A DNA stretch of 64,000 nt. It comes from Pyrobaculum oguniense TE7 (lineage in GTDB: Archaea; Thermoproteota; Thermoprotei; Thermoproteales; Thermoproteaceae). The notes under the pieces were generated by a model that was not told where the DNA came from, did no database searches, and worked only from the letters and a program-made list of their open reading frames with translations. The stretch spans positions 2,017,233 through 2,081,232 of the forward strand of contig CP003316.1 in the NCBI GenBank assembly GCA_000247545.1, given 5' to 3'. Positions 1-64,000 of the stretch are shown piece after piece. How positions within the stretch are numbered: position 1 is the first letter of the stretch; every line of letters starts with the position of its first letter. The translations under genes and the position numbers were made by a program.

Positions 1-66
1 GACAGCCTCCAACAACTTAAGCGTCGGCTCTTGCAGGCGGCCCTTGTTAGGAACGGCGAGGAGCAT
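1..66 (-). CDS. hisG: ATP phosphoribosyltransferase, N-terminal fragment (window edge)
   Basis: The gene enters from beyond the left edge, and only the first 22 codons are visible. They read MLLAVPNKGRLQEPTLKLLE, the typical HisG opening (short beta strand, then PNKGRL). HisG condenses ATP with PRPP in the first step of histidine synthesis. It lies just downstream of hisC on the same strand, with 33 bases between the hisC stop and this ATG. A TATA-like stretch (tttttaaac at 95-103, read on the minus strand) lies about 33 bases upstream, so it may have its own promoter. Identification rests on this short stretch and on the neighbouring his genes. Confidence 0.8.
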   Translation of the reverse strand, partial: MLLAVPNKGRLQEPTLKLLEAV

Positions 67-99
67 GGGGATACATCAGCCGTGTGTCTGCCCCACTTT

Positions 100-1110
100 T
101 TAAACTTTCAACGCGGCTCTAAGCGCCTTGAGGAAGCCCTCCATGACTGGCCTAGGGGCGAGGGTGAAGCGGATGCAGCTAGGGCAGAGGGGCTTCCCGC
201 CCAGCGCCCTCACAACGTAGCCCATTTTATCCAGCTCCGCCGCTACGGCCTCTGCGTCGTCCACCCTTAACGTGACGAAGTTAGTCGGCCCGTGATAGCC
301 GTTAACCTTTAACTGCGAGAGGACCCACTCCCGCACCTCCCCCAGCTCCTCTATTGACCTCTCCACGTACGGCCTCCCCACCTCCAGCGCCTTTTCCACA
401 GCCTTTGCGGAATAAGCCGATATGGGGTGGGGGAGGGAGAGAGCCCTAAGCACGTCTGCGACTCGCCTGTTGGCCACGACGTAGCCCACCCTAAGCCCCG
501 CGAGGCCCCAGGCCTTGGAGAAGGTCCTCACCTCCACCACGTTGCCGTACTCGTACAGCCTCGGCCTCCAGTAGCCCGCGAACTCGGCGTAGGCCGCGTC
601 GAGTATTACAACGCCGTTAAACCTCGCTGCCAGCTCCTCCACCTCTTTAACCACGTGAGCTGTAGGGTTGTTAGGCGAGCAGACATATATAGCGCCTACC
701 CCCATTCTTGCCACCTCCTCCACGTCCAAGGAGAGGTCTTCCCGATATGTTGACACCACAGGCCTTATCCCAACCTGCCGCGCCGCAACCCGCGCCATTC
801 CGTACGTGGGCTCCACAATGGCGAGGCCCCTCCCCATGTGAGCGGCCAACAACATTGCGGTTCTAAGACCCTCGTCGGCGCCCGCTGTGATCACCACAGT
901 GCCTTGTGGGAGGCCGTGGTGCGACTCAATAGCCGATGCCAGCCTCTTGTTATTTGGATCTGTATAATATCTGAGCTCCCACGGCTCAAGAGACGACGCC
1001 AACGCCCTATAATAGTCGTCTGTGAGAAAGAGGTTCTCATTAAAGTGGAGCCTGACTTTTTTATATCCCACATCCGGCTCGTCATAGGCGAAGTCGAGCT
1101 CAGGTAACAC
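100..1110 (-). CDS. hisC: Histidinol-phosphate aminotransferase
   Basis: This PLP-dependent fold-type I aminotransferase converts imidazole-acetol phosphate to histidinol phosphate in histidine synthesis. Visible motifs are an N-terminal LHFNENLF, the TAGADEGLR cofactor region, CSPNNPT, DAAYAEF (Asp contacting the pyridine nitrogen) and FSKAWGLAGLRVGY with the Schiff-base Lys. The frame is open to 1221, but I place the start at GTG 1110: a TATA box (gtataaaaac, 1129-1138) lies about 23 nt upstream, and the extra 37 residues do not look like HisC. It shares its strand with hisG and faces away from hisI. A second HisC-like gene lies at 37911-38927. Function assignment is strong here because of the his neighbours. 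Confidence 0.9.
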   Translation of the reverse strand: MLPELDFAYDEPDVGYKKVRLHFNENLFLTDDYYRALASSLEPWELRYYTDPNNKRLASAIESHHGLPQGTVVITAGADEGLRTAMLLAAHMGRGLAIVEPTYGMARVAARQVGIRPVVSTYREDLSLDVEEVARMGVGAIYVCSPNNPTAHVVKEVEELAARFNGVVILDAAYAEFAGYWRPRLYEYGNVVEVRTFSKAWGLAGLRVGYVVANRRVADVLRALSLPHPISAYSAKAVEKALEVGRPYVERSIEELGEVREWVLSQLKVNGYHGPTNFVTLRVDDAEAVAAELDKMGYVVRALGGKPLCPSCIRFTLAPRPVMEGFLKALRAALKV

Positions 1111-1292
1111 ATGTGCCGTCGTGCTAGAGTATAAAAACAACACAGCCGTCTCCTGCACGGCGCCTCGCGTCAACCTGACCCCCACACGCCTCCATGAGAC
1201 AACGCCTCGGAGTACCGACAATTTATACGCTTAGCGAGGGGATCTGCTATGGAGCACGACCTTAATATATATATAACGCCGGAGTCTGCTCT
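1111..1292. promoter_or_regulatory. hisC/hisI divergent intergenic region with two TATA boxes
   Basis: This 182-base gap holds a minus-strand TATA (1129-1138) for hisC and a plus-strand TATA (ttaatatatatata, about 1262-1275) about 24 nt before hisI. A further minus-strand TATA-like site (gtataaatt near 1222-1231) has no obvious coding start at the expected distance. It could give a longer hisC transcript or an unrecognised small RNA. I see no convincing RNA fold. Confidence 0.5.
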
Positions 1293-1724
1293 TTGTCTGT
1301 GGCGGGCAGAAAGACACACACGGCTCACGCAGACGCAGAGCCCCTCGCAACGCCAGAAGAGGCGTGGAGAATCGCAAAGTCGCTAAACTATCGCCACACC
1401 GACGGCACCGTTGTGGCAGTCGTCCAAGACGTGGTGACGAAGGACGTCTTGATGGTCGCCTACATGGACCCAGTCGCCGTCGTGCTGACGCTGACCACGG
1501 GGCTTGCCCACTACTACTCCACCTCCCGTAAGAGGGTGTGGCTCAAGGGCGAGACCAGCGGCCACTTCCAGCTGGTCAAGGAGTTCCGGACAGACTGTGA
1601 CGGAGACGCCGTCGTGTTGAAGGTATTTCAGATAGGCGCGGCCTGCCACACAAGCTCGAGGTCGTGCTTCGAGTCGAAGGACTCGCTCGTCCTCACCGCC
1701 GGGCCTGGGCCAGGAAACTCTTGA
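1293..1724 (+). CDS. hisI: Phosphoribosyl-AMP cyclohydrolase
   Basis: HisI opens the purine ring of phosphoribosyl-AMP, the third step of histidine synthesis. The 143-residue length suits a stand-alone cyclohydrolase without the HisE pyrophosphohydrolase domain. Visible hallmarks are VLMVAYMDP, HYYSTSRKRVWLKGETSG, and the metal-binding DCDGD and ACHTSSRSCF segments, with the Asp and Cys ligands present. The start is TTG 1293, with a TATA box centred about 23 nt upstream. The 3' end overlaps convergent hisH by 32 bases. Confidence 0.95.
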   Translation: MSVAGRKTHTAHADAEPLATPEEAWRIAKSLNYRHTDGTVVAVVQDVVTKDVLMVAYMDPVAVVLTLTTGLAHYYSTSRKRVWLKGETSGHFQLVKEFRTDCDGDAVVLKVFQIGAACHTSSRSCFESKDSLVLTAGPGPGNS

Positions 1725-2268
1725 TCAGCTCTAGCCCTTGCCTGCCGCTACGCTCTGGGTGGAACTGGACCCCTAAGATATGCCTCTTTTCCACAGCAAC
1801 GACGTAGCGCGCGCCGAGCTGTATGTAGGCTATGTGGGCTTCATCCTTCTCGTCCCACCGCACACCGTAGCTGTGGAGAAAATAGTAATAGCCCTCCTTG
1901 ACCACGGGATGGGGCTTGGCATAGGTGTACCTCCAGCCAATGTTGGGCACCTTTCTGGCCACTATCCGCTCCACTTTCCCCCTGAATATGCCCAGGCCCT
2001 GCCCGGCCCCCTCTTCGCTTGTCTCAAACAAGAGCTGCATACCTAAGCAAATTGCGAGTGTGGGCTTCTCCAGCACGGCCCCCCTAAACTTGTGCACGAG
2101 GGCTTGGGCAACTCCAAATGTCCCCACCCCCGGTAGGAGTAGGGCGTCTACCTCCCTAGCGGCATCCGCCTCCTTCACAACCACAGGTTCGGCGCCGGCT
2201 CTCCTCAACGCGGCTAGGACGCTCCCTATATTCCCGACGGTGTAGTCTACAACGCCGATGCGCACCAT
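1693..2268 (-). CDS. hisH: Imidazole glycerol phosphate synthase, glutaminase subunit
   Basis: HisH hydrolyses glutamine and passes ammonia to HisF, which makes imidazole glycerol phosphate and AICAR. It is a class I glutamine amidotransferase. The nucleophile Cys is in AICLGMQLL (about residue 75), and the His-Glu pair is in GVQFHPERSG (about residue 170). The N-terminal IGVVDYTVGN and LLPGVGTFG also match the family. At 191 residues it has the usual length. The ATG at 2268 is 25 nt from a TATA element shared with divergent tmk. hisF is not in the window. Confidence 0.95.
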   Translation of the reverse strand: MVRIGVVDYTVGNIGSVLAALRRAGAEPVVVKEADAAREVDALLLPGVGTFGVAQALVHKFRGAVLEKPTLAICLGMQLLFETSEEGAGQGLGIFRGKVERIVARKVPNIGWRYTYAKPHPVVKEGYYYFLHSYGVRWDEKDEAHIAYIQLGARYVVAVEKRHILGVQFHPERSGRQGLELIKSFLAQARR

Positions 2269-2288
2269 GGCGGGTTTATCACGTGGTG

Positions 2289-2298
2289 TTTTATATTA
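2289..2298. promoter_or_regulatory. Shared bidirectional TATA element, hisH / tmk
   Basis: The element ttttatatta is centred near 2293, about 25 nt from the hisH ATG (2268, minus strand) and 23 nt from the tmk GTG (2316, plus strand). Both starts fit leaderless archaeal transcripts, and no second TATA is visible between the genes. Confidence 0.6.
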
Positions 2299-2315
2299 GT
2301 GGCGTATATCAGGCC

Positions 2316-2906
2316 GTGACCTTCGTCGTGATTGAGGGGATAGACGGCTCGGGAAAGTCTACTGTGATAAGTCTGCTAAGCAGGCTCCTCCCCCGGGTAT
2401 ACGTCACTAGGGAGCCTAGCTCGTCCCCCATCGGCAGGCTGATAAAGGAGTGGGCACTGAGGGAGGGCACGGCTGACCCCCGCGTCGACGCACTGCTCTT
2501 CGCTGCCGATCGCATAGAGCACTACAAAAGGGAGATAGAGCCGAGACTGAGGGAGGGGTATATAGTCATCTGTGAGAGGTATGTAGAGTCTTCAATTGCC
2601 TACCAAGGCGCAGCCGGCGTCCCCATAGAGTATATAAAATTCATAAATTCGGCGGTGCCTAAGCCCGACATTACGGTTATTCTCGACGTCGATCCCGAAG
2701 TCGCAATCGCCAGGGTTAAGCAGAGGGGAGCCGCCGAGAAGTATGAACAGTTGTCATTCTTGAAAAGAGTAAGAGGGATCTACTTATCGAGGGCGGCCGA
2801 GGAGGGATACCCAGTACTCGACGCTTCTAGACCAGCGGAAGAAGTCGCCAAGGAGGTGGCCAGGCTTATTGAGAAGAGGCTGGGGTCTAGAGAATCGACA
2901 TCATAA
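2316..2906 (+). CDS. tmk: Thymidylate kinase
   Basis: It phosphorylates dTMP to dTDP for DNA synthesis. The P-loop IEGIDGSGKST is at the very N-terminus, followed by YVTREPSS (the DR/E motif region) and the LID-like CERYVESSIAYQG. The length of about 196 residues is typical. The frame is open from 2283, but GTG 2316 puts the P-loop at the usual distance and lies 23 nt from a TATA box. The last 20 bases overlap the 3' end of the convergent GINS-like gene. Confidence 0.93.
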   Translation: MTFVVIEGIDGSGKSTVISLLSRLLPRVYVTREPSSSPIGRLIKEWALREGTADPRVDALLFAADRIEHYKREIEPRLREGYIVICERYVESSIAYQGAAGVPIEYIKFINSAVPKPDITVILDVDPEVAIARVKQRGAAEKYEQLSFLKRVRGIYLSRAAEEGYPVLDASRPAEEVAKEVARLIEKRLGSRESTS

Positions 2907-3381
2907 AAGAGGTGATGGTGTTGTACATTGACGCCAACAGGGCCTTTTCTTCAGGGGCAAGCCTCTCCAAGAAGGACTGGTCGTTCACAATGTCGGAACG
3001 CGTGGCGACGAGTAGGGCTATTTTCTTAACCCTCTCGATTAGTAGCTCCCTCGTCTCTTGAAACAACATCCTCACAGTCTTGGAATCCCCCTTCTTGTTT
3101 AGGAGGTAGACAGAGAGCTTTAGCCTCGGGTAGAAGTCCTCGGGGAGCTTTGCCGGGTAGCTCTCCCTCTGCTCGGCGTATTTAATATTCGCAATATCCT
3201 TCGGCGAGATTACATACGAGTCGTCGATTTCCACGGCGTTCATTTCGTCAAGTTTCAGAGCCAGAAAGAGAGGTATCTCCGCAGAGGTGTCGGCTTGGTA
3301 CGAGACCCCCAGCTGCGGCAGAGAGACGTCCTTCTTAAACACGACCCTCACCGGATAGAAGGACGTAATAGACTGGAACAC
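2887..3381 (-). CDS. GINS-complex subunit-like protein (Gins23 type)
   Basis: This is a probable subunit of the archaeal GINS tetramer, which activates the MCM helicase. The order of segments fits the B-then-A arrangement of Gins23. A small beta-rich N-terminal part (VRVVFKKDVSLP, then SAEIPLFLALKLDEMNAVEI) comes first. A helical part with YPAKLPEDFYPRL and the C-terminal RLAPEEKALLASMYN follows, resembling the 'L-x-P-E-E' helix of GINS proteins. Similarity is weak, so this is a fold-level guess. GTG 3381 is preferred over 3396 because it lies 23 nt from the shared TATA. mcm lies elsewhere in this window (45724-47766). Confidence 0.55.
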   Translation of the reverse strand: MFQSITSFYPVRVVFKKDVSLPQLGVSYQADTSAEIPLFLALKLDEMNAVEIDDSYVISPKDIANIKYAEQRESYPAKLPEDFYPRLKLSVYLLNKKGDSKTVRMLFQETRELLIERVKKIALLVATRSDIVNDQSFLERLAPEEKALLASMYNTITSFMMSIL

Positions 3382-3399
3382 GGCACAATACTGCACACA

Positions 3400-3408
3400 G
3401 TTATAAAG
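3400..3408. promoter_or_regulatory. Shared bidirectional TATA element, GINS-like gene / CPBP protease
   Basis: The element gttataaag is centred at 3404, exactly 23 nt from GTG 3381 on the minus strand and 23 nt from ATG 3427 on the plus strand. No other TATA lies in the 46-base gap. Confidence 0.6.
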
Positions 3409-3426
3409 ACCTCTCTTGGAAACCCC

Positions 3427-4017
3427 ATGATACCGCGGCTGGCTTATGTGGCCATATTTGTGGCCGCTGTAGTGTTGTTCACACTTTTCCGCCCGCCGCC
3501 GTGCATCGCCCTTTACGGCGGGGTTGCGCTCTACGCCGCGTTTCTCCCAGTAGGCCGAGCTGTACAGTGGAGGCTGGGGAAGAGTTTCCCCCTCGCATTC
3601 GCCGTCTACTTCCTGGCGCTGATGGCGGGCGGCGCGGTTACAGTCGCCATCCCGCAGATAAGGGAGAGCGTAGAGCTCTTAAGGGAGAGACAAGATCAGT
3701 TCTTCGCTGTTGCGCAGACGTGCCCCCTCGGCTCCTTCGCTGTGGCCATGCAGGCGGTCTTTCTCGCGCCCCTTGTAGAGGAGGTCATCTTCAGGGGGAT
3801 CCTCTTCGAAGAGGTGCGGCGGAGGTGGGGGCTAGCCCCGGCCTACGTCGCCTCCTCGCTGGTCTTCGCCTTGTTACACCGCCTAGGCCTCGCCGCTGTG
3901 CCCATCTTCATCGTAGCTCTTGCGCTCGCCTTTGCGTACCACAAGTGGGGCCTCCCCGCAAGCATTATGTTACACGCAACTCAGAACACCTTGGCGCTGT
4001 TCATCCGAAGCCTTTAA
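3427..4017 (+). CDS. CPBP-family intramembrane metalloprotease
   Basis: This is a multi-span membrane protein of the Abi/CAAX-protease (CPBP) family. Motif 1 is EEVIFRG (two Glu and the Arg), a His lies in LLHRLG, and a final His lies in IMLHATQN, which together form the metal site. About six hydrophobic segments are visible, beginning at residue 3. The substrate cannot be told; archaeal members are mostly uncharacterised. ATG 3427 was chosen because a TATA lies 23 nt upstream. The 3' end overlaps the convergent LOG-like gene by 17 bases. Confidence 0.85.
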   Translation: MIPRLAYVAIFVAAVVLFTLFRPPPCIALYGGVALYAAFLPVGRAVQWRLGKSFPLAFAVYFLALMAGGAVTVAIPQIRESVELLRERQDQFFAVAQTCPLGSFAVAMQAVFLAPLVEEVIFRGILFEEVRRRWGLAPAYVASSLVFALLHRLGLAAVPIFIVALALAFAYHKWGLPASIMLHATQNTLALFIRSL

Positions 4018-4531
4018 TAGCTCCGGCCTCGGCGGCGCAAGCCCTCGCAGCCACTTCCTCCGGGTCGCTTAGGTAGACAACCCTCACCGCGTTCCTCGTG
4101 TCGAAGTACTCAGGGTATGCCTCCTTGAGCTTATCAGTCGGCGTGCCGGTGTGCACGAGGACAAAAAGCGGCTTCCCCATGGCGTAGGCCATAAACGCCT
4201 CTATCGCCGTGCCGACGCCCCCGCCGAGCACTACCACAGCGTCGGCGGAGCGGATCATGAAGACTGACCTGCACCTATACTCACAGCCAGTCCTCACCGC
4301 TATGACTCCAGACGGAAGGCGGACCTCCTCCCTCTCCATGGGTATAAACGCGACGACCTTCAGCCCCACCGCAAGCGCCGCGTCTACGACGTCTTTCATG
4401 TGGCCCCAGTAGCCGCCTACTAATACAACGCTGTCAGGACAGCGGCGGGCCAGCGCCTCGACAAACCTTCTCGCCTTTTCGGCAAGGCCAGGGACGTACT
4501 CGCTGTGTATGGCGACGGCGATCTGCTTCAT
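4001..4531 (-). CDS. LOG-like Rossmann-fold nucleotide-binding protein
   Basis: The protein belongs to the SLOG/LOG superfamily (TIGR00725-like). The N-terminal strand IAVAIHSEY is followed by VVLVGGYWGHMKDVVDAAL, then a central VVVLGGGVGTAIEAFMAY, corresponding to the family's GG-x-GT-x-x-E nucleotide-binding motif. LOG proteins release cytokinin bases from their ribotides in plants and some bacteria; the archaeal role is unknown. Its start overlaps the moaB stop by four bases (4528-4531), so the two are probably co-transcribed. Confidence 0.75.
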   Translation of the reverse strand: MKQIAVAIHSEYVPGLAEKARRFVEALARRCPDSVVLVGGYWGHMKDVVDAALAVGLKVVAFIPMEREEVRLPSGVIAVRTGCEYRCRSVFMIRSADAVVVLGGGVGTAIEAFMAYAMGKPLFVLVHTGTPTDKLKEAYPEYFDTRNAVRVVYLSDPEEVAARACAAEAGAIKGFG

Positions 4532-5043
4532 CGTATCAGGTAGAGGACGTGTGAAATTTCCTGGAGGATTATCCGCATCCCAGTCCTCACAGAGTTGGGG
4601 GAGCCGGGCAGTAGGAAGAAGGCCTTCCCGTTTATGACGCCCGCCGTGGCCCTAGTGAGGAAGGCCGCGGTTCCTACCTCTTGGATGCTGTAGTAGCGGA
4701 AAACGTCGCCGAAGCCCTCTATCTCCTTCTCGAATAGGGGCCTAACAGCCTCTATCGTGACGTCTGTCTTCGTGATGCCGGTGCCGCCGGTGAAGACCAC
4801 CACGTCTACGTCTTCTCTCGCCGCGAGCTCCAACACCTTGCGCCTAATCATGTACACGTCGTCTGGCAACAAGTCTCTCCCAACGACGATGTGCCCAGCC
4901 TCCGCCGCCATGGAGACCGCGACGTCGCCCGATTCATCGGCTGGGGATTTGCCCTCCGCCTTCTCCCTGTACCTCGACGTGCTGACAGTAACGATGTAGA
5001 ACCTTGCCGTCTTGGGGCCGTGCTTCCTGTGTTCATGCGGCAT
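4528..5043 (-). CDS. moaB: Molybdenum cofactor biosynthesis protein B
   Basis: MoaB/Mog-type proteins adenylylate molybdopterin, or precede that step, during molybdenum or tungsten cofactor synthesis. Recognisable parts are the N-terminal FYIVTVSTSRY, the GGTGITKTDVTIEAV loop that holds the pterin, and LLPGSPNSVRTG near the C-terminus. The length of 171 residues is usual. Pyrobaculum-type organisms use Mo/W enzymes, which fits. It is followed by the LOG-like gene with a 4-base overlap. Confidence 0.93.
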   Translation of the reverse strand: MPHEHRKHGPKTARFYIVTVSTSRYREKAEGKSPADESGDVAVSMAAEAGHIVVGRDLLPDDVYMIRRKVLELAAREDVDVVVFTGGTGITKTDVTIEAVRPLFEKEIEGFGDVFRYYSIQEVGTAAFLTRATAGVINGKAFFLLPGSPNSVRTGMRIILQEISHVLYLIR

Positions 5044-5064
5044 GCAGTATAAGATTTCTATGTT

Positions 5065-5442
5065 TTAAAAGCCGGCCGCCCGCCTCGCCTTATTTACAAT
5101 TTCTAGGGCCAGCGGCATGTAGTCCGCAAGCCTCGACAACGGCCCCTTGGCCAGCCTCAACTTCCCCAGAGCAAAGGCGGCGAAGGCAGGTAGCTTCCCC
5201 TCGAAAATTTTCATAAAGACATCGTAACTCCCCTCAATTACATAGTCGCCGTCTTGGTCGCTCTCGGCCAGCACAGCCCTAACGCAACTCCCGTTTCTGA
5301 ACTCGAGAGAAAGGGTGAGTATTCCCAATGGGGAAATCTCAGACGGAGCATCGACGGCTTTTATTACCATAATCCCCTCGGCGCCGTTGTATGTAAGCTC
5401 ACGGCATAGCTCATCAGCCCAGTTTTGAGTAGGCCTAAACAT
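5065..5442 (-). CDS. SCP2-like sterol carrier domain protein
   Basis: This small soluble protein of about 125 residues is consistent with an SCP2 lipid-binding domain. It has a beta-rich centre (GILTLSLEFRNGSC, AVLAESDQDGDYVIEGSYDVF) followed by FEGKLPAFAAFALGKLRLAKGPLSRL, the typical 'I/F-x-G-K/L' helix region. The frame runs to 5517, but ATG 5442 is preferred because the upstream residues overlap the divergent gene. A weak TATA-like acaattaac lies about 24 nt upstream. The ligand is unknown. Confidence 0.6.
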   Translation of the reverse strand: MFRPTQNWADELCRELTYNGAEGIMVIKAVDAPSEISPLGILTLSLEFRNGSCVRAVLAESDQDGDYVIEGSYDVFMKIFEGKLPAFAAFALGKLRLAKGPLSRLADYMPLALEIVNKARRAAGF

Positions 5443-5475
5443 GTTTAAAACTTCCTCAACTACAATTAACTGTAT

Positions 5476-5958
5476 ATGCTTATAGCCGTTGACCTGGATG
5501 GAACTGTCTGGGACCACCCCGACATCTCGTCGCTGTATCCTCCCTTCCGCCGCGTCACCCAGCTGAAAATAGCCGACAGCAGAAGCACAGAGGTAAACCT
5601 AAGACCACACGTACGCGACTTCCTGCGCTGGGCAAACGAGGCCGGCCACTTGTTGACCACGCTCTCATGGAACGACCACGACGTGGCGTATCAAGCACTC
5701 CGGACGTTTGAAATAGACACCTACTTCCACTACTTAGCAATTGAGCCCCACCCACGCAAGGACAAGATGCTCTACAAGCTATTGAGACAGATAGAGCAGG
5801 AGAGGGGTGTTAAAATACGCCCAGAAGAAATCGTGTACATCGACGATAGGGACATACATCTTATAGAAATATTAGAAAACATCGGCAAGGTACGTTTCAT
5901 ACACTTCGGAAAAGACGTGCAGTGCTTTCTCGAAATCCCTAGAATAATCAGCCCTTAA
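5476..5958 (+). CDS. Magnesium-dependent phosphatase-1 family HAD protein
   Basis: This is a HAD-superfamily phosphatase of the MDP-1 (type III capless) group. The nucleophile motif AVDLDGTVWDH is at the N-terminus. Motif II is TLSWND, and motif III/IV is DKMLYKL plus VYIDDRDIHL with the two acidic Mg ligands. At 160 residues the length is normal. MDP-1 enzymes act on phosphotyrosine or sugar phosphates; the archaeal substrate is unknown. ATG 5476 has a TATA-like gtttaaaac at 5443-5451. The last 11 bases overlap the convergent solute-binding protein gene. Confidence 0.88.
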   Translation: MLIAVDLDGTVWDHPDISSLYPPFRRVTQLKIADSRSTEVNLRPHVRDFLRWANEAGHLLTTLSWNDHDVAYQALRTFEIDTYFHYLAIEPHPRKDKMLYKLLRQIEQERGVKIRPEEIVYIDDRDIHLIEILENIGKVRFIHFGKDVQCFLEIPRIISP

Positions 5959-7087
5959 CCGCGTAGCTGATCGTCTCAATTGCCTTGATCATCTCCTCCG
6001 TGTAGTTAAGGTATATGACCCTTGCAGTCTCAGGCGGGATCAAGGCGTTGAGGAAATCGGGATCCACGTATTTCTCGAGCAGTTGCCTCTTTAGGGCAGT
6101 GGGATAATAAGTCGCCTCGACTATCCTGGCCGAGTTCTCAGGCCTCAGCAAGAAGTCTATGAAGAGGTAGGCCTCCTCGACGTTTTTAGCGTCGCGGGGG
6201 ATGACCATGAAGTCCACCCAGCGGTGCGTCATGGGCTTAGGCAACACGTACTGGAACTTGTCGGCGTTTGCCTCCCCCGCCCTCTTTATGAACTCCTCCT
6301 TGGCGTACTGGGCGTCGCCTGACCAGATCTGGGATATCCACAGCTCCCCCGCGGCAATTGCTGGCACAATCTGGCTAATGCCCATGTACCCCCTTATGTA
6401 CTCCTTCTGTCTCTTCAATAGGTCGATAATTTTATTAACGGTAGCGTCGCTCCAGTCGTCTGGGTCTATTCCCATCGCGTATTTTGCCGCCATGATAGGC
6501 TCTACGAACTCCTCCAACATGGCTATCCTCCCCTTGACCTTCTCCAGCTTGGTCTCGTCAAAGAGGTCGCCCCAGCTCTCTATTTTCCCAACGTCGACTT
6601 TCATGTCGTAGTAGTTCACCGCAATGCCGGTGGTCCCATAGGCGTACGGCACCGAGTACTGGAGTCCGGGGTCGTTGGGGTTCTGGAAGAAGACAGCGTC
6701 TATGTTGGCTAAGTTGGAAAGCTTGGCGTGGTCGATCTTCCTCACATAGCCCTTCCCTATCACCTCCTTGAGGTAAGTATCGGGAACGACAATTAGGTCG
6801 TAGCCGCCTCCCCCTCTCAGCAACGCGGCGTAGGCCTCTTCGCCGCTTTCAAACACCTGGTATACTACATCTATCCCGTATTCTTTTTTAAAATCGTCGA
6901 GAAGGGTCTCGTCTATGTAGTAGGAGTAGTTATACACAGCCAGCCTCCTCCCCGCCGCCGTCGTCCGCGGCGTCGTCTGAGTTGGAACCGTCCCGCCCTG
7001 TCGCTGCGCCAGGTAGATATACCCCCCGGCTACTGCCAGGACCGCGGCCGCACCGACCGCCGCGAGGAGTCTCCTCCTAGTGACCAT
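5948..7087 (-). CDS. Extracellular solute-binding protein, PotD-like
   Basis: This substrate-binding protein resembles the spermidine/putrescine ABC type (PotD). The N-terminus [12 protein letters not shown] followed by a long Ala/Val stretch looks like a signal peptide, perhaps Tat (RR-x-LL). A Thr/Pro-rich linker follows, then [31 protein letters not shown] and the C-terminal [15 protein letters not shown], all typical of PotD. It should sit outside the membrane. No permease or ATPase gene lies beside it, so partner genes must be elsewhere or the protein is an orphan. It overlaps the DUF99 gene by 11 bases. Confidence 0.88.
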
Positions 7088-7643
7088 TAAGGAGACGTAA
7101 GCTAAGAGTATTTAAAAGTGCCCGCGCGCCCGCCGCCATTATTCTCGCAACGCGGAGCGGCTCCGGCATCTTCCCCAGCTTCATAGCCAACTCGGCGGCC
7201 TTGCCGGCATATACGGGGTCTATACCCCAGGACCGCACGTATATCTTGTACCCCGCCTTGGTGTAGTATGGGATTGGGCTTCCCAGTCTTTCTATTGCCC
7301 TGAGCCTTTCGGGCCAGTCGGGGAATAGCTTCTTTACTGCCTCCTCCACGCGGCCCTCTGGCTCCTCGAACACGTAGCACGCCACCGGCTTCTGAAACTT
7401 GGCGTACAACGCCTCGCCGTCTATCCAGTTGTAAAAAGAGACAATGCAACCGTCTAGCATGAGAATGCTCACGTCGGGTCTCATCAACATAGCGATTATG
7501 TTCTCCGCGGCTCCGGTGCCGTCTTTGCCGCCGATTTTAGCTACGGCGAAGGCTGCGTCCTCCACCACCGCATCTCTAGTTGCCCTAACGCCGGCGTATA
7601 CCGAGAAGCCGTCCTCAAACCTGAAGCTCTCGGCAATTGCCAC
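7077..7643 (-). CDS. DUF99 / UPF0215 family protein
   Basis: This conserved archaeal protein has an endonuclease-V-like fold. Visible are an N-terminal [21 protein letters not shown] and [16 protein letters not shown], which in other members is 'V-x-L-D-G-x-x-x-x-x-F-N'. No function is established for the family. The frame is open to 7760, but upstream codons overlap the aminotransferase gene. GTG 7643, 14 bases after that gene's stop, gives a family-like N-terminus, though a slightly longer form cannot be excluded. The 3' end overlaps the next gene start by 11 bases, suggesting one operon 8544-5948. Confidence 0.7.
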
Positions 7644-7656
7644 TACTTTGAAGTTT

Positions 7657-8544
7657 TTAGAGAGGAATTTTGGATAGGAAGTCGGCGAGTTCTTCCTCGG
7701 TCGCACTAGTGAGGCCCAGTCTGACATATTCTCCGAATTCCCCCGTCTTAGAGTGTGCACTGCCCGGCACTGCGCCGTGGTTTAAAAATATGTCTCTAAG
7801 CCGCTGGGAGGGTGGCTTGTACCACACGAAGTAGGGGGTGGCAGTGCCTACCAGTCTCTCCTTCACCACGGCTTGACGGCGCTGTAGCGCACGGAATACC
7901 TCGTGGACCGCCCCCGATCTAAGCGCCACGTAGAAGAGGTACTGCATATAAGTCGATACGTGTAGGTATGCGCCTTCTTGTATTGACAGGTAGTAGGGCT
8001 CCAGCTCTGGGGGCACTGCCAGGAAGCCTAGGTGTAACCCGGGGAAGAGGACGTCTAGTGAGCCCACCGCTATCGAACTCTTAGCCACGTGGGGCGCCTC
8101 GCCTCTGAGGAGGGAGTACGTAAGATCATAAATCACCAGTGGGGCCTCCTTCTCGGCTCTCCTCAGCTCCTCCGCCGTGTATATATACCCGTCGGGGCAC
8201 CTCCAGTAGGGCTGTACATAGACGGCCTTGGGCCTCCCGCACTTGGCATATGGCAAGACCTCCCTCTGGGTGGGGTCTTCGGGGGATATGCACTCACCGG
8301 GGTCTAGGTGCACCTCTGCGATCAGCCTGAGACTGTCGGCGAGGTTTGCGGTAAAGAGCACCGCGTGTCTCCCAAAGCCCAGCCTCTCAAGTATCCTCCT
8401 CAGCTCCTCCCTCGGCTCAGGCGCGCCTGCTGTGTCCGTGTACTGGAGCGCCTTCATGCCGAACTCCTTAACCACGGTTTCGTGTACGGCCTTGACCAAA
8501 TCTGTGTCCCCGAGTTTCAGCCAGCTCCCGCTTAGGTCAATCAT
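7657..8544 (-). CDS. Class I/II aminotransferase-like protein lacking the catalytic lysine
   Basis: The 295-residue protein follows the fold-type I aminotransferase plan: a TANLADSL cofactor segment, [15 protein letters not shown] in the place of NPTG, VIYDLTY with the pyridine-binding Asp, and [14 protein letters not shown] in the place of the usual FSKTLxPGLRxGY. In that last motif the residue aligned with the Schiff-base Lys is Asp, and the Arg of PGLR is His. It is therefore probably not a normal transaminase. It might bind PLP or a ligand without catalysis, or use another chemistry. ATG 8544 has a TATA 25 nt upstream (gtattttaatg, 8564-8574). Confidence 0.75.
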
Positions 8545-8574
8545 TTAATGTGTGAAATGTTGCGTATTTTAATG
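8543..8574. promoter_or_regulatory. Interlocked divergent promoters
   Basis: Two TATA elements face opposite ways. The sequence atttaatg near 8543-8550 is 25 nt before ATG 8572 (plus) and itself covers the minus-strand start at 8544. The sequence gtattttaatg (8564-8574) is 25 nt before 8544 (minus) and covers the plus-strand start. Each TATA overlaps the other gene's start codon. Confidence 0.5.
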
Positions 8575-9549
8575 AAAATCGGCAAGGTGCACCCGGCGCT
8601 ACTGCAGAGGTTGGTGTTTACCAGGCGGGGGGCCGCGCGCGGCGATGTAGTCGTCGGCCCGGCCATTGGCGAGGACGCGGCCGTCGTTGATCTGGGGGGC
8701 AAATACCTCGTGACCCACACCGATCCAATAACTGGCTCTGTAAACCTCCTCGGATCGCTCGCCGTCTACATCCCGACTAACGACGTTGCGGTTCGGGGCG
8801 TGGAGCCGATGTGGCTATCCGTAGCGCTTTTACTGCCCCCCGGCGCGAGCGAACATCTGTTAGATGCCATTACGAGGCAGATGGACGAGGCAGCACGTAG
8901 GCTCGGCGTCACAATAGTGGGGGGACATACCGAGGTGACAACGGCGGTCACAAGGCCCGTGGCGGTAGTCACGGCAATGGGTGTCGGTAACCGTTTCGTC
9001 TCCACGTCTGGGGCGAAACCGGGGGACGTGGTGGTTATGACAAAGTCGGCGGGGCAGGAGGCGGCCTCTATCCTCGCCTCCGACTTCGCAGAGGAGGCGC
9101 TGAAGAGGGGAGTGCCCGCGGAGGCCTTGGAGAGGGCTAGGGGGCTAATCGCGGAGATCTCGGTGGCTAAGGAGGCCTTGGCCCTAGCCGATTTGGCCAC
9201 CTCTATGCACGACCCCACAGAGGGAGGCGTGGCTAACGGCCTGGCGGAGATTGCCTATGCGTCTAAGGTCTCTATTGACGTGCGTCGGGAGGACGTGGTT
9301 GTGTACAGAGAGGTCGAGGCGCTGTGCCGGGCTTTTAGGATTGACCCCCTCGAGACGCTCAGCTCGGGCGTCCTCTTAGCGACAGTGCCCCGCGGAAGGC
9401 TCGGCGAGGCTCTGGAGAGGTTGCAGAAGCTCGGCGTCCCCCACGCAGTGATAGGGGAGGTGAAGCCGCCGAGCGGTTACCTAGTGAAAATAGGCGACAG
9501 GAGGTACAACGAGCCCTATGTTGAGGACAAGCTCTTCGCCTTGTTTTAG
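8572..9549 (+). CDS. AIR synthase-related protein (HypE/PurM-like)
   Basis: This member of the PurM/HypE/SelD ATP-binding superfamily contains GPAIGEDAAVVDLGGKYLVTHTDP (N-terminal ATP-site segment), IVGGHTEVTTAVTRPV, GDVVVMTKSAG and HDPTEGGVANGLAEIA, all at the order and spacing of HypE-like proteins. It lacks the C-terminal PRIC motif that HypE uses to carry the carbamoyl/cyano group, since it ends in EDKLFALF. A hydrogenase role is therefore not supported, and no hyp gene is nearby. ATG 8572 was chosen because of the TATA 25 nt upstream. Confidence 0.8.
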   Translation: MKIGKVHPALLQRLVFTRRGAARGDVVVGPAIGEDAAVVDLGGKYLVTHTDPITGSVNLLGSLAVYIPTNDVAVRGVEPMWLSVALLLPPGASEHLLDAITRQMDEAARRLGVTIVGGHTEVTTAVTRPVAVVTAMGVGNRFVSTSGAKPGDVVVMTKSAGQEAASILASDFAEEALKRGVPAEALERARGLIAEISVAKEALALADLATSMHDPTEGGVANGLAEIAYASKVSIDVRREDVVVYREVEALCRAFRIDPLETLSSGVLLATVPRGRLGEALERLQKLGVPHAVIGEVKPPSGYLVKIGDRRYNEPYVEDKLFALF

Positions 9550-9666
9550 AGCCGTGTCGACGGGCGGGGCCTGGGCTGAGGATGTGGCGTAGATGTGCCG
9601 AGCGTAGGCACAGATTGCCTTGGCCAGTTGGAATGTAGAACGACGTTCGGCATCTTGACAGGGCGC

Positions 9667-10461
9667 CTACCTCTTCTCCAGCATTACCAGCGCCGCGAGG
9701 AGGGCCCCCGCTACGTCTACTCCTGTGGTCTTCGTAAGGGCTTTGAACTCGGGTATTCCGTTGACTTCGTTGACGTAGAGCCGGTCGCCGATTAGTATAT
9801 CAACGCCGGCGTAGAAGGCGCCTACTGCTTCTGTAGCCTTGACCGCGAGCTCCTCCAGCTCTGGGTCTATTTTCTGCGGCACGGTTGTGCCGCCTCTTGC
9901 CGCGTTGCTCCGCCAGTCGCCTGCTGGGGGGATCCTCCTCATTGCGGCGACTGCTCTCCCGTCGATGACGAACACCCTTATGTCCTCCCCCGTCCCTATC
10001 ATCTCCTGTAGGAGCAACACCTCGCCCTCTGCAGACTTGAGGAGGAGCTTCACCTCCTCCGGCGCCGAGACGAGGGCCACCTTCCGCCCCCAACTCCCGC
10101 TGACTGCCTTGACAATAGAGGGTTTGTCGATCGCCACTTCGGCCTCGCCAAAGAGTACTCTGGTTTTTGGCGTGGGGAGTCCCGCCGCTTGCAACCTCGC
10201 TAGCGTCCAGGCCTTATTCCAGCTAGTGGCCACAGCCTTGGCTGAGTTAACGGCAACACCTCCGCCGGCCTCGGCAAGGGCAGCCGCGATTATGCCCTTG
10301 TTGTGGGAGAGGGTTCTTATCAGATATACCCCCTGACCCCACTTTTTCACCTCCAGCATGTTGCCAACTTGCGCTACGGCGACCCTCACCCCAAGCCTCT
10401 CGGCTACTTTCAACAACATTTTCTCCTCTTCTCTCACAACATCGTATACAAGCGTCACCAT
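9667..10461 (-). CDS. lysX: LysX/ArgX-type ATP-grasp ligase (amino-group carrier protein ligase)
   Basis: This is an ATP-grasp ligase of the RimK/LysX group. Visible are VNSAKAVATSWNKAWTLARL with AGLPTPKT, the ATP-grasp IVKAVSGSWGRKVAL, LLLQEMIGTGEDIRVFVIDG, and the terminal YVNEVNGIPEFKALTKTTG. These enzymes join alpha-aminoadipate (LysX) or glutamate (ArgX) to the carrier LysW in lysine or arginine synthesis. The sequence alone does not tell me which. Its overlap with carB (7 bases) in a carA-carB-ligase operon points toward arginine. LysW and the downstream enzymes are not in the window. Confidence 0.8.
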   Translation of the reverse strand: MVTLVYDVVREEEKMLLKVAERLGVRVAVAQVGNMLEVKKWGQGVYLIRTLSHNKGIIAAALAEAGGGVAVNSAKAVATSWNKAWTLARLQAAGLPTPKTRVLFGEAEVAIDKPSIVKAVSGSWGRKVALVSAPEEVKLLLKSAEGEVLLLQEMIGTGEDIRVFVIDGRAVAAMRRIPPAGDWRSNAARGGTTVPQKIDPELEELAVKATEAVGAFYAGVDILIGDRLYVNEVNGIPEFKALTKTTGVDVAGALLAALVMLEKR

Positions 10462-13400
10462 GGTTCTACTCCTAGTTTCCCGTTCTTATAATACCAGAGA
10501 AAGGCCTTTGCGAGCTCTACGGCGAGGGTAGAGTCCAGCACAAGAGGCGTGTTTGTGTCAGCCGCCGTCCTCCTAATGTGGTAGTCCTTTTCAGGCGTCA
10601 CGCCCGCCGTGATTACTATGTCGACTCTGCGCCACTTCAGCTCGTCTAGTATCTTATCCCCCAGCTCCTCTGGCGTGTATACCTGAAACCTTGTGGAGAG
10701 GAGGCTTGCGGCTTGTCCAATCAGCTCGGCGTGGTGTGGGTCGTAGGTATAGACAAGGGCGTTCCTCTTCGGTATTTTGTTGGGCGTGGCGGAGAGCCAG
10801 CTTTTGAGCAAAGCCTCTTCAAACACAGCTCCGTTGGAGGCAACCTCGCCCGTTGAGTACATCACGGGGCCGAGGCGTGGGTATGCCCCCCTTAGCCGGG
10901 CCCAGGAGAACTGAGGCGACTTCACCCACCACTTAGAGGGCTTTAAGATCTCTCTCTCCTCGTCCACAGCAAGACGGCCGTTAGTCAAGACGTCTGCGAC
11001 TAGGGACATGTAGTTGACGCCGGTGGCCTTGCTTACCAGTGGCATGGACCGGCTGGCGCGGAGGTTCGCCTCAATTACATAGACGTCGTCCTGTACTAGA
11101 AACTGCACGTTCATAGGTCCCTTTACCTCAAGCTCCCTGGCAATGATGTGGGCTATGTCGACCATCCTCCGCACAGCCCACTCCTCCAGCCTCCGCGGCG
11201 GCAGAACCATGGTCGAGTCGCCGGAGTGTATGCCAGGAGGCTCTACGTGTTCAATTGGAGTTGCCACTATCCTCACGCCGTCTGAAACCGCGTCTACCTC
11301 CGCCTCTATCCCCCTGGGCATGAATTTGGATATCACCACTGGGTGCTCGCCGCTGACCTTGGCCGCCTTTGCCAAGAAGCTTCTCAGCTCTTCCGCGTTG
11401 TTCGCCACAGCCATATAGGTGCCGCCGAGGACGTAGCTAGGCCTCACCAAGACGGGGTAGCCCAAATCCTCTGCCAGTTTCACCGCCTCCTCGACGCTGG
11501 AGGCGTAGAGCCAAGGCGGTTGCTTAATCCCGAGCTTGTCAAGAAGCTTTGAGAACTTGCTCCTATCCTCCGCCGCGTCGATAGAGCGCGCCTTGGTGCC
11601 GCCTATTTTGACACCAGCCTTTTCAAGCTCGGCGTATAGCCTCTGCCCTATCTGCCCCCCGGCGTATAGGACTACCATCACGTCGCGGCCCTCCTTCTCC
11701 ACGATATCCAGCACCCTCTCAGCAGTTATTTCGTCGAAATAAAGCTTGTCCACCACGTCCCAGTCGGTGGAGACGGTCTCGGGGTTGTAGTTGAGAATCG
11801 CGACGCGGTACCCCCTGTCCCTCAGCTCCTTTGCCAAGCTCACCGTGGCCCAGTCGAACTCCACCGACACGCCGATTCTGAACACGCCGGCCCCCACCAC
11901 GAGGAAGTCCGCCTTAGGCGCCTTGTCGTCGTAGAGGCCGCCGTAGGTGAGGTAGAGGTAGTTGGTATCCGCAGGCCACTCCCCGGCGAGGGTGTCAATC
12001 TTCTTAACCACGGGGGCCCTCCTCGCCCTCCTCACCTCGTCTACGGGCTTCTTTAAGGCCTTGGCAATCTGCGCGTCGGAGAAGCCCAACACCTTCGCCT
12101 CCTCTAAGTCGTAGGTGCCTACCTCCAGCCCCTTGTAGGCGTCCACCACGCGTTTTATGGCGTTGAGGAAAAACCTGTCCACCTTGTTCCTCTGGTATAT
12201 GTCCTCGACCGAGGCGCCTAGGTAAATAGCCTTGGCCGCGCATATGGGCCAGTACGGCAAGTACCTCTCCACGCACTTAAGAGCCTCGTCGAGGGTGAGG
12301 CTCTCGAACATAGGGCCTCCCACTAGGCCGGGCTCGCCGATGTCTATCATGCGGATGGCCTTCTGCCACGCCTCCTCCAACGTCCTCCCTATGCCCATCG
12401 CCTCGCCGATGGACATCATCTCGGGGCCGAGGCCCTCCGTAACTCCGAACCGGTCGCTCTCCCAGCGCGGGTGTTTCACAACTATGTAATCCAGCGACGG
12501 CTCGAAGGCGGCCACAGTCCGCCTCGTCACCTGGTTCATCACCTCGTCCAGGCGGTAGCCGAGGGCGAGCTTAGCGGCGATGTACGCCAGGGGGTACCCA
12601 GAGGCCTTAGAGGCGAGGGCGCTTGAGCGGGACATACGGGGGTTGGTCTCAATGGCATACTGCTCAGGCCCGGCGTAGTTGACCGCCACTTGGACGTTGC
12701 CCTCGCCCACCAGCTCAATTGCCCTGGCCACCCCTATCGAGATGTCCCTAGCCTTCTGATACTCCTCATTGGTTAGTGTGAGACACGGCGCCACTACAAT
12801 GGAGTCGCCTGTGTGGACGCCCATGGGGTCAACGTTCTCCATGCACACCACGGCGGCTACGTTGTCGTAGGCGTCTCTCACCACCTCGAACTCCAACTCC
12901 TTCCAGCCCTCTAGGTACTTCTCCACGAGGACCTCCCCAATGGCCGACTGGGCGAAGGCCTTGTATATCCTCGCCCTCAGCGCCTCCTCGCTCCTCGCAA
13001 CGAAGGCCCCGGCTCCGCCCAGGTTGAAGGAGACGCGCACAACGACGGGGTAGCCCAGCCCCCTAGCGATTTCAAGAGCCTCTTCTGGCGACTTAGCGGG
13101 GCTACTAGGCGGAACGGGAATGCCGGCCTCTTTCATGGCCTTTTGGAAGAGGTCTCTGGACAAGGCCCGTTTTATCCCACTAACCGGGGTGCCTATTACC
13201 CCAACCCCGTATTTCGACAAGACGCCGGAGTCGTATAGCTCAACACATGCAGAAAGCGCCGTCTGGCCGCCGAAGCCGCAGGCTATGGCATCGGGCCTCT
13301 CCCTCTCGATAACCTGCTCCAGGAAATGTCTAGCAATCGGCACAAAATATATGCGGTCGGCAAGCAGTTTAGACGTCTGTATCGTGGCGATGTTGGGATT

Positions 13401-13532
13401 TACTAACACAGTTGATATCCCCTCCTCCCTTAAGGCCTTCAAAGCCTGCGACCCCGAGTAGTCGAACTCCGCAGCCTCTGCCACCTTTATGGCGCCCGAG
13501 CCAATTATGAGAACTTTCCTAATATCCGGCAT
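10455..13532 (-). CDS. carB: Carbamoyl-phosphate synthase, large subunit
   Basis: The 1025-residue large subunit makes carbamoyl phosphate from bicarbonate, ATP and ammonia for arginine and pyrimidine synthesis. Two homologous ATP-grasp halves are clear: IGSGAIKVAEAAEFDYSGSQ at the start and VGAGVFRIGVSVEFDWATVS near residue 550. Each is followed by IETNPRMSRSSALASKA or IEANLRASRSMPLVSKA. The C-terminal MGS-type allosteric domain (from about residue 900) holds DIVITAGVTPEKDYHIRRTA. The start overlaps the carA end by 14 bases. It is slightly shorter than E. coli CarB but complete. Confidence 0.97.
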   Translation of the reverse strand: MPDIRKVLIIGSGAIKVAEAAEFDYSGSQALKALREEGISTVLVNPNIATIQTSKLLADRIYFVPIARHFLEQVIERERPDAIACGFGGQTALSACVELYDSGVLSKYGVGVIGTPVSGIKRALSRDLFQKAMKEAGIPVPPSSPAKSPEEALEIARGLGYPVVVRVSFNLGGAGAFVARSEEALRARIYKAFAQSAIGEVLVEKYLEGWKELEFEVVRDAYDNVAAVVCMENVDPMGVHTGDSIVVAPCLTLTNEEYQKARDISIGVARAIELVGEGNVQVAVNYAGPEQYAIETNPRMSRSSALASKASGYPLAYIAAKLALGYRLDEVMNQVTRRTVAAFEPSLDYIVVKHPRWESDRFGVTEGLGPEMMSIGEAMGIGRTLEEAWQKAIRMIDIGEPGLVGGPMFESLTLDEALKCVERYLPYWPICAAKAIYLGASVEDIYQRNKVDRFFLNAIKRVVDAYKGLEVGTYDLEEAKVLGFSDAQIAKALKKPVDEVRRARRAPVVKKIDTLAGEWPADTNYLYLTYGGLYDDKAPKADFLVVGAGVFRIGVSVEFDWATVSLAKELRDRGYRVAILNYNPETVSTDWDVVDKLYFDEITAERVLDIVEKEGRDVMVVLYAGGQIGQRLYAELEKAGVKIGGTKARSIDAAEDRSKFSKLLDKLGIKQPPWLYASSVEEAVKLAEDLGYPVLVRPSYVLGGTYMAVANNAEELRSFLAKAAKVSGEHPVVISKFMPRGIEAEVDAVSDGVRIVATPIEHVEPPGIHSGDSTMVLPPRRLEEWAVRRMVDIAHIIARELEVKGPMNVQFLVQDDVYVIEANLRASRSMPLVSKATGVNYMSLVADVLTNGRLAVDEEREILKPSKWWVKSPQFSWARLRGAYPRLGPVMYSTGEVASNGAVFEEALLKSWLSATPNKIPKRNALVYTYDPHHAELIGQAASLLSTRFQVYTPEELGDKILDELKWRRVDIVITAGVTPEKDYHIRRTAADTNTPLVLDSTLAVELAKAFLWYYKNGKLGVEPW

Positions 13533-14607
13533 GGCGCTCTATCAAGCCCAGAAACTTGTCGAAAATCCAAAGCGTGTCGTGGGGGCCTGGCGAGGCCTCT
13601 GGGTGGAACTGCGTAGTTAACACAGGCTGGCGTTCGTGGTAGAGCCCCTCCACCGTCCCGTCGTCTGGTTGAACAGCCCAGACCTTTAGCTCAGTCCCTT
13701 CTGGATCCACGGCATAGCCGTGGTTGTGGGTTGTTATGTAGGTCTTACCCGTGAAGCGGAGATCCCTCACGGGCTTGTTGCTCGCCCTGTGGCCGAATTT
13801 CAGTTTGTAGATGCGGGCGCCGAACGCCATCGCGATTACCTGGTGCCCTAGGCAGATCCCCATAAGCGGCTTTTTATACTCTGCGTACTGCGCCACTTTT
13901 GACGCGAGGGAGTCTAGAAGTTGGGGATTCCCCGGCCCGTTGCTTAAGAACAGGCCGTCGCAATCAAACGCCGCCTCTGGCCGCCTGCACGGCACCAGCC
14001 GGACTCTAACACCTCTCTTGAGGAACTCCTTTACAATAGACTTCTTCACGCCGCAGTCTACTATGCCTACGCAGAGCCTCCCCTCTCCCAGCTCGACGGG
14101 CCCCTGCACCGAGACCAGATCTACGTACGACAACTCTTCGTAGCGGGGGGACTTGCGTAGCGCCTCTAGGAGGGCGCCTGGCTCTTCAGGCCCCACCGCC
14201 CCCATCATCACCCCGTGCTCCCTTAGCTTTAGAACAAGGGCTCTCGTGTCCACCCGGGCAACCCCTGGGATGCCCGACGCGGCCAGCCACTCTTCTAGAG
14301 ACATTACGGACTTGTAGTGGCTGGGCTTCGTCGCCTCGAAGAGGACAACTCCCTCGGCCTTTATCCTGTCGGACTCCATCTGATCTTCCGAAACGCCGTA
14401 ATTGCCCACCAGCGGCTTTGTGAAGACTATTATCTGACCCTTGTAGCTGGGATCTGTTAGGATTTGGGGATAGCCCACCACCGCCGTGGTGAAGACAACC
14501 TCGCCTATTGCTGTCTTTTCTGCCCCGATGAGTCTGCCTACAAAAACTGTGCCGTCTTCAAGTACGAGGTACCCCCTATTATTCGCCCCACTAACATCAA
14601 CATGCAA
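13519..14607 (-). CDS. carA: Carbamoyl-phosphate synthase, small (glutaminase) subunit
   Basis: CarA feeds ammonia from glutamine to CarB. The N-terminal CPSase domain starts YLVLEDGTVFVGRLIG. The class I amidotransferase domain has SNGPGNPQ, MGICLGHQVIAMAFG (nucleophile Cys) and TTQFHPEASPGP (His, Glu). Its length of about 360 residues is normal. The start is unclear: the only in-frame start codon near the N-terminus is TTG 14607. The strongest TATA (cttatatag on the minus strand, 14617-14625) would start transcription inside the frame, whereas a second AT-rich site (cataaagc, about 14626-14633) fits TTG 14607. carA is first in the carA-carB-lysX operon. Confidence 0.95.
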   Translation of the reverse strand: MHVDVSGANNRGYLVLEDGTVFVGRLIGAEKTAIGEVVFTTAVVGYPQILTDPSYKGQIIVFTKPLVGNYGVSEDQMESDRIKAEGVVLFEATKPSHYKSVMSLEEWLAASGIPGVARVDTRALVLKLREHGVMMGAVGPEEPGALLEALRKSPRYEELSYVDLVSVQGPVELGEGRLCVGIVDCGVKKSIVKEFLKRGVRVRLVPCRRPEAAFDCDGLFLSNGPGNPQLLDSLASKVAQYAEYKKPLMGICLGHQVIAMAFGARIYKLKFGHRASNKPVRDLRFTGKTYITTHNHGYAVDPEGTELKVWAVQPDDGTVEGLYHERQPVLTTQFHPEASPGPHDTLWIFDKFLGLIERHAGY

Positions 14608-14731
14608 ATCGACTGCCTATATAAGCTTTATGCTAAATACCGAAACTATTTATCTGACATGCGGGAAAGTCGTCTTCCGAAAAGCAACCAATAAGCATGC
14701 CTATTAGTACCTCCCAGCGCCTATGGGCCTG
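14608..14731. promoter_or_regulatory. carA upstream region with tandem TATA-like sites
   Basis: These 124 bases separate carA from the 3' end of the GNAT gene on the same strand. At least three AT-rich TATA-like stretches occur on the minus strand (14617-14625, 14626-14640, 14645-14655), more than at a usual promoter here. This may reflect alternative starts or regulator sites. I recognise no operator or RNA. Confidence 0.35.
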
Positions 14732-15190
14732 TTATCTGCACATTTCCTTGTCTTTGTCCGATAGCCAGTATTTTATAAAACAGATGTCTCTGCATATTAC
14801 CTCTGCGCCGATTTTTCTAGCTATTGCAAGCGCTTTGGAGTTCTCCGGCGCCACGTAGGCTATTGCGTAGGCAAAACCCATATTCTTCAACCTCTGTGCA
14901 AAGTCAAGTACCACATACTTCCCCAAGCCCTTCCCCTGGTACGAGTCAATTATTAAAACAGCAACCTCAACTCCGTTCCCGCATGGCGTTATATCAATAA
15001 CCCCAATAGGCTTGTTATTGTAGTATATGAGAAACGATCGGCAACCTCGGCTCCATAAGTACCTGTAGATGTGTGTGATGTCTGCTACGGGATGTAGGAA
15101 TCTGTATGTAATAGTTTCTAAGGTAGTCTTATGGTATAATTCCTCTACTAATGAGTATACTCCAGTTATATCGACATAGTCGATATCCAC
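14732..15190 (-). CDS. GNAT-family N-acetyltransferase
   Basis: It is a GCN5-related acetyltransferase of 152 residues. The acetyl-CoA pyrophosphate loop is visible as DSYQGKGLGKYVVLDFAQRL (the Q/R-x-x-G-x-G/A motif), preceded by strand VAVLIIDS and followed by AIAYVAPENSKALAIARKIGAE, the typical C-terminal Asn-Ser helix. The acceptor is unknown; RimI-like or small-molecule acetylation are both possible. GTG 15190 lies 23 nt from the TATA shared with the divergent FBP aldolase/phosphatase gene. Confidence 0.85.
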   Translation of the reverse strand: MDIDYVDITGVYSLVEELYHKTTLETITYRFLHPVADITHIYRYLWSRGCRSFLIYYNNKPIGVIDITPCGNGVEVAVLIIDSYQGKGLGKYVVLDFAQRLKNMGFAYAIAYVAPENSKALAIARKIGAEVICRDICFIKYWLSDKDKEMCR

Positions 15191-15206
15191 ACCTAGTTTA
15201 GGTAAC

Positions 15207-15218
15207 GTTTATATATTA
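15207..15218. promoter_or_regulatory. Shared bidirectional TATA element, GNAT / FBP aldolase-phosphatase
   Basis: The sequence gtttatatatta is centred at 15213, exactly 23 nt from GTG 15190 (minus) and 23 nt from ATG 15236 (plus). It is the only TATA in the 45-base gap. Confidence 0.65.
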
Positions 15219-15235
15219 GACTCATCACCACACTC

Positions 15236-16435
15236 ATGAAAGTAACCGTATCAATAATCAAGGCCGACGTCGGCGGCTTCCCGGGACATGCCCACGTCCA
15301 TCCAAAAATGCTTGAATACGCCGCGGCGAAGCTAAAAGAGGCGCAAAAGAGGGGGGCCATAATCGACTACTTTGTCTACAACGTCGGCGACGACATATCG
15401 CTACTCATGACTCACACAAAAGGCGAGGACAACCCCGAGATACACGGCCTCGCCTGGGAGACTTTCAAGGAGATCACAGAGCAAATAGCGAAGAAGTTTA
15501 AGCTCTACGGGGCTGGTCAAGACTTGTTGAAAGACGCCTTCTCCGGCAACGTAAGAGGAATGGGGCCGCAAGTCGCAGAAATGGAGTTTGAAGAAAGGCC
15601 GAGCGACCCGTTAATTGTATTTGCAGCAGACAAGACAGAGCCCGGCGCATTCAACCTCCCGCTGTATAAGATGTTCGCAGACCCGTTCAACACGGCGGGG
15701 CTCGTAATAGATCCGTCAATGCACGAAGGCTTTATCTTCGAAGTTCTAGACGTAGTGGAGCACAAGGTCTACCTATTAAAGACGCCAGAGGAGGCCTACT
15801 CGTTGCTGGGCTTAATAGGCACCACTGGGAGGTATATTATTAGGAAAGTCTTCAGAAAAGCCGATGGTGCGCCGGCCGCTACAAATAGCGTCGAAAGGCT
15901 CTCTCTAATTGCCGGGAGATATGTCGGCAAAGACGACCCAGTGATGATGGTTAGAGCCCAGTCGGGGCTCCCCGCTGTTGGAGAAATTCTTGAGGCCTTC
16001 GCACATCCACACCTCGTCCACGGGTGGATGCGCGGCTCGCACGCAGGTCCGCTTATGCCAGCGCGCTTCATTTCCATAGATCCCGAAAGGAGAATTGCCA
16101 TAGGCGCCAAAATGACCCGCTTCGACGGACCGCCCAAAGTCGGCGCCCTAGGCTTCCAGCTACACGACGGATACTTAGAAGGCGGCGTTGACCTATTCGA
16201 TGACCCGGCCTTTGACTACGTTAGGCAAGTCGCGGCCCAAATAGCAGATTACATACGCAGAATGGGGCCCTTCCAGCCACACCGCCTCCCGCCAGAAGAG
16301 ATGGAATACACAGCCCTGCCTAAAATCTTGGCAAAAATTAAGGCCTACCCCGCCGACAAGTACGAAAAAGAGAGGAGGAAATACATCGAAGCAATAGTAA
16401 AAGGAGAAAAAGTAGAGGAGTCTCAACACGACTAA
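15236..16435 (+). CDS. fbp: Bifunctional fructose-1,6-bisphosphate aldolase/phosphatase
   Basis: This archaeal gluconeogenic enzyme carries both FBP aldolase and FBPase activities (FBPA/P). Counting from ATG 15236, Tyr229 and Lys232 fall in AGRYVGKDDP, exactly where the catalytic Tyr and Schiff-base Lys lie in the Thermoproteus neutrophilus enzyme. Metal-binding segments are the N-terminal IKADVGGFPGHAHVHP (Asp11, His18), YNVGDDISLLMTH and FAADKTEPGAFN. The 399-residue length matches the family. The promoter is the TATA shared with the GNAT gene. It probably supplies one-way gluconeogenesis alongside the ferredoxin-dependent 2-oxoacid enzyme nearby. Confidence 0.97.
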   Translation: MKVTVSIIKADVGGFPGHAHVHPKMLEYAAAKLKEAQKRGAIIDYFVYNVGDDISLLMTHTKGEDNPEIHGLAWETFKEITEQIAKKFKLYGAGQDLLKDAFSGNVRGMGPQVAEMEFEERPSDPLIVFAADKTEPGAFNLPLYKMFADPFNTAGLVIDPSMHEGFIFEVLDVVEHKVYLLKTPEEAYSLLGLIGTTGRYIIRKVFRKADGAPAATNSVERLSLIAGRYVGKDDPVMMVRAQSGLPAVGEILEAFAHPHLVHGWMRGSHAGPLMPARFISIDPERRIAIGAKMTRFDGPPKVGALGFQLHDGYLEGGVDLFDDPAFDYVRQVAAQIADYIRRMGPFQPHRLPPEEMEYTALPKILAKIKAYPADKYEKERRKYIEAIVKGEKVEESQHD

Positions 16436-16461
16436 ATTTATCTTATACACTTCATTTCTTG

Positions 16462-16516
16462 CCTCGTGATGTAGCGCGTGAGGGCCGATCTTGTGAAGAA
16501 AACCTTCAATCTGAAA
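16462..16516 (+). ncRNA. Candidate C/D box sRNA
   Basis: The gap between fbp and marC contains, in order and at archaeal sRNA spacing, a C box GTGATGT (16466-16472), a 12-nt guide, a D' box CCGA (16485-16488), a 4-nt spacer, a C' box GTGAAGA (16493-16499), an 11-nt guide (16500-16510) and a D box CTGA (16511-16514). The total is about 50-55 nt. A TATA-like taaattta at 16433-16440 would start transcription near 16463, just before the C box. The targets would be 2'-O-methylation sites in rRNA or tRNA; I could not assign them. The D' box is non-canonical, and there is no strong terminal stem. Confidence 0.5.
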
Positions 16517-16545
16517 AGCCTTATAACCCCTGGGCTTTTTTGCCC

Positions 16546-17139
16546 GTGACCCCAATCGAATTTATCGGACTTGTGGGGCAGGTTTATGCAATAATGAACC
16601 CCATAGGGAAGCTAGCCATAGTAGGTCCCCTGGCCGTAGAAAGGCCGGCGCATATTAGAAAAATCATGGCTGTCACTATTTTTACGGTTTTTGTCCTTTC
16701 ATCTATATTCGCCGTTTCAGGCGGCTTTATTTTGAATATTTTCGGCGTGAGCATAGATAGCTTCAGAATCGCAGGCGGTATAGTGTTGATGGCTATCTCA
16801 ATAATGACCCTAGTCTCTGGGTCCTATGTAGGTGTTGTAGAAATCACAGAAGAGCAGGCTGTTGTTCCACTAGCCACGCCTTTGATAGTAGGCCCAGGTA
16901 CTATAACCGCACTAATAGTTATCTCCTCGTTATACGGCCCATTTGTGGCGCTTGGCGTAGCCTTAACGGCGTCTACATTAGTGGCAATCACGTTGATTAT
17001 CGGTATCAGGGTTGTTAAATATGTAGGGGCTACGCCATTGAGACTACTGGGTAGATTCATGTCTCTCGTAATTGCCTCCGTCGCTACAGAAATGATAATC
17101 ACCGGAATTCGAAATCACATTACAAAATGGTTCTCTTAA
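16546..17139 (+). CDS. MarC-family integral membrane protein
   Basis: This UPF0056/MarC protein has about six transmembrane segments. Typical features are the N-terminal YAIMNPIGKLAIVGPL, the central PLATPLIVGPGTITALIVIS and the repeat-like second half ending RLLGRFMSLVIASVATEMI. No transport substrate is established for the family. GTG 16546 was chosen because ccttataac (16519-16527) is a TATA 23-26 nt upstream; the frame extends further up to 16459 without family-like residues. Confidence 0.85.
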   Translation: MTPIEFIGLVGQVYAIMNPIGKLAIVGPLAVERPAHIRKIMAVTIFTVFVLSSIFAVSGGFILNIFGVSIDSFRIAGGIVLMAISIMTLVSGSYVGVVEITEEQAVVPLATPLIVGPGTITALIVISSLYGPFVALGVALTASTLVAITLIIGIRVVKYVGATPLRLLGRFMSLVIASVATEMIITGIRNHITKWFS

Positions 17140-17311
17140 TATCAGGGCCCAGAAGCTTCGCACTGTCCTTAATGTGGTTGAATGCGTCTCTTAAATAAAA
17201 TTAATAAGCCAAATGCTATAGAACATAAATAAAAATAAATGACGATAATGCCTATGCTGTTTACTACGATATAAACAAAAAATATAAATATCAAACTCGT
17301 CTTTAAAGTTT

Positions 17312-19213
17312 ATGAAAATCAATTTTCTAATAGGTGGACCCCAGGGTAGAGGTGTTGAAACTGCGTCATTTATGTTTATTTACGGCGTAGGAAGCGCTGG
17401 GTACTATGTATTTGCTAGGAGAGAATTTTGGAGCAACATCGCGGGGGGCCGTCATAGCTACGTAGTAGGCTCAATTTCGGAGAGTTGGCCAGCGCCTGCC
17501 CCTGGCAATTCTGTAGACCTAGCACTAACTTTTGACGGGCATGCGGTTTTGGAGCACGTCTTCCACCTAAGGAGGGGTAGCTACCTGGTTTACAATACAG
17601 AAGAGGATTCCAAAACTCCAGACAGCTATACCATGATGTCAAAAGCCCTTGCCGAGCGGCTGAAAAATTTTGCAAAAGAACACGGCTTTGAGCCGACCGT
17701 TAAGGGTTATGTAGAATATCTTAGACAAAACGGTGTTGAGATTATAGGACTGCCCTATAATAAGCACATTACTGAAATAGGGAGAAAAATCGGCGTAACA
17801 TCTCCAGTAATGCTTGCAAGATTTGTTAACACATTCGTCGTGGCGCTCGGCGCCGCTCTGCTTGGGCTAAGCGAGGAGCACGTCGCAAGCGGCGTTGGAT
17901 TTGCGCTAGGCAAAAAGGCCGAGGTTATTGAACAAAACAAAAAAGTGGCCTCAGAAGCCATGAAATTGGTAGAGAAGAGAGTTGCCACGCTACAGCAGAG
18001 GAATCCGCAGACAAAGAGAGTATTCTGGAACGGCAACGAGGCCTCTGCATATGGCAAAATTGTGGGAGGTGTTAGGTTCGTAACCTACTACCCAATTACC
18101 CCTGCCACAGACGACGCAATGACTTTTGAAAGGCTGATGCCGTACCCAGTTTCTAAAAACGCAGGTGAGCTGTCAAAATTTGAAAAAATCGGATCAGTGG
18201 CATTTCAGGCAGAGGACGAGCTAGCCGCCATAGCCATAGCGATGGGCGGCGCAATAGCCGGCGCCAGGTCGGCTACGGCTACCTCGGGGCCTGGTTTCAG
18301 CCTAATGGCAGAGGCCCTCTCGTTGGCCGGCATGATGGAGGTGGGGGTGGTGGTTACTCTCTGGATGCGATCTGGCCCTAGCACCGGACAGGCGACGAGA
18401 CAGGCACAGCAAGATCTTCTCTTCTCGCTTTTCATAGGCCACGGCGAGTACCCCAAGATTGTCTACGCAAGCGGCGACTTGGAAGAGGTTTTCTTCGACA
18501 ATATTAAAGTGGCTAATTGGGCAGAGAGGTACAGAGTACCGGTGATACACCTAGTGGATAAAAACCTTTCCAACACCTTCGCCGTAATGCCCCTTCCTGA
18601 TATTTCAAAAGTGAAAATAACGACTGTCAGGCCTGTAGTATATCCGCAGACACAAGAAGCCGAGGCGTATCCTCTTGACGAGATAGTGGCTCCTAAACTA
18701 CTGCCAGGTATTTCCAATGCCATATTCCATCTGAATAGTCTCGAACATGACCCGGAGGGCGATCCGGAGGAGGACCCGGTTGTAGTTACTAAAATGTTTG
18801 AAAAGAGGATGGCAAAAATAAGACTAATAGAAGGCGAAATTCCGCCCGAGGAAAAGGTGCTGTACTTCGGGCCCAAAGACGCCGAGAAGGTTATAGTGGG
18901 TTGGGGCTCCACAAAACCCGCCATTTTAACTGCGCTAGACGAATTAAAAGATGTTGGGTTCCTCTACGTCAAGATGCTGTACCCATTTCCAAGCAACATA
19001 GTAAGAGAATACCTCAAAGGCAGGAAAACCCTTTTCATCGAAAACAACTACATGGGCCAGCTGGCGTTAATAACTAGGATGTTCGCCGGGGTGGAGCCCA
19101 CAGCCGTTGCTATTAAATTCAACGGCCGCCCCATAACCACAGACGACGTTGTTGCCGCCTACCGGAGGTTTGAGACAGGTGAGAATGTTATTAAAATAGA
19201 GTCGGATCTATGA
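17312..19213 (+). CDS. 2-oxoacid:ferredoxin oxidoreductase, fused gamma-alpha subunit
   Basis: The protein is a fused gamma plus alpha chain of a CoA-dependent 2-oxoacid:ferredoxin oxidoreductase (pyruvate/2-oxoglutarate type). The gamma domain (about residues 1-200) begins FLIGGPQGRGVETASFMF. The alpha domain contains FVTYYPITPATDDAM, corresponding to the YPITP motif, then FQAEDELAAIAIAMGGAIAG and ATSGPGFSLMAEALSLAGM. It works with the beta subunit that follows with a 4-base ATGA overlap. The fused two-subunit form is known in crenarchaea and usually has broad 2-oxoacid specificity. A TATA lies at 17283-17290 before ATG 17312. Confidence 0.93.
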   Translation: MKINFLIGGPQGRGVETASFMFIYGVGSAGYYVFARREFWSNIAGGRHSYVVGSISESWPAPAPGNSVDLALTFDGHAVLEHVFHLRRGSYLVYNTEEDSKTPDSYTMMSKALAERLKNFAKEHGFEPTVKGYVEYLRQNGVEIIGLPYNKHITEIGRKIGVTSPVMLARFVNTFVVALGAALLGLSEEHVASGVGFALGKKAEVIEQNKKVASEAMKLVEKRVATLQQRNPQTKRVFWNGNEASAYGKIVGGVRFVTYYPITPATDDAMTFERLMPYPVSKNAGELSKFEKIGSVAFQAEDELAAIAIAMGGAIAGARSATATSGPGFSLMAEALSLAGMMEVGVVVTLWMRSGPSTGQATRQAQQDLLFSLFIGHGEYPKIVYASGDLEEVFFDNIKVANWAERYRVPVIHLVDKNLSNTFAVMPLPDISKVKITTVRPVVYPQTQEAEAYPLDEIVAPKLLPGISNAIFHLNSLEHDPEGDPEEDPVVVTKMFEKRMAKIRLIEGEIPPEEKVLYFGPKDAEKVIVGWGSTKPAILTALDELKDVGFLYVKMLYPFPSNIVREYLKGRKTLFIENNYMGQLALITRMFAGVEPTAVAIKFNGRPITTDDVVAAYRRFETGENVIKIESDL

Positions 19214-20154
19214 CTATGCAACAACTAGTTAAGAGAACCCCCGCCGACTACCGCTGGGTAAGGCCGCCCGAGTGGTGTCCAGGGTGTGGACACTTCGGAG
19301 TTTTGCAGTCTTTATACAACGCATTTGCTGAGCTGAACTTAGACCCATCAAAAATAGTGCTAGTCTCTGGAATCGGCTGCTCTTCCCGATTACCTCATTT
19401 TGTCAGAACCACCAGCGTGCACGCCATTCACGGAAGGGCTATCCCCTACGCCCTGGGGATAAAACTAGCCAACCCCAGCCTAGAGGTGGTGGTCGTGGGT
19501 GGCGATGGCGACCTTATGGCTATCGGAGGCAACCACCTGCTACACCTGGGCAGGAGAAACGTCGACATGACTGTGATATTGATGGACAACTCGGTATATG
19601 GACTGACAAGAGGGCAGGCAGGACCTACCCTGCCGCCGGGTCTCAAAGTAAAGGCGATTCCTAAAGCTAATCCACAGGGCGAGATAAACCCGTTGCTCCT
19701 CGCCCTCACCGCCGGCTTCACGTTCATCGCACGCGGCTATTCGTACGACATTAAGTACACCACGAAGCTTATTGTCGAGGCAATTAGGCACAAGGGCTCC
19801 GCCTTTGTGCAGGTCTACAGCCCATGCGTGACGTACAACAACATAATGACGAGAGAGTGGTACGAGAAGAGGATCTACAAGCTAGAAGAGGCAGACCCCT
19901 CTTGGGATCCCGTAGTGCACGACGAGAAGGAAGTCGACACAAAGATTAGAAAAGCCCTGGACAAAATAGTGGAACGCGATAGGCTACCCCTGGGCATATT
20001 TTACAAAAACGAGCTCGTCCCCACCTTCGAGGAGCGCTATGAGAGCATATACGACCCCAACTACAGGGCTCTACCGCCTGCCCTCCAACCAATCGAGGTA
20101 GACGGAAAGCCCGTCGTCGACTTCGAAAAACTCATCGCAGATAAGATATTGTAA
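19210..20154 (+). CDS. 2-oxoacid:ferredoxin oxidoreductase, beta subunit
   Basis: This thiamine-diphosphate-binding beta chain has CPGCGHFGVLQSLYNAF and GIGCSSRLPHF (cluster Cys), GGDGDLMAIGGNHLLH and MDNSVYGLTRGQAGPT (ThDP/Mg motif GDG...N-x-Y-G-x-T-x-G-Q). A further cluster Cys is probably in YSPCVTYNN. At 314 residues its length is normal for the two-subunit class. It is translationally coupled to the gamma-alpha gene. Together they decarboxylate 2-oxoacids to acyl-CoA, or run in reverse, with ferredoxin as carrier. Confidence 0.94.
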   Translation: MTMQQLVKRTPADYRWVRPPEWCPGCGHFGVLQSLYNAFAELNLDPSKIVLVSGIGCSSRLPHFVRTTSVHAIHGRAIPYALGIKLANPSLEVVVVGGDGDLMAIGGNHLLHLGRRNVDMTVILMDNSVYGLTRGQAGPTLPPGLKVKAIPKANPQGEINPLLLALTAGFTFIARGYSYDIKYTTKLIVEAIRHKGSAFVQVYSPCVTYNNIMTREWYEKRIYKLEEADPSWDPVVHDEKEVDTKIRKALDKIVERDRLPLGIFYKNELVPTFEERYESIYDPNYRALPPALQPIEVDGKPVVDFEKLIADKIL

Positions 20155-20299
20155 ACTGAAGCTACACCAATTTCTCTAGCGTCGATTCTGGGTTTAGCAG
20201 AGCCAATTTCTCTACAGCGAGCCCTTAACCGCGTCACCGCAAAAAAGGCATAGCAACTGTTAGAGGGGGATGGCCTTATTTGTCCGCCTCGCTGTAGGC
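20155..20299. repeat. Intergenic stretch with a short direct repeat
   Basis: The 12-mer ccaatttctcta occurs at 20167-20178 and again at 20203-20214, 36 bases apart. It lies directly after the oxidoreductase stop. No gene is visible here. The repeat may be part of a decayed element that continues to the right. Confidence 0.4.
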
Positions 20300-20309
20300 T
20301 CTTGACGCA

Positions 20310-20860
20310 TATTGCCCACTCCGGCAACTACTCGTCGTATTGGGCCGAGGAGTTTGGAAGAAGAGAGGAAATAGTGTAGGTAGGCGACTCGGGGAGGGCC
20401 CACCTCCAGCCTAGAGAGGGCCCGAGGCTGGGAGGTTCATGGTGAGGATCGGGGAGGGCGGGACCCTACTCACGCCACTCAGCGAGGTGGAGGAGCTCCA
20501 CGGCTTATTCCGCCCACCTAGGTATTAGACGGTGATGGTGTTAGAAGAGGCGTTGAGAGGTGTCTTGCAAGGGAATATTGACTTCGCAGTCCTCTACTAC
20601 TTCTTCACCGCCCAACCCCGACTACGGAGGAAGGCTCGCGGGTACTGTTACAGTGTCACCTCTGCAGACTGGCCGCCTCTGCGCTATCCTCACGGCTAGT
20701 ATATGTCCCTACGGGGAGAGTTGTGGCCGCCAGGGCTGTCGACGAATAGGCAGTCTTGTTGCCTCTAGACGGCGATGCCATCTCCAAGGCGATGCGCCTA
20801 TAGAAGTCCGGGATTTTGACCGTCTTCGCCTCGACACGATGCAGTCACACGGCGTAGGTA
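20310..20860 (+). pseudogene. Decayed protein-coding remnant, unknown family
   Basis: Coding-like sequence continues across all three plus-strand frames with stops between. Segments include IAHSGNYSSYWAEEFGRREE (from about 20313, stop TAG near 20376), VRIGEGGTLLTPLSEVEELH (from about 20440, stop near 20527), LEEALRGVLQGNIDFAVLYY (from about 20536) and RLVYVPTGRVVAARAVDE followed by a stop, then AVLLPLDGDAISKAMRL. The composition and codon use look protein-like, but no frame is intact. At least two frameshifts and three in-frame stops are needed to join them. I do not recognise the family; Thermoproteales repeat families are one possibility. Confidence 0.4.
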
Positions 20861-20953
20861 CAAATCTTTCAAACGACGGGATTACTACGGCGTGGGGCCA
20901 ACGCACCTTGGCCCAAAGCGGAAGAATATATAAAGCGATAGCGAGGGGCCCTA

Positions 20954-21583
20954 GTGTTTAAATGCGAGCCAGGCTGCGCCTTGTGTTGCAAGGCGAGCCC
21001 CGTAACAGTACTGCCGCACGAGGTGTACATACTGCAGAAGTACGCGGAGAAGCTCGGCGTAGAGGCGGTCTTTACCCCCGCCTACAAGGTGGCGGATAAG
21101 GTGCACGGCGTTAGAATCGCCCTTTCCTACCTCATGCACCTAGGCGAAGACGGCGCATGCCCCTTCCTAGACGCAGATAAGTGTTTGCTACACGACCTAT
21201 ACAAGCCGTTGACATGCCGCTCCTTCCCATATCTGCCCAAAATAATAAAATACGAGCTTGACCCAATGAAGCGCGAAATGCGGATAGATGTGAGATTTGT
21301 AATGTCTACCTTGTGCCCAGTAATACGCCGCGACTTAACGCCGGCAGACGCGGCAATGATGTCAAACATCAAGATAGCTGTTAAGTACGCCCCACGGGAA
21401 GCTGAGACGGCAGTAAAGACCTTAGAGAGGCGCTATCTATATGCGAAGATACTATCTGAGTTGTGGAAGAGAGGAGAAGTAGAGCTAGACGAAGAAGGGC
21501 GCTACCCGTTTTACCCAGTAATAAACGGATTTGCATTCATACGTCGGTATTACCCAGAATTGACGCTGGAGAAATTGTTGTAG
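20954..21583 (+). CDS. YkgJ-family cysteine-cluster protein
   Basis: This zinc- or iron-binding cysteine-cluster protein has an N-terminal CEPGCALCC, then ACPFLDADKCLLHDLYKPLT with a following CRSFP, the standard YkgJ pattern. Family members are linked to Fe-S or metal binding, but the role is unknown. The rest (about residues 95-209) is helical and carries a further Cys (LCPVIRRDL). GTG 20954 is about 24 nt after the TATA aatatataaag (20925-20935). It is intact although it sits between decayed sequence and the RNase P RNA gene. Confidence 0.85.
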   Translation: MFKCEPGCALCCKASPVTVLPHEVYILQKYAEKLGVEAVFTPAYKVADKVHGVRIALSYLMHLGEDGACPFLDADKCLLHDLYKPLTCRSFPYLPKIIKYELDPMKREMRIDVRFVMSTLCPVIRRDLTPADAAMMSNIKIAVKYAPREAETAVKTLERRYLYAKILSELWKRGEVELDEEGRYPFYPVINGFAFIRRYYPELTLEKLL

Positions 21584-21688
21584 GGGGGTGCGGCTCTAGT
21601 CGCCTACTCCTCTCCGCAACCATCCCCTCGCCGCCCTATCCCGCCCCGAAATCTGGCTTTTGGAAATAATGCAGGAGAAAGGTTAAAA

Positions 21689-21991
21689 TTGGCAGAGCTA
21701 CGATCCTCCGTGCTTGAGCAGATCGCGGCAGTTGTAGGCCCCTTCGTAGTGGGCCTGCTTGTCGGCATCGTTGCTAAGAGGTTGCTCTCCGCCGCCCTTT
21801 TCCTCATAGCCCTATTTGTAGTCCTAGCCGCCCTGGGCTATATGACCCCGGACCAGGTCTCTGCCTTTCTGCAACAGATGGGCTACGCCGCCAAGGAGGC
21901 CGTCTCCTACGCCATGCGCATAAAGGAGCTGGTGCCATACTCCTCAGCGGCGTTTCTCCTAGGGCTTATTATAGGGCTGTGGAAGGGGTAG
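21689..21991 (+). CDS. Small membrane protein, possibly FUN14-like
   Basis: A 100-residue hydrophobic protein has a Gly-rich first membrane segment (VVGPFVVGLLVGIVAKRLLS), a second segment (LFLIALFVVLAALGYM), an amphipathic middle and a C-terminal segment (AAFLLGLIIGLWKG). The Gly spacing with a following Lys resembles FUN14-domain proteins, but similarity is weak. TTG 21689 has an AT-rich aaataatg about 23 nt upstream. Its stop codon ends 2 bases before the 3' end of the convergent RNase P RNA. Confidence 0.6.
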   Translation: MAELRSSVLEQIAAVVGPFVVGLLVGIVAKRLLSAALFLIALFVVLAALGYMTPDQVSAFLQQMGYAAKEAVSYAMRIKELVPYSSAAFLLGLIIGLWKG

Positions 21992-21992
21992 G

Positions 21993-22198
21993 GGGCGCCG
22001 CATACCCCCGCTTCTGTTGGGGTATTTCTCTAACCCCCTACCCGGGCCTCGCCGCGGCCTCATAGGCCCTGCTTGGGGGCCGCACCCCCGGCTGGTTTTT
22101 ACCCCCGCCTTTCGGCGGCCTGCCGGGGGCCTCCGCGGGCGGTGCGGGAGGTTCCAGAGGGGGCCCGTCTCCGGGCTCCCCCCGTCCCCTCGGCGCCC
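21993..22198 (-). ncRNA. rnpB: RNase P RNA, minimal type T
   Basis: The minus strand folds as an RNase P catalytic core without a specificity domain. P1 pairs GGGCGCC (22198-22192) with GGCGCCC (21999-21993). P2 pairs GGGG (22189-22186) with CCCC (22022-22019). P3 is GCCCG-GAGA-CGGGC (22176-22163). Conserved region I reads GGAACCTCCCGC (22155-22144), and conserved region V reads ACAGAAGCGGGGG (22017-22005); these pair to form P4. A CCGCC-GAAA-GGCGG hairpin lies at 22118-22105. At about 206 nt it is far shorter than standard archaeal RNase P RNA but matches the reduced form known in Pyrobaculum and relatives. A TATA centred at 22220 is 22 nt from the 5' end. Confidence 0.85.
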
Positions 22199-22214
22199 TT
22201 GCCTAACTACTCAT

Positions 22215-22227
22215 CTATTTAAATACC
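22215..22227. promoter_or_regulatory. Shared bidirectional TATA element, RNase P RNA / binding protein
   Basis: The sequence ctatttaaatacc is centred near 22220, about 22 nt from the inferred RNase P RNA 5' end (22198, minus) and 23 nt from the start at 22243 (plus). It therefore appears to serve both an RNA gene and a protein gene. Confidence 0.6.
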
Positions 22228-22242
22228 TAGTGGCCCTTCGGC

Positions 22243-23052
22243 GTGTTGCTTGTGGGGAGCCTCGACGGCGTGCCGAGGAAGGTGGTGAGCCTCAACCCCT
22301 CCGTGAACGAGTTCCTTGCCCTCCTGGGGGTTGAGCTGGCCGGCCGCGACGTGTTTAGCTACAGGCCGAGGGAGCTCATGAAGGTGCCAATCATCGGCAC
22401 CTTTACAGAGCTGAGGGAGGACGCTGTTAGGGCCATTTCGCCAGATCTCACAATTCTCTACTACCCAGTGCAGAAGCACCTGGTAGATGTCGCCACCCGC
22501 TACTCGAAGGCGGTCGTGGCGGTGCCCACTCCCGTAGATGTAGATCACGTAGCCTCTATTTTTAGGTTTTTCGCCAAGCTGTTCGACCGCGACGAGGAGG
22601 GCGATAGGTTGGCGGGGGCTTACAGGGACTTGTTGAGGGGTCGACCCCTCTACGACGGGGTACTCGCAGTCATAAACCTCGGGGCTTACGACGTGGCTTG
22701 TACCATGTCTTACGTGGCCGATGCATTGACCAAAGCGGGGTTTAAATATATGCACGGCCTTCCGTGCGTCTTTAGACACTTCCCGGAGCCCCCAGCCGAG
22801 CTTGTAAGTAGGGCAAAGTTCGTAATCTACGAGGCGAGGGGGAGGCGCTTCTACGAGAACGAGGTAGACTTCCTGGGGGACAAGGAGTTCGTAGTGACGC
22901 CTAACGACACGTTGGCGCACTACGGCCCCTCTCTGCCGATAGATCTACAAATTGTGTGGGGCGCCGTCTCTAGGGGAGAGAGGTGGGCCGGCCCCACGTC
23001 CAGCATGTTGAGGCCAAGCATCAGGGACAGTTGGTATAAGCCCTATTACTGA
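22243..23052 (+). CDS. BtuF/TroA-type binding protein without a signal peptide
   Basis: This is a helical-backbone metal/cobalamin binding protein (BtuF-like). Visible are PRKVVSLNPSVNEFLALLG, IIGTFTELREDAVRAISPDL and the long linking helix DVDHVASIFRFFAKLF, which are typical of Fe-siderophore or B12 binding proteins. The start MLLVGSLDGVPRKVVS lacks a hydrophobic signal segment, so the protein may stay in the cytoplasm, or the signal may be lost. No permease or ATPase lies beside it. TTG 22243 is 23 nt from the TATA shared with the RNase P RNA. Confidence 0.75.
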   Translation: MLLVGSLDGVPRKVVSLNPSVNEFLALLGVELAGRDVFSYRPRELMKVPIIGTFTELREDAVRAISPDLTILYYPVQKHLVDVATRYSKAVVAVPTPVDVDHVASIFRFFAKLFDRDEEGDRLAGAYRDLLRGRPLYDGVLAVINLGAYDVACTMSYVADALTKAGFKYMHGLPCVFRHFPEPPAELVSRAKFVIYEARGRRFYENEVDFLGDKEFVVTPNDTLAHYGPSLPIDLQIVWGAVSRGERWAGPTSSMLRPSIRDSWYKPYY

Positions 23053-23466
23053 GGCCAGGGAAGGTCCTCACGAGCTGTAGGCCCTGTTAGTCCACGCAGA
23101 TTTCCGCGAGGCCCATCTGGCTGAGTATCTGGGGGAACTGCTCCACCGTGCCGGTGGGCGCCCTCGGCACTGTTCTCTCCATCGGCCAGCCCTCTCCTCA
23201 TTGGTCGACTCGTTCGATTGCCAGGCCTCAGAAAAGCGGCGAGGAGGAACCTCGCGTCTAGAACGCCTTGCCCGTTGCGTTTCCCAGAATATCGCGGTTC
23301 AGATACTTCAGCGCTTGCCAATCCTTCACAAAAGTCTTTAAGGACACGGCGCTGATGTATCCCCTCAGCGATGGGCTTGTGGGCGGCCTCTCCACAACCT
23401 CCAACATGTGGCCACTAGCCTCTTTAATATGGCTTGCCGAGAATAGCACAGAGGCGAGGGGCGACG
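23053..23466. other. Gene-poor stretch with small coding remnants
   Basis: This 414-base gap holds no convincing gene. A minus-strand frame 23094-23189 reads MERTVPRAPTGTVEQF and continues to a stop (31 codons), which looks like a protein end fragment. A second minus-strand frame, 23258-23449, encodes 63 residues (MLFSASHIKEASGHML...) just downstream of the broken ATPase and could be a small partner gene or a remnant. Neither resembles a family I know. The stretch borders other decayed genes. Confidence 0.4.
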
Positions 23467-24476
23467 CTACGCTCCCTCCAGCGCCCTCCTCACCGCCTCA
23501 CGGTGGAGGGGGGTCTGCCAGGCGACGTCCTTCCCAACGCCTAGCTCCGGATCCCTCTCCGGCGGCGGCTCACCTGCCCAGAACCAGGGCTCTTTTTCGG
23601 GTAGGGTATCTACAATTAAGTTCATGTCTACTAACCTCTCCATTAGGGGTATGCCCTCCCTCGTGTAAAGGACGTCGGGGTCCTCCACAGCTCTCCGTAG
23701 CAACTCCCTCTCCTCGTCTCCCAACTTGCTGATTAAGGCTTTTATCCTCTTTTCTCTTATCAGCTTCTTAACGACACTGTCTGTCCTCCACTTTGTCTTG
23801 TACAGCCACGCCAATAGGCCTGGGTTGCCGCCGGCGGCTTTCCACACCACTTCAAACAGCGGCTTCTCTCCCGGGATCTGATCATACAGCTGTTTGAAGC
23901 CGTCTCTCGGCATATTCCACATCGGCATTAAGTCGGCCCAGCGGTGCCTCCCAATCTCCCTCCTAGTAATCCCTTCACCAGTGGCCACAACAACGACAAT
24001 AGAGTCCACGCTCCTAGGGAGATACTCGATCAGCCCCAGGAGCGCCTTCACGTACGAGGCGGCTTCGTTCAGTCCTACTGCTTTGAATACGTCGTCTACC
24101 AAAACGGCCACATTCTTCCCCTCCGCTTTATAAGCTCCACTGTCACGTCAATGACGAGAGAGGCGAGCTTGACCTTGGCCTCCCCCAGCGCCTCAGCCGT
24201 CGCATCGGCCAGTCTCCTCACCACCTCCTTTACGTCTGTATACGCCTCGAAGTATTTTCAAAGAGGGTCAACGTACACCACGTGGTAGCCCAGCTCCTTG
24301 AGGAGCACAGCGGACTGCCATAGCCAAGCGGCTTTACCGCAACCCTCGGGGCCGAAAACCACTTCGGGGAGCCAGGTGCTTTCCTTGGCCCACTCCTCTA
24401 CCTTCCTGAGGGCATGTTCGCGGTCAGAGAACTGGACCTTGAGCCCGGGCGCGAGGGCCAGCCTAATCTTTTTCAC
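23467..24476 (-). pseudogene. Archaeal P-loop ATPase, disrupted by a stop and a frameshift
   Basis: This is an archaeal ATPase of the AAA/STAND kind, about 335 residues if repaired. The N-terminal part has GPEGCGKAAWLWQSAVLLKE (P-loop region, with Ala where Ser/Thr normally follows the Lys) and ends ...VYVDPL at TGA 24258-24260. The frame continues with KYFEAYTDVKEVVRRLADAT. A 1-base loss near 24118-24122 (a C/G run) then moves it to the frame of VAVLVDDVFKAVG (Walker B). The C-terminal winged-helix-like half is intact. Two separate lesions and the altered Walker A argue for a true pseudogene. Confidence 0.75.
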
Positions 24477-24640
24477 ACAGCGTCGGGGCTAGTTGCTTAA
24501 ATATCTGTACCGAAACGAGGCCCGCACATTCTCCGCATAGGACCTCAGCGCCCAAGGCCGCGGCCAGTGCAAAGCGAGGCGTAACAGCCGCAAGCGCGGC
24601 TGACCCGCCAGGCCTTACCGCGTGGGCAACCTTCTTGCAG
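24477..24640. other. Intergenic stretch with no recognisable gene
   Basis: This stretch lies between the broken ATPase and the TnpB remnant. A TATA-like ttaaatat at 24497-24504 would have preceded the ATPase on the minus strand. Otherwise I see nothing here. Confidence 0.4.
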
Positions 24641-24659
24641 TTCGAGCTTGCTGGCTTCC

Positions 24660-25030
24660 CGCCTTTCCGGGGAGTATCGCCTTTTGAGCTGTGTGCCTGT
24701 CCATCCAGACACCCACCTTTAAGGGTCCCCCTCCCCTCAGGCAGTTCATGCCCCTTTTGGCTCGGGGCTTCATCGGTCTCCTGAGGGCAGTCGGGGCGGG
24801 CAGCTCGCCCCCATATTGAACACTTTCATGCAGATGTTCACCACAGCGACTACCATCGTCTTCGAAGCCACATTTCTGGCAACGCAAGACCCCGTGGCCG
24901 GCCTCCCCTAGCTTTGAGTCTAGGACACTTTGTGGACATGCCCCCGGATTCACCGCTGTCACGATCACGCCGTGTTTCCCAGCTTGCTAGCCGGTCCTCC
25001 AGAGCATTCTCGAATGGCCATGTACGGCTA
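24660..25030 (-). pseudogene. TnpB (IS200/IS605-type OrfB) C-terminal remnant
   Basis: Pieces of the zinc-ribbon end of TnpB are found in different minus-strand frames. LEDRLAS and VIVTAVNPGACP come from the segment before the ribbon, STKCPRLKA is the first Cys knuckle, and VLRCQKCGFEDDGSRCGEHL is the second knuckle. LPAPTALRRPMKPRAKRGM is a typical archaeal TnpB tail. At least two frameshifts separate them, and the catalytic RuvC core is absent. No TnpA transposase or clear element ends are visible, so this is an old, partly deleted insertion element. Confidence 0.7.
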
Positions 25031-25174
25031 CCCGGCGGCTTATTGGCTAACCACCGGCTCTTGGAGGTTAGGCAAAGGGGGCCGCACGTGTGAGGCCCAA
25101 GTGCGCCTCGCGGGTAGGCGCGTATGTCAGAGCCCTGCTTGGTACATATTAATAGGCGATCGCCCATGGCAACC

Positions 25175-26422
25175 GTGCTGGTGCTCATAGGCATCGACGA
25201 CACGGACAGCTATACAGGTGGGTGCACCACCCACGTGGGCTACCTATTAGCAAAAGAGGTGCTGAGGAGGTGGGGAGAAGAGGCGTTTCTGGATTTCCCC
25301 CGCCTCGTGAGGCTGAACCCCAACATCCCGTTTAAGACTAGGGGAAACGCCGCAGTGGCGCTTGCGCTGGAGGTGCCGGAGGGCGACGTGGAGGAGGTGT
25401 GGAGGCTCGCTTTGGACATGGTTAAGAACAACGCAAGGCGAGAGGGCAAGACAGACCCGGGCCTCGCAATGGCTGTGGGGGAGGTGCCGGAGAGAGCGCG
25501 TGTGATCTACAAGATGGCTTTGACGCAGGTAGTGAGCAGAGGCGCCGCTGAGAGGGCTGGGCTGATTACCTGGGGCGGCCGCGGCGTTGTGGGGGCAGTA
25601 GCGGCAGTTGGGGCCGACTTGTCTAGATCCACCTTTGAGCTGATTGCATACCGCGAGGGGGAGCGCGCGGCTATCCCCGCCGAGGTTGTGAGGCTGATGG
25701 AGGCGCTGACGTACCCCTTCACCTTCCACAACTTAGACGGCAGGCGGGTCCTGATCCAGCCAAGGGGGCCGGACCCCGTGTACTACGGCATAAGAGGTCT
25801 TTCCCCTCCCCATCTGCTACTCGCCAAGAGCATCCTCGAAGCCCACGGCTACAAGCCCGCCGGCTGGGTGATATACCGCACCAACCAGGCGACAGACGCA
25901 CATCTTGCACATGGGGTAATCCTGGCCGAGCCAACCCCATACTCCTACTACCGTGTCAGGGGCGTTGTGGTCGAGGCCAGGAGGGTGGCGGGAAGGCACG
26001 TGGTGGGTAGGCTAGACAACGGGTTGGCGTTCGTGGCGTATAGACACTTAGGGAGACTGGCGAGTGAGCTGGAGAGGTGTGTTATGTGCGACGTGGAGCT
26101 GTACGGCGGCCTCAAGCCTAGGTTCGGCCAACTATTTCTCTACGTAGAGCGGGCATACGTCTTGGGAAGGTACGCCCCGTCGCCTTCCCGCTGTCCCTAC
26201 TGCGGGGGGTCGCTAGAGAGCTTGGGAAGGGACAGGGGGTGGAGGTGCCGCCGCTGCGGCGTTGTGTTCAGGAGCAGAGGGGTGAGGTGGCTCTACGACA
26301 GCTCGATCGCGAAGGCAGTCTCCCCTAGACCAGGGGAGTGGAGACACCTATTAAGGCCCCCGGGCCTGGACGTTGAGGTGGCCGGTTTCTTCTCGCCTAG
26401 ATCTGTGGAGTGGATTAGCTAA
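25175..26422 (+). CDS. tiaS: tRNA(Ile2) 2-agmatinylcytidine synthetase
   Basis: TiaS joins agmatine to C34 of tRNA-Ile2 so that it reads AUA codons, an archaeal essential function. The N-terminus LIGIDDTDSYTGGCTTH is the family signature, followed by RLVRLNPNIPFKTRGNAA and GLAMAVGEVP in the catalytic domain. An OB-like segment and a C-terminal zinc ribbon, CPYCGG with CRRCGVVF, complete it. GTG 25175 fits the TATA acatattaat (25144-25153), about 25 nt upstream; ATG 25166 is the alternative. The last 8 bases overlap convergent sufD. Confidence 0.95.
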   Translation: MLVLIGIDDTDSYTGGCTTHVGYLLAKEVLRRWGEEAFLDFPRLVRLNPNIPFKTRGNAAVALALEVPEGDVEEVWRLALDMVKNNARREGKTDPGLAMAVGEVPERARVIYKMALTQVVSRGAAERAGLITWGGRGVVGAVAAVGADLSRSTFELIAYREGERAAIPAEVVRLMEALTYPFTFHNLDGRRVLIQPRGPDPVYYGIRGLSPPHLLLAKSILEAHGYKPAGWVIYRTNQATDAHLAHGVILAEPTPYSYYRVRGVVVEARRVAGRHVVGRLDNGLAFVAYRHLGRLASELERCVMCDVELYGGLKPRFGQLFLYVERAYVLGRYAPSPSRCPYCGGSLESLGRDRGWRCRRCGVVFRSRGVRWLYDSSIAKAVSPRPGEWRHLLRPPGLDVEVAGFFSPRSVEWIS

Positions 26423-27524
26423 AGAGGGGTTTTAGAAGCGGCTCCACGATGCCCCTCGCCGCCTCTGACAGGGAGGAGAGGTACTGGTCAACCAGGCTCA
26501 GCATTAGGAGCTTGGGCAGGTCATCCTTCCTCACGCCCCGGGCACGCAGGAAGAACTCCCTATCCTCGTCTAAGGCGGCGTCGGCGGCGGAGTGCCTCGC
26601 GCCCTCAACGTCCCCCGTCTCGACGAGGATCACCGGCTGGGTGTTGGCCACAGCCCCGTCGCCGGCGATGTAGACGACGCCTTCCACCGCGCTGTTGCTA
26701 CCGGCGCCCCGCTTGGTGATGCGGCCCACCGCCCTCTGCGTCACGAAGGATCTGTCCGCGGCTACCGCATACAGCCTCGCGAAGCCCCTCCCCCTCGGCG
26801 CGTCGTTTATTACAGACACCACGTGGTCGATCCTGCTATCCCCCACCCCCAGCTCTAGGCCTACAACCTCGGCGGAGGCCCCCTCCCCTATGACGTACTC
26901 CTCCCTTACTGCGTTCATTGCACCGCCGAAGGCCAAGGGCCTGGCGGCGACTGACTTCTCCACGGCCAGAGCCGAGTGCACGTATTGAGGTCCGCCGCCC
27001 CTAGAAACAAGCACGTACTCCAAATCGCCGCCCAGCCGACCCTCCACCACCGCCGTGTGCATGGCGCCCTCAGCGGCTTCGGCGTAGACCACCACCGACC
27101 CAGCGGCGCTTGGCCCCGCCTCAATCACCACGTGGCTAGCCGTGTGGGCCCCCCTCGCCGAGGCCGACATGATCACCACAAGCGGCTCCACGCGCCCCGT
27201 AATCGTAATGCGGACCGCCTCCCTCAAGGCCGAGGCGTGTAGAGCCAATATCTTGCTATTTATCTGTAAATACTGAAAAACCTCAACAGCTCCACTAGCC
27301 TCTACGCCTCTGCACTCCCCCATGCTGACTAAGGCGCCGTTGGCCAACACGATTTTGCAAGGCTCGGCCTCGCCCAGCTGTTGCGCCGGCACCTCGACCG
27401 GCTTGTACCCTTCGAACTTCGACCAGTCCGTGTAGTACCTAACTGTTGGGGAGTCGGCAATCTCCTGCCACGGGAGCTTCGAAGCGAGCTCAGCCCCCAG
27501 AGCCTTTGCAGATTTCAGATCCAT
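26415..27524 (-). CDS. sufD: SufB/SufD-family Fe-S cluster assembly protein
   Basis: It forms the beta-helix scaffold of the SUF system, which assembles Fe-S clusters with SufB and SufC. The central right-handed beta-helix is visible in EPLVVIMSASARGAHTASHV, and the C-terminal GRITKRGAGSNSAVEGVVY and ARHSAADAALDEDREFFLRARGV match SufB/D. At 369 residues and without the N-terminal Cys motifs of SufB, it fits SufD better. No sufB or sufC lies next to it, so it is separated from its partners. A TATA (cattttaaaa, 27542-27551) lies about 23 nt before ATG 27524. Confidence 0.88.
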   Translation of the reverse strand: MDLKSAKALGAELASKLPWQEIADSPTVRYYTDWSKFEGYKPVEVPAQQLGEAEPCKIVLANGALVSMGECRGVEASGAVEVFQYLQINSKILALHASALREAVRITITGRVEPLVVIMSASARGAHTASHVVIEAGPSAAGSVVVYAEAAEGAMHTAVVEGRLGGDLEYVLVSRGGGPQYVHSALAVEKSVAARPLAFGGAMNAVREEYVIGEGASAEVVGLELGVGDSRIDHVVSVINDAPRGRGFARLYAVAADRSFVTQRAVGRITKRGAGSNSAVEGVVYIAGDGAVANTQPVILVETGDVEGARHSAADAALDEDREFFLRARGVRKDDLPKLLMLSLVDQYLSSLSEAARGIVEPLLKPLFS

Positions 27525-27556
27525 AGAGGTGAGGCGATGTCCATTTTAAAAGGCAC

Positions 27557-28075
27557 TTACCTCGCAACCACCCGGAGAGAGGCGTCGATTATCTGGGCCC
27601 TGCACCCGGGCGTAGTTATGTTAAAGCCCACCGCCGTGTCGCATTGGGATAAGGAGACGTATTGGCCCACGAGGTAGAGGCCTCTGCCGTTGTAGGCTGC
27701 CCAAGACGTGATGTTGTAGATCCATGCAACGCGGCTGGCCGTGGCGGCGCCTTTTCCCCTAAGCCCCGTGACTGTGGCGTTCACGAATAGGTTGCCTCCG
27801 TCGTTGCCGACTACAACGACCACGCCAGCCGCGTCGAGGGAGTAGAAGCTTGTTGGGATTAGGAGCTTCTTGCTTATCTCCCTTACGCCAGGCACGGCGC
27901 CGCTGGAGACGGCGTCACGTATTTGACTCGCTACGAAGTCCGCAACGCTTGCCGCGATGCTTCCCACGTCGTTTTCTAAAGCCCACTGGGCATAGGTGTC
28001 TATGAGATATGCCAATATGGCCAAGGCCGCGGCGAAGGAGAGGAAGAGGATGACCGTCGTCAGAGACGCGCTCAT
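27557..28075 (-). CDS. Pilin-like surface protein, third gene of the large-pilin operon
   Basis: The 172-residue protein has one N-terminal hydrophobic helix (TTVILFLSFAAALAILAYL) and an extracellular-looking remainder rich in Val, Ser and Asn, with sequons such as NAT and NIT. There is a Cys pair (SLSQC, TPGC). The layout is that of a minor pilin or pilin-anchored protein, though no clear class III cleavage site (K/R-G) precedes the helix. It overlaps the gene above by four bases (ATGA), so it is the last gene of operon 32126-27557. I do not recognise a family. Confidence 0.6.
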   Translation of the reverse strand: MSASLTTVILFLSFAAALAILAYLIDTYAQWALENDVGSIAASVADFVASQIRDAVSSGAVPGVREISKKLLIPTSFYSLDAAGVVVVVGNDGGNLFVNATVTGLRGKGAATASRVAWIYNITSWAAYNGRGLYLVGQYVSLSQCDTAVGFNITTPGCRAQIIDASLRVVAR

Positions 28076-28725
28076 CTTAAGACCACCTGGGCTTTGTTCA
28101 CAACCACATACAGCGTGCCGGAGACGGGGTAGACCACCCCGTCTACCACAACTGACTGGCAGGCACCGTAGCTCGCCTGTGTGCTAATACCTTGTATATC
28201 ATAAGACAAGTAGCTGAAGCCGCTGTGCGGCACCACAACAGTGGCGTTGGTTATGTATAAGTAGGACTCGCCTTGCCCCCTAACCAGCACGAGCCTTGGA
28301 TATGCCACAACCCCCCTCTCCGTCGCGTTTACCGCAATAAGCGCATCGCCGGGCTCGGCCACCAAGCCGCCTTTTAACCCCCTCAGCATTCTGGACGCGC
28401 CGGTTAGGTATGTGGAGTTGTACCACAGGCGGAAGCTCGTCCACGTTAGTCTATATGTCTGGCCGCACCTCAGCTCCACGATGTAGGTGCGGTTCACCGC
28501 CCCGAAGCTACCATATACGAAGTTGGGGAGCTGGAAGTACTTCCTCGCGCCCACCATTCCGAAATCAGCCTCCAGCGAGTCGGCGAAGGCCAAGACGTAG
28601 GCAGACGCCGTTCTGTACTCCAGCGGGGCCATAGACGCGTACAGCGTGTTAACCACGTAGGGCAAAGCCGCAAACACAATGACGAGGGCAAACGCGGTGA
28701 GGATTAGGACTTCAAGCGACGTCAT
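28072..28725 (-). CDS. Pilin-like surface protein, second gene of the large-pilin operon
   Basis: The 217-residue protein starts MTSLEVLILTAFALVIVFAALPYVVNT. This is a short polar start with a Glu four residues into the sequence, followed by one membrane helix, much like the mature N-terminus of type IV pilins (Glu at position 5). The rest is predicted outside, with several sequons (NRTY, NSTY, NATE, NATV) and a few Cys. It overlaps both neighbours by four bases (ATGA). The function is inferred only from architecture and operon. Confidence 0.6.
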   Translation of the reverse strand: MTSLEVLILTAFALVIVFAALPYVVNTLYASMAPLEYRTASAYVLAFADSLEADFGMVGARKYFQLPNFVYGSFGAVNRTYIVELRCGQTYRLTWTSFRLWYNSTYLTGASRMLRGLKGGLVAEPGDALIAVNATERGVVAYPRLVLVRGQGESYLYITNATVVVPHSGFSYLSYDIQGISTQASYGACQSVVVDGVVYPVSGTLYVVVNKAQVVLR

Positions 28726-31700
28726 GTCGTCTCGTAGGGGCCTGGGTCTCTTCTATCAAAGTCCAGGTAGAAGTATGGCCGTGGCCACGTAAACGGCACG
28801 ACGGTAAAGCTAAACGCATCGTTCGCATAAATATGTGAGAAGTAGAGCATCGGACGGTCCCCAAGCACCGGATCCCTAAGCGCCGGCGCCCTGTTGGGGT
28901 ATGACCTCAACCACTGTGCCGCACCGGGCCCAGGAAATATTTGGTACAACACAGTTGACTGGCTCACAGATATCATATACACATATGTGGCGCTGGAGGT
29001 ATCGGTGCCTACCTGCTCCCATATATGGTTGTCAAAACAGAACCCGTTGTAGTCCCAAATGTAACGATAATAAGGAAAGTCCTTATAGTGCATGCCGATT
29101 ATCTTCCTCTTATCATTACATGAATAGACTGGAGGGGTGGCGTAGTCAGATATGTTAAACAGCGCCACTGCGCGTTGGCGTCCTAGCCACACCACGACGG
29201 TGTAGCCGTCGGGATAATTGTCGAGCGGCGGCAGAGGCGGATATTCTGGACTGTTTGGCGACCAAGATTTATAGAAGCCGAAAAAAGACTCGGGGCGGGG
29301 GTTGCTATTGGGCGAGCCGCATAAGGCCACGAGGACAGCTCTGCCAGTCAGCTGGTTCGGCGAGAAGCTCTGTACATCTAATCTAAGCCACAGCATTCCC
29401 GCTTCGTCTCTATAGGTGGGGATCTGCCGCCAGCCCCCGCCTATGAAGGCATGTGCAATAGGCGGCGAGGGGCGTGAATTCCTTTGTAGGCCTAAATCCC
29501 GGGGTATCATGACGAAGTACCTCCTCAAAGTGGCGTTTCCCGGCATGTAAACTCTCACGAATCTGGGATCCGGACACGGCGGGCTAACCTGTCCCGCCCA
29601 GTAGGCCCTCTGCCACGGCACCAGCGCATCTCTTAAGTAGCTCGCATCGGCTGGGGCGGCGAAGGTTATGTTCACGACAGTTCCAGGAGGCACTAGGACG
29701 ACGGTCCACCTCTTTGACCCGTCTGTGACGTGGTTTACCCCTACGTATCTAGGGTCGTCGGGGCTGTAGCTGTAAACGGGCGTGGCGTCGCCGCTCCAGG
29801 GGAATATAAAAATAGCAGTGCCGTCTCCCTCATTGATGATATACCACGACCTCCCGCCCGCGCCTACTACATACAGCCTAGGCGCCGTTGGAGAGAGGGC
29901 GACCTTTGTGCCAAATACATTTACGATTATCGAGTGGCTGACCCACGCCGGCACCGTGACCCTTACTTGGTACACAGCCCTGTCCCGAGAACCGTCAAAC
30001 CCCAAGTACCGGACAAGCGTAGCCGAACAGAGAGCCGAGGAGCATGAGGCGTTCACATAGGTGCTCCCTAGGCTGTAAAACAACGTGAAGGAGGCCGCCA
30101 GGGCTCCCCTAGGAATAGAGGAGGACACCTCCACCCAGTAGGTGAAGGTGTTCTGGTTTGGCCCCACCACCGGAGGGGCGGCAAGAGAAATCGAAGCGTT
30201 TAGGGAAACGGATCTAACAATCCTCAAGTCATACACGCCGGCCAGCCCAATTAGCCCGCTCAAGCCCACCCTAGACGAGGCGTTGGCAAACCTATTGGCC
30301 ACGACGTCTACCCTGCTCGGCCTCACCAAGGGCGGCGCGTCAAGCGTTGTAAACGTGACGCCGGGCGGAGGATCCACCCAAGGCCTCAGCCTTACATATG
30401 CGTAGCGAGCCCTCTCAACCCAGCTGGCGGTCGTGCTCGTAGCGTTGTCGACAATGGCGCTTCCTAAGACGATGTAGAACTGCCAGCTGGTGACCCCCCG
30501 AGGCGTATCCTGCACGCGCTTCGTGGCGATTGCCTTCAAAGCCCTAGTGGAGTTGTAGCTGTATATCTGGTAGATTATCGAGTCGCTCGATCCGTAAATA
30601 GTGAAGAGGTACCACGAAGAGTCGAAGTAGACGCTACCAGCGTCGTCCCAAGTCCTGCCGTTCCAGACACCGCTGTTTTCATCCCTCCACCCACGCCAAT
30701 TCGTCCACACCAACACCGGCGACACGGCTTGGACAGCCACAAAGTTGGCACATATCGGGTGGGTGGAGCCCGGATCGCTGGAGTAGTAGTAGAGGTCAAA
30801 CCTCGCCGGCCTAATCGTGTTTAAAGACATAGGCCTAACTAATGCCTCGGTCCTAAAACCTGGCCAGCCAGATATTGATACAGGCGTGGGGATGTAGAGG
30901 TTATAAGCCCAGTTCTTCGTCCCCGCGTAGTATTCAGCCCACACCTCAGCCACTTGGCCAAAGCCGCCGTCGTAGACCAAATCAACACCCCAGCCCCTTA
31001 CGCCTCCGGTTACCTTATATCGCGACTTCGGGCGACAATTATCACTAACAATATCAGATTGCCAGTCTCTTATATCAGCCGCGCTCCAGTACAGAGGGTT
31101 AGACCAGCTGACCGGGGTGGGGCCGTCGTATTGGACGGTCTGGGCGAACACGGCGTATGGGTTGTCGTTAGCATCTATGTTTACAGTAATCTGTTGCGTG
31201 GTCAGCCCGCCGCCTTGTGAGCAAGGCCCGGAGAGCCACAGGGCAAGCTGGTCGCCCTGCAGATCTGCTGGGAGGAGCAGTACAAGAATCTCAGAGACGG
31301 CCCCTCTTCTCAGTATGGGGGGGTCCATGCCTATCTCCGTTACGTTGGGCAACCTAACGTGGAGGAGGCAGAGGGGGCATTTCTTTATCTCGGCCCACCA
31401 GGGCAGTTGCCAGATTTTACAGCCCCCAGAGTCGTAGTGTACGAGGAAGAAGAACAGCCTCTTCTTTAAGTTGTATCCCGATCTATTGAATGCTTGTAGT
31501 AATTCGGCCAGCGCGACGTTGTAGGTCTCGCCCACAGCCCCGGGCTCAGAGACGTGGGCGCTGTAGGTGGCGACGAAGTAGCCGTTGTAGTCCTGGGCTT
31601 GCCAATAGACGACCAGCCTATACAGTGTCCCGCCGGGTATGGTCAAGTAGCCCAGCCTCACGGGGTTGAGATTATAGCTGGTAAGAGGCGCCGCTAGGGG

Positions 31701-32126
31701 GTAGGGCCCTAGGCTCCCGTTAAAGCCGTAGTAGCTCACCGTTGCGCCGAAGTCCAGCTGGGCCCCCAGGGGGAGGAACGACTCCTTGACTGCGGTTAGG
31801 GACTTGTTGAGGTAGGCGTAAGTGGCGTTGTAGGTATGCCATCGGGCGGCGTAGGGCCAGTAGGAGTAAAGCCCCGCCGAGAGGGCGCCTGTAGTGATCT
31901 GCGACGCCCCCTTCAACGAGGCTTGGAGTGCGTGGGAGTCCGCCAAGTCCACAGCCTCTGGCCACGCCTTTGCGTATATGCCGTACCCCGTCTGGTACGT
32001 CGACGCAAATTGGCCCATCCTGGTGGAGATCTGGGCCACAATGACTATGGATACTGCTAGGGCCAGGACTAATGCCGTCAGCAGAATTATCTGGCCCCTT
32101 GGCCCCCTTTTATAGGGCGAAGACAC
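28722..32126 (-). CDS. Very large pilin-like surface protein (1134 residues)
   Basis: The N-terminus MSSPYKRGPRGQIILLTALVLALAV has basic residues and Gly directly before a single hydrophobic helix, like a class III (pilin) signal peptide. The remaining 1100 residues are beta-rich and dominated by Tyr, Trp, Pro, Ser and Asn, with many N-glycosylation sequons, as in secreted adhesins or S-layer-like proteins. No internal repeat or known domain stands out. GTG 32126 lies about 26 nt after the TATA of a promoter carrying the shared CACCACAAAATAT element. It is the first gene of a three-gene operon. A filament tip adhesin is one possibility. Confidence 0.65.
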   Translation of the reverse strand: MSSPYKRGPRGQIILLTALVLALAVSIVIVAQISTRMGQFASTYQTGYGIYAKAWPEAVDLADSHALQASLKGASQITTGALSAGLYSYWPYAARWHTYNATYAYLNKSLTAVKESFLPLGAQLDFGATVSYYGFNGSLGPYPLAAPLTSYNLNPVRLGYLTIPGGTLYRLVVYWQAQDYNGYFVATYSAHVSEPGAVGETYNVALAELLQAFNRSGYNLKKRLFFFLVHYDSGGCKIWQLPWWAEIKKCPLCLLHVRLPNVTEIGMDPPILRRGAVSEILVLLLPADLQGDQLALWLSGPCSQGGGLTTQQITVNIDANDNPYAVFAQTVQYDGPTPVSWSNPLYWSAADIRDWQSDIVSDNCRPKSRYKVTGGVRGWGVDLVYDGGFGQVAEVWAEYYAGTKNWAYNLYIPTPVSISGWPGFRTEALVRPMSLNTIRPARFDLYYYSSDPGSTHPICANFVAVQAVSPVLVWTNWRGWRDENSGVWNGRTWDDAGSVYFDSSWYLFTIYGSSDSIIYQIYSYNSTRALKAIATKRVQDTPRGVTSWQFYIVLGSAIVDNATSTTASWVERARYAYVRLRPWVDPPPGVTFTTLDAPPLVRPSRVDVVANRFANASSRVGLSGLIGLAGVYDLRIVRSVSLNASISLAAPPVVGPNQNTFTYWVEVSSSIPRGALAASFTLFYSLGSTYVNASCSSALCSATLVRYLGFDGSRDRAVYQVRVTVPAWVSHSIIVNVFGTKVALSPTAPRLYVVGAGGRSWYIINEGDGTAIFIFPWSGDATPVYSYSPDDPRYVGVNHVTDGSKRWTVVLVPPGTVVNITFAAPADASYLRDALVPWQRAYWAGQVSPPCPDPRFVRVYMPGNATLRRYFVMIPRDLGLQRNSRPSPPIAHAFIGGGWRQIPTYRDEAGMLWLRLDVQSFSPNQLTGRAVLVALCGSPNSNPRPESFFGFYKSWSPNSPEYPPLPPLDNYPDGYTVVVWLGRQRAVALFNISDYATPPVYSCNDKRKIIGMHYKDFPYYRYIWDYNGFCFDNHIWEQVGTDTSSATYVYMISVSQSTVLYQIFPGPGAAQWLRSYPNRAPALRDPVLGDRPMLYFSHIYANDAFSFTVVPFTWPRPYFYLDFDRRDPGPYETT

Positions 32127-32147
32127 TTAAGCCTTTATACTTCTCGT

Positions 32148-32164
32148 TAAATATTTTGTGGTGT
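32148..32164 (-). promoter_or_regulatory. Pilin-type extended promoter, copy 1
   Basis: On the minus strand the sequence reads ACACCACAAAATATTTA. The TATA part is centred about 26 nt before GTG 32126. The same ACACCACAAAATAT occurs before the pilin-like genes at 33993 and 43542. Confidence 0.65.
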
Positions 32165-32188
32165 ACACACCGGGTAGTTAAGGTAGAG

Positions 32189-32647
32189 CTATGGCTTCGT
32201 CATATAAAGCGTGAGCTTCACCCTCGTGCCGTCGCGTAGCACTGCGGATACTATCGCCGGGGAAGCCGAAGTAGCGTTGAAGCCGCTGGGGCGCGCCACC
32301 GAGGCGAGCTTCACGCCCCACGTAGAGCACACTCTGCAGGTGGGCGGCCTCACGTCGTCTAGGTACACCGTGAAGTTATAGGCGTATCTGACGGGTATAA
32401 CGGCGTCTAACGTACTTCTCAACTCGTTCAAGACTTGTTGCTTCCGGGTCTCATTTGCGCAGATGGCGTCTTCTACCAACGCCATGAAGTTGGGGTCTGC
32501 TGAGAGGCGGAGCAAGACGAAATAGGCATTCGCAGTCACCTCACGCTCAGATGCTATGTAGGCAGGCGACGGGGCCATGGCCGACAAGGCGTAGAAGACG
32601 TATCCCAACACCAGCGCCGCCAGGGCCAGCTCTATGACCCACCTCAT
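32189..32647 (-). CDS. Pilin-like surface protein
   Basis: The 152-residue protein starts MRWVIELALAALVLGYVFYALS, with a membrane helix that follows two charged residues and contains a Glu at position 6. It then has a helical stretch and a beta part with a Cys pair (PPTCRVC) and sequons (NETR, NFTV, NATS). ATG 32647 overlaps the stop of the gene above (ATGA at 32647-32644), which decides the start. The pair 33993-32189 forms a second short pilin operon. Confidence 0.6.
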   Translation of the reverse strand: MRWVIELALAALVLGYVFYALSAMAPSPAYIASEREVTANAYFVLLRLSADPNFMALVEDAICANETRKQQVLNELRSTLDAVIPVRYAYNFTVYLDDVRPPTCRVCSTWGVKLASVARPSGFNATSASPAIVSAVLRDGTRVKLTLYMTKP

Positions 32648-33993
32648 GGCTTCTTGTACAACACGAGCTGTATGCTGTAAGTAGTCGACCTGCTGTCCAC
32701 AATCCTTGTGGCAACCGCGGCCTGGAGCTGGGGCTCCACAGGCGTCCACCTCAGCCACGTATCGACCCTAATCACGGCATTAGGCGGCGTGGGGAAAAGC
32801 GGCACCACTACAATAGTGGAGCCAGGCGCGTTGCCCCCCTGGCTGTTCCTCTCTATCCACGCCACGGCGAAGAGGGCCCCCGCCGGCGGCTGGACCCAAC
32901 ACGCGGCGCACCTGGCGTTTGAGACGCAGTTCTGGCACATGTCCACCTTGACGGCGCCCGCGCCTATGCCGGGATCCAGCGTGACGTCTTGTGCCAGCGT
33001 CACGAAGCCGCCTCCGGTGTAGATGTCGAGTCTCCTTATGCCGAGCGCTGGGATGTTGCCCGAGCCGCAACTCACCGTGGCGTCGTGCATAAACCACACT
33101 CTCCCGTCGTAGCCGTACATGCCGTAGGCCAGGGAGCGCGACGTCGTGTTGAACACGTAGAAGTCCATGGCGCGGGGGTACGTCACCCTCTCGGCAAAGA
33201 TCACTAGGCTCGCTACGGTGCCCAGCCCCTGGAGGTATGAGCTGGGAACCTCCAGCCGGGCCTCCCAGAGGCCAACCCCCGAGTTGTATGCCAGCGTCAA
33301 CTCCCTTGAGGACAAGTCGCAACCGGCGTTTGTGGTGCAGTACACCGCGGTGGCGACGACCCGCCCGCCCGCAGTTGACCTAACCCAAACCCCTTGTTGG
33401 ACGCCTGCACACATGGGATCCCTACGCTGTATGGCCACATTACTCACCTGAAGATTTGGGCAAATCGTGAGGTTTACAAGCGGCTTTATAATTAAGGTTA
33501 TGTCGTATTTATCCCAATCACGGCCAAAGAAGTTCTTCAAGATGCTTACGTAGTCGAAATTCAACGATCCCACTGCCGGCTTCAGTAAGCCGTAACCGAC
33601 CAAAGCCGCTTGGCTTATTCCAGTGGCGTCTGCAAAAGCCTTTTGCTGTATGGTGCACAGCTGGCCGCCCGCCGCGGGGAAGAGTTCGGCGAGCTTGGAG
33701 TCGTCAAGCTGGGGTTGGTAAAGTGGGCCCGACGCCGCTAGCGCTAAGTCAACAATTCTCCAGCTTTGGCCAGATCTAACAGCAATGGGGCTGTTTTGAA
33801 GCACCACGCGGTCCAGGGCCTGCTGGGCTAGGTTTATCTGCGGCGCCTGTTGCTCCTTGCTATACATAGTGGGCCCCCCGCCCGCCGTGGCGTAGCTCAT
33901 GAGAAATATCGTGAAGCCAAGCAAGACGCCCGCCACTAAGAGGACCTCCACCGCCTCACCCACCGCCACGCCCCTCAGCTTCCTGACAGCCAC
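32644..33993 (-). CDS. Pilin-like surface protein (about 449 residues)
   Basis: The N-terminus VAVRKLRGVAVGEAVEVLLVAGV shows a class III-type signal: a basic stretch ending in R-G, then a Glu-containing helix. The extracellular part has several Cys pairs (CQNCVSNARCAACW, CTTNAGC) and beta-rich segments. The frame extends to ATG 34014, but the TATA centred at 34019 would place the transcript start near 33994, so GTG 33993 is preferred. It carries copy 2 of the shared promoter element. The next gene follows with a 4-base overlap. Confidence 0.65.
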   Translation of the reverse strand: MAVRKLRGVAVGEAVEVLLVAGVLLGFTIFLMSYATAGGGPTMYSKEQQAPQINLAQQALDRVVLQNSPIAVRSGQSWRIVDLALAASGPLYQPQLDDSKLAELFPAAGGQLCTIQQKAFADATGISQAALVGYGLLKPAVGSLNFDYVSILKNFFGRDWDKYDITLIIKPLVNLTICPNLQVSNVAIQRRDPMCAGVQQGVWVRSTAGGRVVATAVYCTTNAGCDLSSRELTLAYNSGVGLWEARLEVPSSYLQGLGTVASLVIFAERVTYPRAMDFYVFNTTSRSLAYGMYGYDGRVWFMHDATVSCGSGNIPALGIRRLDIYTGGGFVTLAQDVTLDPGIGAGAVKVDMCQNCVSNARCAACWVQPPAGALFAVAWIERNSQGGNAPGSTIVVVPLFPTPPNAVIRVDTWLRWTPVEPQLQAAVATRIVDSRSTTYSIQLVLYKKP

Positions 33994-34015
33994 AGACTTA
34001 TTCGGCATCTGCATT

Positions 34016-34032
34016 ATATATTTTGTGGTGTA
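34016..34032 (-). promoter_or_regulatory. Pilin-type extended promoter, copy 2
   Basis: The minus strand reads ACACCACAAAATATATAA. The TATA centre (about 34019) is 26 nt before GTG 33993. It matches the elements at 32148-32164 and 43563-43580. Confidence 0.65.
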
Positions 34033-34033
34033 C

Positions 34034-34594
34034 CTACAATACTATGAAATAGTTGAGCTGGCGCCCCCTCCGCATAGCCCCCAACGCCAGAGGCGGCGCC
34101 GGCGCCAGCTCGGCTAAATCCTGGAGAGTATACTGGTAGTAGGTCCTCACCGCCTTGGCGCCCCACGGCACCTCCCAAGCGCCCTGCGCCACCTCTCTCC
34201 CTCGCCATTTTCGGGGCGCCCAGACGGTGGCCGCCACGTAGCGGGCAACCCTCTTGGCCTCCCTTAGCGCAGTCGCGGCGGCCCCCCTGGGCATGTGGTG
34301 CATTACGGCCACTAGGTACGCCACGTCGAAGGCGCCGTCCCTGAAGGGGAGCATGGTGGCCTCGCACTCCACCGAGTCTCCTCCCGGAGTCAGCCTGCGG
34401 TCTAAATCGCAGTGCACCACGAAGCGGTGCTCATGCTCTAGGTACTTGGGCTGGGCCCCCCGGCCAGATCCCACGTCGAGAGCCCTCCAGCCGAAGTCCG
34501 CAAAGTCGGCCACGGGTTGGGGCCTCCTCCTAGTCCACTCGTACTCCTCCCCGATGGCTAAGTAGGCGTCTCTCGCCCTCTTCGCCCACTCCAT
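34034..34594 (-). CDS. Trm9/ABH8-like class I SAM methyltransferase
   Basis: This Rossmann-fold methyltransferase of 186 residues has motif I ALDVGSGRGAQPKYL, acidic motif II VVHCDLD, and DGAFDVAYLVAVMHHMP (motif IV and the following helix), with the C-terminal QLNYFIVL. The opening AYLAIGEEYEWTRRRPQPV resembles Trm9-type tRNA wobble-uridine methyltransferases. A role in finishing carboxymethyl-uridine made by Elp3 would fit the divergent elp3 gene 1 kb away, but this is inference. It is the last gene of a four-gene minus operon and overlaps the HTH gene by 37 bases. Confidence 0.75.
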   Translation of the reverse strand: MEWAKRARDAYLAIGEEYEWTRRRPQPVADFADFGWRALDVGSGRGAQPKYLEHEHRFVVHCDLDRRLTPGGDSVECEATMLPFRDGAFDVAYLVAVMHHMPRGAAATALREAKRVARYVAATVWAPRKWRGREVAQGAWEVPWGAKAVRTYYQYTLQDLAELAPAPPLALGAMRRGRQLNYFIVL

Positions 34595-34863
34595 ACGTAC
34601 CTCACGGCGCCCCCATCCTCCTCGACGGGCTCCACCAAGCCCTCCCTCATCAGCTTTGCCAAGGCCGCCGCCACTAGGGATTCCTCAGCCCCTATTCTAG
34701 ACGCCAGGGCTGTCAAATCCGCCGGCCCCTTAGCCAGCTCCGCCAAGACCGCGGCCTCAAGCGCCACGTCCTCCCTCACAGACCTCCTATACGGCCTAAA
34801 AGCCCTAAACGCGAAGTAAAGAACGGCCGCGGTGGCCGCAATCAGCGCTATCACTGCCCACAT
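34558..34863 (-). CDS. Membrane-anchored winged-helix protein
   Basis: The 101-residue protein has an N-terminal membrane helix (MWAVIALIAATAAVLYFAF), a basic stretch (RPYRRSVR) and a winged-helix domain: ALEAAVLAELAKGPADLTAL, recognition helix LVAAALAKLMREGL, wing VEEDGGAVRYVW. The DNA-binding part should be cytoplasmic. It overlaps the nucleotidyltransferase gene by 13 bases and the methyltransferase gene by 37. It may regulate the operon; direct evidence is lacking. Confidence 0.65.
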   Translation of the reverse strand: MWAVIALIAATAAVLYFAFRAFRPYRRSVREDVALEAAVLAELAKGPADLTALASRIGAEESLVAAALAKLMREGLVEPVEEDGGAVRYVWSGRRGRETPT

Positions 34864-35390
34864 AACGTCCCCTTCACCACATGCCTGAGCTCCTCGAGCT
34901 TAGCCAATACGCCGTTCTTCTCCGCCAACGGGGCTAAGTAGCCCCAGTCTATATGCCCCCATTGTGCGGACAACACGGCGGCTACCCTTTCGCAGTCCCC
35001 CGGAGAGTCCCGGGCCATGCAGGCGTTTAGGCTTGAGACTATGGCGTCCTCTGGGGATTGGACGTATACCTTTCCTCCGCATATCTCCAGCACCTTGACG
35101 CGGCCCACGTACTCGTGGCCCACGAGGTCGAGGAAAAGCGCGCCGGGGCCCTCATATGTCCTCGAAACCCTCCTCCACCCCCTCTTTTCGGCTAGCTCCT
35201 CGATAACCCTCCGGGCCTCCTCCGGCTTATACGTATCCAATACGAAGTCTATGTCCCCAGACCTGTAGGCGCCTCCGCTGTAGAGCTCAACCGCGAAGCC
35301 GCCCACGATGACTACTCTCCCAAGCCGGCGGCCCTCCATCTCTCTGTTCAGCTCAACCAGCAGAGAGGGGGCTGGGCTACAAGAGCTCAT
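34851..35390 (-). CDS. Nucleotidyltransferase-fold protein (DUF6036/AbiEii-like)
   Basis: The 179-residue protein has the minimal nucleotidyltransferase motif VVIVGGFAVELYSGGAYRSG followed by DIDFVLD: the GG/GF helix, then D-x-D with the two metal-binding Asp. This is as in DUF6036 and AbiEii-type enzymes, some of which are toxins that modify tRNA. Conserved SPEDAIVSSLNACMARD in the C-terminal helical part also fits. The overlap with a small upstream gene (35377-35571) resembles toxin-antitoxin organisation. Target and activity are unknown. Confidence 0.7.
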   Translation of the reverse strand: MSSCSPAPSLLVELNREMEGRRLGRVVIVGGFAVELYSGGAYRSGDIDFVLDTYKPEEARRVIEELAEKRGWRRVSRTYEGPGALFLDLVGHEYVGRVKVLEICGGKVYVQSPEDAIVSSLNACMARDSPGDCERVAAVLSAQWGHIDWGYLAPLAEKNGVLAKLEELRHVVKGTLCGQ

Positions 35391-35571
35391 CCACTACGTA
35401 GGCGTCGCCCACTAGCCTTGCCCTATACCTCTTGTGCGGCTCAAGGCTCCTCAGCGTAAAGACGTCGCTTGAAAGCCAAACGACATTTCTCCCCATCTCC
35501 GCCGCCATTACGATTATCTTCTCCAGCCTCTCCTTAGCCACCTCTTGCGGAAAGCGCCTGACCATCCCCAC
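35377..35571 (-). CDS. Small protein preceding the nucleotidyltransferase
   Basis: The 64-residue protein (GTG 35571, or ATG 35565) is basic at the N-terminus (MVRRFPQEVAKERLEKIIVM) and beta-rich after that (RNVVWLSSDVFTLRSL, YRARLVGDAYVVDELL). It overlaps the nucleotidyltransferase start by 14 bases and is first in the four-gene operon. A TATA (atttataaattt, 35590-35601) lies about 24 nt upstream. An antitoxin-like partner role is plausible from the arrangement, but no family was recognised. Confidence 0.5.
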   Translation of the reverse strand: MGMVRRFPQEVAKERLEKIIVMAAEMGRNVVWLSSDVFTLRSLEPHKRYRARLVGDAYVVDELL

Positions 35572-35606
35572 GCTGATTAGGCATGGCAGATTTATAAATT
35601 TAGGCG

Positions 35607-37127
35607 ATGGAGACAGTCCGTGGCCACGCTATTCGCGCGCAAAGAGCATACCGCGTGGATGCAGGCCGGAGTATGATGGAGAGACCCCTCCGCTTTGTCA
35701 GAATGGCAAGCGGCGTCCACGTCGTTGCCCTCATGACACAGCCCTTCCCCTGCCCCGGCCGGTGCACCTTCTGCCCGACCTCGGCCGACGCCCCCAAGTC
35801 CTACATGCCGGACAGCCCCGTGGTGCTCCGCGCCAAGAGGAATAGGTACGATCCGTACTTACAGACGGCGGGCCGGATAAAAGTGTATCTCGAAAACGGC
35901 CACACGCCCTCTAAGATAGAGGCCGTTGTGATGGGCGGCACCTTCAGCGCGTTGCCGCGGAGCTACCGGGAGTGGTTCGTAGCCAACGTGTACAAGGCGC
36001 TTAACGACTACCCCCACTGGGCCCCAGCCGCCGACCCTGCCCCCGATCTTGAGGCCGAACAGCTGAGGAATGAGGCGGCGTCCCTCCGGCTGGCGGCCCT
36101 GGCCGTGGAGACCAGGCCGGATTTCGTGGACGAGGCCGAGGTGGACTTCCTCCTTAGGCTCGGCGTCACCAGGGTTGAGCTCGGCGTCCAGTCCATATAC
36201 GACGACGTTTTGCAGAGGGTTAAGAGGGGCCACGGCGTGGCCGAAGTGGCCAGAGCCACCGCGCTTCTGAAAGACTCGGCGTATAAGCTGTGTTACCATC
36301 TGATGCCGGGACTCCCCGGGAGCGACCCAGACCGCGACTTTGAGATGGTGAAGGAGGTGTTTTCTGACCCCCGCTTCATGCCGGACTGCGTCAAGATATA
36401 CCCCACCTACGTGGTGCCGGGGACTGAACTCTACGAGGAGTGGCGCCGCGGCGCGTATAAGAACTACGACGAGGGGGCTTGGCTGGAGCTGTTAGCGAAG
36501 ATATACGCGTCAGTCCCCCGCTGGGCCAGGGTGATGAGGCTCGGCAGGGACATCCCCCTCCACCACGTCGTGGACGGCCCCAGGTGGGGCAACATGCGGC
36601 AGATGGTGCTGAGGCACATGGAGAGACTGGGCCTGAAGTGCATGGAGATTAGGTGCAGGGAGGTGGGCATAAGGCTTGCTAACAACGTGCCGATCCAGCC
36701 GGGGCCCGTTGAGGTTAAGAAGACGGAGTACGAGGCCTCCGGGGGCGTGGAGATATTTCTAGAAGCCGTCGGCCCAGACGACACCCTATACGCAATTCTG
36801 CGGCTGAGGATCCCCGGCAAGCCGCATAGGCCTGAGCTACGCAAGGCGGCGCTTGTGAGGGAGCTCCACGTCTACGGCCCCGCCGTACCCGTGGGGGAGC
36901 AGGGCATTTGGTGGCAACACACAGGCCTCGGCAGAGGCCTGATGACCCGCGCCGAGGAGATCGCCAGGGAGCATGGCATGTTGAAAATCGCGGTTATCTC
37001 CGGGGTCGGGGCGAGGGAGTACTACCGCAAGCTGGGCTACAGCAGATGCGGCCCCTACATGTGCAAGCCCATAGGCGCGCCGCTCGGCTACGCAGACGAC
37101 TACCTCGCCGCAAGCGAAAGTATTTAA
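35607..37127 (+). CDS. elp3: Elp3-type tRNA uridine-34 carboxymethylation enzyme
   Basis: This archaeal Elp3 adds a carboxymethyl group to wobble uridine using acetyl-CoA and radical SAM chemistry. The radical SAM domain has the spaced CPGRCTFCPT cluster motif (about residue 50). It is followed by VVMGGTFSALP, VETRPDFVDEAEVDFLL and ELGVQSIYDDVLQ, with YPTYVVPGTELYEEW before the C-terminal GNAT domain (GLGRGLMTRAEEIARE, LGYSRCGPYM). The start is uncertain. The frame opens at ATG 35607, but the nearby TATA at 35590-35601 would start transcription near 35620, so GTG 35655 or ATG 35673 are alternatives. Confidence 0.95.
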   Translation: METVRGHAIRAQRAYRVDAGRSMMERPLRFVRMASGVHVVALMTQPFPCPGRCTFCPTSADAPKSYMPDSPVVLRAKRNRYDPYLQTAGRIKVYLENGHTPSKIEAVVMGGTFSALPRSYREWFVANVYKALNDYPHWAPAADPAPDLEAEQLRNEAASLRLAALAVETRPDFVDEAEVDFLLRLGVTRVELGVQSIYDDVLQRVKRGHGVAEVARATALLKDSAYKLCYHLMPGLPGSDPDRDFEMVKEVFSDPRFMPDCVKIYPTYVVPGTELYEEWRRGAYKNYDEGAWLELLAKIYASVPRWARVMRLGRDIPLHHVVDGPRWGNMRQMVLRHMERLGLKCMEIRCREVGIRLANNVPIQPGPVEVKKTEYEASGGVEIFLEAVGPDDTLYAILRLRIPGKPHRPELRKAALVRELHVYGPAVPVGEQGIWWQHTGLGRGLMTRAEEIAREHGMLKIAVISGVGAREYYRKLGYSRCGPYMCKPIGAPLGYADDYLAASESI

Positions 37128-37147
37128 GGAGGCGATCATGTAGCTGT

Positions 37148-37891
37148 GTGGGAGGCGAGATCTCCTCTATTGCCTACGATGCGTTGAAAACTGCAGCGGA
37201 GCACATCTACGGGAAGATCAAGGAGGGGAAGAAGTTGTCCACCGAGGATATCTTCCTCCTCTACCTCGGCACGATTGTAGAAGAGCTGAGGGGGGTGCGA
37301 GCCGAGGTGGCCCGGCTAGAGAAGAGGATTGACGACAACAACAAGAGGATAGACGAGACGAACCAAAAAATGGTGGAGATGCACCAAGAGTTGAGCAAGA
37401 GGATAGACGAGACAAACAGGAGAATCGACGACACCACCAAAATGCTCCTCCAGAAAATCGACGAGACGGACAGAAAGATAGATGAGACAAACAAAACGCT
37501 GAGCGCAAAGATAGAGGAGGTAAGCAAATCTCTAAGCGCGAGAATAGAGGAAATAAATAAGTCGTTAACACAGAGGATAGAGGAGGTGAACAAGACGCTG
37601 AGCCAAAGAATAGACGAAATAACTAAGTCCCTAAACCAGAGGATAGACGAAACAAACAAAAGAATAGATGAGACAAATAGACGTATAGATGAAACCAATC
37701 AAAAAATGGTAGAGATGTTTCAGAAAATGCTGGAAATGTACCAAGAGCTCAGCAAGAGGATAGACGAGACAAACAGGAGAATCGACGACACCACCAAAAT
37801 GCTTCTCCAGAAAATCGACGAGACGAATAAGAGGATAGACGCTGTTTATCAACTACTGCTGGAGATACGCCAGCTGGTGGCGCAGAGGTAA
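37148..37891 (+). CDS. Hendecad coiled-coil protein
   Basis: The 247-residue protein has a short helical head (ISSIAYDALKTAAEHIYGKI) followed by a long coiled coil built from an 11-residue unit of the type K/R-R-I-D-E-T-N-K/R-R-I-D. Such hendecad repeats form right-handed coils. Within it, 85 bases at 37384-37468 recur at 37741-37825 with about three differences, so the array grew by recent duplication. The start GTG 37148 has a TATA (tatttaagg, 37121-37129) overlapping the elp3 stop. The frame is open back to 36908, but that part is antisense-like shadow of elp3. Function unknown. Confidence 0.75.
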   Translation: MGGEISSIAYDALKTAAEHIYGKIKEGKKLSTEDIFLLYLGTIVEELRGVRAEVARLEKRIDDNNKRIDETNQKMVEMHQELSKRIDETNRRIDDTTKMLLQKIDETDRKIDETNKTLSAKIEEVSKSLSARIEEINKSLTQRIEEVNKTLSQRIDEITKSLNQRIDETNKRIDETNRRIDETNQKMVEMFQKMLEMYQELSKRIDETNRRIDDTTKMLLQKIDETNKRIDAVYQLLLEIRQLVAQR

Positions 37892-37910
37892 TATCTAAAA
37901 ACCTAGATTC

Positions 37911-38927
37911 ATGCTCCCTCCTCCAGCCGGTGTCCTAAAGCTGGATCAGAACGAGGTGCCTATTCCCCCTCCCAGCCACGTTGTGGAGGCGGCGGCTCAG
38001 GCCTTGGCCGCGGCCAACTGGTACCAGCCCGCCGCCCTCTACGACGAGGTTAGGCAACTCTACGCCGAATACGCCGGCGTAGACCCCCAATACGTGTGGC
38101 TCTTCCCCGGCGCCGACAACTTTTTCGAGCCGCTTCTGAGAAGCGTGAAGGCAGTAGCCGCGCCAAGCCCCACGTATTTCCTCTTCGAGGACCAGGCCCA
38201 GTTCCACGGCGCCGCGCTTATAAAGGCGCCGCTGAGGGGCGAGGACTTCCGCCTAGACCTCGCCGAGTTTCTAGACGCCGCCAAGAAGGCAGACGCCGTC
38301 TATATAGACAACCCCAACAATCCCACCGGCCAGTTGTTGGTAAAGCCAAGCGAGGTGGAGGAGGTCCTCTCCCTCGGGAAGCCAACGGTGGTGGACGAGG
38401 CGTACTTCGAGTTCTCCGGCGTCACCGCCGCCGCGCTTGTGGAGGCGTGGCCTAACCTCGCCGTTGTGAGGACTCTGTCGAAGGCATTCCTCCTGGCCGG
38501 CTTCAGGGTAACGCCAGTAATAGCCGGGCGGGGGTGGAGGATCCACTACAACACAGTTAGGTTCAGGGTGTCTCTCCCCTCCCTCGCCGCGGCTAGGGCG
38601 GCGCTTTACAAGAGGGACTACGTCGAGGAGGTGGTAAGGCAGATAGGGGAAGGCGCCCGGTACTTGGCAGAGGAGCTGCCCAAACTAGGAGTGAGGGTCT
38701 GGCCTACCCGCGCAAACTTCGTACTAGTCCGGGGCCCGCCGGGCTTCGCCCAGACGCTGAGAAAATACGGCGTGTGGGTCAGAGACGAGGAGCAAAGGCT
38801 TGGACCTGGCTTTGCCAGAATTACGGTGGGGACAAGAGAGATAAATGCCCAGCTCGTGAGGACGATAAAAACTGTGTTTGCTACTCAGCGATCTCAGCCA
38901 TCAGCCTCCTCAGCCTTCTCCTCCTGA
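37911..38927 (+). CDS. Histidinol-phosphate aminotransferase-like protein (second copy)
   Basis: A second HisC-type PLP aminotransferase, with LKLDQNEVPIPPP at the start, FPGADNFFEPLL, DNPNNPTGQ, VDEAYFEFSG and RTLSKAFLLAGFRV holding the Schiff-base Lys. It differs markedly from the hisC at 100-1110, so it may act on another substrate such as aromatic amino acids or cobalamin precursors (CobD-like enzymes belong to the same group). It is not near other his genes. An AT-rich taatatc about 22 nt upstream may be its TATA. It overlaps the convergent gene by 47 bases. Confidence 0.82.
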   Translation: MLPPPAGVLKLDQNEVPIPPPSHVVEAAAQALAAANWYQPAALYDEVRQLYAEYAGVDPQYVWLFPGADNFFEPLLRSVKAVAAPSPTYFLFEDQAQFHGAALIKAPLRGEDFRLDLAEFLDAAKKADAVYIDNPNNPTGQLLVKPSEVEEVLSLGKPTVVDEAYFEFSGVTAAALVEAWPNLAVVRTLSKAFLLAGFRVTPVIAGRGWRIHYNTVRFRVSLPSLAAARAALYKRDYVEEVVRQIGEGARYLAEELPKLGVRVWPTRANFVLVRGPPGFAQTLRKYGVWVRDEEQRLGPGFARITVGTREINAQLVRTIKTVFATQRSQPSASSAFSS

Positions 38928-41583
38928 GGAACCATACCAAGAAGACGGCGGCGCCGGCGGCCCCGCCCACGGCCACAAACGGCAATGGGTCCAGCGCCCA
39001 GACCGCCTCATAGGTGGCAGGGCCGTAGACGTAGGGCATCTGCGGGTAGTTGTAAACCACGCCTGTGGCAACGTCCCTCCACCCCACAAAGACGTAGTGG
39101 AAGAGCGGTGGAGACCAGACCTCCGTAGGGCTCGGCACGACCGGCAGAGTCCCGCCCTCGTCCACCCACATGGTCGGCGGCGCGGAGCCGTACCGCGTCG
39201 TCAGCGAGACATGGTATTGCCTCTTCGTCTCGTATGTGATGTTCAGAGGCCTATCCACCCTTATAGTGAGCGTCGGCGAGGTCAACGCGGCGTCAGGAAC
39301 GCCGTTTATGACCCAGTTCTTGAAGGCGACCCTCACCCCGGCCTGCTCGCTTATCACAGAGGGGATGGTGATCCTTATCGTCTTCCCGGCGTCGGCCCAC
39401 GTAACGTTGCCCTCGACTCGGGCGGGAGGCGCAACTACAACTCTGTACTGCCTGACGTACACGGGGGTCCTCTTGAGCGGCCCCGTCACTGTCTCTACCA
39501 GCACGGTGTTTGTGTCCTCTGTCTCGGCCCACTTTACGAACACGTACCGCGTGCCGTTGCGCAGATCCACAACAGGCTCCGCCCTAAACACCGCCTTGGA
39601 CATATACTCGGCGTATAACCTAGCCGAGCCGTTTACCGTAGCCCACGCGCTTGTTGACACCAGATACGACGGCTTGTACCGCGCCACCACGTTAACTGGG
39701 TACACGCTGAACCTAGGCGACTGCCCGGCGTCCACTATGTTGCCGAAGGCGTCGTATACCACCACATCCACCAGGTTTATCCCGTAGTCGCCCTCATACA
39801 CGGTGGCCGGCGCCTCCACCCGGTACACCGCCCTCACCACGACGGGCTTCTGCACATCTACGGCAAGAGAGGCGAAGCCGGCGCCCGCGGGCCTGCCGTC
39901 GACTTCCCAAGCCTCAAACACAGCCCTGACAAGGCCGGCGGCCGTGTTCCTAAGCCTAGCCAATATGTCGGCAGGGGCCGGCGCCGCCTCCACAGCTACT
40001 TGAACCTGAAGAGATGGGGACAACTCCGCGGAGAAGGTGGCCGGCCCCGAGGCCCAGTCCGGGCCCTTCACAAGATCAGCCGGTTGCTTGTACACCCTGT
40101 ACTGCTTCACGTACCTAAACACGAGCGGCTCCGCCACGTCTCCGAAAATAGTCAGGGTGAAGTTCCGCTCCGGCTTACACCTAACGTCGCCCATGTAGCG
40201 GTACAGCGGGAGAATCTTCACTTGTCCATACGGCACGTAGAGGATGCCGCTCTTCTCCAAGGTGTAGATATAGCCGATGTTAGTCCCCGGCACGTACACC
40301 GCGGCCTCTAGGGGCAGGCAGTCCCCCGGCGCCTCCACCACATAGGGTAACTTGGCAGTGTAGAGGACAGAGACCGTGTCCCAGTACTCCAGAGCCGCGG
40401 TCTGGCCATCAAAAGACACGGCAACCGAGGTGACGGGCTTCACCGCTGCCGCGGCTTGTTGAGCCGTGAGGTTCCCCGTGTAGTTGCCGGCGAGCGCCCT
40501 TAGGAGTAGCTGCGTCGAGATGGGGTCGGTCCTAACCACCGGCACGCCGTCTCTAAACAAGTAGAAGTGCCCCGCCTGCGTGCCGACAGCAACGACAGAG
40601 CCGTTCCAAGACGTCGCGACGGCGCTTGCCCTAGCCGGGAGGGGAATCCGCCACGCCACTCGGCCCTCCCTAATCGCCACCAGCTCGTTGCCAACCCCCA
40701 CAAACAGCCACCTTCCGTCTTGGCTAGCCGCCGAAGCTAGCCGCGGCGTGTCTATGCCATACGTCACCAAAACGGGGTCGGCGAGGGAAAGCCCATAGGG
40801 ATACACATATAGGTACGGCCTCTCCCTCTTCACAAAACACAACGCCACGGGATTGCCTGCGGCGTCTGGGTACAGCCCATAGACAGGCCCCCCACATGAG
40901 GGGATCTGCGCGAGTTTGCCAGTCGCCATGTCGTAGCTGTAAATCACTCCGCCAGACGTGCCCATGTAGGCAACCCCGCCGTAGATATAAGCCGCGGTAA
41001 CAGCCCCCGCGGAACGATCCAAGGATAGTTGCCCTACTATCCTCCCATCTCTCAATACGTAAAGCTCGCCGGCCATTGTCCCGACGGCTACATACAAGCA
41101 ATCAGTAGCCACCGCCGTGACGTTGGCCTTAGGGCCCAGGTTAGTTGCCCAAACGGGATAGCCATAGGGCGCATGGAGGGAAACAACGGTGGTCTTGTAC
41201 ACAGAGGCCAAGACCAGAGGAGGTAGGGGAAGCGTGAGGTTCATGGTCACGGTTACAGTATCGGGTAGCTTCACACCGTATTGCACCATGGCGTCTATAA
41301 GCTCCGGCGAAAGCCTTACTGTGACAGGAAGGGAAAAAGAGACAGTAGGCCTCTGGGCCAAGATATCGTATATATACAACCTATTCGCGACTGCCACACA
41401 GCGGCCAGCCCTATCCGTGGCGATGAGGGGATACATAGCCGACTGGCTCCATATCGTCCGCCCGTCCAGCCCCACCGCCCCCGTGGAGTCAGGCCTCGCC
41501 CAGTAGAACGCATCAAGAGACTCTGTCGGCAGTACGTAGGCAAACGCCAAGGCCGAAACGAGGAGGATGACCCAAAGCCTCAT
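38881..41583 (-). CDS. Large exported beta-propeller protein with C-terminal membrane anchor
   Basis: The 900-residue protein has a signal peptide (MRLWVILLVSALAFAYVLP), then a PQQ/WD-like beta-propeller (about residues 30-400) with repeating AVATDCLYVAVGTMAGELYV and YIYGGVAYMGTSGGVIYSYD blades. It continues with several beta-sandwich-like domains (about 450-850) and ends in a membrane helix (PFVAVGGAAGAAVFLVWFL) plus a basic tail RRRRLRRL. It should be anchored in the membrane and exposed outside, like an archaeal surface or S-layer-associated protein. ATG 41583 lies 25 nt from the TATA gagtatttatac (41601-41612). The role is unknown. Confidence 0.75.
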   Translation of the reverse strand: MRLWVILLVSALAFAYVLPTESLDAFYWARPDSTGAVGLDGRTIWSQSAMYPLIATDRAGRCVAVANRLYIYDILAQRPTVSFSLPVTVRLSPELIDAMVQYGVKLPDTVTVTMNLTLPLPPLVLASVYKTTVVSLHAPYGYPVWATNLGPKANVTAVATDCLYVAVGTMAGELYVLRDGRIVGQLSLDRSAGAVTAAYIYGGVAYMGTSGGVIYSYDMATGKLAQIPSCGGPVYGLYPDAAGNPVALCFVKRERPYLYVYPYGLSLADPVLVTYGIDTPRLASAASQDGRWLFVGVGNELVAIREGRVAWRIPLPARASAVATSWNGSVVAVGTQAGHFYLFRDGVPVVRTDPISTQLLLRALAGNYTGNLTAQQAAAAVKPVTSVAVSFDGQTAALEYWDTVSVLYTAKLPYVVEAPGDCLPLEAAVYVPGTNIGYIYTLEKSGILYVPYGQVKILPLYRYMGDVRCKPERNFTLTIFGDVAEPLVFRYVKQYRVYKQPADLVKGPDWASGPATFSAELSPSLQVQVAVEAAPAPADILARLRNTAAGLVRAVFEAWEVDGRPAGAGFASLAVDVQKPVVVRAVYRVEAPATVYEGDYGINLVDVVVYDAFGNIVDAGQSPRFSVYPVNVVARYKPSYLVSTSAWATVNGSARLYAEYMSKAVFRAEPVVDLRNGTRYVFVKWAETEDTNTVLVETVTGPLKRTPVYVRQYRVVVAPPARVEGNVTWADAGKTIRITIPSVISEQAGVRVAFKNWVINGVPDAALTSPTLTIRVDRPLNITYETKRQYHVSLTTRYGSAPPTMWVDEGGTLPVVPSPTEVWSPPLFHYVFVGWRDVATGVVYNYPQMPYVYGPATYEAVWALDPLPFVAVGGAAGAAVFLVWFLRRRRLRRLMAEIAE

Positions 41584-41632
41584 CAACGAGGCTGAAGTAT
41601 GAGTATTTATACACTACGGTGTTGGCGCCGTA

Positions 41633-42675
41633 TCACCCCGTGGGGAACGGCCCGAGCCTCCACGTAAAAATCGGCGGGAGACCAAGGTGTAGCATCACCA
41701 CGAAGAACAGCTGGAGGGCAACATAGAGCCGCCGAGTGTATAGGTGGAAAAACGGCGCTACACCCGCGAAATACCAGTAGAACCACCCGGCCTGTGCCAC
41801 AAGCGCCGAGAAACCTGCCAGAAATAGAGGGAGCCCTCCTTCTCTAGCCGACGCCAAGACCTCCACTGGTAGAGCCCGCCACGCCACGTGGCCCATCCAC
41901 GGGGCTACCGACACCCAGACCTCATACTCCAACACGTCGTACACCCCCGGCCCCTCCACCGCCGTAACCACAGCCGTCACGTTGTACAGGAACTTAAGTA
42001 TAGTAGACGTACCACGGCGCTCCTGTGAACAACACAAGCCACCCCTCAAACGGGTTCTTCTTACTGTGAAAAGAGACCAGCCACCAGTAGAACTGCATGT
42101 GGAACATGAAAAAACCGCTGGCAATATCCAAAGCGTGCGCCGCAACAAAGGCCAAGACGGCGCTTGCCGCAACAGGTATCACAGACCGCCTATCCCTAAG
42201 CACTAGGTAGAGAAAAAAAGCCCACGAAGGGGAACAGCGCCGTGAACTTGGAGGCAAAAGCCGCGCCCCAAAACACACCCGACAGCCACCTCCTTCCCAG
42301 GAGATACGACACTGCAGCGGCCGTGGAAAACAACGCGACGAATACGTCAAGCACGGCGAAGCGGGCAGTTCGGGCAAAGACAATGTCGGAGGCCAAACTG
42401 AACGCCACAAGCCAAAAACTCCTCCCCAAGAGGCGGGCCATCCACCCAGCCAGCAGAAGCGTCGCCGCCCCCGCCGCCAGCGGGGACTGCGGCCAAAGCC
42501 CAATTAGATACTTAGCCAAAGGCGGGTGCTCCGGATTAGAAGTCAACGCCGGGGGCACCCCTCTAATTTGCTCCTGTCCAGCCTTTACATATATCTGCTC
42601 ATCTGCAAAATAAAAAACCAAAAGCCTCAGATGATATATAAAAAAAGTATCATCAAAATTCCTAGAAGCAACCAC
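41633..42675 (-). pseudogene. GT39/ArnT-like membrane glycosyltransferase, two frameshifts
   Basis: Three overlapping minus-strand frames together make a multi-span glycosyltransferase of the dolichyl-phosphate-mannose type. FADEQIYVKAGQEQ plus NPEHPPLAKYLIGL match the family's D-E...H-P-P-L-x-K active-site region. The first frame ends after FPFVGFFSLPSA, and the next resumes at FFLYLVLRDRRS; the shift is at a run of seven T (42213-42219). The second ends APWYVYYT near 42000 and resumes at LKFLYNVTAVV. Either this is a decayed gene, or there are errors or slippage at the homopolymer. It lies next to pilin genes, where glycosylation would be expected. Confidence 0.7.
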
Positions 42676-42679
42676 CTCC

Positions 42680-43078
42680 TCAGCATTTTACTGCAGAAAT
42701 ATCGACAACTACTATGGGGTTGAGGGTGTAGCCTCGACCCCCGCCGGTTACTAAGATAAGCGTCGGGCTCGTACCTGGCACGAACTCCTCCCCCAGCGAC
42801 CCCCTCACCGTCGTGATTACGCCCACCGGGGCGTTTAGGACAATCTCCACGGAACGCCCCGACTTGGTAGACACCAGCCACCTCCCGTAGAAGTCGTGCG
42901 GTCCCGCGTTCAGCACGCAGATGAGGAAATTCCCCCTAGCGTCGACATAGGCAGAGATCGGGTAAACCCTGGAGAACTCTTCCTTCGTCGCCAAAAACGT
43001 GGAGAAAAGCCACCAACCCACTAGAAACGCCACCAGGAGAATAATGCCGAGAAGAAAAGCAACTTGGAGAGAACTCAT
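42680..43078 (-). CDS. Small pilin-like protein
   Basis: The 132-residue protein starts MSSLQVAFLLGIILLVAFLVGWWLFST, one membrane helix at the very N-terminus. The beta-rich outside part has two Cys (LICVLN, near the middle, and the C-terminal AVKC). The N-terminal pattern and size resemble the pilin at 43114-43542, of which it may be a paralogue. It follows that gene by 35 bases on the same strand and so probably shares its promoter. There is no basic cleavage site before the helix. Confidence 0.65.
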   Translation of the reverse strand: MSSLQVAFLLGIILLVAFLVGWWLFSTFLATKEEFSRVYPISAYVDARGNFLICVLNAGPHDFYGRWLVSTKSGRSVEIVLNAPVGVITTVRGSLGEEFVPGTSPTLILVTGGGRGYTLNPIVVVDISAVKC

Positions 43079-43113
43079 GGAAAAAAGGGGTTATTTCTAG
43101 TATCTGGCGGCTT

Positions 43114-43542
43114 TTACGGCTTAACTATAGCGTTGAACGGGAAGCTCTGGCCGCCGCTCAGTATCACGCGGCCTGGTACCATTGTACCAGGCGTCAAAGT
43201 GAGGTCAATTGAGGCGGTGCAAGTGGCATTTTGGCCCAGTTTAATCACATTATTTTGTATAGTCTGTTCCCCAGACATACAGCTTGATATCGGATATGTC
43301 TTTCCAGCTAGTTCTACGTGGCTTAGCTGAACATCAACAGGTCCTGGGTTTACAAGAGTTATATTAAGCTCTTTGTCAGAGGCCGAGAACTCTGCCGAGA
43401 CAATGTTTAGTCTGGGCTGGCCGGTTGTGGATGCTACGAATGTGGTGTATAGGTACCAGCCGACTGCTACCGCTATTATCAGCACTATCGCTACTATTAT
43501 CGCGATCTCGAGGCTTGTCATACCCCTCGTTTTGGCTGGCAT
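43114..43542 (-). CDS. Type IV pilin-like protein (candidate major pilin)
   Basis: The 142-residue protein has a clear class III signal peptide, MPAKTRG followed by MTSLEIAIIVAIVLII, with Glu at position 5 of the mature helix, as in archaeal type IV pilins. The mature part is a beta-rich domain with sequons (NITL, NATC) and one Cys pair. The frame runs to 43596, but ATG 43542 is 26 nt from the TATA in the shared extended promoter, which fixes the start. Its compact size and strong promoter suggest a filament subunit. Assembly ATPase and platform genes are not in the window. Confidence 0.75.
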   Translation of the reverse strand: MPAKTRGMTSLEIAIIVAIVLIIAVAVGWYLYTTFVASTTGQPRLNIVSAEFSASDKELNITLVNPGPVDVQLSHVELAGKTYPISSCMSGEQTIQNNVIKLGQNATCTASIDLTLTPGTMVPGRVILSGGQSFPFNAIVKP

Positions 43543-43562
43543 AAGCGGTAATGTGCCATGCC

Positions 43563-43580
43563 TTATATATTTTGTGGTGT
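43563..43580 (-). promoter_or_regulatory. Pilin-type extended promoter, copy 3
   Basis: The minus strand reads ACACCACAAAATATATAAGG, 26 nt before ATG 43542. It is almost identical to the elements before the pilin-like genes at 32126 and 33993. Confidence 0.65.
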
Positions 43581-43847
43581 GTTGGCCAAAAAGCAATGTT
43601 TAGGTAGATCGTGGCTACTCGTAGCTCGAGTTGACGCCTACGCCAATGGCTTTTTCATAGGCCGCGCCAGGGCGCGTCTACGGAACGTTGAGAGCCCTAG
43701 ACAGAGGACACTTGAGTTTACAGCCTTTTCCTCGTGAACGCCGATCAGAACACCTCTGGGGGAGGTGTCGTTATATATCAAAGACGTAGGCACGGTGATG
43801 GCTCCCACTGTCGATATATAGCGCCGGCCAGGAACCGCAACAAGCTA
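43581..43847. other. Intergenic stretch, no gene seen
   Basis: This 267-base stretch lies between the pilin promoter and a decayed PIN gene. Short open frames exist but lack start signals or protein-like composition. I see no RNA fold or repeat. Confidence 0.4.
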
Positions 43848-44290
43848 CTATCCTATATACAGCAGATATTGATCCTCGTATATGTGAACATAGTGTTTTG
43901 GACCTATCTTTCTGGGCCCTTCGTGGGATTGTGTCTGTGGTAGGGCTTTTTTCCGGATATCTACAAATCCTCGGTCCATGGTGAAGACTTTTGTCCCTCT
44001 GTTGAGTGCTTGCGCTAGTATTAAGATGTCGAAGGGGCGCCTACGTATATCCTCCTCACCCCACTTTAGCCGATTTGCGATTTCCAGCGCTGTCTTGATA
44101 TCCTCGTGGCTGAGCTCGGCGGTGATTATGTTAAGCCCGCTACTCTTCAGCGTCTCAAGAAGAGAGTCGTAGAGATCCTGTAGCTCTGCGATGGGCTTGC
44201 ACCGCCCCTTTTATACTCCTGCTCTGTCACTATTTTTGAAAGGTCTACTTTGACAAATTCTAGCTTAGATAACTCCGACATGTGGCACTT
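43848..44290 (-). pseudogene. PIN-domain (VapC-like) protein, frameshifted
   Basis: The downstream frame reads KPIAELQDLYDSLLETLKSS, then ITAELSHEDIKTALEIANRL, RRRPFDILILAQAL and KVFTMDRGF. This is the second half of a PIN ribonuclease domain, with the acidic residues at the usual places. The upstream part (MSELSKLEFVKVDLSKIVTE, then QEYKRG) is in another frame. The shift lies in an A4G4 run (C4T4 on the plus strand, 44205-44212). The very N-terminus, with the first catalytic Asp, is not recognisable. No antitoxin gene is next to it. Confidence 0.6.
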
Positions 44291-44402
44291 GCCTGTGTAC
44301 ATGTAGCAAGCTTTTCCACTACGATTTCTCCTCTAGTCGACGATGTCTTGTAGGCGAAGCAATATCCTTCCTGTTAAAAGGATATGATATTTGTATTTAG
44401 TA

Positions 44403-44970
44403 TCACTCACCTCTGAGTTCTCTCAGCGCTTGTGACAGTCCTGCCAATTGGTCTAGCTCTTTTTCGTCGGCTAATTTCGCCAGGGAGCAAGTTGTCTTGA
44501 CTATGGTCGGCAGATCTGCTCCGCATGTCTCCCCGATCTTGGCGACGTAGTGGGGCTTGCCGAGCTCGGCGGCGGCTGAGGCAAATAGGGCAGAGAGAGC
44601 CTTTTTCACGAAGCCGCCGTAGGCGTATCCCAGCGCTATGCCGAGGAGCACCAAGTCGTCTCGTCCCAGTCGGCAACCAACTCTCTGCAGAAGGGCGGGC
44701 AAGTCGTAGGACAGACCGTGGTCTACCTCCGGCTCCCCTCTCCCCGCCATCACCTGGATGATAACTCGGATGTACTCCATGTCGATGCTTTTTCCAGCTC
44801 CTCGGCAAGCGCGGCGTACTCCCCTACATGTCGCCGGCCTTCAGCTCTTTTCTATAGCCTTCATAAAGGCGGCCTATCTCGCGCGCGTAGTATAGCAAAG
44901 TGTCAAGAGCCAACTTGGCGATTTCATCGGGGTTCTCCGTAGCATACGAGAGTAGCTCGGGCGACTTCAT
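44403..44970 (-). pseudogene. Helical protein of unknown family, two frameshifts
   Basis: Three successive frames form one plausible protein of about 185 residues: MKSPELLSYATENPDEIAKL (from ATG 44970) to KELKAGD, then GEYAALAEELEK, then MEYIRVIIQVMA to the stop at 44403. The shifts are near 44823-44828 and in the T5 run 44789-44793. The last part has a hydrophobic helix (DLVLLGIALGYAYGGFVKKA) and two Cys. The family is not recognised. The nearby decayed genes suggest true loss, but both lesions sit in short runs and could be errors. Confidence 0.5.
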
Positions 44971-45016
44971 AAAAGTTGTTATATTACACTATGAATCTCT
45001 TATTTTTAAAGCGCCT

Positions 45017-45240
45017 GCCCTGACTTGCTCAAGCTATGATCCTCCCAGCCGATGCGTAGGTCAAGATAGTTGAGGTACGGAGATGTCTTAGCGATTTTGT
45101 CATGCCCGAACCTTTTTCTAACTGGTGTCTTACATTCCTCCTCGATACACCTATTTCTCGCCGCCTTGTCTGTGGCCCTTGTGATATATCGATCCTCAAT
45201 TCTGAGGGGCTGGGTGGTGTTTTGGCTTGGTGTGGGCTAC
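45017..45240 (-). pseudogene. 3' coding remnant without a start
   Basis: An open minus-strand frame of about 70 codons reads LRIEDRYITRATDKAARNRC and later FGHDKIAKTSPYLNYLDLRI, ending WEDHSLSKSGQAL and a stop. It has protein-like composition but no start codon, and its 5' side meets the PaREP1 gene end. It looks like the tail of a truncated gene. Family not recognised. Confidence 0.4.
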
Positions 45241-45701
45241 TCCGCTTCGGCGAGTATCCTCTTCAGCTTTTCCAACAGCGTTAGGACGGCCTCTCTGTGT
45301 ACTTGGAAGTCTTTGGGACCCATGTAGTTGTGGTAGAAGTTGGCGTGTAGCCTTTCCGCCATTCCGAAGCCCACTATCAGCTCGGGGTCTCCCGTCTCCT
45401 CATACAGCCTTCTGACTACGATGTTGTAATCTCTGTGGCTGTAGTGCTCCCAGCCCCTCTTCTCGGCTATGGCGTTTATCAGCGCCGCAACGGCGCCCCA
45501 GTACTTCTCCCCGGCTTGCAAGAGGTCTCCCTTGGAGTACAGCTCCTCTGCCTCCCTCAAGTACTTCTCGTGTAGCCTCAGGTAGGCCTCTACGCGTATC
45601 GGCGGGTCTGCCTTCTCCGCTATTAGCCTGAGCACGTACTCGTCGACGTCCCCGCCGCCGGCGGCTTTGCGGATTATCTCTAGGGTCTGCGTGGAGACCA
45701 C
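45237..45701 (-). CDS. PaREP1-family protein
   Basis: This 154-residue helical protein belongs to the PaREP1/PaREP8 group typical of Pyrobaculum and relatives. Visible are RLHEKYLREAEELYSKGDLL, QAGEKYWGAVAALINAIAEK and the conserved region around the C-terminal HANFYHNYMGPKDF. The fold resembles HEPN domains. The family is found in many copies per genome, often near toxin-like genes, and its function is not established. It sits 22 bases downstream of mcm's 3' end on the same strand, among decayed accessory genes. Confidence 0.8.
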   Translation of the reverse strand: MVSTQTLEIIRKAAGGGDVDEYVLRLIAEKADPPIRVEAYLRLHEKYLREAEELYSKGDLLQAGEKYWGAVAALINAIAEKRGWEHYSHRDYNIVVRRLYEETGDPELIVGFGMAERLHANFYHNYMGPKDFQVHREAVLTLLEKLKRILAEAE

Positions 45702-45723
45702 AATTCGTATTCCGAGTTTAAAT

Positions 45724-47766
45724 TTATGTGACGCGCTTTATGTATCCTGGCCTTGGGGTGTAGGCCTCGCCGTTGCGTATCAGCAGGTCGACTATGCGCT
45801 GGACCTCGGCGGGGGGTATGCCTATCTTTTCGGCCTCGGCTTTCAGCGTGTCGATCTTGACGGGCCCTCTCTCGGCCTCTTCCAGCTTTTTCAACAGCTC
45901 CACTACCTTGATGTAGGCCTCGCGGCGGGAGGCCGGGACTCCTGTTATGATTGCGTCTATGTCTATGGCGCCTGACTCTATGTCTATGCCTACGGATTTG
46001 AGGAAGGCTAGGTAGAGCCTTATGGCCCTCTCGGCGTCTTCAGCTGTGGCTATTGGGGAGAGCCTCATCTTGGCCTCTGCGGTGGTTAGGCGGATCAGCG
46101 CCTCCAGCTGCCTGGCGGTTATGGCGATGGCCGTGCCGGGGCCTTGGTACCTCCTCCTCATCTCTAGGTAGAAGGCCTTTATCCTCTCCTTGGCCTCCTC
46201 GCTCAGCACCGGCCGGACGTACCTCCTGGCGTACATTATGTACTTGCGGAGGAAGTCCGGCCTCAACACGTCGCGGAATGCCTCGGGGGTTTTGCCGGAG
46301 TGAAGCTCCAGTATGTGGCCCGCCACGGCGGAGTCGAAGTCCTCCCGGGGCTCGTCCCGTATGACGAATATTAGGTCGAAGCGGCTGAGGAGGGATACGG
46401 GGAGGTCGATGTTCTCGGCGACGGTCCTGTTGGGGAGGTACCTCCCGAAGGCGGGGTTTGCCGCGGCGAGGACGGCGGCCCTGGCGTTTAGCGTGGCGAC
46501 GATGCCGGCCTTGCTTATCGACACCGTGTTCTGTTCCATGGCCTCGTGGAGAGCTACTCTGTCCTTGGCGTCCATCTTGTCGATCTCGTCTATGACGGCG
46601 ATGCCCTTATCGGCGAGGACCAGGGCGCCGGCTTCTAGGTAGAACTCCCCAGTGAGCTTGTCCCTCACCACCGCCGCGGTGAGGCCGGCGGCCGACGACC
46701 CCTTGCCCGTGGTGTAGACGGCGCGGGGGGCTATCTTCGCCACGAATTTAAGCAACTGCGACTTGGCGGTGCCGGGGTCTCCAATTAGCAGTATGTTTAT
46801 CTCCCCCCTGACCCTCACCCCGTCTGGGTATACGATCTCGTTGCCGCCGAAGAGTAGGCAGGCCACGGCCTCCTTGATCTCCTCGTAGCCGTATATAGAC
46901 GGCGCGATGGACCTCACGATTAGCTCCCTCACGTCTGGCCTCCTCGAGATCTCGAGAATCTTCTGCTCGTCCTCCTTTGTTATCTCCTCTACGAGCTCCT
47001 TGTTCATGGTCTCCACGTGGACTCCCTGGATGTATGACGTGACTATGGGGGGCCTGCCCTTCTTCAACTCGCTGAGCGTTAAGTCGACCACGCCGGTTAG
47101 GGAGACTATGTCGCCCGGCTTCACCGTGTCCACGAGGTCGTCTAGCAACACCACCTCGACGTTTCTCGGCATTTGGCCGGGCGGGAGGTCCTCTGGCCTC
47201 TCCTGCACGATGGCCTTCTGCCAGTCGATGTACTGGGAGAGTTCCGTGACGAGGGTGAAGCTCTTCGACGCGCCGCAGCGGGGGCACTTAGCCGGGGGCT
47301 CGACGTGGCGCTCCAGCTCTTGCATGAGCTCGATCTCGTAGCCGCACTGGGTGCAGCGGTAGAGCGCCTTGTGTAGGAAGTGCTTCGGCGGGGTGAGCCT
47401 GGTGATTATCCCCTCTATCTTGATGAGGCGGCCGATGTACTCGGATCTCAGCTTGCGGAGGGGCACCGCCAGGGGGGACCCCCTGACGCGGAGGTAGAAC
47501 CTCTTCAGCATCCTTGCGGTTTCTGGGTCTTTTTCCTCTACCACCTCTCTCACCACCTTGTCCGCCTCGGCGAGCACCTGCCTGGGCCTCTCCACTACGA
47601 GGTCGGCTAGGGACTTGTCGAACATCAATATGTCGTGGAAGTCCACCTCCAGCGACCTCTTGCGCTGTATGATGATGTTTATGATCTCGTCTGAGATCTT
47701 CTCGTTGGTGGTTATGAGCTCTCTGATTTTGTCTCTCAGAAGATCAAGCTCCGCCTCAAGAGACAC
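45724..47766 (-). CDS. mcm: Replicative DNA helicase MCM
   Basis: The 680-residue archaeal MCM unwinds DNA at replication forks as a homohexamer. An N-terminal zinc motif (CTQCGYEIELMQ, then CPRCGASKSF) lies near residues 135-170. The AAA+ domain has Walker A GDPGTAKSQLL, Walker B GIAVIDEIDKMD, sensor/lid AAANPAFGRY and arginine finger SRFDLIFVI. A C-terminal winged helix ends at YIKRVT. GTG 47766 lies 24 nt from a TATA (cgtttaaaaa, 47784-47793). It is divergent from hel308. Confidence 0.98.
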   Translation of the reverse strand: MSLEAELDLLRDKIRELITTNEKISDEIINIIIQRKRSLEVDFHDILMFDKSLADLVVERPRQVLAEADKVVREVVEEKDPETARMLKRFYLRVRGSPLAVPLRKLRSEYIGRLIKIEGIITRLTPPKHFLHKALYRCTQCGYEIELMQELERHVEPPAKCPRCGASKSFTLVTELSQYIDWQKAIVQERPEDLPPGQMPRNVEVVLLDDLVDTVKPGDIVSLTGVVDLTLSELKKGRPPIVTSYIQGVHVETMNKELVEEITKEDEQKILEISRRPDVRELIVRSIAPSIYGYEEIKEAVACLLFGGNEIVYPDGVRVRGEINILLIGDPGTAKSQLLKFVAKIAPRAVYTTGKGSSAAGLTAAVVRDKLTGEFYLEAGALVLADKGIAVIDEIDKMDAKDRVALHEAMEQNTVSISKAGIVATLNARAAVLAAANPAFGRYLPNRTVAENIDLPVSLLSRFDLIFVIRDEPREDFDSAVAGHILELHSGKTPEAFRDVLRPDFLRKYIMYARRYVRPVLSEEAKERIKAFYLEMRRRYQGPGTAIAITARQLEALIRLTTAEAKMRLSPIATAEDAERAIRLYLAFLKSVGIDIESGAIDIDAIITGVPASRREAYIKVVELLKKLEEAERGPVKIDTLKAEAEKIGIPPAEVQRIVDLLIRNGEAYTPRPGYIKRVT

Positions 47767-47855
47767 GTACTACCCGCGGTGCGCGTTTAAAAAGTTCGAA
47801 AGTATTACATCAATCAGCGGGGGAGCATCTGTTTTTATAGGTGTCTATAATCGCC

Positions 47856-49982
47856 GTGGATGTCTCTGAGCTTCCTCTTGACGGGAGGCTTATCTCTGTC
47901 CTCAAGGAGAGGGGCGTGAGGGAGCTGTTCCCGCCGCAGGTGGAGGCGGTTAAGGCTGGGATCTTCGACGGGGCTAACGTCCTCTTGTGCACAGCGACTG
48001 CTTCTGGGAAGTCCCTCCTAGCCGAGGTGGCCTCAGTAAAGGCGGCCCTGGAGGGGAGGATGGCCTTGTACGCGGTGCCGCTTAAGGCTTTGGCCCAGGA
48101 GAAGTTGCTCCACTTCTCCCACTACAGGAGCCTAGCAAAGGTCGGCATATCTACGGGGGATTTCGAGTCCGACGACAGGAGGCTCTACGAGTACGACGTG
48201 GTGGTGGTGACTTACGAAAAGCTGGACAGCCTCCTCCGCCACCGGCCGAGCTGGCTGAGCTCCGTCGGCGTGGTGGTTGTCGACGAGATACACTACCTGG
48301 GCGACCCCAAGAGGGGGCCCGTCCTGGAGTCTATAATTGCCAAGATAAGGCACCTGGGCCTAAGGGCTCAGTTCATCGGCCTAAGCGCCACGGTGGGCAA
48401 TGCGGCGGAAGTTGCGGAGTGGCTTGGCGCTCGGCTGGTAAAATCGAGCTGGCGGCCGGTCACGCTTAGGGAGGGGGTCTACTACGGCGGCAGGATATAC
48501 TTCCCCGACGGGACCTCCAAGGCTGTCGGCGCCTCCGGCGACGCCGAAGTGGCCCTTGCCCTGGACGCAGTGGCCGGCGGGGGGCAGGCGCTGGTCTTCA
48601 CGAACAGCAGGTCGTCAACTGTGCGTATTGCAAAGGCGGTGGCTAAGGCCGTGGCGGCCTACCCGGCGCAGCTCATAAATCCTGGCGAGGCGCGGGCCTT
48701 GGCTGAGGAGGTGCTTAGGGCCTCTTCCAGCAAGATCATCGGTAGGGAGCTGGCTGAGCTGGTGGCACGCGGCGTGGCCTTCCACAACGCGGGTCTCGAG
48801 CTGGAGGTGAGGAGGCTCGTGGAGGAGGGGTTTAGGAGGGGGGTTGTAAAGGTCGTGGTGTCGACGACGACTCTGGCCGCTGGGGTCAACCTGCCGGCGA
48901 GGCGCGTCGTGGTGGCGGAATACGAGAGGTACGACCCAGTGGTGGGGAGGGAGGAGATACCTGTGTTGGAGTATAGGCAGATGGCGGGGCGTGCGGGGCG
49001 GCCGGGACTGGATCCCTATGGCGAGGCCGTTATTGTCGCCAGGAGCAGGGGGGATGTGGAGTACCTCATGGAGAGGTATGTCATGGGGCAGGTGGAGAAT
49101 GTGAGGTCGCACATCCTCTCTGCCCCCAATCTCAGATCCCACGCGCTCGGCGCCGTGGGCGGCGGCTACGCCAAGTCGGTAGACGACCTCGTGGACTTCT
49201 TCTCAAACACCTTGGGCTTTCATCAGGCCAAGACGCCTCTTAAGTCCTCCCTCCTCCGGTCTAAGGTGGCTGAGGCCCTGGACGAGTTGGTGGAGTGGGG
49301 ATTCCTGGAGCGGGATGGCAACGTGGTGTACGCCACTGAGCTCGGCAGGCAAGTGGCGAGGCTGTACCTGGATCCCGAGGTCGCCGCCCGCTACCTCTCC
49401 ATGCTGAGGTCTATGCGGAGGGGGTCTATCTACGCGTACCTCTACGTCGTATTGACTGCCCCCGACTTCCCGAGAGTGAGGCGGGGGAAGCTGGCGGCGG
49501 AGGTAGCCCGCGAGGTTTTGGCGGCTCTGCCCGACGTCGAGGAGGACGAGGAGTTTGAAGACGTGGCGAGAACAGCGGCGATGTTGAGGGCGTGGATAGA
49601 GGAGGAGGATGAGGACAAGATATACGAGCGCTTCGAGGTGGCGCCTGGCGACTTGAGAGTGTACGTGGACCTCTTCGAGTGGCTTGGAAACGCCGCGGCT
49701 AAGCTTGCCGGCATGGTGGGGCTTGAGGAGCACAGAAGAAGTCTAGAGGTCCTCACCGCGAGGGTGGTGCACGGCGTGAGGGAGGAGCTCATCCCGCTGG
49801 TCACGGCTCTTAGAGGCGTGGGGAGGGTCCGCGCCAGGGTGTTGTACAACTTCGGCTTCCGGACTTTGAGAGACATAGCCAGGGCCTCTGTGAGGGAGAT
49901 CGCCTCTCTCCCCGGCTTCGGCGAAAAACTCGCCGAGTCTATCATAGAACAGGCAAGACAGTTAGTAGAGGGCAACGCCTAA
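47856..49982 (+). CDS. hel308: Hel308-type superfamily 2 helicase
   Basis: This Ski2-like repair helicase is thought to act at stalled replication forks. Motifs are CTATASGKSLL (I), VVVVDEIHYLGDPKRGP (II, DEIH), FIGLSATVGNAAEVAEWL (III), TTTLAAGVNLPARRVVV (V) and EYRQMAGRAGRPG (VI). A winged-helix and ratchet region follow, and a C-terminal helix-hairpin-helix (VGRVRARVLYNFGF, SLPGFGEKLAE). The frame begins at GTG 47841, but GTG 47856 fits the TATA (tttttata, 47832-47839) better. The divergent mcm neighbour agrees with a replication/repair role. Confidence 0.95.
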   Translation: MDVSELPLDGRLISVLKERGVRELFPPQVEAVKAGIFDGANVLLCTATASGKSLLAEVASVKAALEGRMALYAVPLKALAQEKLLHFSHYRSLAKVGISTGDFESDDRRLYEYDVVVVTYEKLDSLLRHRPSWLSSVGVVVVDEIHYLGDPKRGPVLESIIAKIRHLGLRAQFIGLSATVGNAAEVAEWLGARLVKSSWRPVTLREGVYYGGRIYFPDGTSKAVGASGDAEVALALDAVAGGGQALVFTNSRSSTVRIAKAVAKAVAAYPAQLINPGEARALAEEVLRASSSKIIGRELAELVARGVAFHNAGLELEVRRLVEEGFRRGVVKVVVSTTTLAAGVNLPARRVVVAEYERYDPVVGREEIPVLEYRQMAGRAGRPGLDPYGEAVIVARSRGDVEYLMERYVMGQVENVRSHILSAPNLRSHALGAVGGGYAKSVDDLVDFFSNTLGFHQAKTPLKSSLLRSKVAEALDELVEWGFLERDGNVVYATELGRQVARLYLDPEVAARYLSMLRSMRRGSIYAYLYVVLTAPDFPRVRRGKLAAEVAREVLAALPDVEEDEEFEDVARTAAMLRAWIEEEDEDKIYERFEVAPGDLRVYVDLFEWLGNAAAKLAGMVGLEEHRRSLEVLTARVVHGVREELIPLVTALRGVGRVRARVLYNFGFRTLRDIARASVREIASLPGFGEKLAESIIEQARQLVEGNA

Positions 49983-50082
49983 GCCTGCGTCGCCGCGAAA
50001 TCTGAATTAGCCTTCTTCGCCCTCTTCCTGTTGCCCACGGCTATGTACACGCCGCCATCGGCGACATGGATGGTCGCGGGCG

Positions 50083-50922
50083 TTACGGGGGTATCTTGAC
50101 TAAGTTGTATCTGCCCACTGTCTTCAGCATGGTGGTGCGCCGCCTCATCTCCTCTAGCGCGGCTTCCAGCTCGCCGGAGGTCTCGACTTCTGCGACGAAG
50201 AAGTAGTCCCAGGGGGAGAGCCGGGTGGGCCTGGAGTATATGAGCGACATGTTTATGCCGCGCTCTGCTAGGGGGGTCAGCGCTTTGTGCAATGCGCCAG
50301 CGACGTTGGGCACTGCAAATATGAGGAGGGCCCACCGCCCCGCGGCCCCGCCTTCTTTGGAGACTACGGCGAATCTCGTGTAGCTCTCCCCGTCCTCCAC
50401 GCCGCAGGTCTTTTCCAAATGGCTAAGCGCCTTGGGCGAGGCGAGCACGGCGCAGTCGCCGGGGCACCTCTCAAACTCCGCCACGGCCTCCGATGTCGAG
50501 CTGGCGTAGACGACCTCGGCGCTCAGCGATGCGATTAGCCTCCTCGCCTGCGCCGCCGCGTGCGGATGCGTGAACAACACCCTCGGCGTCCCCTTCTTAG
50601 CCACGCAGAGCGTGATCCTCATCTCGCCCATGGCCACTATGCTGAGGCCGTGCGTGGCGAGGGCGTCTATAGTCTCCCCCACAGGTCCCTCGAGGCTGTT
50701 TATAAAAGGCACCACCCCGTAGTCGGCGGCTCCGCTCTCCACTTCTTTAAAAACCTCGGTTATTGACCTCCTCGGCCTCAAGTCGCCGTGTGGAAACAAG
50801 GCGACGGCAGCCTCCCAGGTGAAGGACTTCTCAGGTCCCAGATAGGCGACTGGGGGTTTGTGAAGCCGCGACACCTCTGCTGCTATTACAGGCGCCAAGA
50901 CCCCGTCGACAAGGGGGGGCAC
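50083..50922 (-). CDS. pheA: Prephenate dehydratase
   Basis: It converts prephenate to phenylpyruvate for phenylalanine synthesis. The PDT domain has VAYLGPEKSFTWEAA, VPFINSLEGPVGETID and GESYTRFAVVS (Thr-Arg-Phe motif). A C-terminal ACT domain with ALLIFAVPNVAGALHKAL and GINMSLIYSRP (ESRP-like) is for Phe feedback. GTG 50922 is the first start in frame. The frame is open about 20 codons further up (LELEQRIYALLKER), but that extension lacks a start codon. ATG 50987, 26 nt from a TATA, enters this frame only if one G is added to the G4 run at 50979-50982. Confidence 0.9.
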   Translation of the reverse strand: MPPLVDGVLAPVIAAEVSRLHKPPVAYLGPEKSFTWEAAVALFPHGDLRPRRSITEVFKEVESGAADYGVVPFINSLEGPVGETIDALATHGLSIVAMGEMRITLCVAKKGTPRVLFTHPHAAAQARRLIASLSAEVVYASSTSEAVAEFERCPGDCAVLASPKALSHLEKTCGVEDGESYTRFAVVSKEGGAAGRWALLIFAVPNVAGALHKALTPLAERGINMSLIYSRPTRLSPWDYFFVAEVETSGELEAALEEMRRRTTMLKTVGRYNLVKIPP

Positions 50923-51017
50923 GTTGAACTTAGCCCTTTCTTTGAGAAGCGCGTAGATTCTCTGTTCCAGTTCTAGAACCCCTGCATTGATGTGGCAAAA
51001 ACCCTGGTTTAAAAAGA

Positions 51018-51035
51018 TAGACCCTTACGGGTCTA
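51018..51035. repeat. Perfect short hairpin
   Basis: TAGACCC-TTAC-GGGTCTA is a 7-bp perfect inverted repeat with a 4-base loop, between divergent pheA and the HDAC-like gene. It overlaps the region upstream of the pheA TATA (51008-51016). It could be a regulator-binding palindrome. It is not followed by a T-run, so a terminator is less likely. Confidence 0.4.
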
Positions 51036-51130
51036 CATCACGACTCAGGCCGGGTTCAAGTCTGCATCTATAAGCCTCTTCTCCCTACGCGTCGGTTTAT
51101 ATTCTTTTATTGGAGGTGCTATCCACAGCC

Positions 51131-51940
51131 GTGTTGTTGACGCACAAGCTTTTCAACGACTGGGTAGCCAATACTCTGAGGGAGCTAGGCGCAGAGGCAG
51201 TAGAGGCTGCGGGCACTTGGGACGCCGTGAGGGAGGCGCACAGCGACTTGTTCATAAAGGCTGTCAAGCGGCGTGAGGAGGAGGTCCTAGCGGCGGCGGC
51301 CGTTGCGGAGGCGGCTCTGGGGAGTGACAGGGCCATCTTCTACATCGGCGGCTCAATGGGGGCTGGACTAAACGCGGCGCGGGGCGGCCTATTCAACGCC
51401 GCGGCGTTCATCGCCCAGCGCACCGGCTCTGCCGTTTTGTCCATAGATAGGCACTTCCCCTGGGGGACTTGGGAAATCCACCTAGAACGGCGGTTTCCCC
51501 TAGTCGCCGTCTACAGCGGGGCCGATGGGCCTTCCTATAGGTACTTGAAGAGGCGGGGGCACAGAGTTCTCGCCTTCCCCATCCCCCCGGGAGCTGGGGA
51601 CAAGAGCTTCGCCAGGGTGGTGAAGTACGTGTTGGGGATTTTGGGGGAGCCGCTGGTGTTGCACCTCGGCTTTGACATACATATGAGTGATCCCACGGGC
51701 CACCTCTTCGTCTCGGACTACTTTTTCTACAGCTTGGGAAAGATGCTGGCCTCGATTAGGCGCTTCTACATCTCTATTGAGTGTCCTTCTTCTCCCCGCG
51801 TTTTCAAATCCGCGCTTGGCAGTCTGCTTGGCGGCCTCCGCGGGGGCGAGCCGCCAGTATCTGAGAGGTACGAAGAGGGCGAGGAGGTTGAGAGGGAGGT
51901 AGGCCGCCTAATTCGCCTAGCTAAGAAGGAGCGATTTTGA
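51131..51940 (+). CDS. Divergent histone-deacetylase-fold protein
   Basis: The protein follows the arginase/HDAC fold. LFNAAAFIAQ precedes AVLSIDRHFPWGTWEIH, which aligns with the D-x-H metal-binding motif of deacetylases (usually D-x-D-V-H-H-G-N-G-T). The later LHLGFDIHMSDPTGHLFVSD aligns with the second metal Asp (GFD-x-H-x-x-D-P). The catalytic His-His pair (usually GHHA) is not found; the corresponding region reads GGSMGAGLNAARGG. It may bind metal but use other chemistry. The frame opens at TTG 51110; GTG 51131 fits the TATA gtttatattc (51095-51104). Confidence 0.65.
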   Translation: MLLTHKLFNDWVANTLRELGAEAVEAAGTWDAVREAHSDLFIKAVKRREEEVLAAAAVAEAALGSDRAIFYIGGSMGAGLNAARGGLFNAAAFIAQRTGSAVLSIDRHFPWGTWEIHLERRFPLVAVYSGADGPSYRYLKRRGHRVLAFPIPPGAGDKSFARVVKYVLGILGEPLVLHLGFDIHMSDPTGHLFVSDYFFYSLGKMLASIRRFYISIECPSSPRVFKSALGSLLGGLRGGEPPVSERYEEGEEVEREVGRLIRLAKKERF

Positions 51941-52199
51941 AGTCGCGATACTGCCCGGTGTATTTCTCCTCTCTCACCTCCATCTCCCTTATCTTCACCG
52001 CCGGTGAAGCCATTGGGATAGATTTCAAAACTCTGTCTACACTCTCTCTAGGCCCTTCCAGCACAGCGTATAGAGTATCCCCTAACAGCTTAGCTTCTCC
52101 CACAACGTTGTTCCTAACGGCCTCGCTTTTTAGTATTCTGAGCAGGGGCACGCCTGGCAAGTCTAGCTCTCCCCTTACTCTGACCACGACTCTTTTCAT
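51921..52199 (-). CDS. Acylphosphatase-like small protein
   Basis: The 92-residue protein has the beta-alpha-beta order of the acylphosphatase fold: KRVVVRVRGELDLPGV, helix LLRILKSEAVRNNV, then LYAVLEGPRESVDRVLKSIP (close to the family's VEGP-x-x-x-V-x-x-hh-x-W). The active-site loop G-x-V-Q-G-V-G-F-R is not conserved, so enzymatic activity is doubtful. ATG 52199 has a TATA (tttataact, 52220-52228) about 23 nt upstream. The 3' end overlaps the convergent HDAC-like gene by 20 bases. Confidence 0.65.
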   Translation of the reverse strand: MKRVVVRVRGELDLPGVPLLRILKSEAVRNNVVGEAKLLGDTLYAVLEGPRESVDRVLKSIPMASPAVKIREMEVREEKYTGQYRDFKIAPS

Positions 52200-52315
52200 A
52201 CGTGCCTAATGTTTTGCATTTATAACTCAGATCGTCTCTTCCGTCGTCACTTCTCCCACCATCGATCCCCTCATCACTGTACGTCACCTTTAATAAATGT
52301 GGTATTATATATGCT

Positions 52316-52663
52316 GTGGAGGACTCCAGAAAGAGGATAGAAGCCGCCGTAAGGGCTCTTGCCACAGACGTCTTGAACAAGTTTGAGAAAAAGAGGAAGA
52401 TAGACAGTGTCCAGGAACTCATAATACTAGCAACATATCTCAACATGCAGAAACTAGACGAAATGAGGGAAAGTATCGAGGGCGTGTTGAGGGCTTTCCA
52501 GCGCCTAGATGCCCTGATTGATGTGGTTAAAGAGTTGAAAAAGGCCTTAGATAACATGCCTAGAGACCGGTCTCCAGATGTGGCGAAGGCTCTAGACGAG
52601 GTCAGGGCAAAGCTCGACCAGATTATTGAAAAGCTCGAGACCTACACAGTAGAGGGCTACTAG
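52316..52663 (+). CDS. Small coiled-coil protein of unknown function
   Basis: The 115-residue charged helical protein has long heptad-like stretches (KRKIDSVQELIILATYLNMQ, VKELKKALDN, DEVRAKLDQIIEKLETY). There is no membrane segment, Cys or known motif. GTG 52316 has a TATA (ttaataaatg, 52290-52299) about 24 nt upstream. It is probably genuine from its composition and promoter, and is followed by the M28 peptidase gene, which has its own TATA. Confidence 0.6.
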   Translation: MEDSRKRIEAAVRALATDVLNKFEKKRKIDSVQELIILATYLNMQKLDEMRESIEGVLRAFQRLDALIDVVKELKKALDNMPRDRSPDVAKALDEVRAKLDQIIEKLETYTVEGY

Positions 52664-52689
52664 ATTTAAAGCCACCTGTCGTTTGCCCC

Positions 52690-54000
52690 GTGGCGGAGGT
52701 TTTTAGGAAATGCACCGCCTACAAGGATTTGACGGCTGGAAGCCCCAGGGAGAGGGAGTTTCTGCACTGGCTTCTTACATTTTTAGACACGCCAAGCGTC
52801 TGGTTCCACCTGTCCCCGGTGGAGGTCATGGCGTGGGAGGAGGCAGAGACTAGGCTCGAGGTGGGCGACGTGGCCCTCCCAGGCTTGGCCTTGCCCTACT
52901 CGAGGCCGGCGTCTGTGGAGGGGAGGCTAGTGCCCGTTGACGGGGAGGTGGAGGGAAATATCGCCGTGGCTAAGTTTCCCGAGGATGTTGACGACGCCAA
53001 GTACTTGGTTTTAGAAGCGGCGCGGAGGGGGGCACAAGCCGTCCTCTTCACTGGGAGGCCCCAGCGGCGTATTGCAATCTCCGGCGAACCCGGATTTAAG
53101 CTAGACTCGGCCCCCGCGCCCATACCAGCCGCCAGTTTCGAAGATTTGCAGGGCCACATAGGGAAGAGGGCCCGGCTTGTGATAGACGTAAATATGCAGA
53201 CCACGTACAGCTACAACCTCGTAGCTTTCAATAGTCTAGACAACACGCCGATGATATCTGCACATTGGGACCATTGGCTTGTAGGCGCCGCGGACAACTG
53301 CGCCGGGGTTGAGGCGGCTGTTCTGGCGTTTAGCGAGTTAGTCGCCGATGATGTGCCGATAGCCCTGGGGCTATTTACAGCAGAGGAGGGGGTAGCCCCC
53401 CACCTGCCGTCTTTCTACTGGGCGTGGGGGTCGCTCAACTACTTCAAAAGGTGGCAACCTACGCTTCTAGTTAACATTGACGTAGTTGGGGCCGGCACGC
53501 CGAGGATTTATGCAATGCCTTACCTGCACAGGTATTTGACGGGGTTGGGCCCCGTGGAGGATCCCATACCATATTTCGACAGTGTGCACCTCGAGAGGTG
53601 GGGGCTTCCCTCGGTAACGATATCGTCGCTGAGGGACGCATGGGGGATCTACCACAGCCCTCTAGACGCATACGCTGAGCCTGAGAGTATCCTATACGCG
53701 GCGGATTTGGCAAAAAGGATAGCCAAGATTAAGCCGACGCCTCCCGAAGTGTCGTTGCACGAGTACGGCATTCCGCACGTGTATAGCCCGTACGAGGCTT
53801 GGTCTATTGTGTACAACTATCTTGTGCTCTTCCGCGACTTTACGCACTCCGACATAGTCTACACCAATGTATTTAAATTTCTGAGAAGCGGTGCTGGGTA
53901 TCGCCGGATAGATCTACTCGGCGGCCCAACTCTCTGTGTGGAGGACTGCAAAAATGCTGTGGAGATTTATCGAGAGCTAGTTCTGCTTAGACTGCTCTAA
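52690..54000 (+). CDS. M28-family metallopeptidase with PA domain
   Basis: The 436-residue protein has a PA-like insert (VLEAARRGAQAVLFTGRPQR, about residues 100-120). It is followed by a di-zinc M28 peptidase core: ISAHWDHW (His-x-Asp), GAADNCAGVEAAVLAF (bridging Asp), FTAEEG (catalytic Glu-Glu), NIDVVG (Asp) and YHSPLDAYAE (His). No signal peptide is visible, so it probably works in the cytoplasm as an aminopeptidase. GTG 52690 has a TATA (gatttaaag, 52663-52671). The end overlaps convergent coaD by 24 bases. Confidence 0.85.
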   Translation: MAEVFRKCTAYKDLTAGSPREREFLHWLLTFLDTPSVWFHLSPVEVMAWEEAETRLEVGDVALPGLALPYSRPASVEGRLVPVDGEVEGNIAVAKFPEDVDDAKYLVLEAARRGAQAVLFTGRPQRRIAISGEPGFKLDSAPAPIPAASFEDLQGHIGKRARLVIDVNMQTTYSYNLVAFNSLDNTPMISAHWDHWLVGAADNCAGVEAAVLAFSELVADDVPIALGLFTAEEGVAPHLPSFYWAWGSLNYFKRWQPTLLVNIDVVGAGTPRIYAMPYLHRYLTGLGPVEDPIPYFDSVHLERWGLPSVTISSLRDAWGIYHSPLDAYAEPESILYAADLAKRIAKIKPTPPEVSLHEYGIPHVYSPYEAWSIVYNYLVLFRDFTHSDIVYTNVFKFLRSGAGYRRIDLLGGPTLCVEDCKNAVEIYRELVLLRLL

Positions 54001-54438
54001 GACCCTCCTGATGTACGTGGACGAGAGGATGTGACCGAAGCCGTCTCTCACTGTCGAAATTACAACCACCTCCATCGGCCTTAGCCCCCTCTTCGCCCTC
54101 TCGTCATTTATCTGGAGGGCCCGCGGGGCTGTTTCTATACTCGCCACTATGGCCTCCAACCTCGGGTCGGAGACCGCTGGCCCGAAGGGGTCGTTGATCT
54201 CCGCGTAGGTTACCTCTCGTTCAGGCGCGATAGAGGCCATGAGGGTGCGGAGGTTCGCCAACCTCACAGCGAAGGGTTTGACTTTGTATTGCTTATACGT
54301 GGAGGCGAAGGCGTCGCTGGTAAGCCCGATAAGCACCTTCTCGCCTATTATGGCGGCTGTGGCAAGCAACTTGACGTGGCCCGAGTGAAGCGTGTCAAAA
54401 GTACCTCCGAGGACAACGTTGCCGAATTTCAGCTTCAT
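53977..54438 (-). CDS. coaD: Archaeal phosphopantetheine adenylyltransferase
   Basis: It transfers AMP to 4'-phosphopantetheine in coenzyme A synthesis. The nucleotidyltransferase signature VVLGGTFDTLHSGH (T/H-x-G-H) is at the N-terminus, with the KPFAVRLANLR segment and the terminal ILSSTYIRRVL matching the ISST-x-I/L-R motif. At 153 residues its length is normal. ATG 54438 was chosen; the longer frame to 54819 is antisense to thg1. A TATA shared with thg1 lies 23 nt upstream. Confidence 0.93.
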   Translation of the reverse strand: MKLKFGNVVLGGTFDTLHSGHVKLLATAAIIGEKVLIGLTSDAFASTYKQYKVKPFAVRLANLRTLMASIAPEREVTYAEINDPFGPAVSDPRLEAIVASIETAPRALQINDERAKRGLRPMEVVVISTVRDGFGHILSSTYIRRVLEQSKQN

Positions 54439-54454
54439 AACAGCGATGTAGCAT

Positions 54455-54467
54455 AATTTATTTAAAG
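54455..54467. promoter_or_regulatory. Shared bidirectional TATA element, coaD / thg1
   Basis: The sequence aatttatttaaag is centred at 54461, 23 nt from ATG 54438 (minus) and 18 nt from GTG 54479 (plus). It is a single AT-rich core in a 40-base gap. Confidence 0.5.
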
Positions 54468-54478
54468 TAGTTAGTCGT

Positions 54479-55117
54479 GTGGACTCCCTTAGGAGACTAC
54501 TAGCAGAAAACCCCCGCGTGTTAGAAATGCGATATAGAGAGAGGGAGGTCGTCTGCGAGCCGGCCTCGCCTCCGTTCGCCGTGCGGCTAGACGGCGTGGG
54601 TTTTGGCTCGAGGCTGAGAGATTTTCCCCACCCGCGGAGCCGGCTCGTCCACAACGCGTTGGTAGAAGTAGCCAGGGCCCTCGCCCAGACATACGGGGCT
54701 GACTTCGTCCACGTGGTCAGCGACGAGATAAACCTATTTTTCCACAGACTACCGCCGTACGGAGGTAGGACTTTCAAAATCATCAGCGTCTTGGCCGGCC
54801 ACGCCTCGGCTGAGGCCACAGCGTTGCTGGGCCGCCCCCTTTACTTCGATGGGAGGGTGGTAAAGCTCCGCGACTTGTGCGATGCGGCCACTTACTTCCT
54901 CTTCCGGGCCAGGGTCGGGTTAAATAACTACGCCGTCCAAATCGCGAGGGGCATGGGCCTACTACGCGAGCGAACGCCGCCTATTGGGGAGGTTGTTGCG
55001 AAGATTAAAATTGACGACTACGAACTTGCCTGGGGGGCTTTTCTCGAAAAAGAGAGGGGGTATAGGAAAGAGGTGGATGTGTGCAACGCCCTCTCTTCTC
55101 TGTGCAACGTCTGCTAG
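54479..55117 (+). CDS. thg1: Thg1-like tRNA-His guanylyltransferase / 3'-5' polymerase
   Basis: This Thg1-superfamily enzyme adds nucleotides in the 3'-5' direction, either G-1 on tRNA-His or repair of 5'-truncated tRNAs. Motifs are FAVRLDGVGFGSRL (first metal Asp), VHNALVEVARALAQ and VHVVSDEINLFF (S-D-E, second metal Asp), with RTFKIISVLAGHASAEATAL in the palm. At 212 residues it is like the short archaeal forms. It overlaps the M32 peptidase gene by 4 bases (convergent). Confidence 0.88.
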   Translation: MDSLRRLLAENPRVLEMRYREREVVCEPASPPFAVRLDGVGFGSRLRDFPHPRSRLVHNALVEVARALAQTYGADFVHVVSDEINLFFHRLPPYGGRTFKIISVLAGHASAEATALLGRPLYFDGRVVKLRDLCDAATYFLFRARVGLNNYAVQIARGMGLLRERTPPIGEVVAKIKIDDYELAWGAFLEKERGYRKEVDVCNALSSLCNVC

Positions 55118-56586
55118 CGATACTTCTCCTCGAGATATTTCACCAAGTATTCGGCGTTGTAGGTGTCGCCGAAGCTTCTCACCAGTAGCTCCTTAGGCGG
55201 GTACACGCTCCCCCATTTATGTACTTTTTCTCTGAGATACTCCTTCACAGCGGCTATGTTGCCCTCGGCTATGAGCTCCCTCACTCTCCCGTGCTTATAG
55301 TAAATCATTGCGGCGACGACGTTGCCCAGTGTGTAGGTTGGGAAGTATCCAATAGAGCCGTGGCTCCAGTGGATATCTTGGAGGACCCCCTCCGCGTCGT
55401 TTTTAGGCCTTACGCCGAGAAGACGGTCCATTTCGTTATTCCAAAGCTCTGGGAGCTCCTTCACCTTCACCTCGCCGGTAATCATCAACCGCTCTAGCCT
55501 GTACCGCAGGAGTATGTGGAGATTGTAGGTAACCTCGTCGGCCTCTGTTCGGATTAGGCTTGGCCTAACCGTGTTGAAGTAGTAGAACAAGTCCTCGTCT
55601 GTGTATTTGGCCAAATCTAGGTGTTTACGCAGAATCGGCGACATCTTGGCCACGAACTCCCTGCTTCTGCCCACTACGTTTTCGAAAAATCTCGACTGGC
55701 TCTCGTGTATGCCCAGCGACACGCCGTTGCCGACGGGCGTCATGGCGAGGGACTCGTCGATGTTCAGCTCGTATAGGGCATGACCGTATTCATGAAGCGC
55801 CGAGAACAAGGGCTCTTTGAAATCAACCCCCCTGTACCTCACGGTAATTCTCACGTCGAACGGAGTAGTTATGCCTATGGTAAACGGGTGAGGCGATACG
55901 TCTATCCTAAACCGGGTTTTAGGATAGCCCACCAATTCCAACACCTCCACTATCGCGGTCTCCATTTTCGACCTCTCGTAGGGGACCTCCTCGAGCGGGT
56001 GTTTCTTAGGCCAACCCGCCGCTTCCAGCTTGTTTAGAAGTTTTCTAATCCCCGGCTCGAGCACAGAAAACACCGCCTCTACGTCTCTAGAGGTGAGCCC
56101 CTCTTCATATAGGTCGAGCAGTGCGTCGTATGGGTGCTCTTCGTAGCCGAGCTTATCTGCGATAATCCTGGAGAGCTCCACTATCTTTTCCAAATGTGGG
56201 GCAAATATGTCGAACTTCGCCTTCTCCTTGGCGTTTCTCCACACCACAAAGGCCTCCGAAGTCACCTTGGCGAACTCCTTCACGATCTCAGGCGGCACCC
56301 TCTGGTAGAATTTGAGATCTCTTTTTAAAACCCTCACTATGCCTCTCTCCACGTCTGTGAGGTCCTTCTCTTCCTCGGCCTTCTCCACCAGCTTGACGAA
56401 CTTCTCGTCAAGCATAAAACGCTGGATTAACTGGGCGATCTCGGCCCTTGCGGCGGCCCTCCCCTTGATCCCCTCCTCCGGCATGTAAGTCTCACTGTCC
56501 CACCCCATAACCGACTGCGCGTGGCCAAGCGCCCATATAACGCGGTAGTGTTCTAAAATCTGCTTTACTGTATCAGACCTTATCAT
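55114..56586 (-). CDS. M32-family carboxypeptidase (Taq type)
   Basis: This thermostable metallocarboxypeptidase has the zinc motif SALHEYGHALYE (HExxH), the downstream IHESQSRFFENVVGRS (third ligand Glu) and DVSPHPFTIG, all family hallmarks. The length of 490 residues is standard. It probably trims peptides in the cytoplasm. ATG 56586 is followed directly by the family's N-terminal helix (LEHYRVIWALGHAQSVMGWD). It ends 4 bases inside thg1 in a convergent overlap. Confidence 0.95.
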   Translation of the reverse strand: MIRSDTVKQILEHYRVIWALGHAQSVMGWDSETYMPEEGIKGRAAARAEIAQLIQRFMLDEKFVKLVEKAEEEKDLTDVERGIVRVLKRDLKFYQRVPPEIVKEFAKVTSEAFVVWRNAKEKAKFDIFAPHLEKIVELSRIIADKLGYEEHPYDALLDLYEEGLTSRDVEAVFSVLEPGIRKLLNKLEAAGWPKKHPLEEVPYERSKMETAIVEVLELVGYPKTRFRIDVSPHPFTIGITTPFDVRITVRYRGVDFKEPLFSALHEYGHALYELNIDESLAMTPVGNGVSLGIHESQSRFFENVVGRSREFVAKMSPILRKHLDLAKYTDEDLFYYFNTVRPSLIRTEADEVTYNLHILLRYRLERLMITGEVKVKELPELWNNEMDRLLGVRPKNDAEGVLQDIHWSHGSIGYFPTYTLGNVVAAMIYYKHGRVRELIAEGNIAAVKEYLREKVHKWGSVYPPKELLVRSFGDTYNAEYLVKYLEEKYR

Positions 56587-56615
56587 AACGAAAAGATCTT
56601 GTTCCTATATAACGA

Positions 56616-57401
56616 TTAGTCTACAGGTACCAACTCGACGTACCTCCTAGAGGGTATGTTGTTAAGCTCCATTAAAAGCTCGCGAACCGTTATGTCCGGC
56701 CTCTCCGCTAGTATCTTCCGGGCAAGCTCCACCTTTTCCGTGCAGTACGCGGAGACTATGTCTTCGACCTCGTCTTCCGGTATCACGTCTGGGAGCTGGA
56801 CGGTTATGTGCATGAAGAAGTTGCCGAGCGGCGGGATGCGCTCTACGATTTTTTCGTACACCTCAGGTAGCATTGTAACTAGGAAAGAGGCATTGGAAAG
56901 GTGCATGTTTCTCACCCTGTGTAAGATGTAGGCCACTTCGAAAAATTTCGGATCCTCCGCCGAGGGCAGTAGCTCATCTAGCACAATGGTGGTTCTCCCA
57001 CCTGCCAGTTCTAGAGCTGATCTCAGCGTCCACGCAGGGTCACCCCGGGCTAGTGATAGGAGCCCCTCATAGCCGAACTTCCGGTAGACCTCAACAAGCC
57101 TATTTTTTGCTCCTTTGTCCCAGTACCTCGACAGAAGGCGCCACGTCACGATGGCCACTACGTTGGGCATAGTCCTCTCCCCCACCTCTGTGAGGTCTAC
57201 GTATATGCAGTTTGTTCTTTTGCACACCTCGTAGGCTACTTGGGACTTCCCCATCCCAGCTCTGCCTAGTAGTATGGCCATTGGAAACGCCGAGGTGAGT
57301 TTCACCAAGGTTTCCACCGCCCTTAGCCAAGACTTGCCTGCAAGTTTGTAGGATTCCCCAGCTACTGGCCACTTGGGTATGGTGCAACCATTTACACCCA
57401 C
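56616..57401 (-). CDS. Archaeal P-loop ATPase (AAA/STAND-like)
   Basis: The protein of about 261 residues has Walker A MAILLGRAGMGKSQVAYEV, Walker B TTIVLDELLPS and a later ASFLVTMLPEVYEK sensor-like region, with a C-terminal helical part. It resembles the ATPase family common in Thermoproteales and Sulfolobales, with no defined role. GTG 57401 is about 23 nt from the TATA within the direct repeat 57415-57430, so it is preferred over GTG 57410. It differs from the broken ATPase at 23467-24476. Confidence 0.7.
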   Translation of the reverse strand: MGVNGCTIPKWPVAGESYKLAGKSWLRAVETLVKLTSAFPMAILLGRAGMGKSQVAYEVCKRTNCIYVDLTEVGERTMPNVVAIVTWRLLSRYWDKGAKNRLVEVYRKFGYEGLLSLARGDPAWTLRSALELAGGRTTIVLDELLPSAEDPKFFEVAYILHRVRNMHLSNASFLVTMLPEVYEKIVERIPPLGNFFMHITVQLPDVIPEDEVEDIVSAYCTEKVELARKILAERPDITVRELLMELNNIPSRRYVELVPVD

Positions 57402-57414
57402 GATACTCACGCCG

Positions 57415-57430
57415 TGTGTTTAAATAAGGG
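57415..57430. repeat. 16-bp direct repeat, left copy (carries the ATPase TATA)
   Basis: The sequence tgtgtttaaataaggg is identical to 57740-57755, 325 bases away. The AT core acts as a TATA for the minus-strand ATPase gene. The two copies flank decayed sequence, as a target-site duplication or recombination scar would. Confidence 0.6.
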
Positions 57431-57739
57431 GGTGCCATATGCCACTAATACTATGCAATTTCCACCACATGAGAAGCTGTTATAATGTAAAGAAATACGT
57501 GAAGGAATGGGTAAAGGAGACCCGGATTGAGCATGTGGTGTGAGGAGACAAAGCCACCGTCTTTTTCAAAGAAAGGAAGTGAGATCGCTCGTAAAACCTA
57601 CTCGCCTTAGTCAAGTACATAGGAGTTGGCTGGGAGCAGATGGTACGCAGAGGTAATGGGCGAGAAGGGGAAATCTTGATACCTCAAAAACGGCCAATCA
57701 GTGGAGACTAACTTGATATGCCTTTCACGATGGGGGCCC
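57431..57739 (+). pseudogene. Decayed coding insert between 16-bp repeats
   Basis: A plus-strand frame reads YNVKKYVKEWVKETRIEHVV, stop, GDKATVFFKERK, stop, and later LLALVKYIGVGWEQMVRRG and GEILIPQKRPISGD. It is protein-like but interrupted by stops near 57540, 57583 and 57595, with no start signal. I do not recognise the family. It is probably an old insertion that has degenerated. Confidence 0.4.
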
Positions 57740-57755
57740 TGTGTTTAAATAAGGG
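57740..57755. repeat. 16-bp direct repeat, right copy
   Basis: The copy is identical to 57415-57430. It lies 4 bases before the 3' end of the gene at 57759-58256 and has no gene start at TATA distance. Confidence 0.6.
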
Positions 57756-57758
57756 AGC

Positions 57759-58256
57759 TTAATAGTACACCACCTCTGCCACGGAGTTTTTAACAACTCT
57801 CTTGATGTAGCCATATTTCTTTGCCCCTATCTGTATTTTCAGATCCCCGCCCTCTAGCAATATGTACGCCCCCTTCTTGGTCTGGATTAGATCTTGGAGC
57901 CTTCTTACAAACTCCTCCTCCTCTATGCCCAACTCTCTCATGACCGCGTTTTTAACCTCCACCAGTTTGGCATAGCCGCTTGCCCCCGCCAAGCTGTCGA
58001 TAGCCCTGTTTAAGACCTCTTCAAACCTCTCAGGAGAGGCGGCTTGTTGCCTTGGGGGCGCCTCTTTCTTCTGCGTGTGCAACCTCGACAAGACGTAGTA
58101 GAAGAAGTTCTCCATGTCAATAAGGTATCTGAAGCCGGGCCCCACTTTCACCACCTCAGCCTTGAGCGCCGTTAGGATCTCCTCGGGGCTGACTCCGAGC
58201 TTCTCGGCGAATCTATCAAAATCCGACTTGCGCACCGAGAATTTTAGCTCGTCCAC
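57759..58256 (-). CDS. Conserved-looking helical protein, unknown function
   Basis: The 165-residue protein has an N-terminal helix-turn-helix-like segment (DFDRFAEKLGVSPEEILTAL), a linker (KKEAPPRQQAASP), and a second helical segment with LVEVKNAVMRELGIEEEEFV. It ends in a beta-rich tail (AYILLEGGDLKIQIGAKKYG). This resembles two winged-helix units joined by a linker, but no family is certain. GTG 58256 is exactly 23 nt from the TATA shared with the endonuclease III gene. Confidence 0.6.
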   Translation of the reverse strand: MDELKFSVRKSDFDRFAEKLGVSPEEILTALKAEVVKVGPGFRYLIDMENFFYYVLSRLHTQKKEAPPRQQAASPERFEEVLNRAIDSLAGASGYAKLVEVKNAVMRELGIEEEEFVRRLQDLIQTKKGAYILLEGGDLKIQIGAKKYGYIKRVVKNSVAEVVYY

Positions 58257-58272
58257 TACATCACTGCGTGAG

Positions 58273-58283
58273 AGATATATAAG
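58273..58283. promoter_or_regulatory. Shared bidirectional TATA element, 58256 gene / endonuclease III
   Basis: The sequence agatatataag is centred at 58279, 23 nt from GTG 58256 (minus) and 23 nt from ATG 58302 (plus). It is the only TATA in the gap. Confidence 0.65.
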
Positions 58284-58301
58284 ACCTTGAGATAGGTTGG
58301 C

Positions 58302-58958
58302 ATGTCAGAGTTCGTAGAGCTCGTAGATAGGTACGTGAGGCTGAGGCTAGAGGAGTTCATAGCCCCAGTGGTGTGGAGAGAGGGCGGCAACCTTTTTGAG
58401 ACGTTAGTGGCGGTTGTTCTAAGCCAAAACACGTCGGATAAAAACGCCTTTAAGGCATTTCAGAATTTAAAAAAGAGGCTAGGTAGCATAACCCCGGAGT
58501 CTCTTCGCGGCATATCCCTGGGGGAGCTTGAGGAGCTTATTAAACCCGCCGGTATGTATAGGCAGAGGGCGCGCTATCTGAAAGCCTTGGCCGATGCCTT
58601 TATTACGCTAGAGATTACTCCGGAGAAGTTGGTGAAGATGGGCGCTGACGCGGCTAGGAAGCTACTGATGGGCTTACCAGGTGTTGGGAGGAAGACCGCA
58701 GACGTCGTGTTGGTCAACCTAGGCCTACCTGCCTTCCCTGTAGACACCCATATTACGAGAATAGCCAAGAGGTGGGGCGTGGGTAGTAGGTACGAGGACA
58801 TTAGCAGGTGGTTTATGGAACAGCTGCAAAAAGAACGTTGCCTTGAGTTCCACTTGAAACTTATTCAATTCGGCAGAGATATTTGCAAAGCCAGAAAGCC
58901 AAGATGTGAGGAGTGCCCAATAGGGGAGAGGTGCCCCTCTTTTAAAGGCCGAGGGTAG
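58302..58958 (+). CDS. nth: Endonuclease III (DNA glycosylase/AP lyase)
   Basis: This HhH-GPD base-excision repair enzyme acts on oxidised pyrimidines. The helix-hairpin-helix LMGLPGVGRKTADVVLVN carries the catalytic Lys, and AFPVDTHITRIAKRWG carries the catalytic Asp. The C-terminal [4Fe-4S] cluster has Cys in CKARKPRCEECPIGERC, with the usual C-x6-C-x2-C-x5-C spacing. At 218 residues its length is normal. Some Thermoproteales members of this family act on G:T mismatches (MIG type), which cannot be excluded here. Confidence 0.95.
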   Translation: MSEFVELVDRYVRLRLEEFIAPVVWREGGNLFETLVAVVLSQNTSDKNAFKAFQNLKKRLGSITPESLRGISLGELEELIKPAGMYRQRARYLKALADAFITLEITPEKLVKMGADAARKLLMGLPGVGRKTADVVLVNLGLPAFPVDTHITRIAKRWGVGSRYEDISRWFMEQLQKERCLEFHLKLIQFGRDICKARKPRCEECPIGERCPSFKGRG

Positions 58959-59042
58959 AGGCGTCAGCCGGCAGGTCACCGGTCATCTAGTCGCCACCTG
59001 CATTGGAACATCACTATTTATATTGTACATCCACACGTTTTT

Positions 59043-59432
59043 ATGCCTAAAGCCGTCATAATGCTTTCAGACAATGACGTGGCTAGGGCGTACCACGCGC
59101 TGGTGGTGGCGCTTTCTGCGAGGGCTCTGGGATACGACGTACATCTCTTCGCCACTGGCCTAGGCTCCTTGGTTTTCAGCAGACGCCCCAAGACTAGGCT
59201 AATAGGCTTGCCTTTCTTCGCCTCTCTGTACATAAAGTGGAAGTTGCGCAGGCTCGGCGCCAAGAGCCTCGAGGAGTTGGCCGCCGAGTGTATAAAAAAC
59301 GGAGTAAAGATCTATGTGGACGAGCCCGTGGCGAAAATGCTTGGCGTAAAGCCGAGGGAGGGGGTCGAAATGGCCGGGTCGCTCACCTTCCTCTCCCTCG
59401 CTAGAGATGCCGAGTTGGTCCTGACTTTCTAA
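59043..59432 (+). CDS. DsrE-family protein
   Basis: The 129-residue protein has the DsrE/DsrF fold pattern: KAVIMLSDNDVARAYHALVV at the start, then GYDVHLFATGLG, and a later ECIKNGVKIYVDEPVAKML, with a final helix. DsrE-like proteins relay sulfur or bind small molecules, often beside TusA. One Cys (ECIKNG) could be the sulfur carrier. ATG 59043 has a TATA (ctatttatatt, 59014-59024) about 23 nt upstream. It overlaps the convergent TusA-like gene by 32 bases. Confidence 0.75.
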   Translation: MPKAVIMLSDNDVARAYHALVVALSARALGYDVHLFATGLGSLVFSRRPKTRLIGLPFFASLYIKWKLRRLGAKSLEELAAECIKNGVKIYVDEPVAKMLGVKPREGVEMAGSLTFLSLARDAELVLTF

Positions 59433-59634
59433 CCGCCACTTCCACCACATCTCCCAGGTCATTAATCTTTATTACCTCTAGGTTCAGGAGCGGCGCAGAG
59501 TTCTTCAAGTCATTAACTACGTATTTCCACGTGCTTACTATAAGCGCCTCTTCGCCCTCTTTTAGCTCAGCGGCGGCCCTCGCCAGCACCATCCCGAGCT
59601 CGGGGCAAGGCCCCTTGACCTCGTACTTCCTCAT
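59401..59634 (-). CDS. TusA/SirA-like sulfur-carrier protein
   Basis: The 77-residue protein has YEVKGPCPELGMVLARAAAE, where CPE takes the place of the CP-x-P motif that carries persulfide in TusA, followed by ELKEGEEALIVSTWKYVVND (strand and helix of the fold). It overlaps the peroxiredoxin gene by 4 bases (ATGA) and so is co-transcribed with it. Together with the convergent DsrE gene it suggests a small sulfur-trafficking group. Confidence 0.75.
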   Translation of the reverse strand: MRKYEVKGPCPELGMVLARAAAELKEGEEALIVSTWKYVVNDLKNSAPLLNLEVIKINDLGDVVEVAVRKSGPTRHL

Positions 59635-60044
59635 TTAGCCAGCTCCAGGGCTTTATCGGCGTGTTGGTCCGCGGACTTAAGCCCTTTCAATACGTGGACA
59701 ACCTCGCCGTTGTTCAGTATGTAGGTAACTCTCTCGGCAGTGCCAGTCGGCCTTAATATGCCCAACTGTGAGGAGAGCCTTCCATCTTTGTCGCTGAGTA
59801 GTTTGAACTTTACGCCGTACTTCTCGGCGAATTTCTTCAAGGTCTCTACGCTGTCTGTAGACACGCCGAATACCTCGTAGCCCCTTTCCGCGAATTTTTC
59901 ATACAGCTCGTTGAAGCGGATTGTCTCTCTGGTGCAACCCTGGGTAAAGGCCTTGGGGAAGAAGTACACCACAGCCTTAGGCGCCTTAGCCGGCGATATC
60001 TGCTCGCCAGTGTGCGCCGTTAGCTCAACATCTGGAAATTTCAT
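59631..60044 (-). CDS. Peroxiredoxin (Bcp/PrxQ type)
   Basis: This thiol peroxidase of 137 residues has KFPDVELTAHTGEQISPAKA, VVYFFPKAFTQGCTRETIRF with the peroxidatic Cys, and YEVFGVSTDSVETLKKFAEK. The common PrxQ resolving Cys five residues on is absent, so it would act as a 1-Cys enzyme or use a partner. TQGC replaces the usual TPGC. The frame runs to 60203, but ATG 60044 is family-like and 21 nt from a TATA shared with the divergent transporter gene. Confidence 0.9.
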   Translation of the reverse strand: MKFPDVELTAHTGEQISPAKAPKAVVYFFPKAFTQGCTRETIRFNELYEKFAERGYEVFGVSTDSVETLKKFAEKYGVKFKLLSDKDGRLSSQLGILRPTGTAERVTYILNNGEVVHVLKGLKSADQHADKALELAK

Positions 60045-60059
60045 GCCAATCCCGAGTTG

Positions 60060-60070
60060 TATAAATAAAG
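60060..60070. promoter_or_regulatory. Shared bidirectional TATA element, peroxiredoxin / EamA transporter
   Basis: The sequence tataaataaag is centred at 60065, 21 nt from ATG 60044 (minus) and 20 nt from GTG 60085 (plus). Confidence 0.55.
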
Positions 60071-60084
60071 ATTTAGTTTGATCC

Positions 60085-60963
60085 GTGATTTGGCTTTTGC
60101 CGGTGGGCATACTCGCCATTTCCAGCGCGGCGATTTTAATTAGGCTCACCCCCGCGGATCCTCTCGCCATTACGTTCTGGCGCCTCGCCTTCGCCACCAT
60201 CATCGTCCTTCTAATGAGCGCTTGGAGGGGGGAGGAGTTTCCCAGAGGACGTTTCCTGGCCTACTCCGCTTTGTCCGGCGTATTGCTCGCCGTACATTTC
60301 CTCAGCTGGATCCCCTCTCTCTTCTACACCACAGTAGCCGCCAGCACCACACTGGTGAACATACACCCAGTCCTGATGCTCTTGTTTTCACAGAGAATAG
60401 GGGAGGGGATAGGCAACACCACTACCCTAGGAGTTCTCGTGGCGGTGGCTGGTAGCATGTTAATTACGCTGTCGCCCGGCGGCCTCCTGGGGAATATCCT
60501 CGCCTTAGTGGGGGCTTTTGCCTTCGCCGGCTATCTGGCTCTTGGCCGCGTTGTGAGGACACACGTGAGCACGCTGGGTTATGTGGCAGTGGCCTACGGA
60601 GTGGCGGCGGCTGTCTCATTGGCTGTAGCGGCGTCATTGAGAGCCAACCTGGCAAACTACGACTTGTACGTCTTCTTCATGTTTCTTCTAATTGCCTCTA
60701 TCCCCATGATGCTTGGCCACACGGTTTTTAACTACCTCCTTGGCCGGTACCGCGCCGTTACAATCGCAGCGAGCACTCTGGGCGAGCCTGTCGGAGCAAC
60801 GCTTTTGGCAATACCTGTCTTGGGCGAGGTGCCGAGGGGGTCAATACTCCTCAACGCGCCGGGAGTGGGCTATGTGGAGGTGCCGCTTCAAGCCGTAGGC
60901 ATTGTGGTGACTATAATCGGCATCGCGATTGTTATACGAGAAGAAATTAAAAGAGGGGCGTAG
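60085..60963 (+). CDS. EamA/DMT-family transporter
   Basis: This is a drug/metabolite transporter of about ten transmembrane segments in two EamA halves. The first half contains AAILIRLTPADPLAITFWRL and ending PVLMLLFSQRIGEG, the second FNYLLGRYRAVTIAASTLGEPVGATLLAIPVLGE, a well-conserved DMT signature. The substrate is unknown; exporters of amino acids or metabolites are common in the family. It is followed by the CinA-like gene 9 bases downstream on the same strand, so the two may share a transcript. Confidence 0.9.
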   Translation: MIWLLPVGILAISSAAILIRLTPADPLAITFWRLAFATIIVLLMSAWRGEEFPRGRFLAYSALSGVLLAVHFLSWIPSLFYTTVAASTTLVNIHPVLMLLFSQRIGEGIGNTTTLGVLVAVAGSMLITLSPGGLLGNILALVGAFAFAGYLALGRVVRTHVSTLGYVAVAYGVAAAVSLAVAASLRANLANYDLYVFFMFLLIASIPMMLGHTVFNYLLGRYRAVTIAASTLGEPVGATLLAIPVLGEVPRGSILLNAPGVGYVEVPLQAVGIVVTIIGIAIVIREEIKRGA

Positions 60964-60972
60964 CCCGTAACG

Positions 60973-61770
60973 ATGCTGAAGGGCTTTGCCTGGATCATCT
61001 CTGTAGGCAACGAGCTTCTCATTGGCAGAGTAGTAAACACAAACGCCGCGTGGCTTGCGGCAAAGCTCACCTATCTCGGTTACGCTGTGAGGCGAATCAT
61101 AGTTGTGCCAGATGAAGAAAACGAAATTGTAGAGGCGTTTAGAGACGCCATGGCGAGATCCGACGTGGTGGTCTCCACCGGCGGCTTGGGCCCCACCCCC
61201 GACGATATTACGAACCTGGCGTTCTGCAAAGCTCTGGGAGTGGAGGCCGAGGTGAACGAGGAAGCGCTGAGGATGGTTAGAGAGAAGTACGAGAGCCGGG
61301 GCTACCCCATGACCCCGGAGAGGGAAAAAATGGCCAAAATGCCGCCTGGCGCGGTGCCGTTGCCCAACCCCGTGGGAACCGCTCCGGGTATTCTCTACCA
61401 GCGCGGAGATAAAGTGGTAGTGCTTCTGCCCGGTGTGCCAAGGGAAATGGAGGCTATTTTTGAAAACTCAGTCGAGCCGCTTCTAAAATCGCGCGGCCCG
61501 CCGGTGTATTTCAGCGAAAAAGTCGTAGTGGTGAGGGGGGTGCCCGAGGCGGACGTTGCGCCTATCTTAAAAGAGGTGGTGAAAATAGATCCCAGGCTCT
61601 ACGTGAAGTCGCACCCGAAGGGGTATGAGGTGGACGCACCGTTGTTGCACATACATATATACGCAAGCGCTGGGAGAGAAGAGGAGGCCCAGGGCATAGT
61701 CAAGAAGGCCGCCGAAAGGCTCGTGGAGTTGCTTAAATCTAGGCCCGGGGCCGAGGTATCTACAAGCTAA
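60973..61770 (+). CDS. CinA-like nucleotide-binding protein (MoaB-fold)
   Basis: The 265-residue protein matches the N-terminal part of CinA (COG1058). AWIISVGNELLIGRVVNTNA comes first, then VVVSTGGLGPTPDDITNLAF and LPNPVGTAPGI, and VLLPGVPREMEAIFENSV closes the MoCF-like domain. The C-terminal amidohydrolase part of bacterial CinA is absent, replaced by a short alpha-beta domain with VVVVRGVPEADVAPIL. A role in NAD repair (ADP-ribose pyrophosphatase) is known for bacterial homologues. It overlaps the convergent gene by 11 bases. Confidence 0.87.
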   Translation: MLKGFAWIISVGNELLIGRVVNTNAAWLAAKLTYLGYAVRRIIVVPDEENEIVEAFRDAMARSDVVVSTGGLGPTPDDITNLAFCKALGVEAEVNEEALRMVREKYESRGYPMTPEREKMAKMPPGAVPLPNPVGTAPGILYQRGDKVVVLLPGVPREMEAIFENSVEPLLKSRGPPVYFSEKVVVVRGVPEADVAPILKEVVKIDPRLYVKSHPKGYEVDAPLLHIHIYASAGREEEAQGIVKKAAERLVELLKSRPGAEVSTS

Positions 61771-62245
61771 GGACTCCGAGGAGGAGCAGGTAGGTGTGCC
61801 CCAGCGAGGGGGCGTCGCCTACGTACACAGCGCCGCCTCTTGCCTCCATCTTCACCTTGGCTGTGTAGACCTCCCCCCAGCGGTCGAATTTTTTGCCCAA
61901 CACGCTCTCCACGTGAGTCTTAATCTCCCAGTACCCCCTCACTTCGCCGAGGGCGGCGGCGTCGATCTCAAACCTAGATGGTACTATAAACCTCCAGGGC
62001 CACATCTTCGCCACGGCTTTTACAAAACTCCTCTCCGCACTTCCGATAGCCTCTACGGCCTCCCTATATAACCTGGCAACTTCCTCCATGTAGCTGGTTA
62101 TGTCCACCGCACTACTCGCCAACCCGCCGGGCCAGCCTGAATTTACCAGAAAAGGCCTATAGCGACGTTCTACTCTGTCCCAACTAGTTAAGTCAATGTA
62201 AAACCTCTTTTTCCCAATAGAAGAAGCGGCGACTTGAATCTCCAC
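61760..62245 (-). CDS. Protein of unknown function
   Basis: The 161-residue protein mixes alpha and beta (KKRFYIDLTSWDRVERRYRP, SYMEEVARLYREAVEAIGSA, WPWRFIVPSRFEIDAA, ending YVGDAPSLGHTYLLLLGVL). No signal peptide or known motif is present. GTG 62245 has a TATA (gtttaaaaac, 62262-62271) about 24 nt upstream. It is convergent with the CinA-like gene and follows an ATPase gene on the same strand. Composition and promoter support a real gene. Confidence 0.55.
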   Translation of the reverse strand: MEIQVAASSIGKKRFYIDLTSWDRVERRYRPFLVNSGWPGGLASSAVDITSYMEEVARLYREAVEAIGSAERSFVKAVAKMWPWRFIVPSRFEIDAAALGEVRGYWEIKTHVESVLGKKFDRWGEVYTAKVKMEARGGAVYVGDAPSLGHTYLLLLGVLSL

Positions 62246-62298
62246 AGCTAGATATAGCCACGGTTTAAAAACGTTAGCGACCAGGTATACTACACGTC

Positions 62299-62841
62299 TT
62301 AAAGAACTACTATCTCTGAAGTCTTGCCTAGGAATCCAAGACCTAAAGGCGCTTTTGCCAACGGCCTAGGCGTCCTCCTGTCCTGGAGGTGAATTATGAA
62401 ACCGTCTCCAAAGAGTATGTTGACCGTGTCTACGTCTATTTCTCTAAACGCTGCAATTATCTGCCTTCCTCTTATCTCCCCGACAATGTTTCTATACACT
62501 GAGGCGTAGCTCCACAACAACTCAGCGTCGTCGAGAAGGACAACATCGCCGGCGGCAAGCGGATCTGTGCCTAGGATCTCCTTAATTTTATGGCCATAGT
62601 GTTTTACGTAATCCCTCACCCCCCACCCGTATTTTACCCACTCGAGCTTGACATAGAGGGGCTCCCTACCCAGTCTGTGCATGTAAACTCCCATCTTTCT
62701 TAGCATAGACGTCTTGCCGCTACCAGGAGGCCCCACCATGTACACATTAGCCCCGGCAAGCGCTCTAGAAAGGGCAATCTTGATATCTTCCCCGAAGTCT
62801 AGTCTCTCTATATCCTCGAGGCGGAGATCCTCTCCACGCAT
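62299..62841 (-). CDS. Small P-loop ATPase
   Basis: The 180-residue protein has Walker A VYMVGPPGSGKTSMLRKMGV, Walker B AAGDVVLLDDAELLWSYAS and a QIIAAFREIDVDTVN sensor-like segment. It is small compared with typical archaeal ATPases and resembles an AAA core alone. No partner domain is visible. It lies between the unknown gene and the Gfo/Idh gene on the same strand, with gaps of about 55 bases. Confidence 0.7.
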   Translation of the reverse strand: MRGEDLRLEDIERLDFGEDIKIALSRALAGANVYMVGPPGSGKTSMLRKMGVYMHRLGREPLYVKLEWVKYGWGVRDYVKHYGHKIKEILGTDPLAAGDVVLLDDAELLWSYASVYRNIVGEIRGRQIIAAFREIDVDTVNILFGDGFIIHLQDRRTPRPLAKAPLGLGFLGKTSEIVVL

Positions 62842-62895
62842 GGTAAACCGTGGCTGTGCTAAAAAATGACAGTTCTGAAAATGCCTGGCGTATAC

Positions 62896-63828
62896 TTACA
62901 GATCGTCCAGGTGGAGAACCTTCCTGGTCTTTATTGAAAGCGTAGCTGCCTCGCAGAACTTCATTGTATATACTATATCTTCTCTGCTCACCACCTCGCC
63001 TCCGGCGCCGGAGACGGCTTTTAAAAACTCCCTGTCTTGAAGAAGAAGCGGCTCTACTATTTCGAGCCTTGGGCGGTATACCCCGTCCTCTCCGTAGAAG
63101 TACACCTCGTCTGAGGCGAAGTCCACAACGAATATGCCCTGCTCACCTGTAATTTCTAGTTTTCTAAACTTATAGGGCGTCAGCCAATTAGTCTCGTATA
63201 TTGCCGAGGATTCGCCGTACTGCGCGAAGATCTGGACATGGTCTTCGTAGACCCCCCTTGTGGCTCCGCCCGCGGCGTAGACGTGGGACGCCCTCTTGCC
63301 TGTGATGTACGTGACTAGGTCTATGTCGTGTATTGCCAAGTCTTTAATAACGCCTACGTCACCGGGCCTTATGGGCCACCTAGAAGTCCTCTTGCCATAC
63401 GCCGTGAGGAAGCGGCCCAATCTGGCTAGGTTTTCTCTGATATATCTAACGCCTTGGTGAAACCTCAAAAGATAACCCGTCGTTACGAGGGTCTTACCTG
63501 CTACGTCTAGTAGCTGGTACGCCTCCTGGAGATTTGCCGCAAAAGGCTTCTCAACTAAAGTAGGTATCCCTCTCGATAAAAACACTGTGGCATGAGCTGC
63601 GTGTAGAGTGGTTGGGGTGGCTATAATGGCCGCGTCCACGTCGAGATCTGCGGCTTGATCAATGCCCCTTACAGGCACAGCCTTGTAGACCCTCTCGGCC
63701 CACTTTAGCCTATTCTCGTCTATATCCACGGCATACACCTCGTCGACAAGTCCATCTCCCCTCAGCTGTGCGGCTACGCGTAGGTGGTTTTTGCCCCAGC
63801 CCCCTATCCCCACGACGGCAACTCTCAT
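62896..63828 (-). CDS. Gfo/Idh/MocA-family oxidoreductase
   Basis: This NAD(P)-dependent sugar oxidoreductase of 310 residues has the Rossmann motif AVVGIGGWGKNHLRVAAQL at the start, VEKPFAANLQEAYQLL (the E-K-P motif) and IKDLAIHDIDLVTYI with the active-site Asp/His. It is closest to the UDP-sugar 3-dehydrogenase-like (WlbA) group, judging by the GDVGVIKDLAIHDID pattern. It may make a nucleotide sugar for surface glycans. ATG 63828 overlaps the stop of the next gene by four bases (ATGA). Confidence 0.88.
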   Translation of the reverse strand: MRVAVVGIGGWGKNHLRVAAQLRGDGLVDEVYAVDIDENRLKWAERVYKAVPVRGIDQAADLDVDAAIIATPTTLHAAHATVFLSRGIPTLVEKPFAANLQEAYQLLDVAGKTLVTTGYLLRFHQGVRYIRENLARLGRFLTAYGKRTSRWPIRPGDVGVIKDLAIHDIDLVTYITGKRASHVYAAGGATRGVYEDHVQIFAQYGESSAIYETNWLTPYKFRKLEITGEQGIFVVDFASDEVYFYGEDGVYRPRLEIVEPLLLQDREFLKAVSGAGGEVVSREDIVYTMKFCEAATLSIKTRKVLHLDDL

Positions 63829-64000
63829 AGATATGCCACGTACCTCACAAGCGCCGGGTGAGGTGGCTTTCTGTAGATGACCACTTCCTTGAAGCTCTGT
63901 CTAGTTCTTATAAATATCCTCACAAACTCCCTAAGGTTGCCAACGTGTATTTTCAGGATCTTTGAGTCCTCATACTCCTCCACCTCGCCGTCGATGGGAT
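63825..64000 (-). CDS. C-terminal fragment of an unknown gene (window edge)
   Basis: The visible 58 codons read GEVEEYEDSKILKIHVGNLR, then EFVRIFIRTRQSFKEVVIYR and end KPPHPALVRYVAYL. The gene continues beyond the right edge. It overlaps the Gfo/Idh start by four bases (ATGA), so the two probably form an operon. The fragment is too short to name a family. Confidence 0.6.
   Translation of the reverse strand, partial: PIDGEVEEYEDSKILKIHVGNLREFVRIFIRTRQSFKEVVIYRKPPHPALVRYVAYL

What the first reader, a model, noticed from the sequence alone, without database searches (positions are those of the whole stretch)
21993..22198. Minimal type T RNase P RNA with no specificity domain, sharing a TATA with a protein gene
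The minus strand shows P1 (22198-22192 with 21999-21993), P2, a GNRA-capped P3 and a P4 formed by GGAACCTCCCGC and ACAGAAGCGGGGG. The whole RNA is only about 206 nt. Such reduced RNase P RNAs are known in Pyrobaculum and relatives but are missed by ordinary covariance models, so this stretch is easily annotated as empty or as a false plus-strand protein (22017-22334). Its TATA at 22215-22227 also appears to drive the divergent binding-protein gene.
Basis: partly seen in the sequence, partly recalled or inferred. Interest (0 to 1): 0.72.

Follow-up and report, generated by a model that had tools for sequence, protein, structure and literature searches.

The report
Known minimal RNase P RNA, Pyrobaculum oguniense
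This is the already catalogued, unusually small RNA part of the tRNA-trimming enzyme RNase P of the hot-spring archaeon Pyrobaculum oguniense; the one new detail is that the gene lies in opposite directions in different Pyrobaculum species and here seems to share a promoter box with its neighbour.

Summary
The observation and the identification are correct, but not new. The minus strand 22199-21992 matches Rfam RF02357 (RNaseP-T) end to end at 215 bits, E 2.6e-50, and is the only RNase P RNA found in the genome. The contig is 2,436,033 bp, the published length of the P. oguniense TE7 chromosome. That genome's paper reports its RNase P RNA, and P finder (2020) lists this gene as T-type at NC_016885.1 2039219-2039431 minus; ours is 2039224-2039431. 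Helices P1 and P4 covary across relatives. A block of roughly 110 nt holding the conserved specificity-domain motifs of ordinary archaeal RNAs is absent. 'Missed by ordinary models' holds only for RF00373 (21.4 bits, cut-off 84). The plus-strand ORF 22017-22334 is not conserved as a frame. The shared TATA is plausible: a palindrome, TATTTAAATA at 22216-22225, sits 16-17 nt from both genes. Not found in the papers searched: rnpB lies in opposite orientations between the same neighbours in different Pyrobaculum, so the shared box is a local arrangement. Ordinary overall.

The parts
21992..22199 (-). type T RNase P RNA gene (rnpB)
   Evidence: RF02357 1-208, 215 bits; only copy in genome; listed in PMC7191817
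22191..22198 (-). P1, 5' strand (pairs with 21993-22000)
   Evidence: Rfam alignment; in 27 relatives 7 of the 9 P1 pairs show changes on both sides, 98% of cells paired
21993..22000 (-). P1, 3' strand
22157..22182 (-). P3 with GAGA (GNRA) loop at 22168-22171
22144..22151 (-). P4 5' strand with bulged U at 22149; GGAA of conserved region I lies just 5'
   Evidence: 27 of 27 relatives pair at all 7 P4 pairs; 3 pairs change on both sides
22005..22011 (-). P4 3' strand; ACAGAA of conserved region V (22017-22012) lies just 5'
22080..22142 (-). P5 (22142-22139 with 22083-22080), long stem (22130-22122 with 22092-22084) and GAAA hairpin (22118-22105): what stands in place of the specificity domain
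   Evidence: 5 of 9 pairs of the long stem covary; A-type relatives carry roughly 110 nt more here
22036..22077 (-). P15/P16-like arm, with conserved AGGGCC..TGA..GAGGCCCGGGTAGG
22216..22225 (.). palindromic TATA-like box TATTTAAATA between the two divergent genes
   Evidence: unique in window; 16-17 nt from each gene
22243..23052 (+). divergent gene, remote relative of haem/B12-type periplasmic binding proteins
   Evidence: HmuT 3md9 E 3.6e-6; Pfam Peripla_BP_2 19 bits, below its cut-off
21689..21991 (+). small 100-aa gene that ends at the base before the RNA gene, convergent with it
   Evidence: conserved beside rnpB in Pyrobaculum and Thermoproteus-type genomes

Best explanation
22199-21992 on the minus strand is rnpB of Pyrobaculum oguniense TE7: the RNA subunit of RNase P, type T, consisting of the catalytic domain with only a stem and hairpin where the specificity domain should be. 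With its protein subunits it removes the 5' leaders of pre-tRNAs; P4 with its bulged U and conserved regions I, IV and V form the active centre (function inferred from the family). It is transcribed leftward from the TATA-like box at 22216-22225, which probably also serves the divergent gene at 22243 (inferred from spacing).
For: End-to-end RF02357 match at 215 bits. Sole RNase P RNA in a 99.6%-complete genome. Same gene listed as T-type for NC_016885.1, and RNase P RNA reported in the genome paper. T-type RNAs in 43 of 45 genomes of the order; the one well-covered exception, G001, has an A-type RNA instead. Covariation in P1, P4 and the long stem. Specificity-domain motifs absent next to A-type relatives. 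RPP21, the partner of that domain, was not detected while the archaeal controls were, matching the literature that Thermoproteaceae lack RPP21 (PMC4919917). TATA spacing matches that of relatives.
Against: No transcript or activity data for this species were examined. Pop5 and RPP30 were not detected by Pfam models even at E 10, though RPP29 was, weakly; the two may be too divergent for those models, but this was not resolved.
Confidence: 0.98

Rival explanations
1. The stretch encodes a plus-strand protein (22017-22334) and the RNA match is incidental.
For: The 105-codon frame is open, and tblastn finds similar translations in relatives.
Against: No Pfam match even at E 10. The similarity lies almost wholly within the RNA gene. 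At the homologous place the frame has a usable start codon in only 6 of 17 genomes, hits a stop within 3 codons in two, and ends at lengths from 62 to 112 codons in the others.
Confidence: 0.01
2. The RNA is a decayed RNase P RNA and another enzyme does the work.
For: About a third of the ordinary RNA is missing, and some protein subunits were not detected by Pfam.
Against: The same reduced form is kept with compensatory changes across the order; no other RNase P RNA exists in the genome. PMC7191817 states that T-type RNAs remain catalytically active, citing Lai et al. 2010.
Confidence: 0.01

Closest known systems
RNaseP-T (Rfam RF02357); type T RNase P RNA of Pyrobaculum, Caldivirga, Vulcanisaeta and Thermoproteus (Lai et al. 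2010; P finder 2020)
   Same: Length, all helices, conserved regions, lack of the specificity-domain motifs; this very gene is listed in P finder's table.
   Different: Nothing of substance; the end pair of P1 is A-C instead of G-C.
Archaeal A-type RNase P RNA (Rfam RF00373)
   Same: Catalytic-domain core: P1-P5, P15/P16-like arm, conserved regions I, IV, V.
   Different: The window RNA lacks roughly 110 nt holding the CAGAnACGAnACC and GGnTGAA motifs and scores 21.4 bits against a cut-off of 84.

Membership tests
RNaseP-T (RF02357) | Match above the curated score over the whole model | tested here: met
   215 bits against 60, positions 1-208
RNaseP-T (RF02357) | P4 from conserved regions I and V, with bulged U | tested here: met
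   Paired in 27 of 27 relatives, 3 pairs with compensatory change
RNaseP-T (RF02357) | Specificity domain with conserved regions II and III absent | tested here: met
   Gap of roughly 110 nt against four A-type RNAs
RNaseP-T (RF02357) | Only RNase P RNA of the genome | tested here: met
RNaseP-T (RF02357) | RPP21 missing from the genome | tested here: met
   No Pfam match; the four archaeal controls are positive. A highly divergent RPP21 cannot be excluded
RNaseP-T (RF02357) | Cleavage of pre-tRNA with its proteins | not testable with these tools
   Needs biochemistry
Archaeal A-type (RF00373) | Score above the curated cut-off | tested here: not met
   21.4 against 84 bits

The most novel reading that the evidence does not exclude
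The rnpB gene has been turned around in place, between the same two neighbours, at least once in Pyrobaculum, possibly aided by its own P1 inverted repeat. In P. oguniense and G027 the reversed gene now runs off the neighbouring binding-protein gene's promoter, made two-way by a symmetric TATA box.
Probability: 0.5. Interest if true: 0.35.

Novelty: already known. Interest (0 to 1): 0.15.

Why it matters
As an RNase P RNA it confirms a published annotation and adds nothing new about the enzyme. The smallest natural RNase P RNAs matter for understanding what the specificity domain does, but that was set out in 2010. The in-place reversal of an essential RNA gene with a shared promoter box is a modest lead on how archaeal promoters become bidirectional.

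Tried and rejected
Plus-strand protein reading of 22017-22334: rejected. A second RNase P RNA in this genome: none. MIMT1_1 and MIR7510 hits in the permissive Rfam scan are far below their cut-offs and are chance. The second RF02357 hit in G029 looked like a paralogue but is a 3'-half remnant in a Thermoproteus-like segment. The weak third hit in G029 and the second in G035 lie in near-identical sequence that reads like a protein-coding gene (not tested) and were set aside. Whether the reversed gene order arose once or more could not be settled: two changes are the fewest on the rpoB codon-position 1+2 tree, but one clade is not rejected (p-AU 0.351). Lai et al. 2010 is not in the library, so it is cited through other papers. 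I did not find the flipped gene order in the papers seen, but no search was aimed at it.

Full report
Observation. The minus strand 22199-21992 matches Rfam RF02357 (RNaseP-T) over all 208 positions with 215 bits, E 2.6e-50, the only Rfam match above cut-off in the 64-kb window. The RNA folds 3.2 standard deviations better than shuffled sequence.

Covariation. On 27 T-type RNAs, P1 has seven and P4 three pairs with changes on both sides, and P4 is paired in every sequence. On 17 Pyrobaculum and Thermoproteus-type RNAs, five pairs of the long stem 22130-22084 also show changes on both sides; on that set all five summary measures exceed every one of 500 shuffles and all slid controls. In the larger set the count of further pair types does not exceed the shuffles (125 of 500 reach it). 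Cells count sequences and not events, so these numbers support the structure without being probabilities.

Specificity domain. Aligned with four A-type RNAs from the same class, the window RNA and other T-type RNAs lack a block of roughly 110 nt that holds CAGAnACGAnACC and GGnTGAA, while the catalytic core aligns. A stem and a GAAA hairpin remain at that place.

Genome and priority. The contig is 2,436,033 bp long, the published size of the Pyrobaculum oguniense TE7 chromosome (PMC3558965). That paper states that the RNase P RNA was identified by homology to Pyrobaculum members, citing Lai et al. 2010, and counts it among the RNA genes. P finder (PMC7191817) lists P. oguniense TE7 NC_016885.1 2039219-2039431 minus as T-type; our match is 2039224-2039431 minus. 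The finding is therefore already known. T-type RNAs occur in 43 of 45 genomes of the order; of the two without, G006 is 67% complete and G001 carries an A-type RNA.

Proteins. RPP21 was not detected, RPP29 was found at 27.5 bits (cut-off 27), and Pop5 and RPP30 were not found at E up to 10. Absence of RPP21 agrees with PMC4919917. The other two absences are inconclusive, since Pfam models may be too weak for these proteins.

The plus-strand ORF. 22017-22334 has no Pfam match. Its tblastn similarity in relatives lies almost wholly inside the RNA gene, and the frame is not kept: at the homologous place only 6 of 17 genomes have a usable start codon, two meet a stop within 3 codons, and the rest end anywhere from 62 to 112 codons. 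It is not a gene.

The shared TATA. TATTTAAATA at 22216-22225 is a perfect palindrome and unique in the window. It is the only TATA-like run in the 43-nt gap. In nine genomes with this neighbour, a TATA-like box lies 16-21 nt before the GTG of the binding-protein-like gene, and in eight of them one lies 16-21 nt before the 5' end of rnpB; in the ninth (L007) the best-scoring rnpB candidate is at 28 nt and a weaker one at 17, and its best-scoring candidate for the protein gene is at 5 nt with equal ones at 17 and 18. In P. oguniense and G027 one run meets both spacings; in G029 and G035 the gap is 92 nt and holds two separate boxes. The scoring was a simple match count, so sharing is well supported by position but not by transcripts. 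The neighbour is remotely related to haem- and B12-binding proteins (HmuT E 3.6e-6).

Orientation. In L003, L008, L013 and L017 the small gene, rnpB and the binding-protein gene lie in one direction; L007 has rnpB and the binding-protein gene in one direction. In the window and L004 the two protein genes keep their direction and rnpB alone is reversed; in L010 and L015 rnpB is divergent from the binding-protein gene but the small gene was not found nearby. The ancestral state is probably co-directional, since the Thermoproteus-type G037 has the small gene upstream in the same direction. The number of reversals is unresolved. The P1 inverted repeat at the gene's ends suggests a mechanism, which is inference only.

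Noticed in passing
window 21689-23052; L003, L004, L007, L008, L010, L013, L015, L017: rnpB lies in opposite orientations next to the same neighbour genes in different Pyrobaculum species.
   Followed up: partly
L032 about 2441-2550 (G029:C1:567368-567547): A 3'-half rnpB remnant inside a segment about 94% identical to the rnpB locus of G042 (a Thermoproteus-type genome): looks like a laterally acquired locus with its 5' half deleted.
   Followed up: partly
G001:C3:108724-109040 (+) and 182389-182705 (-), L054 and L055: Two A-type RNase P RNA hits of equal length and score (112.2 bits) in opposite orientation on one contig; duplicate or assembly artefact.
   Followed up: no
window 20954-21583: The CxxCxxCC-domain gene also differs in orientation relative to the small gene: same direction here and in L013, opposite in L003, L004, L008, L009, L017 and L018.
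   Followed up: no
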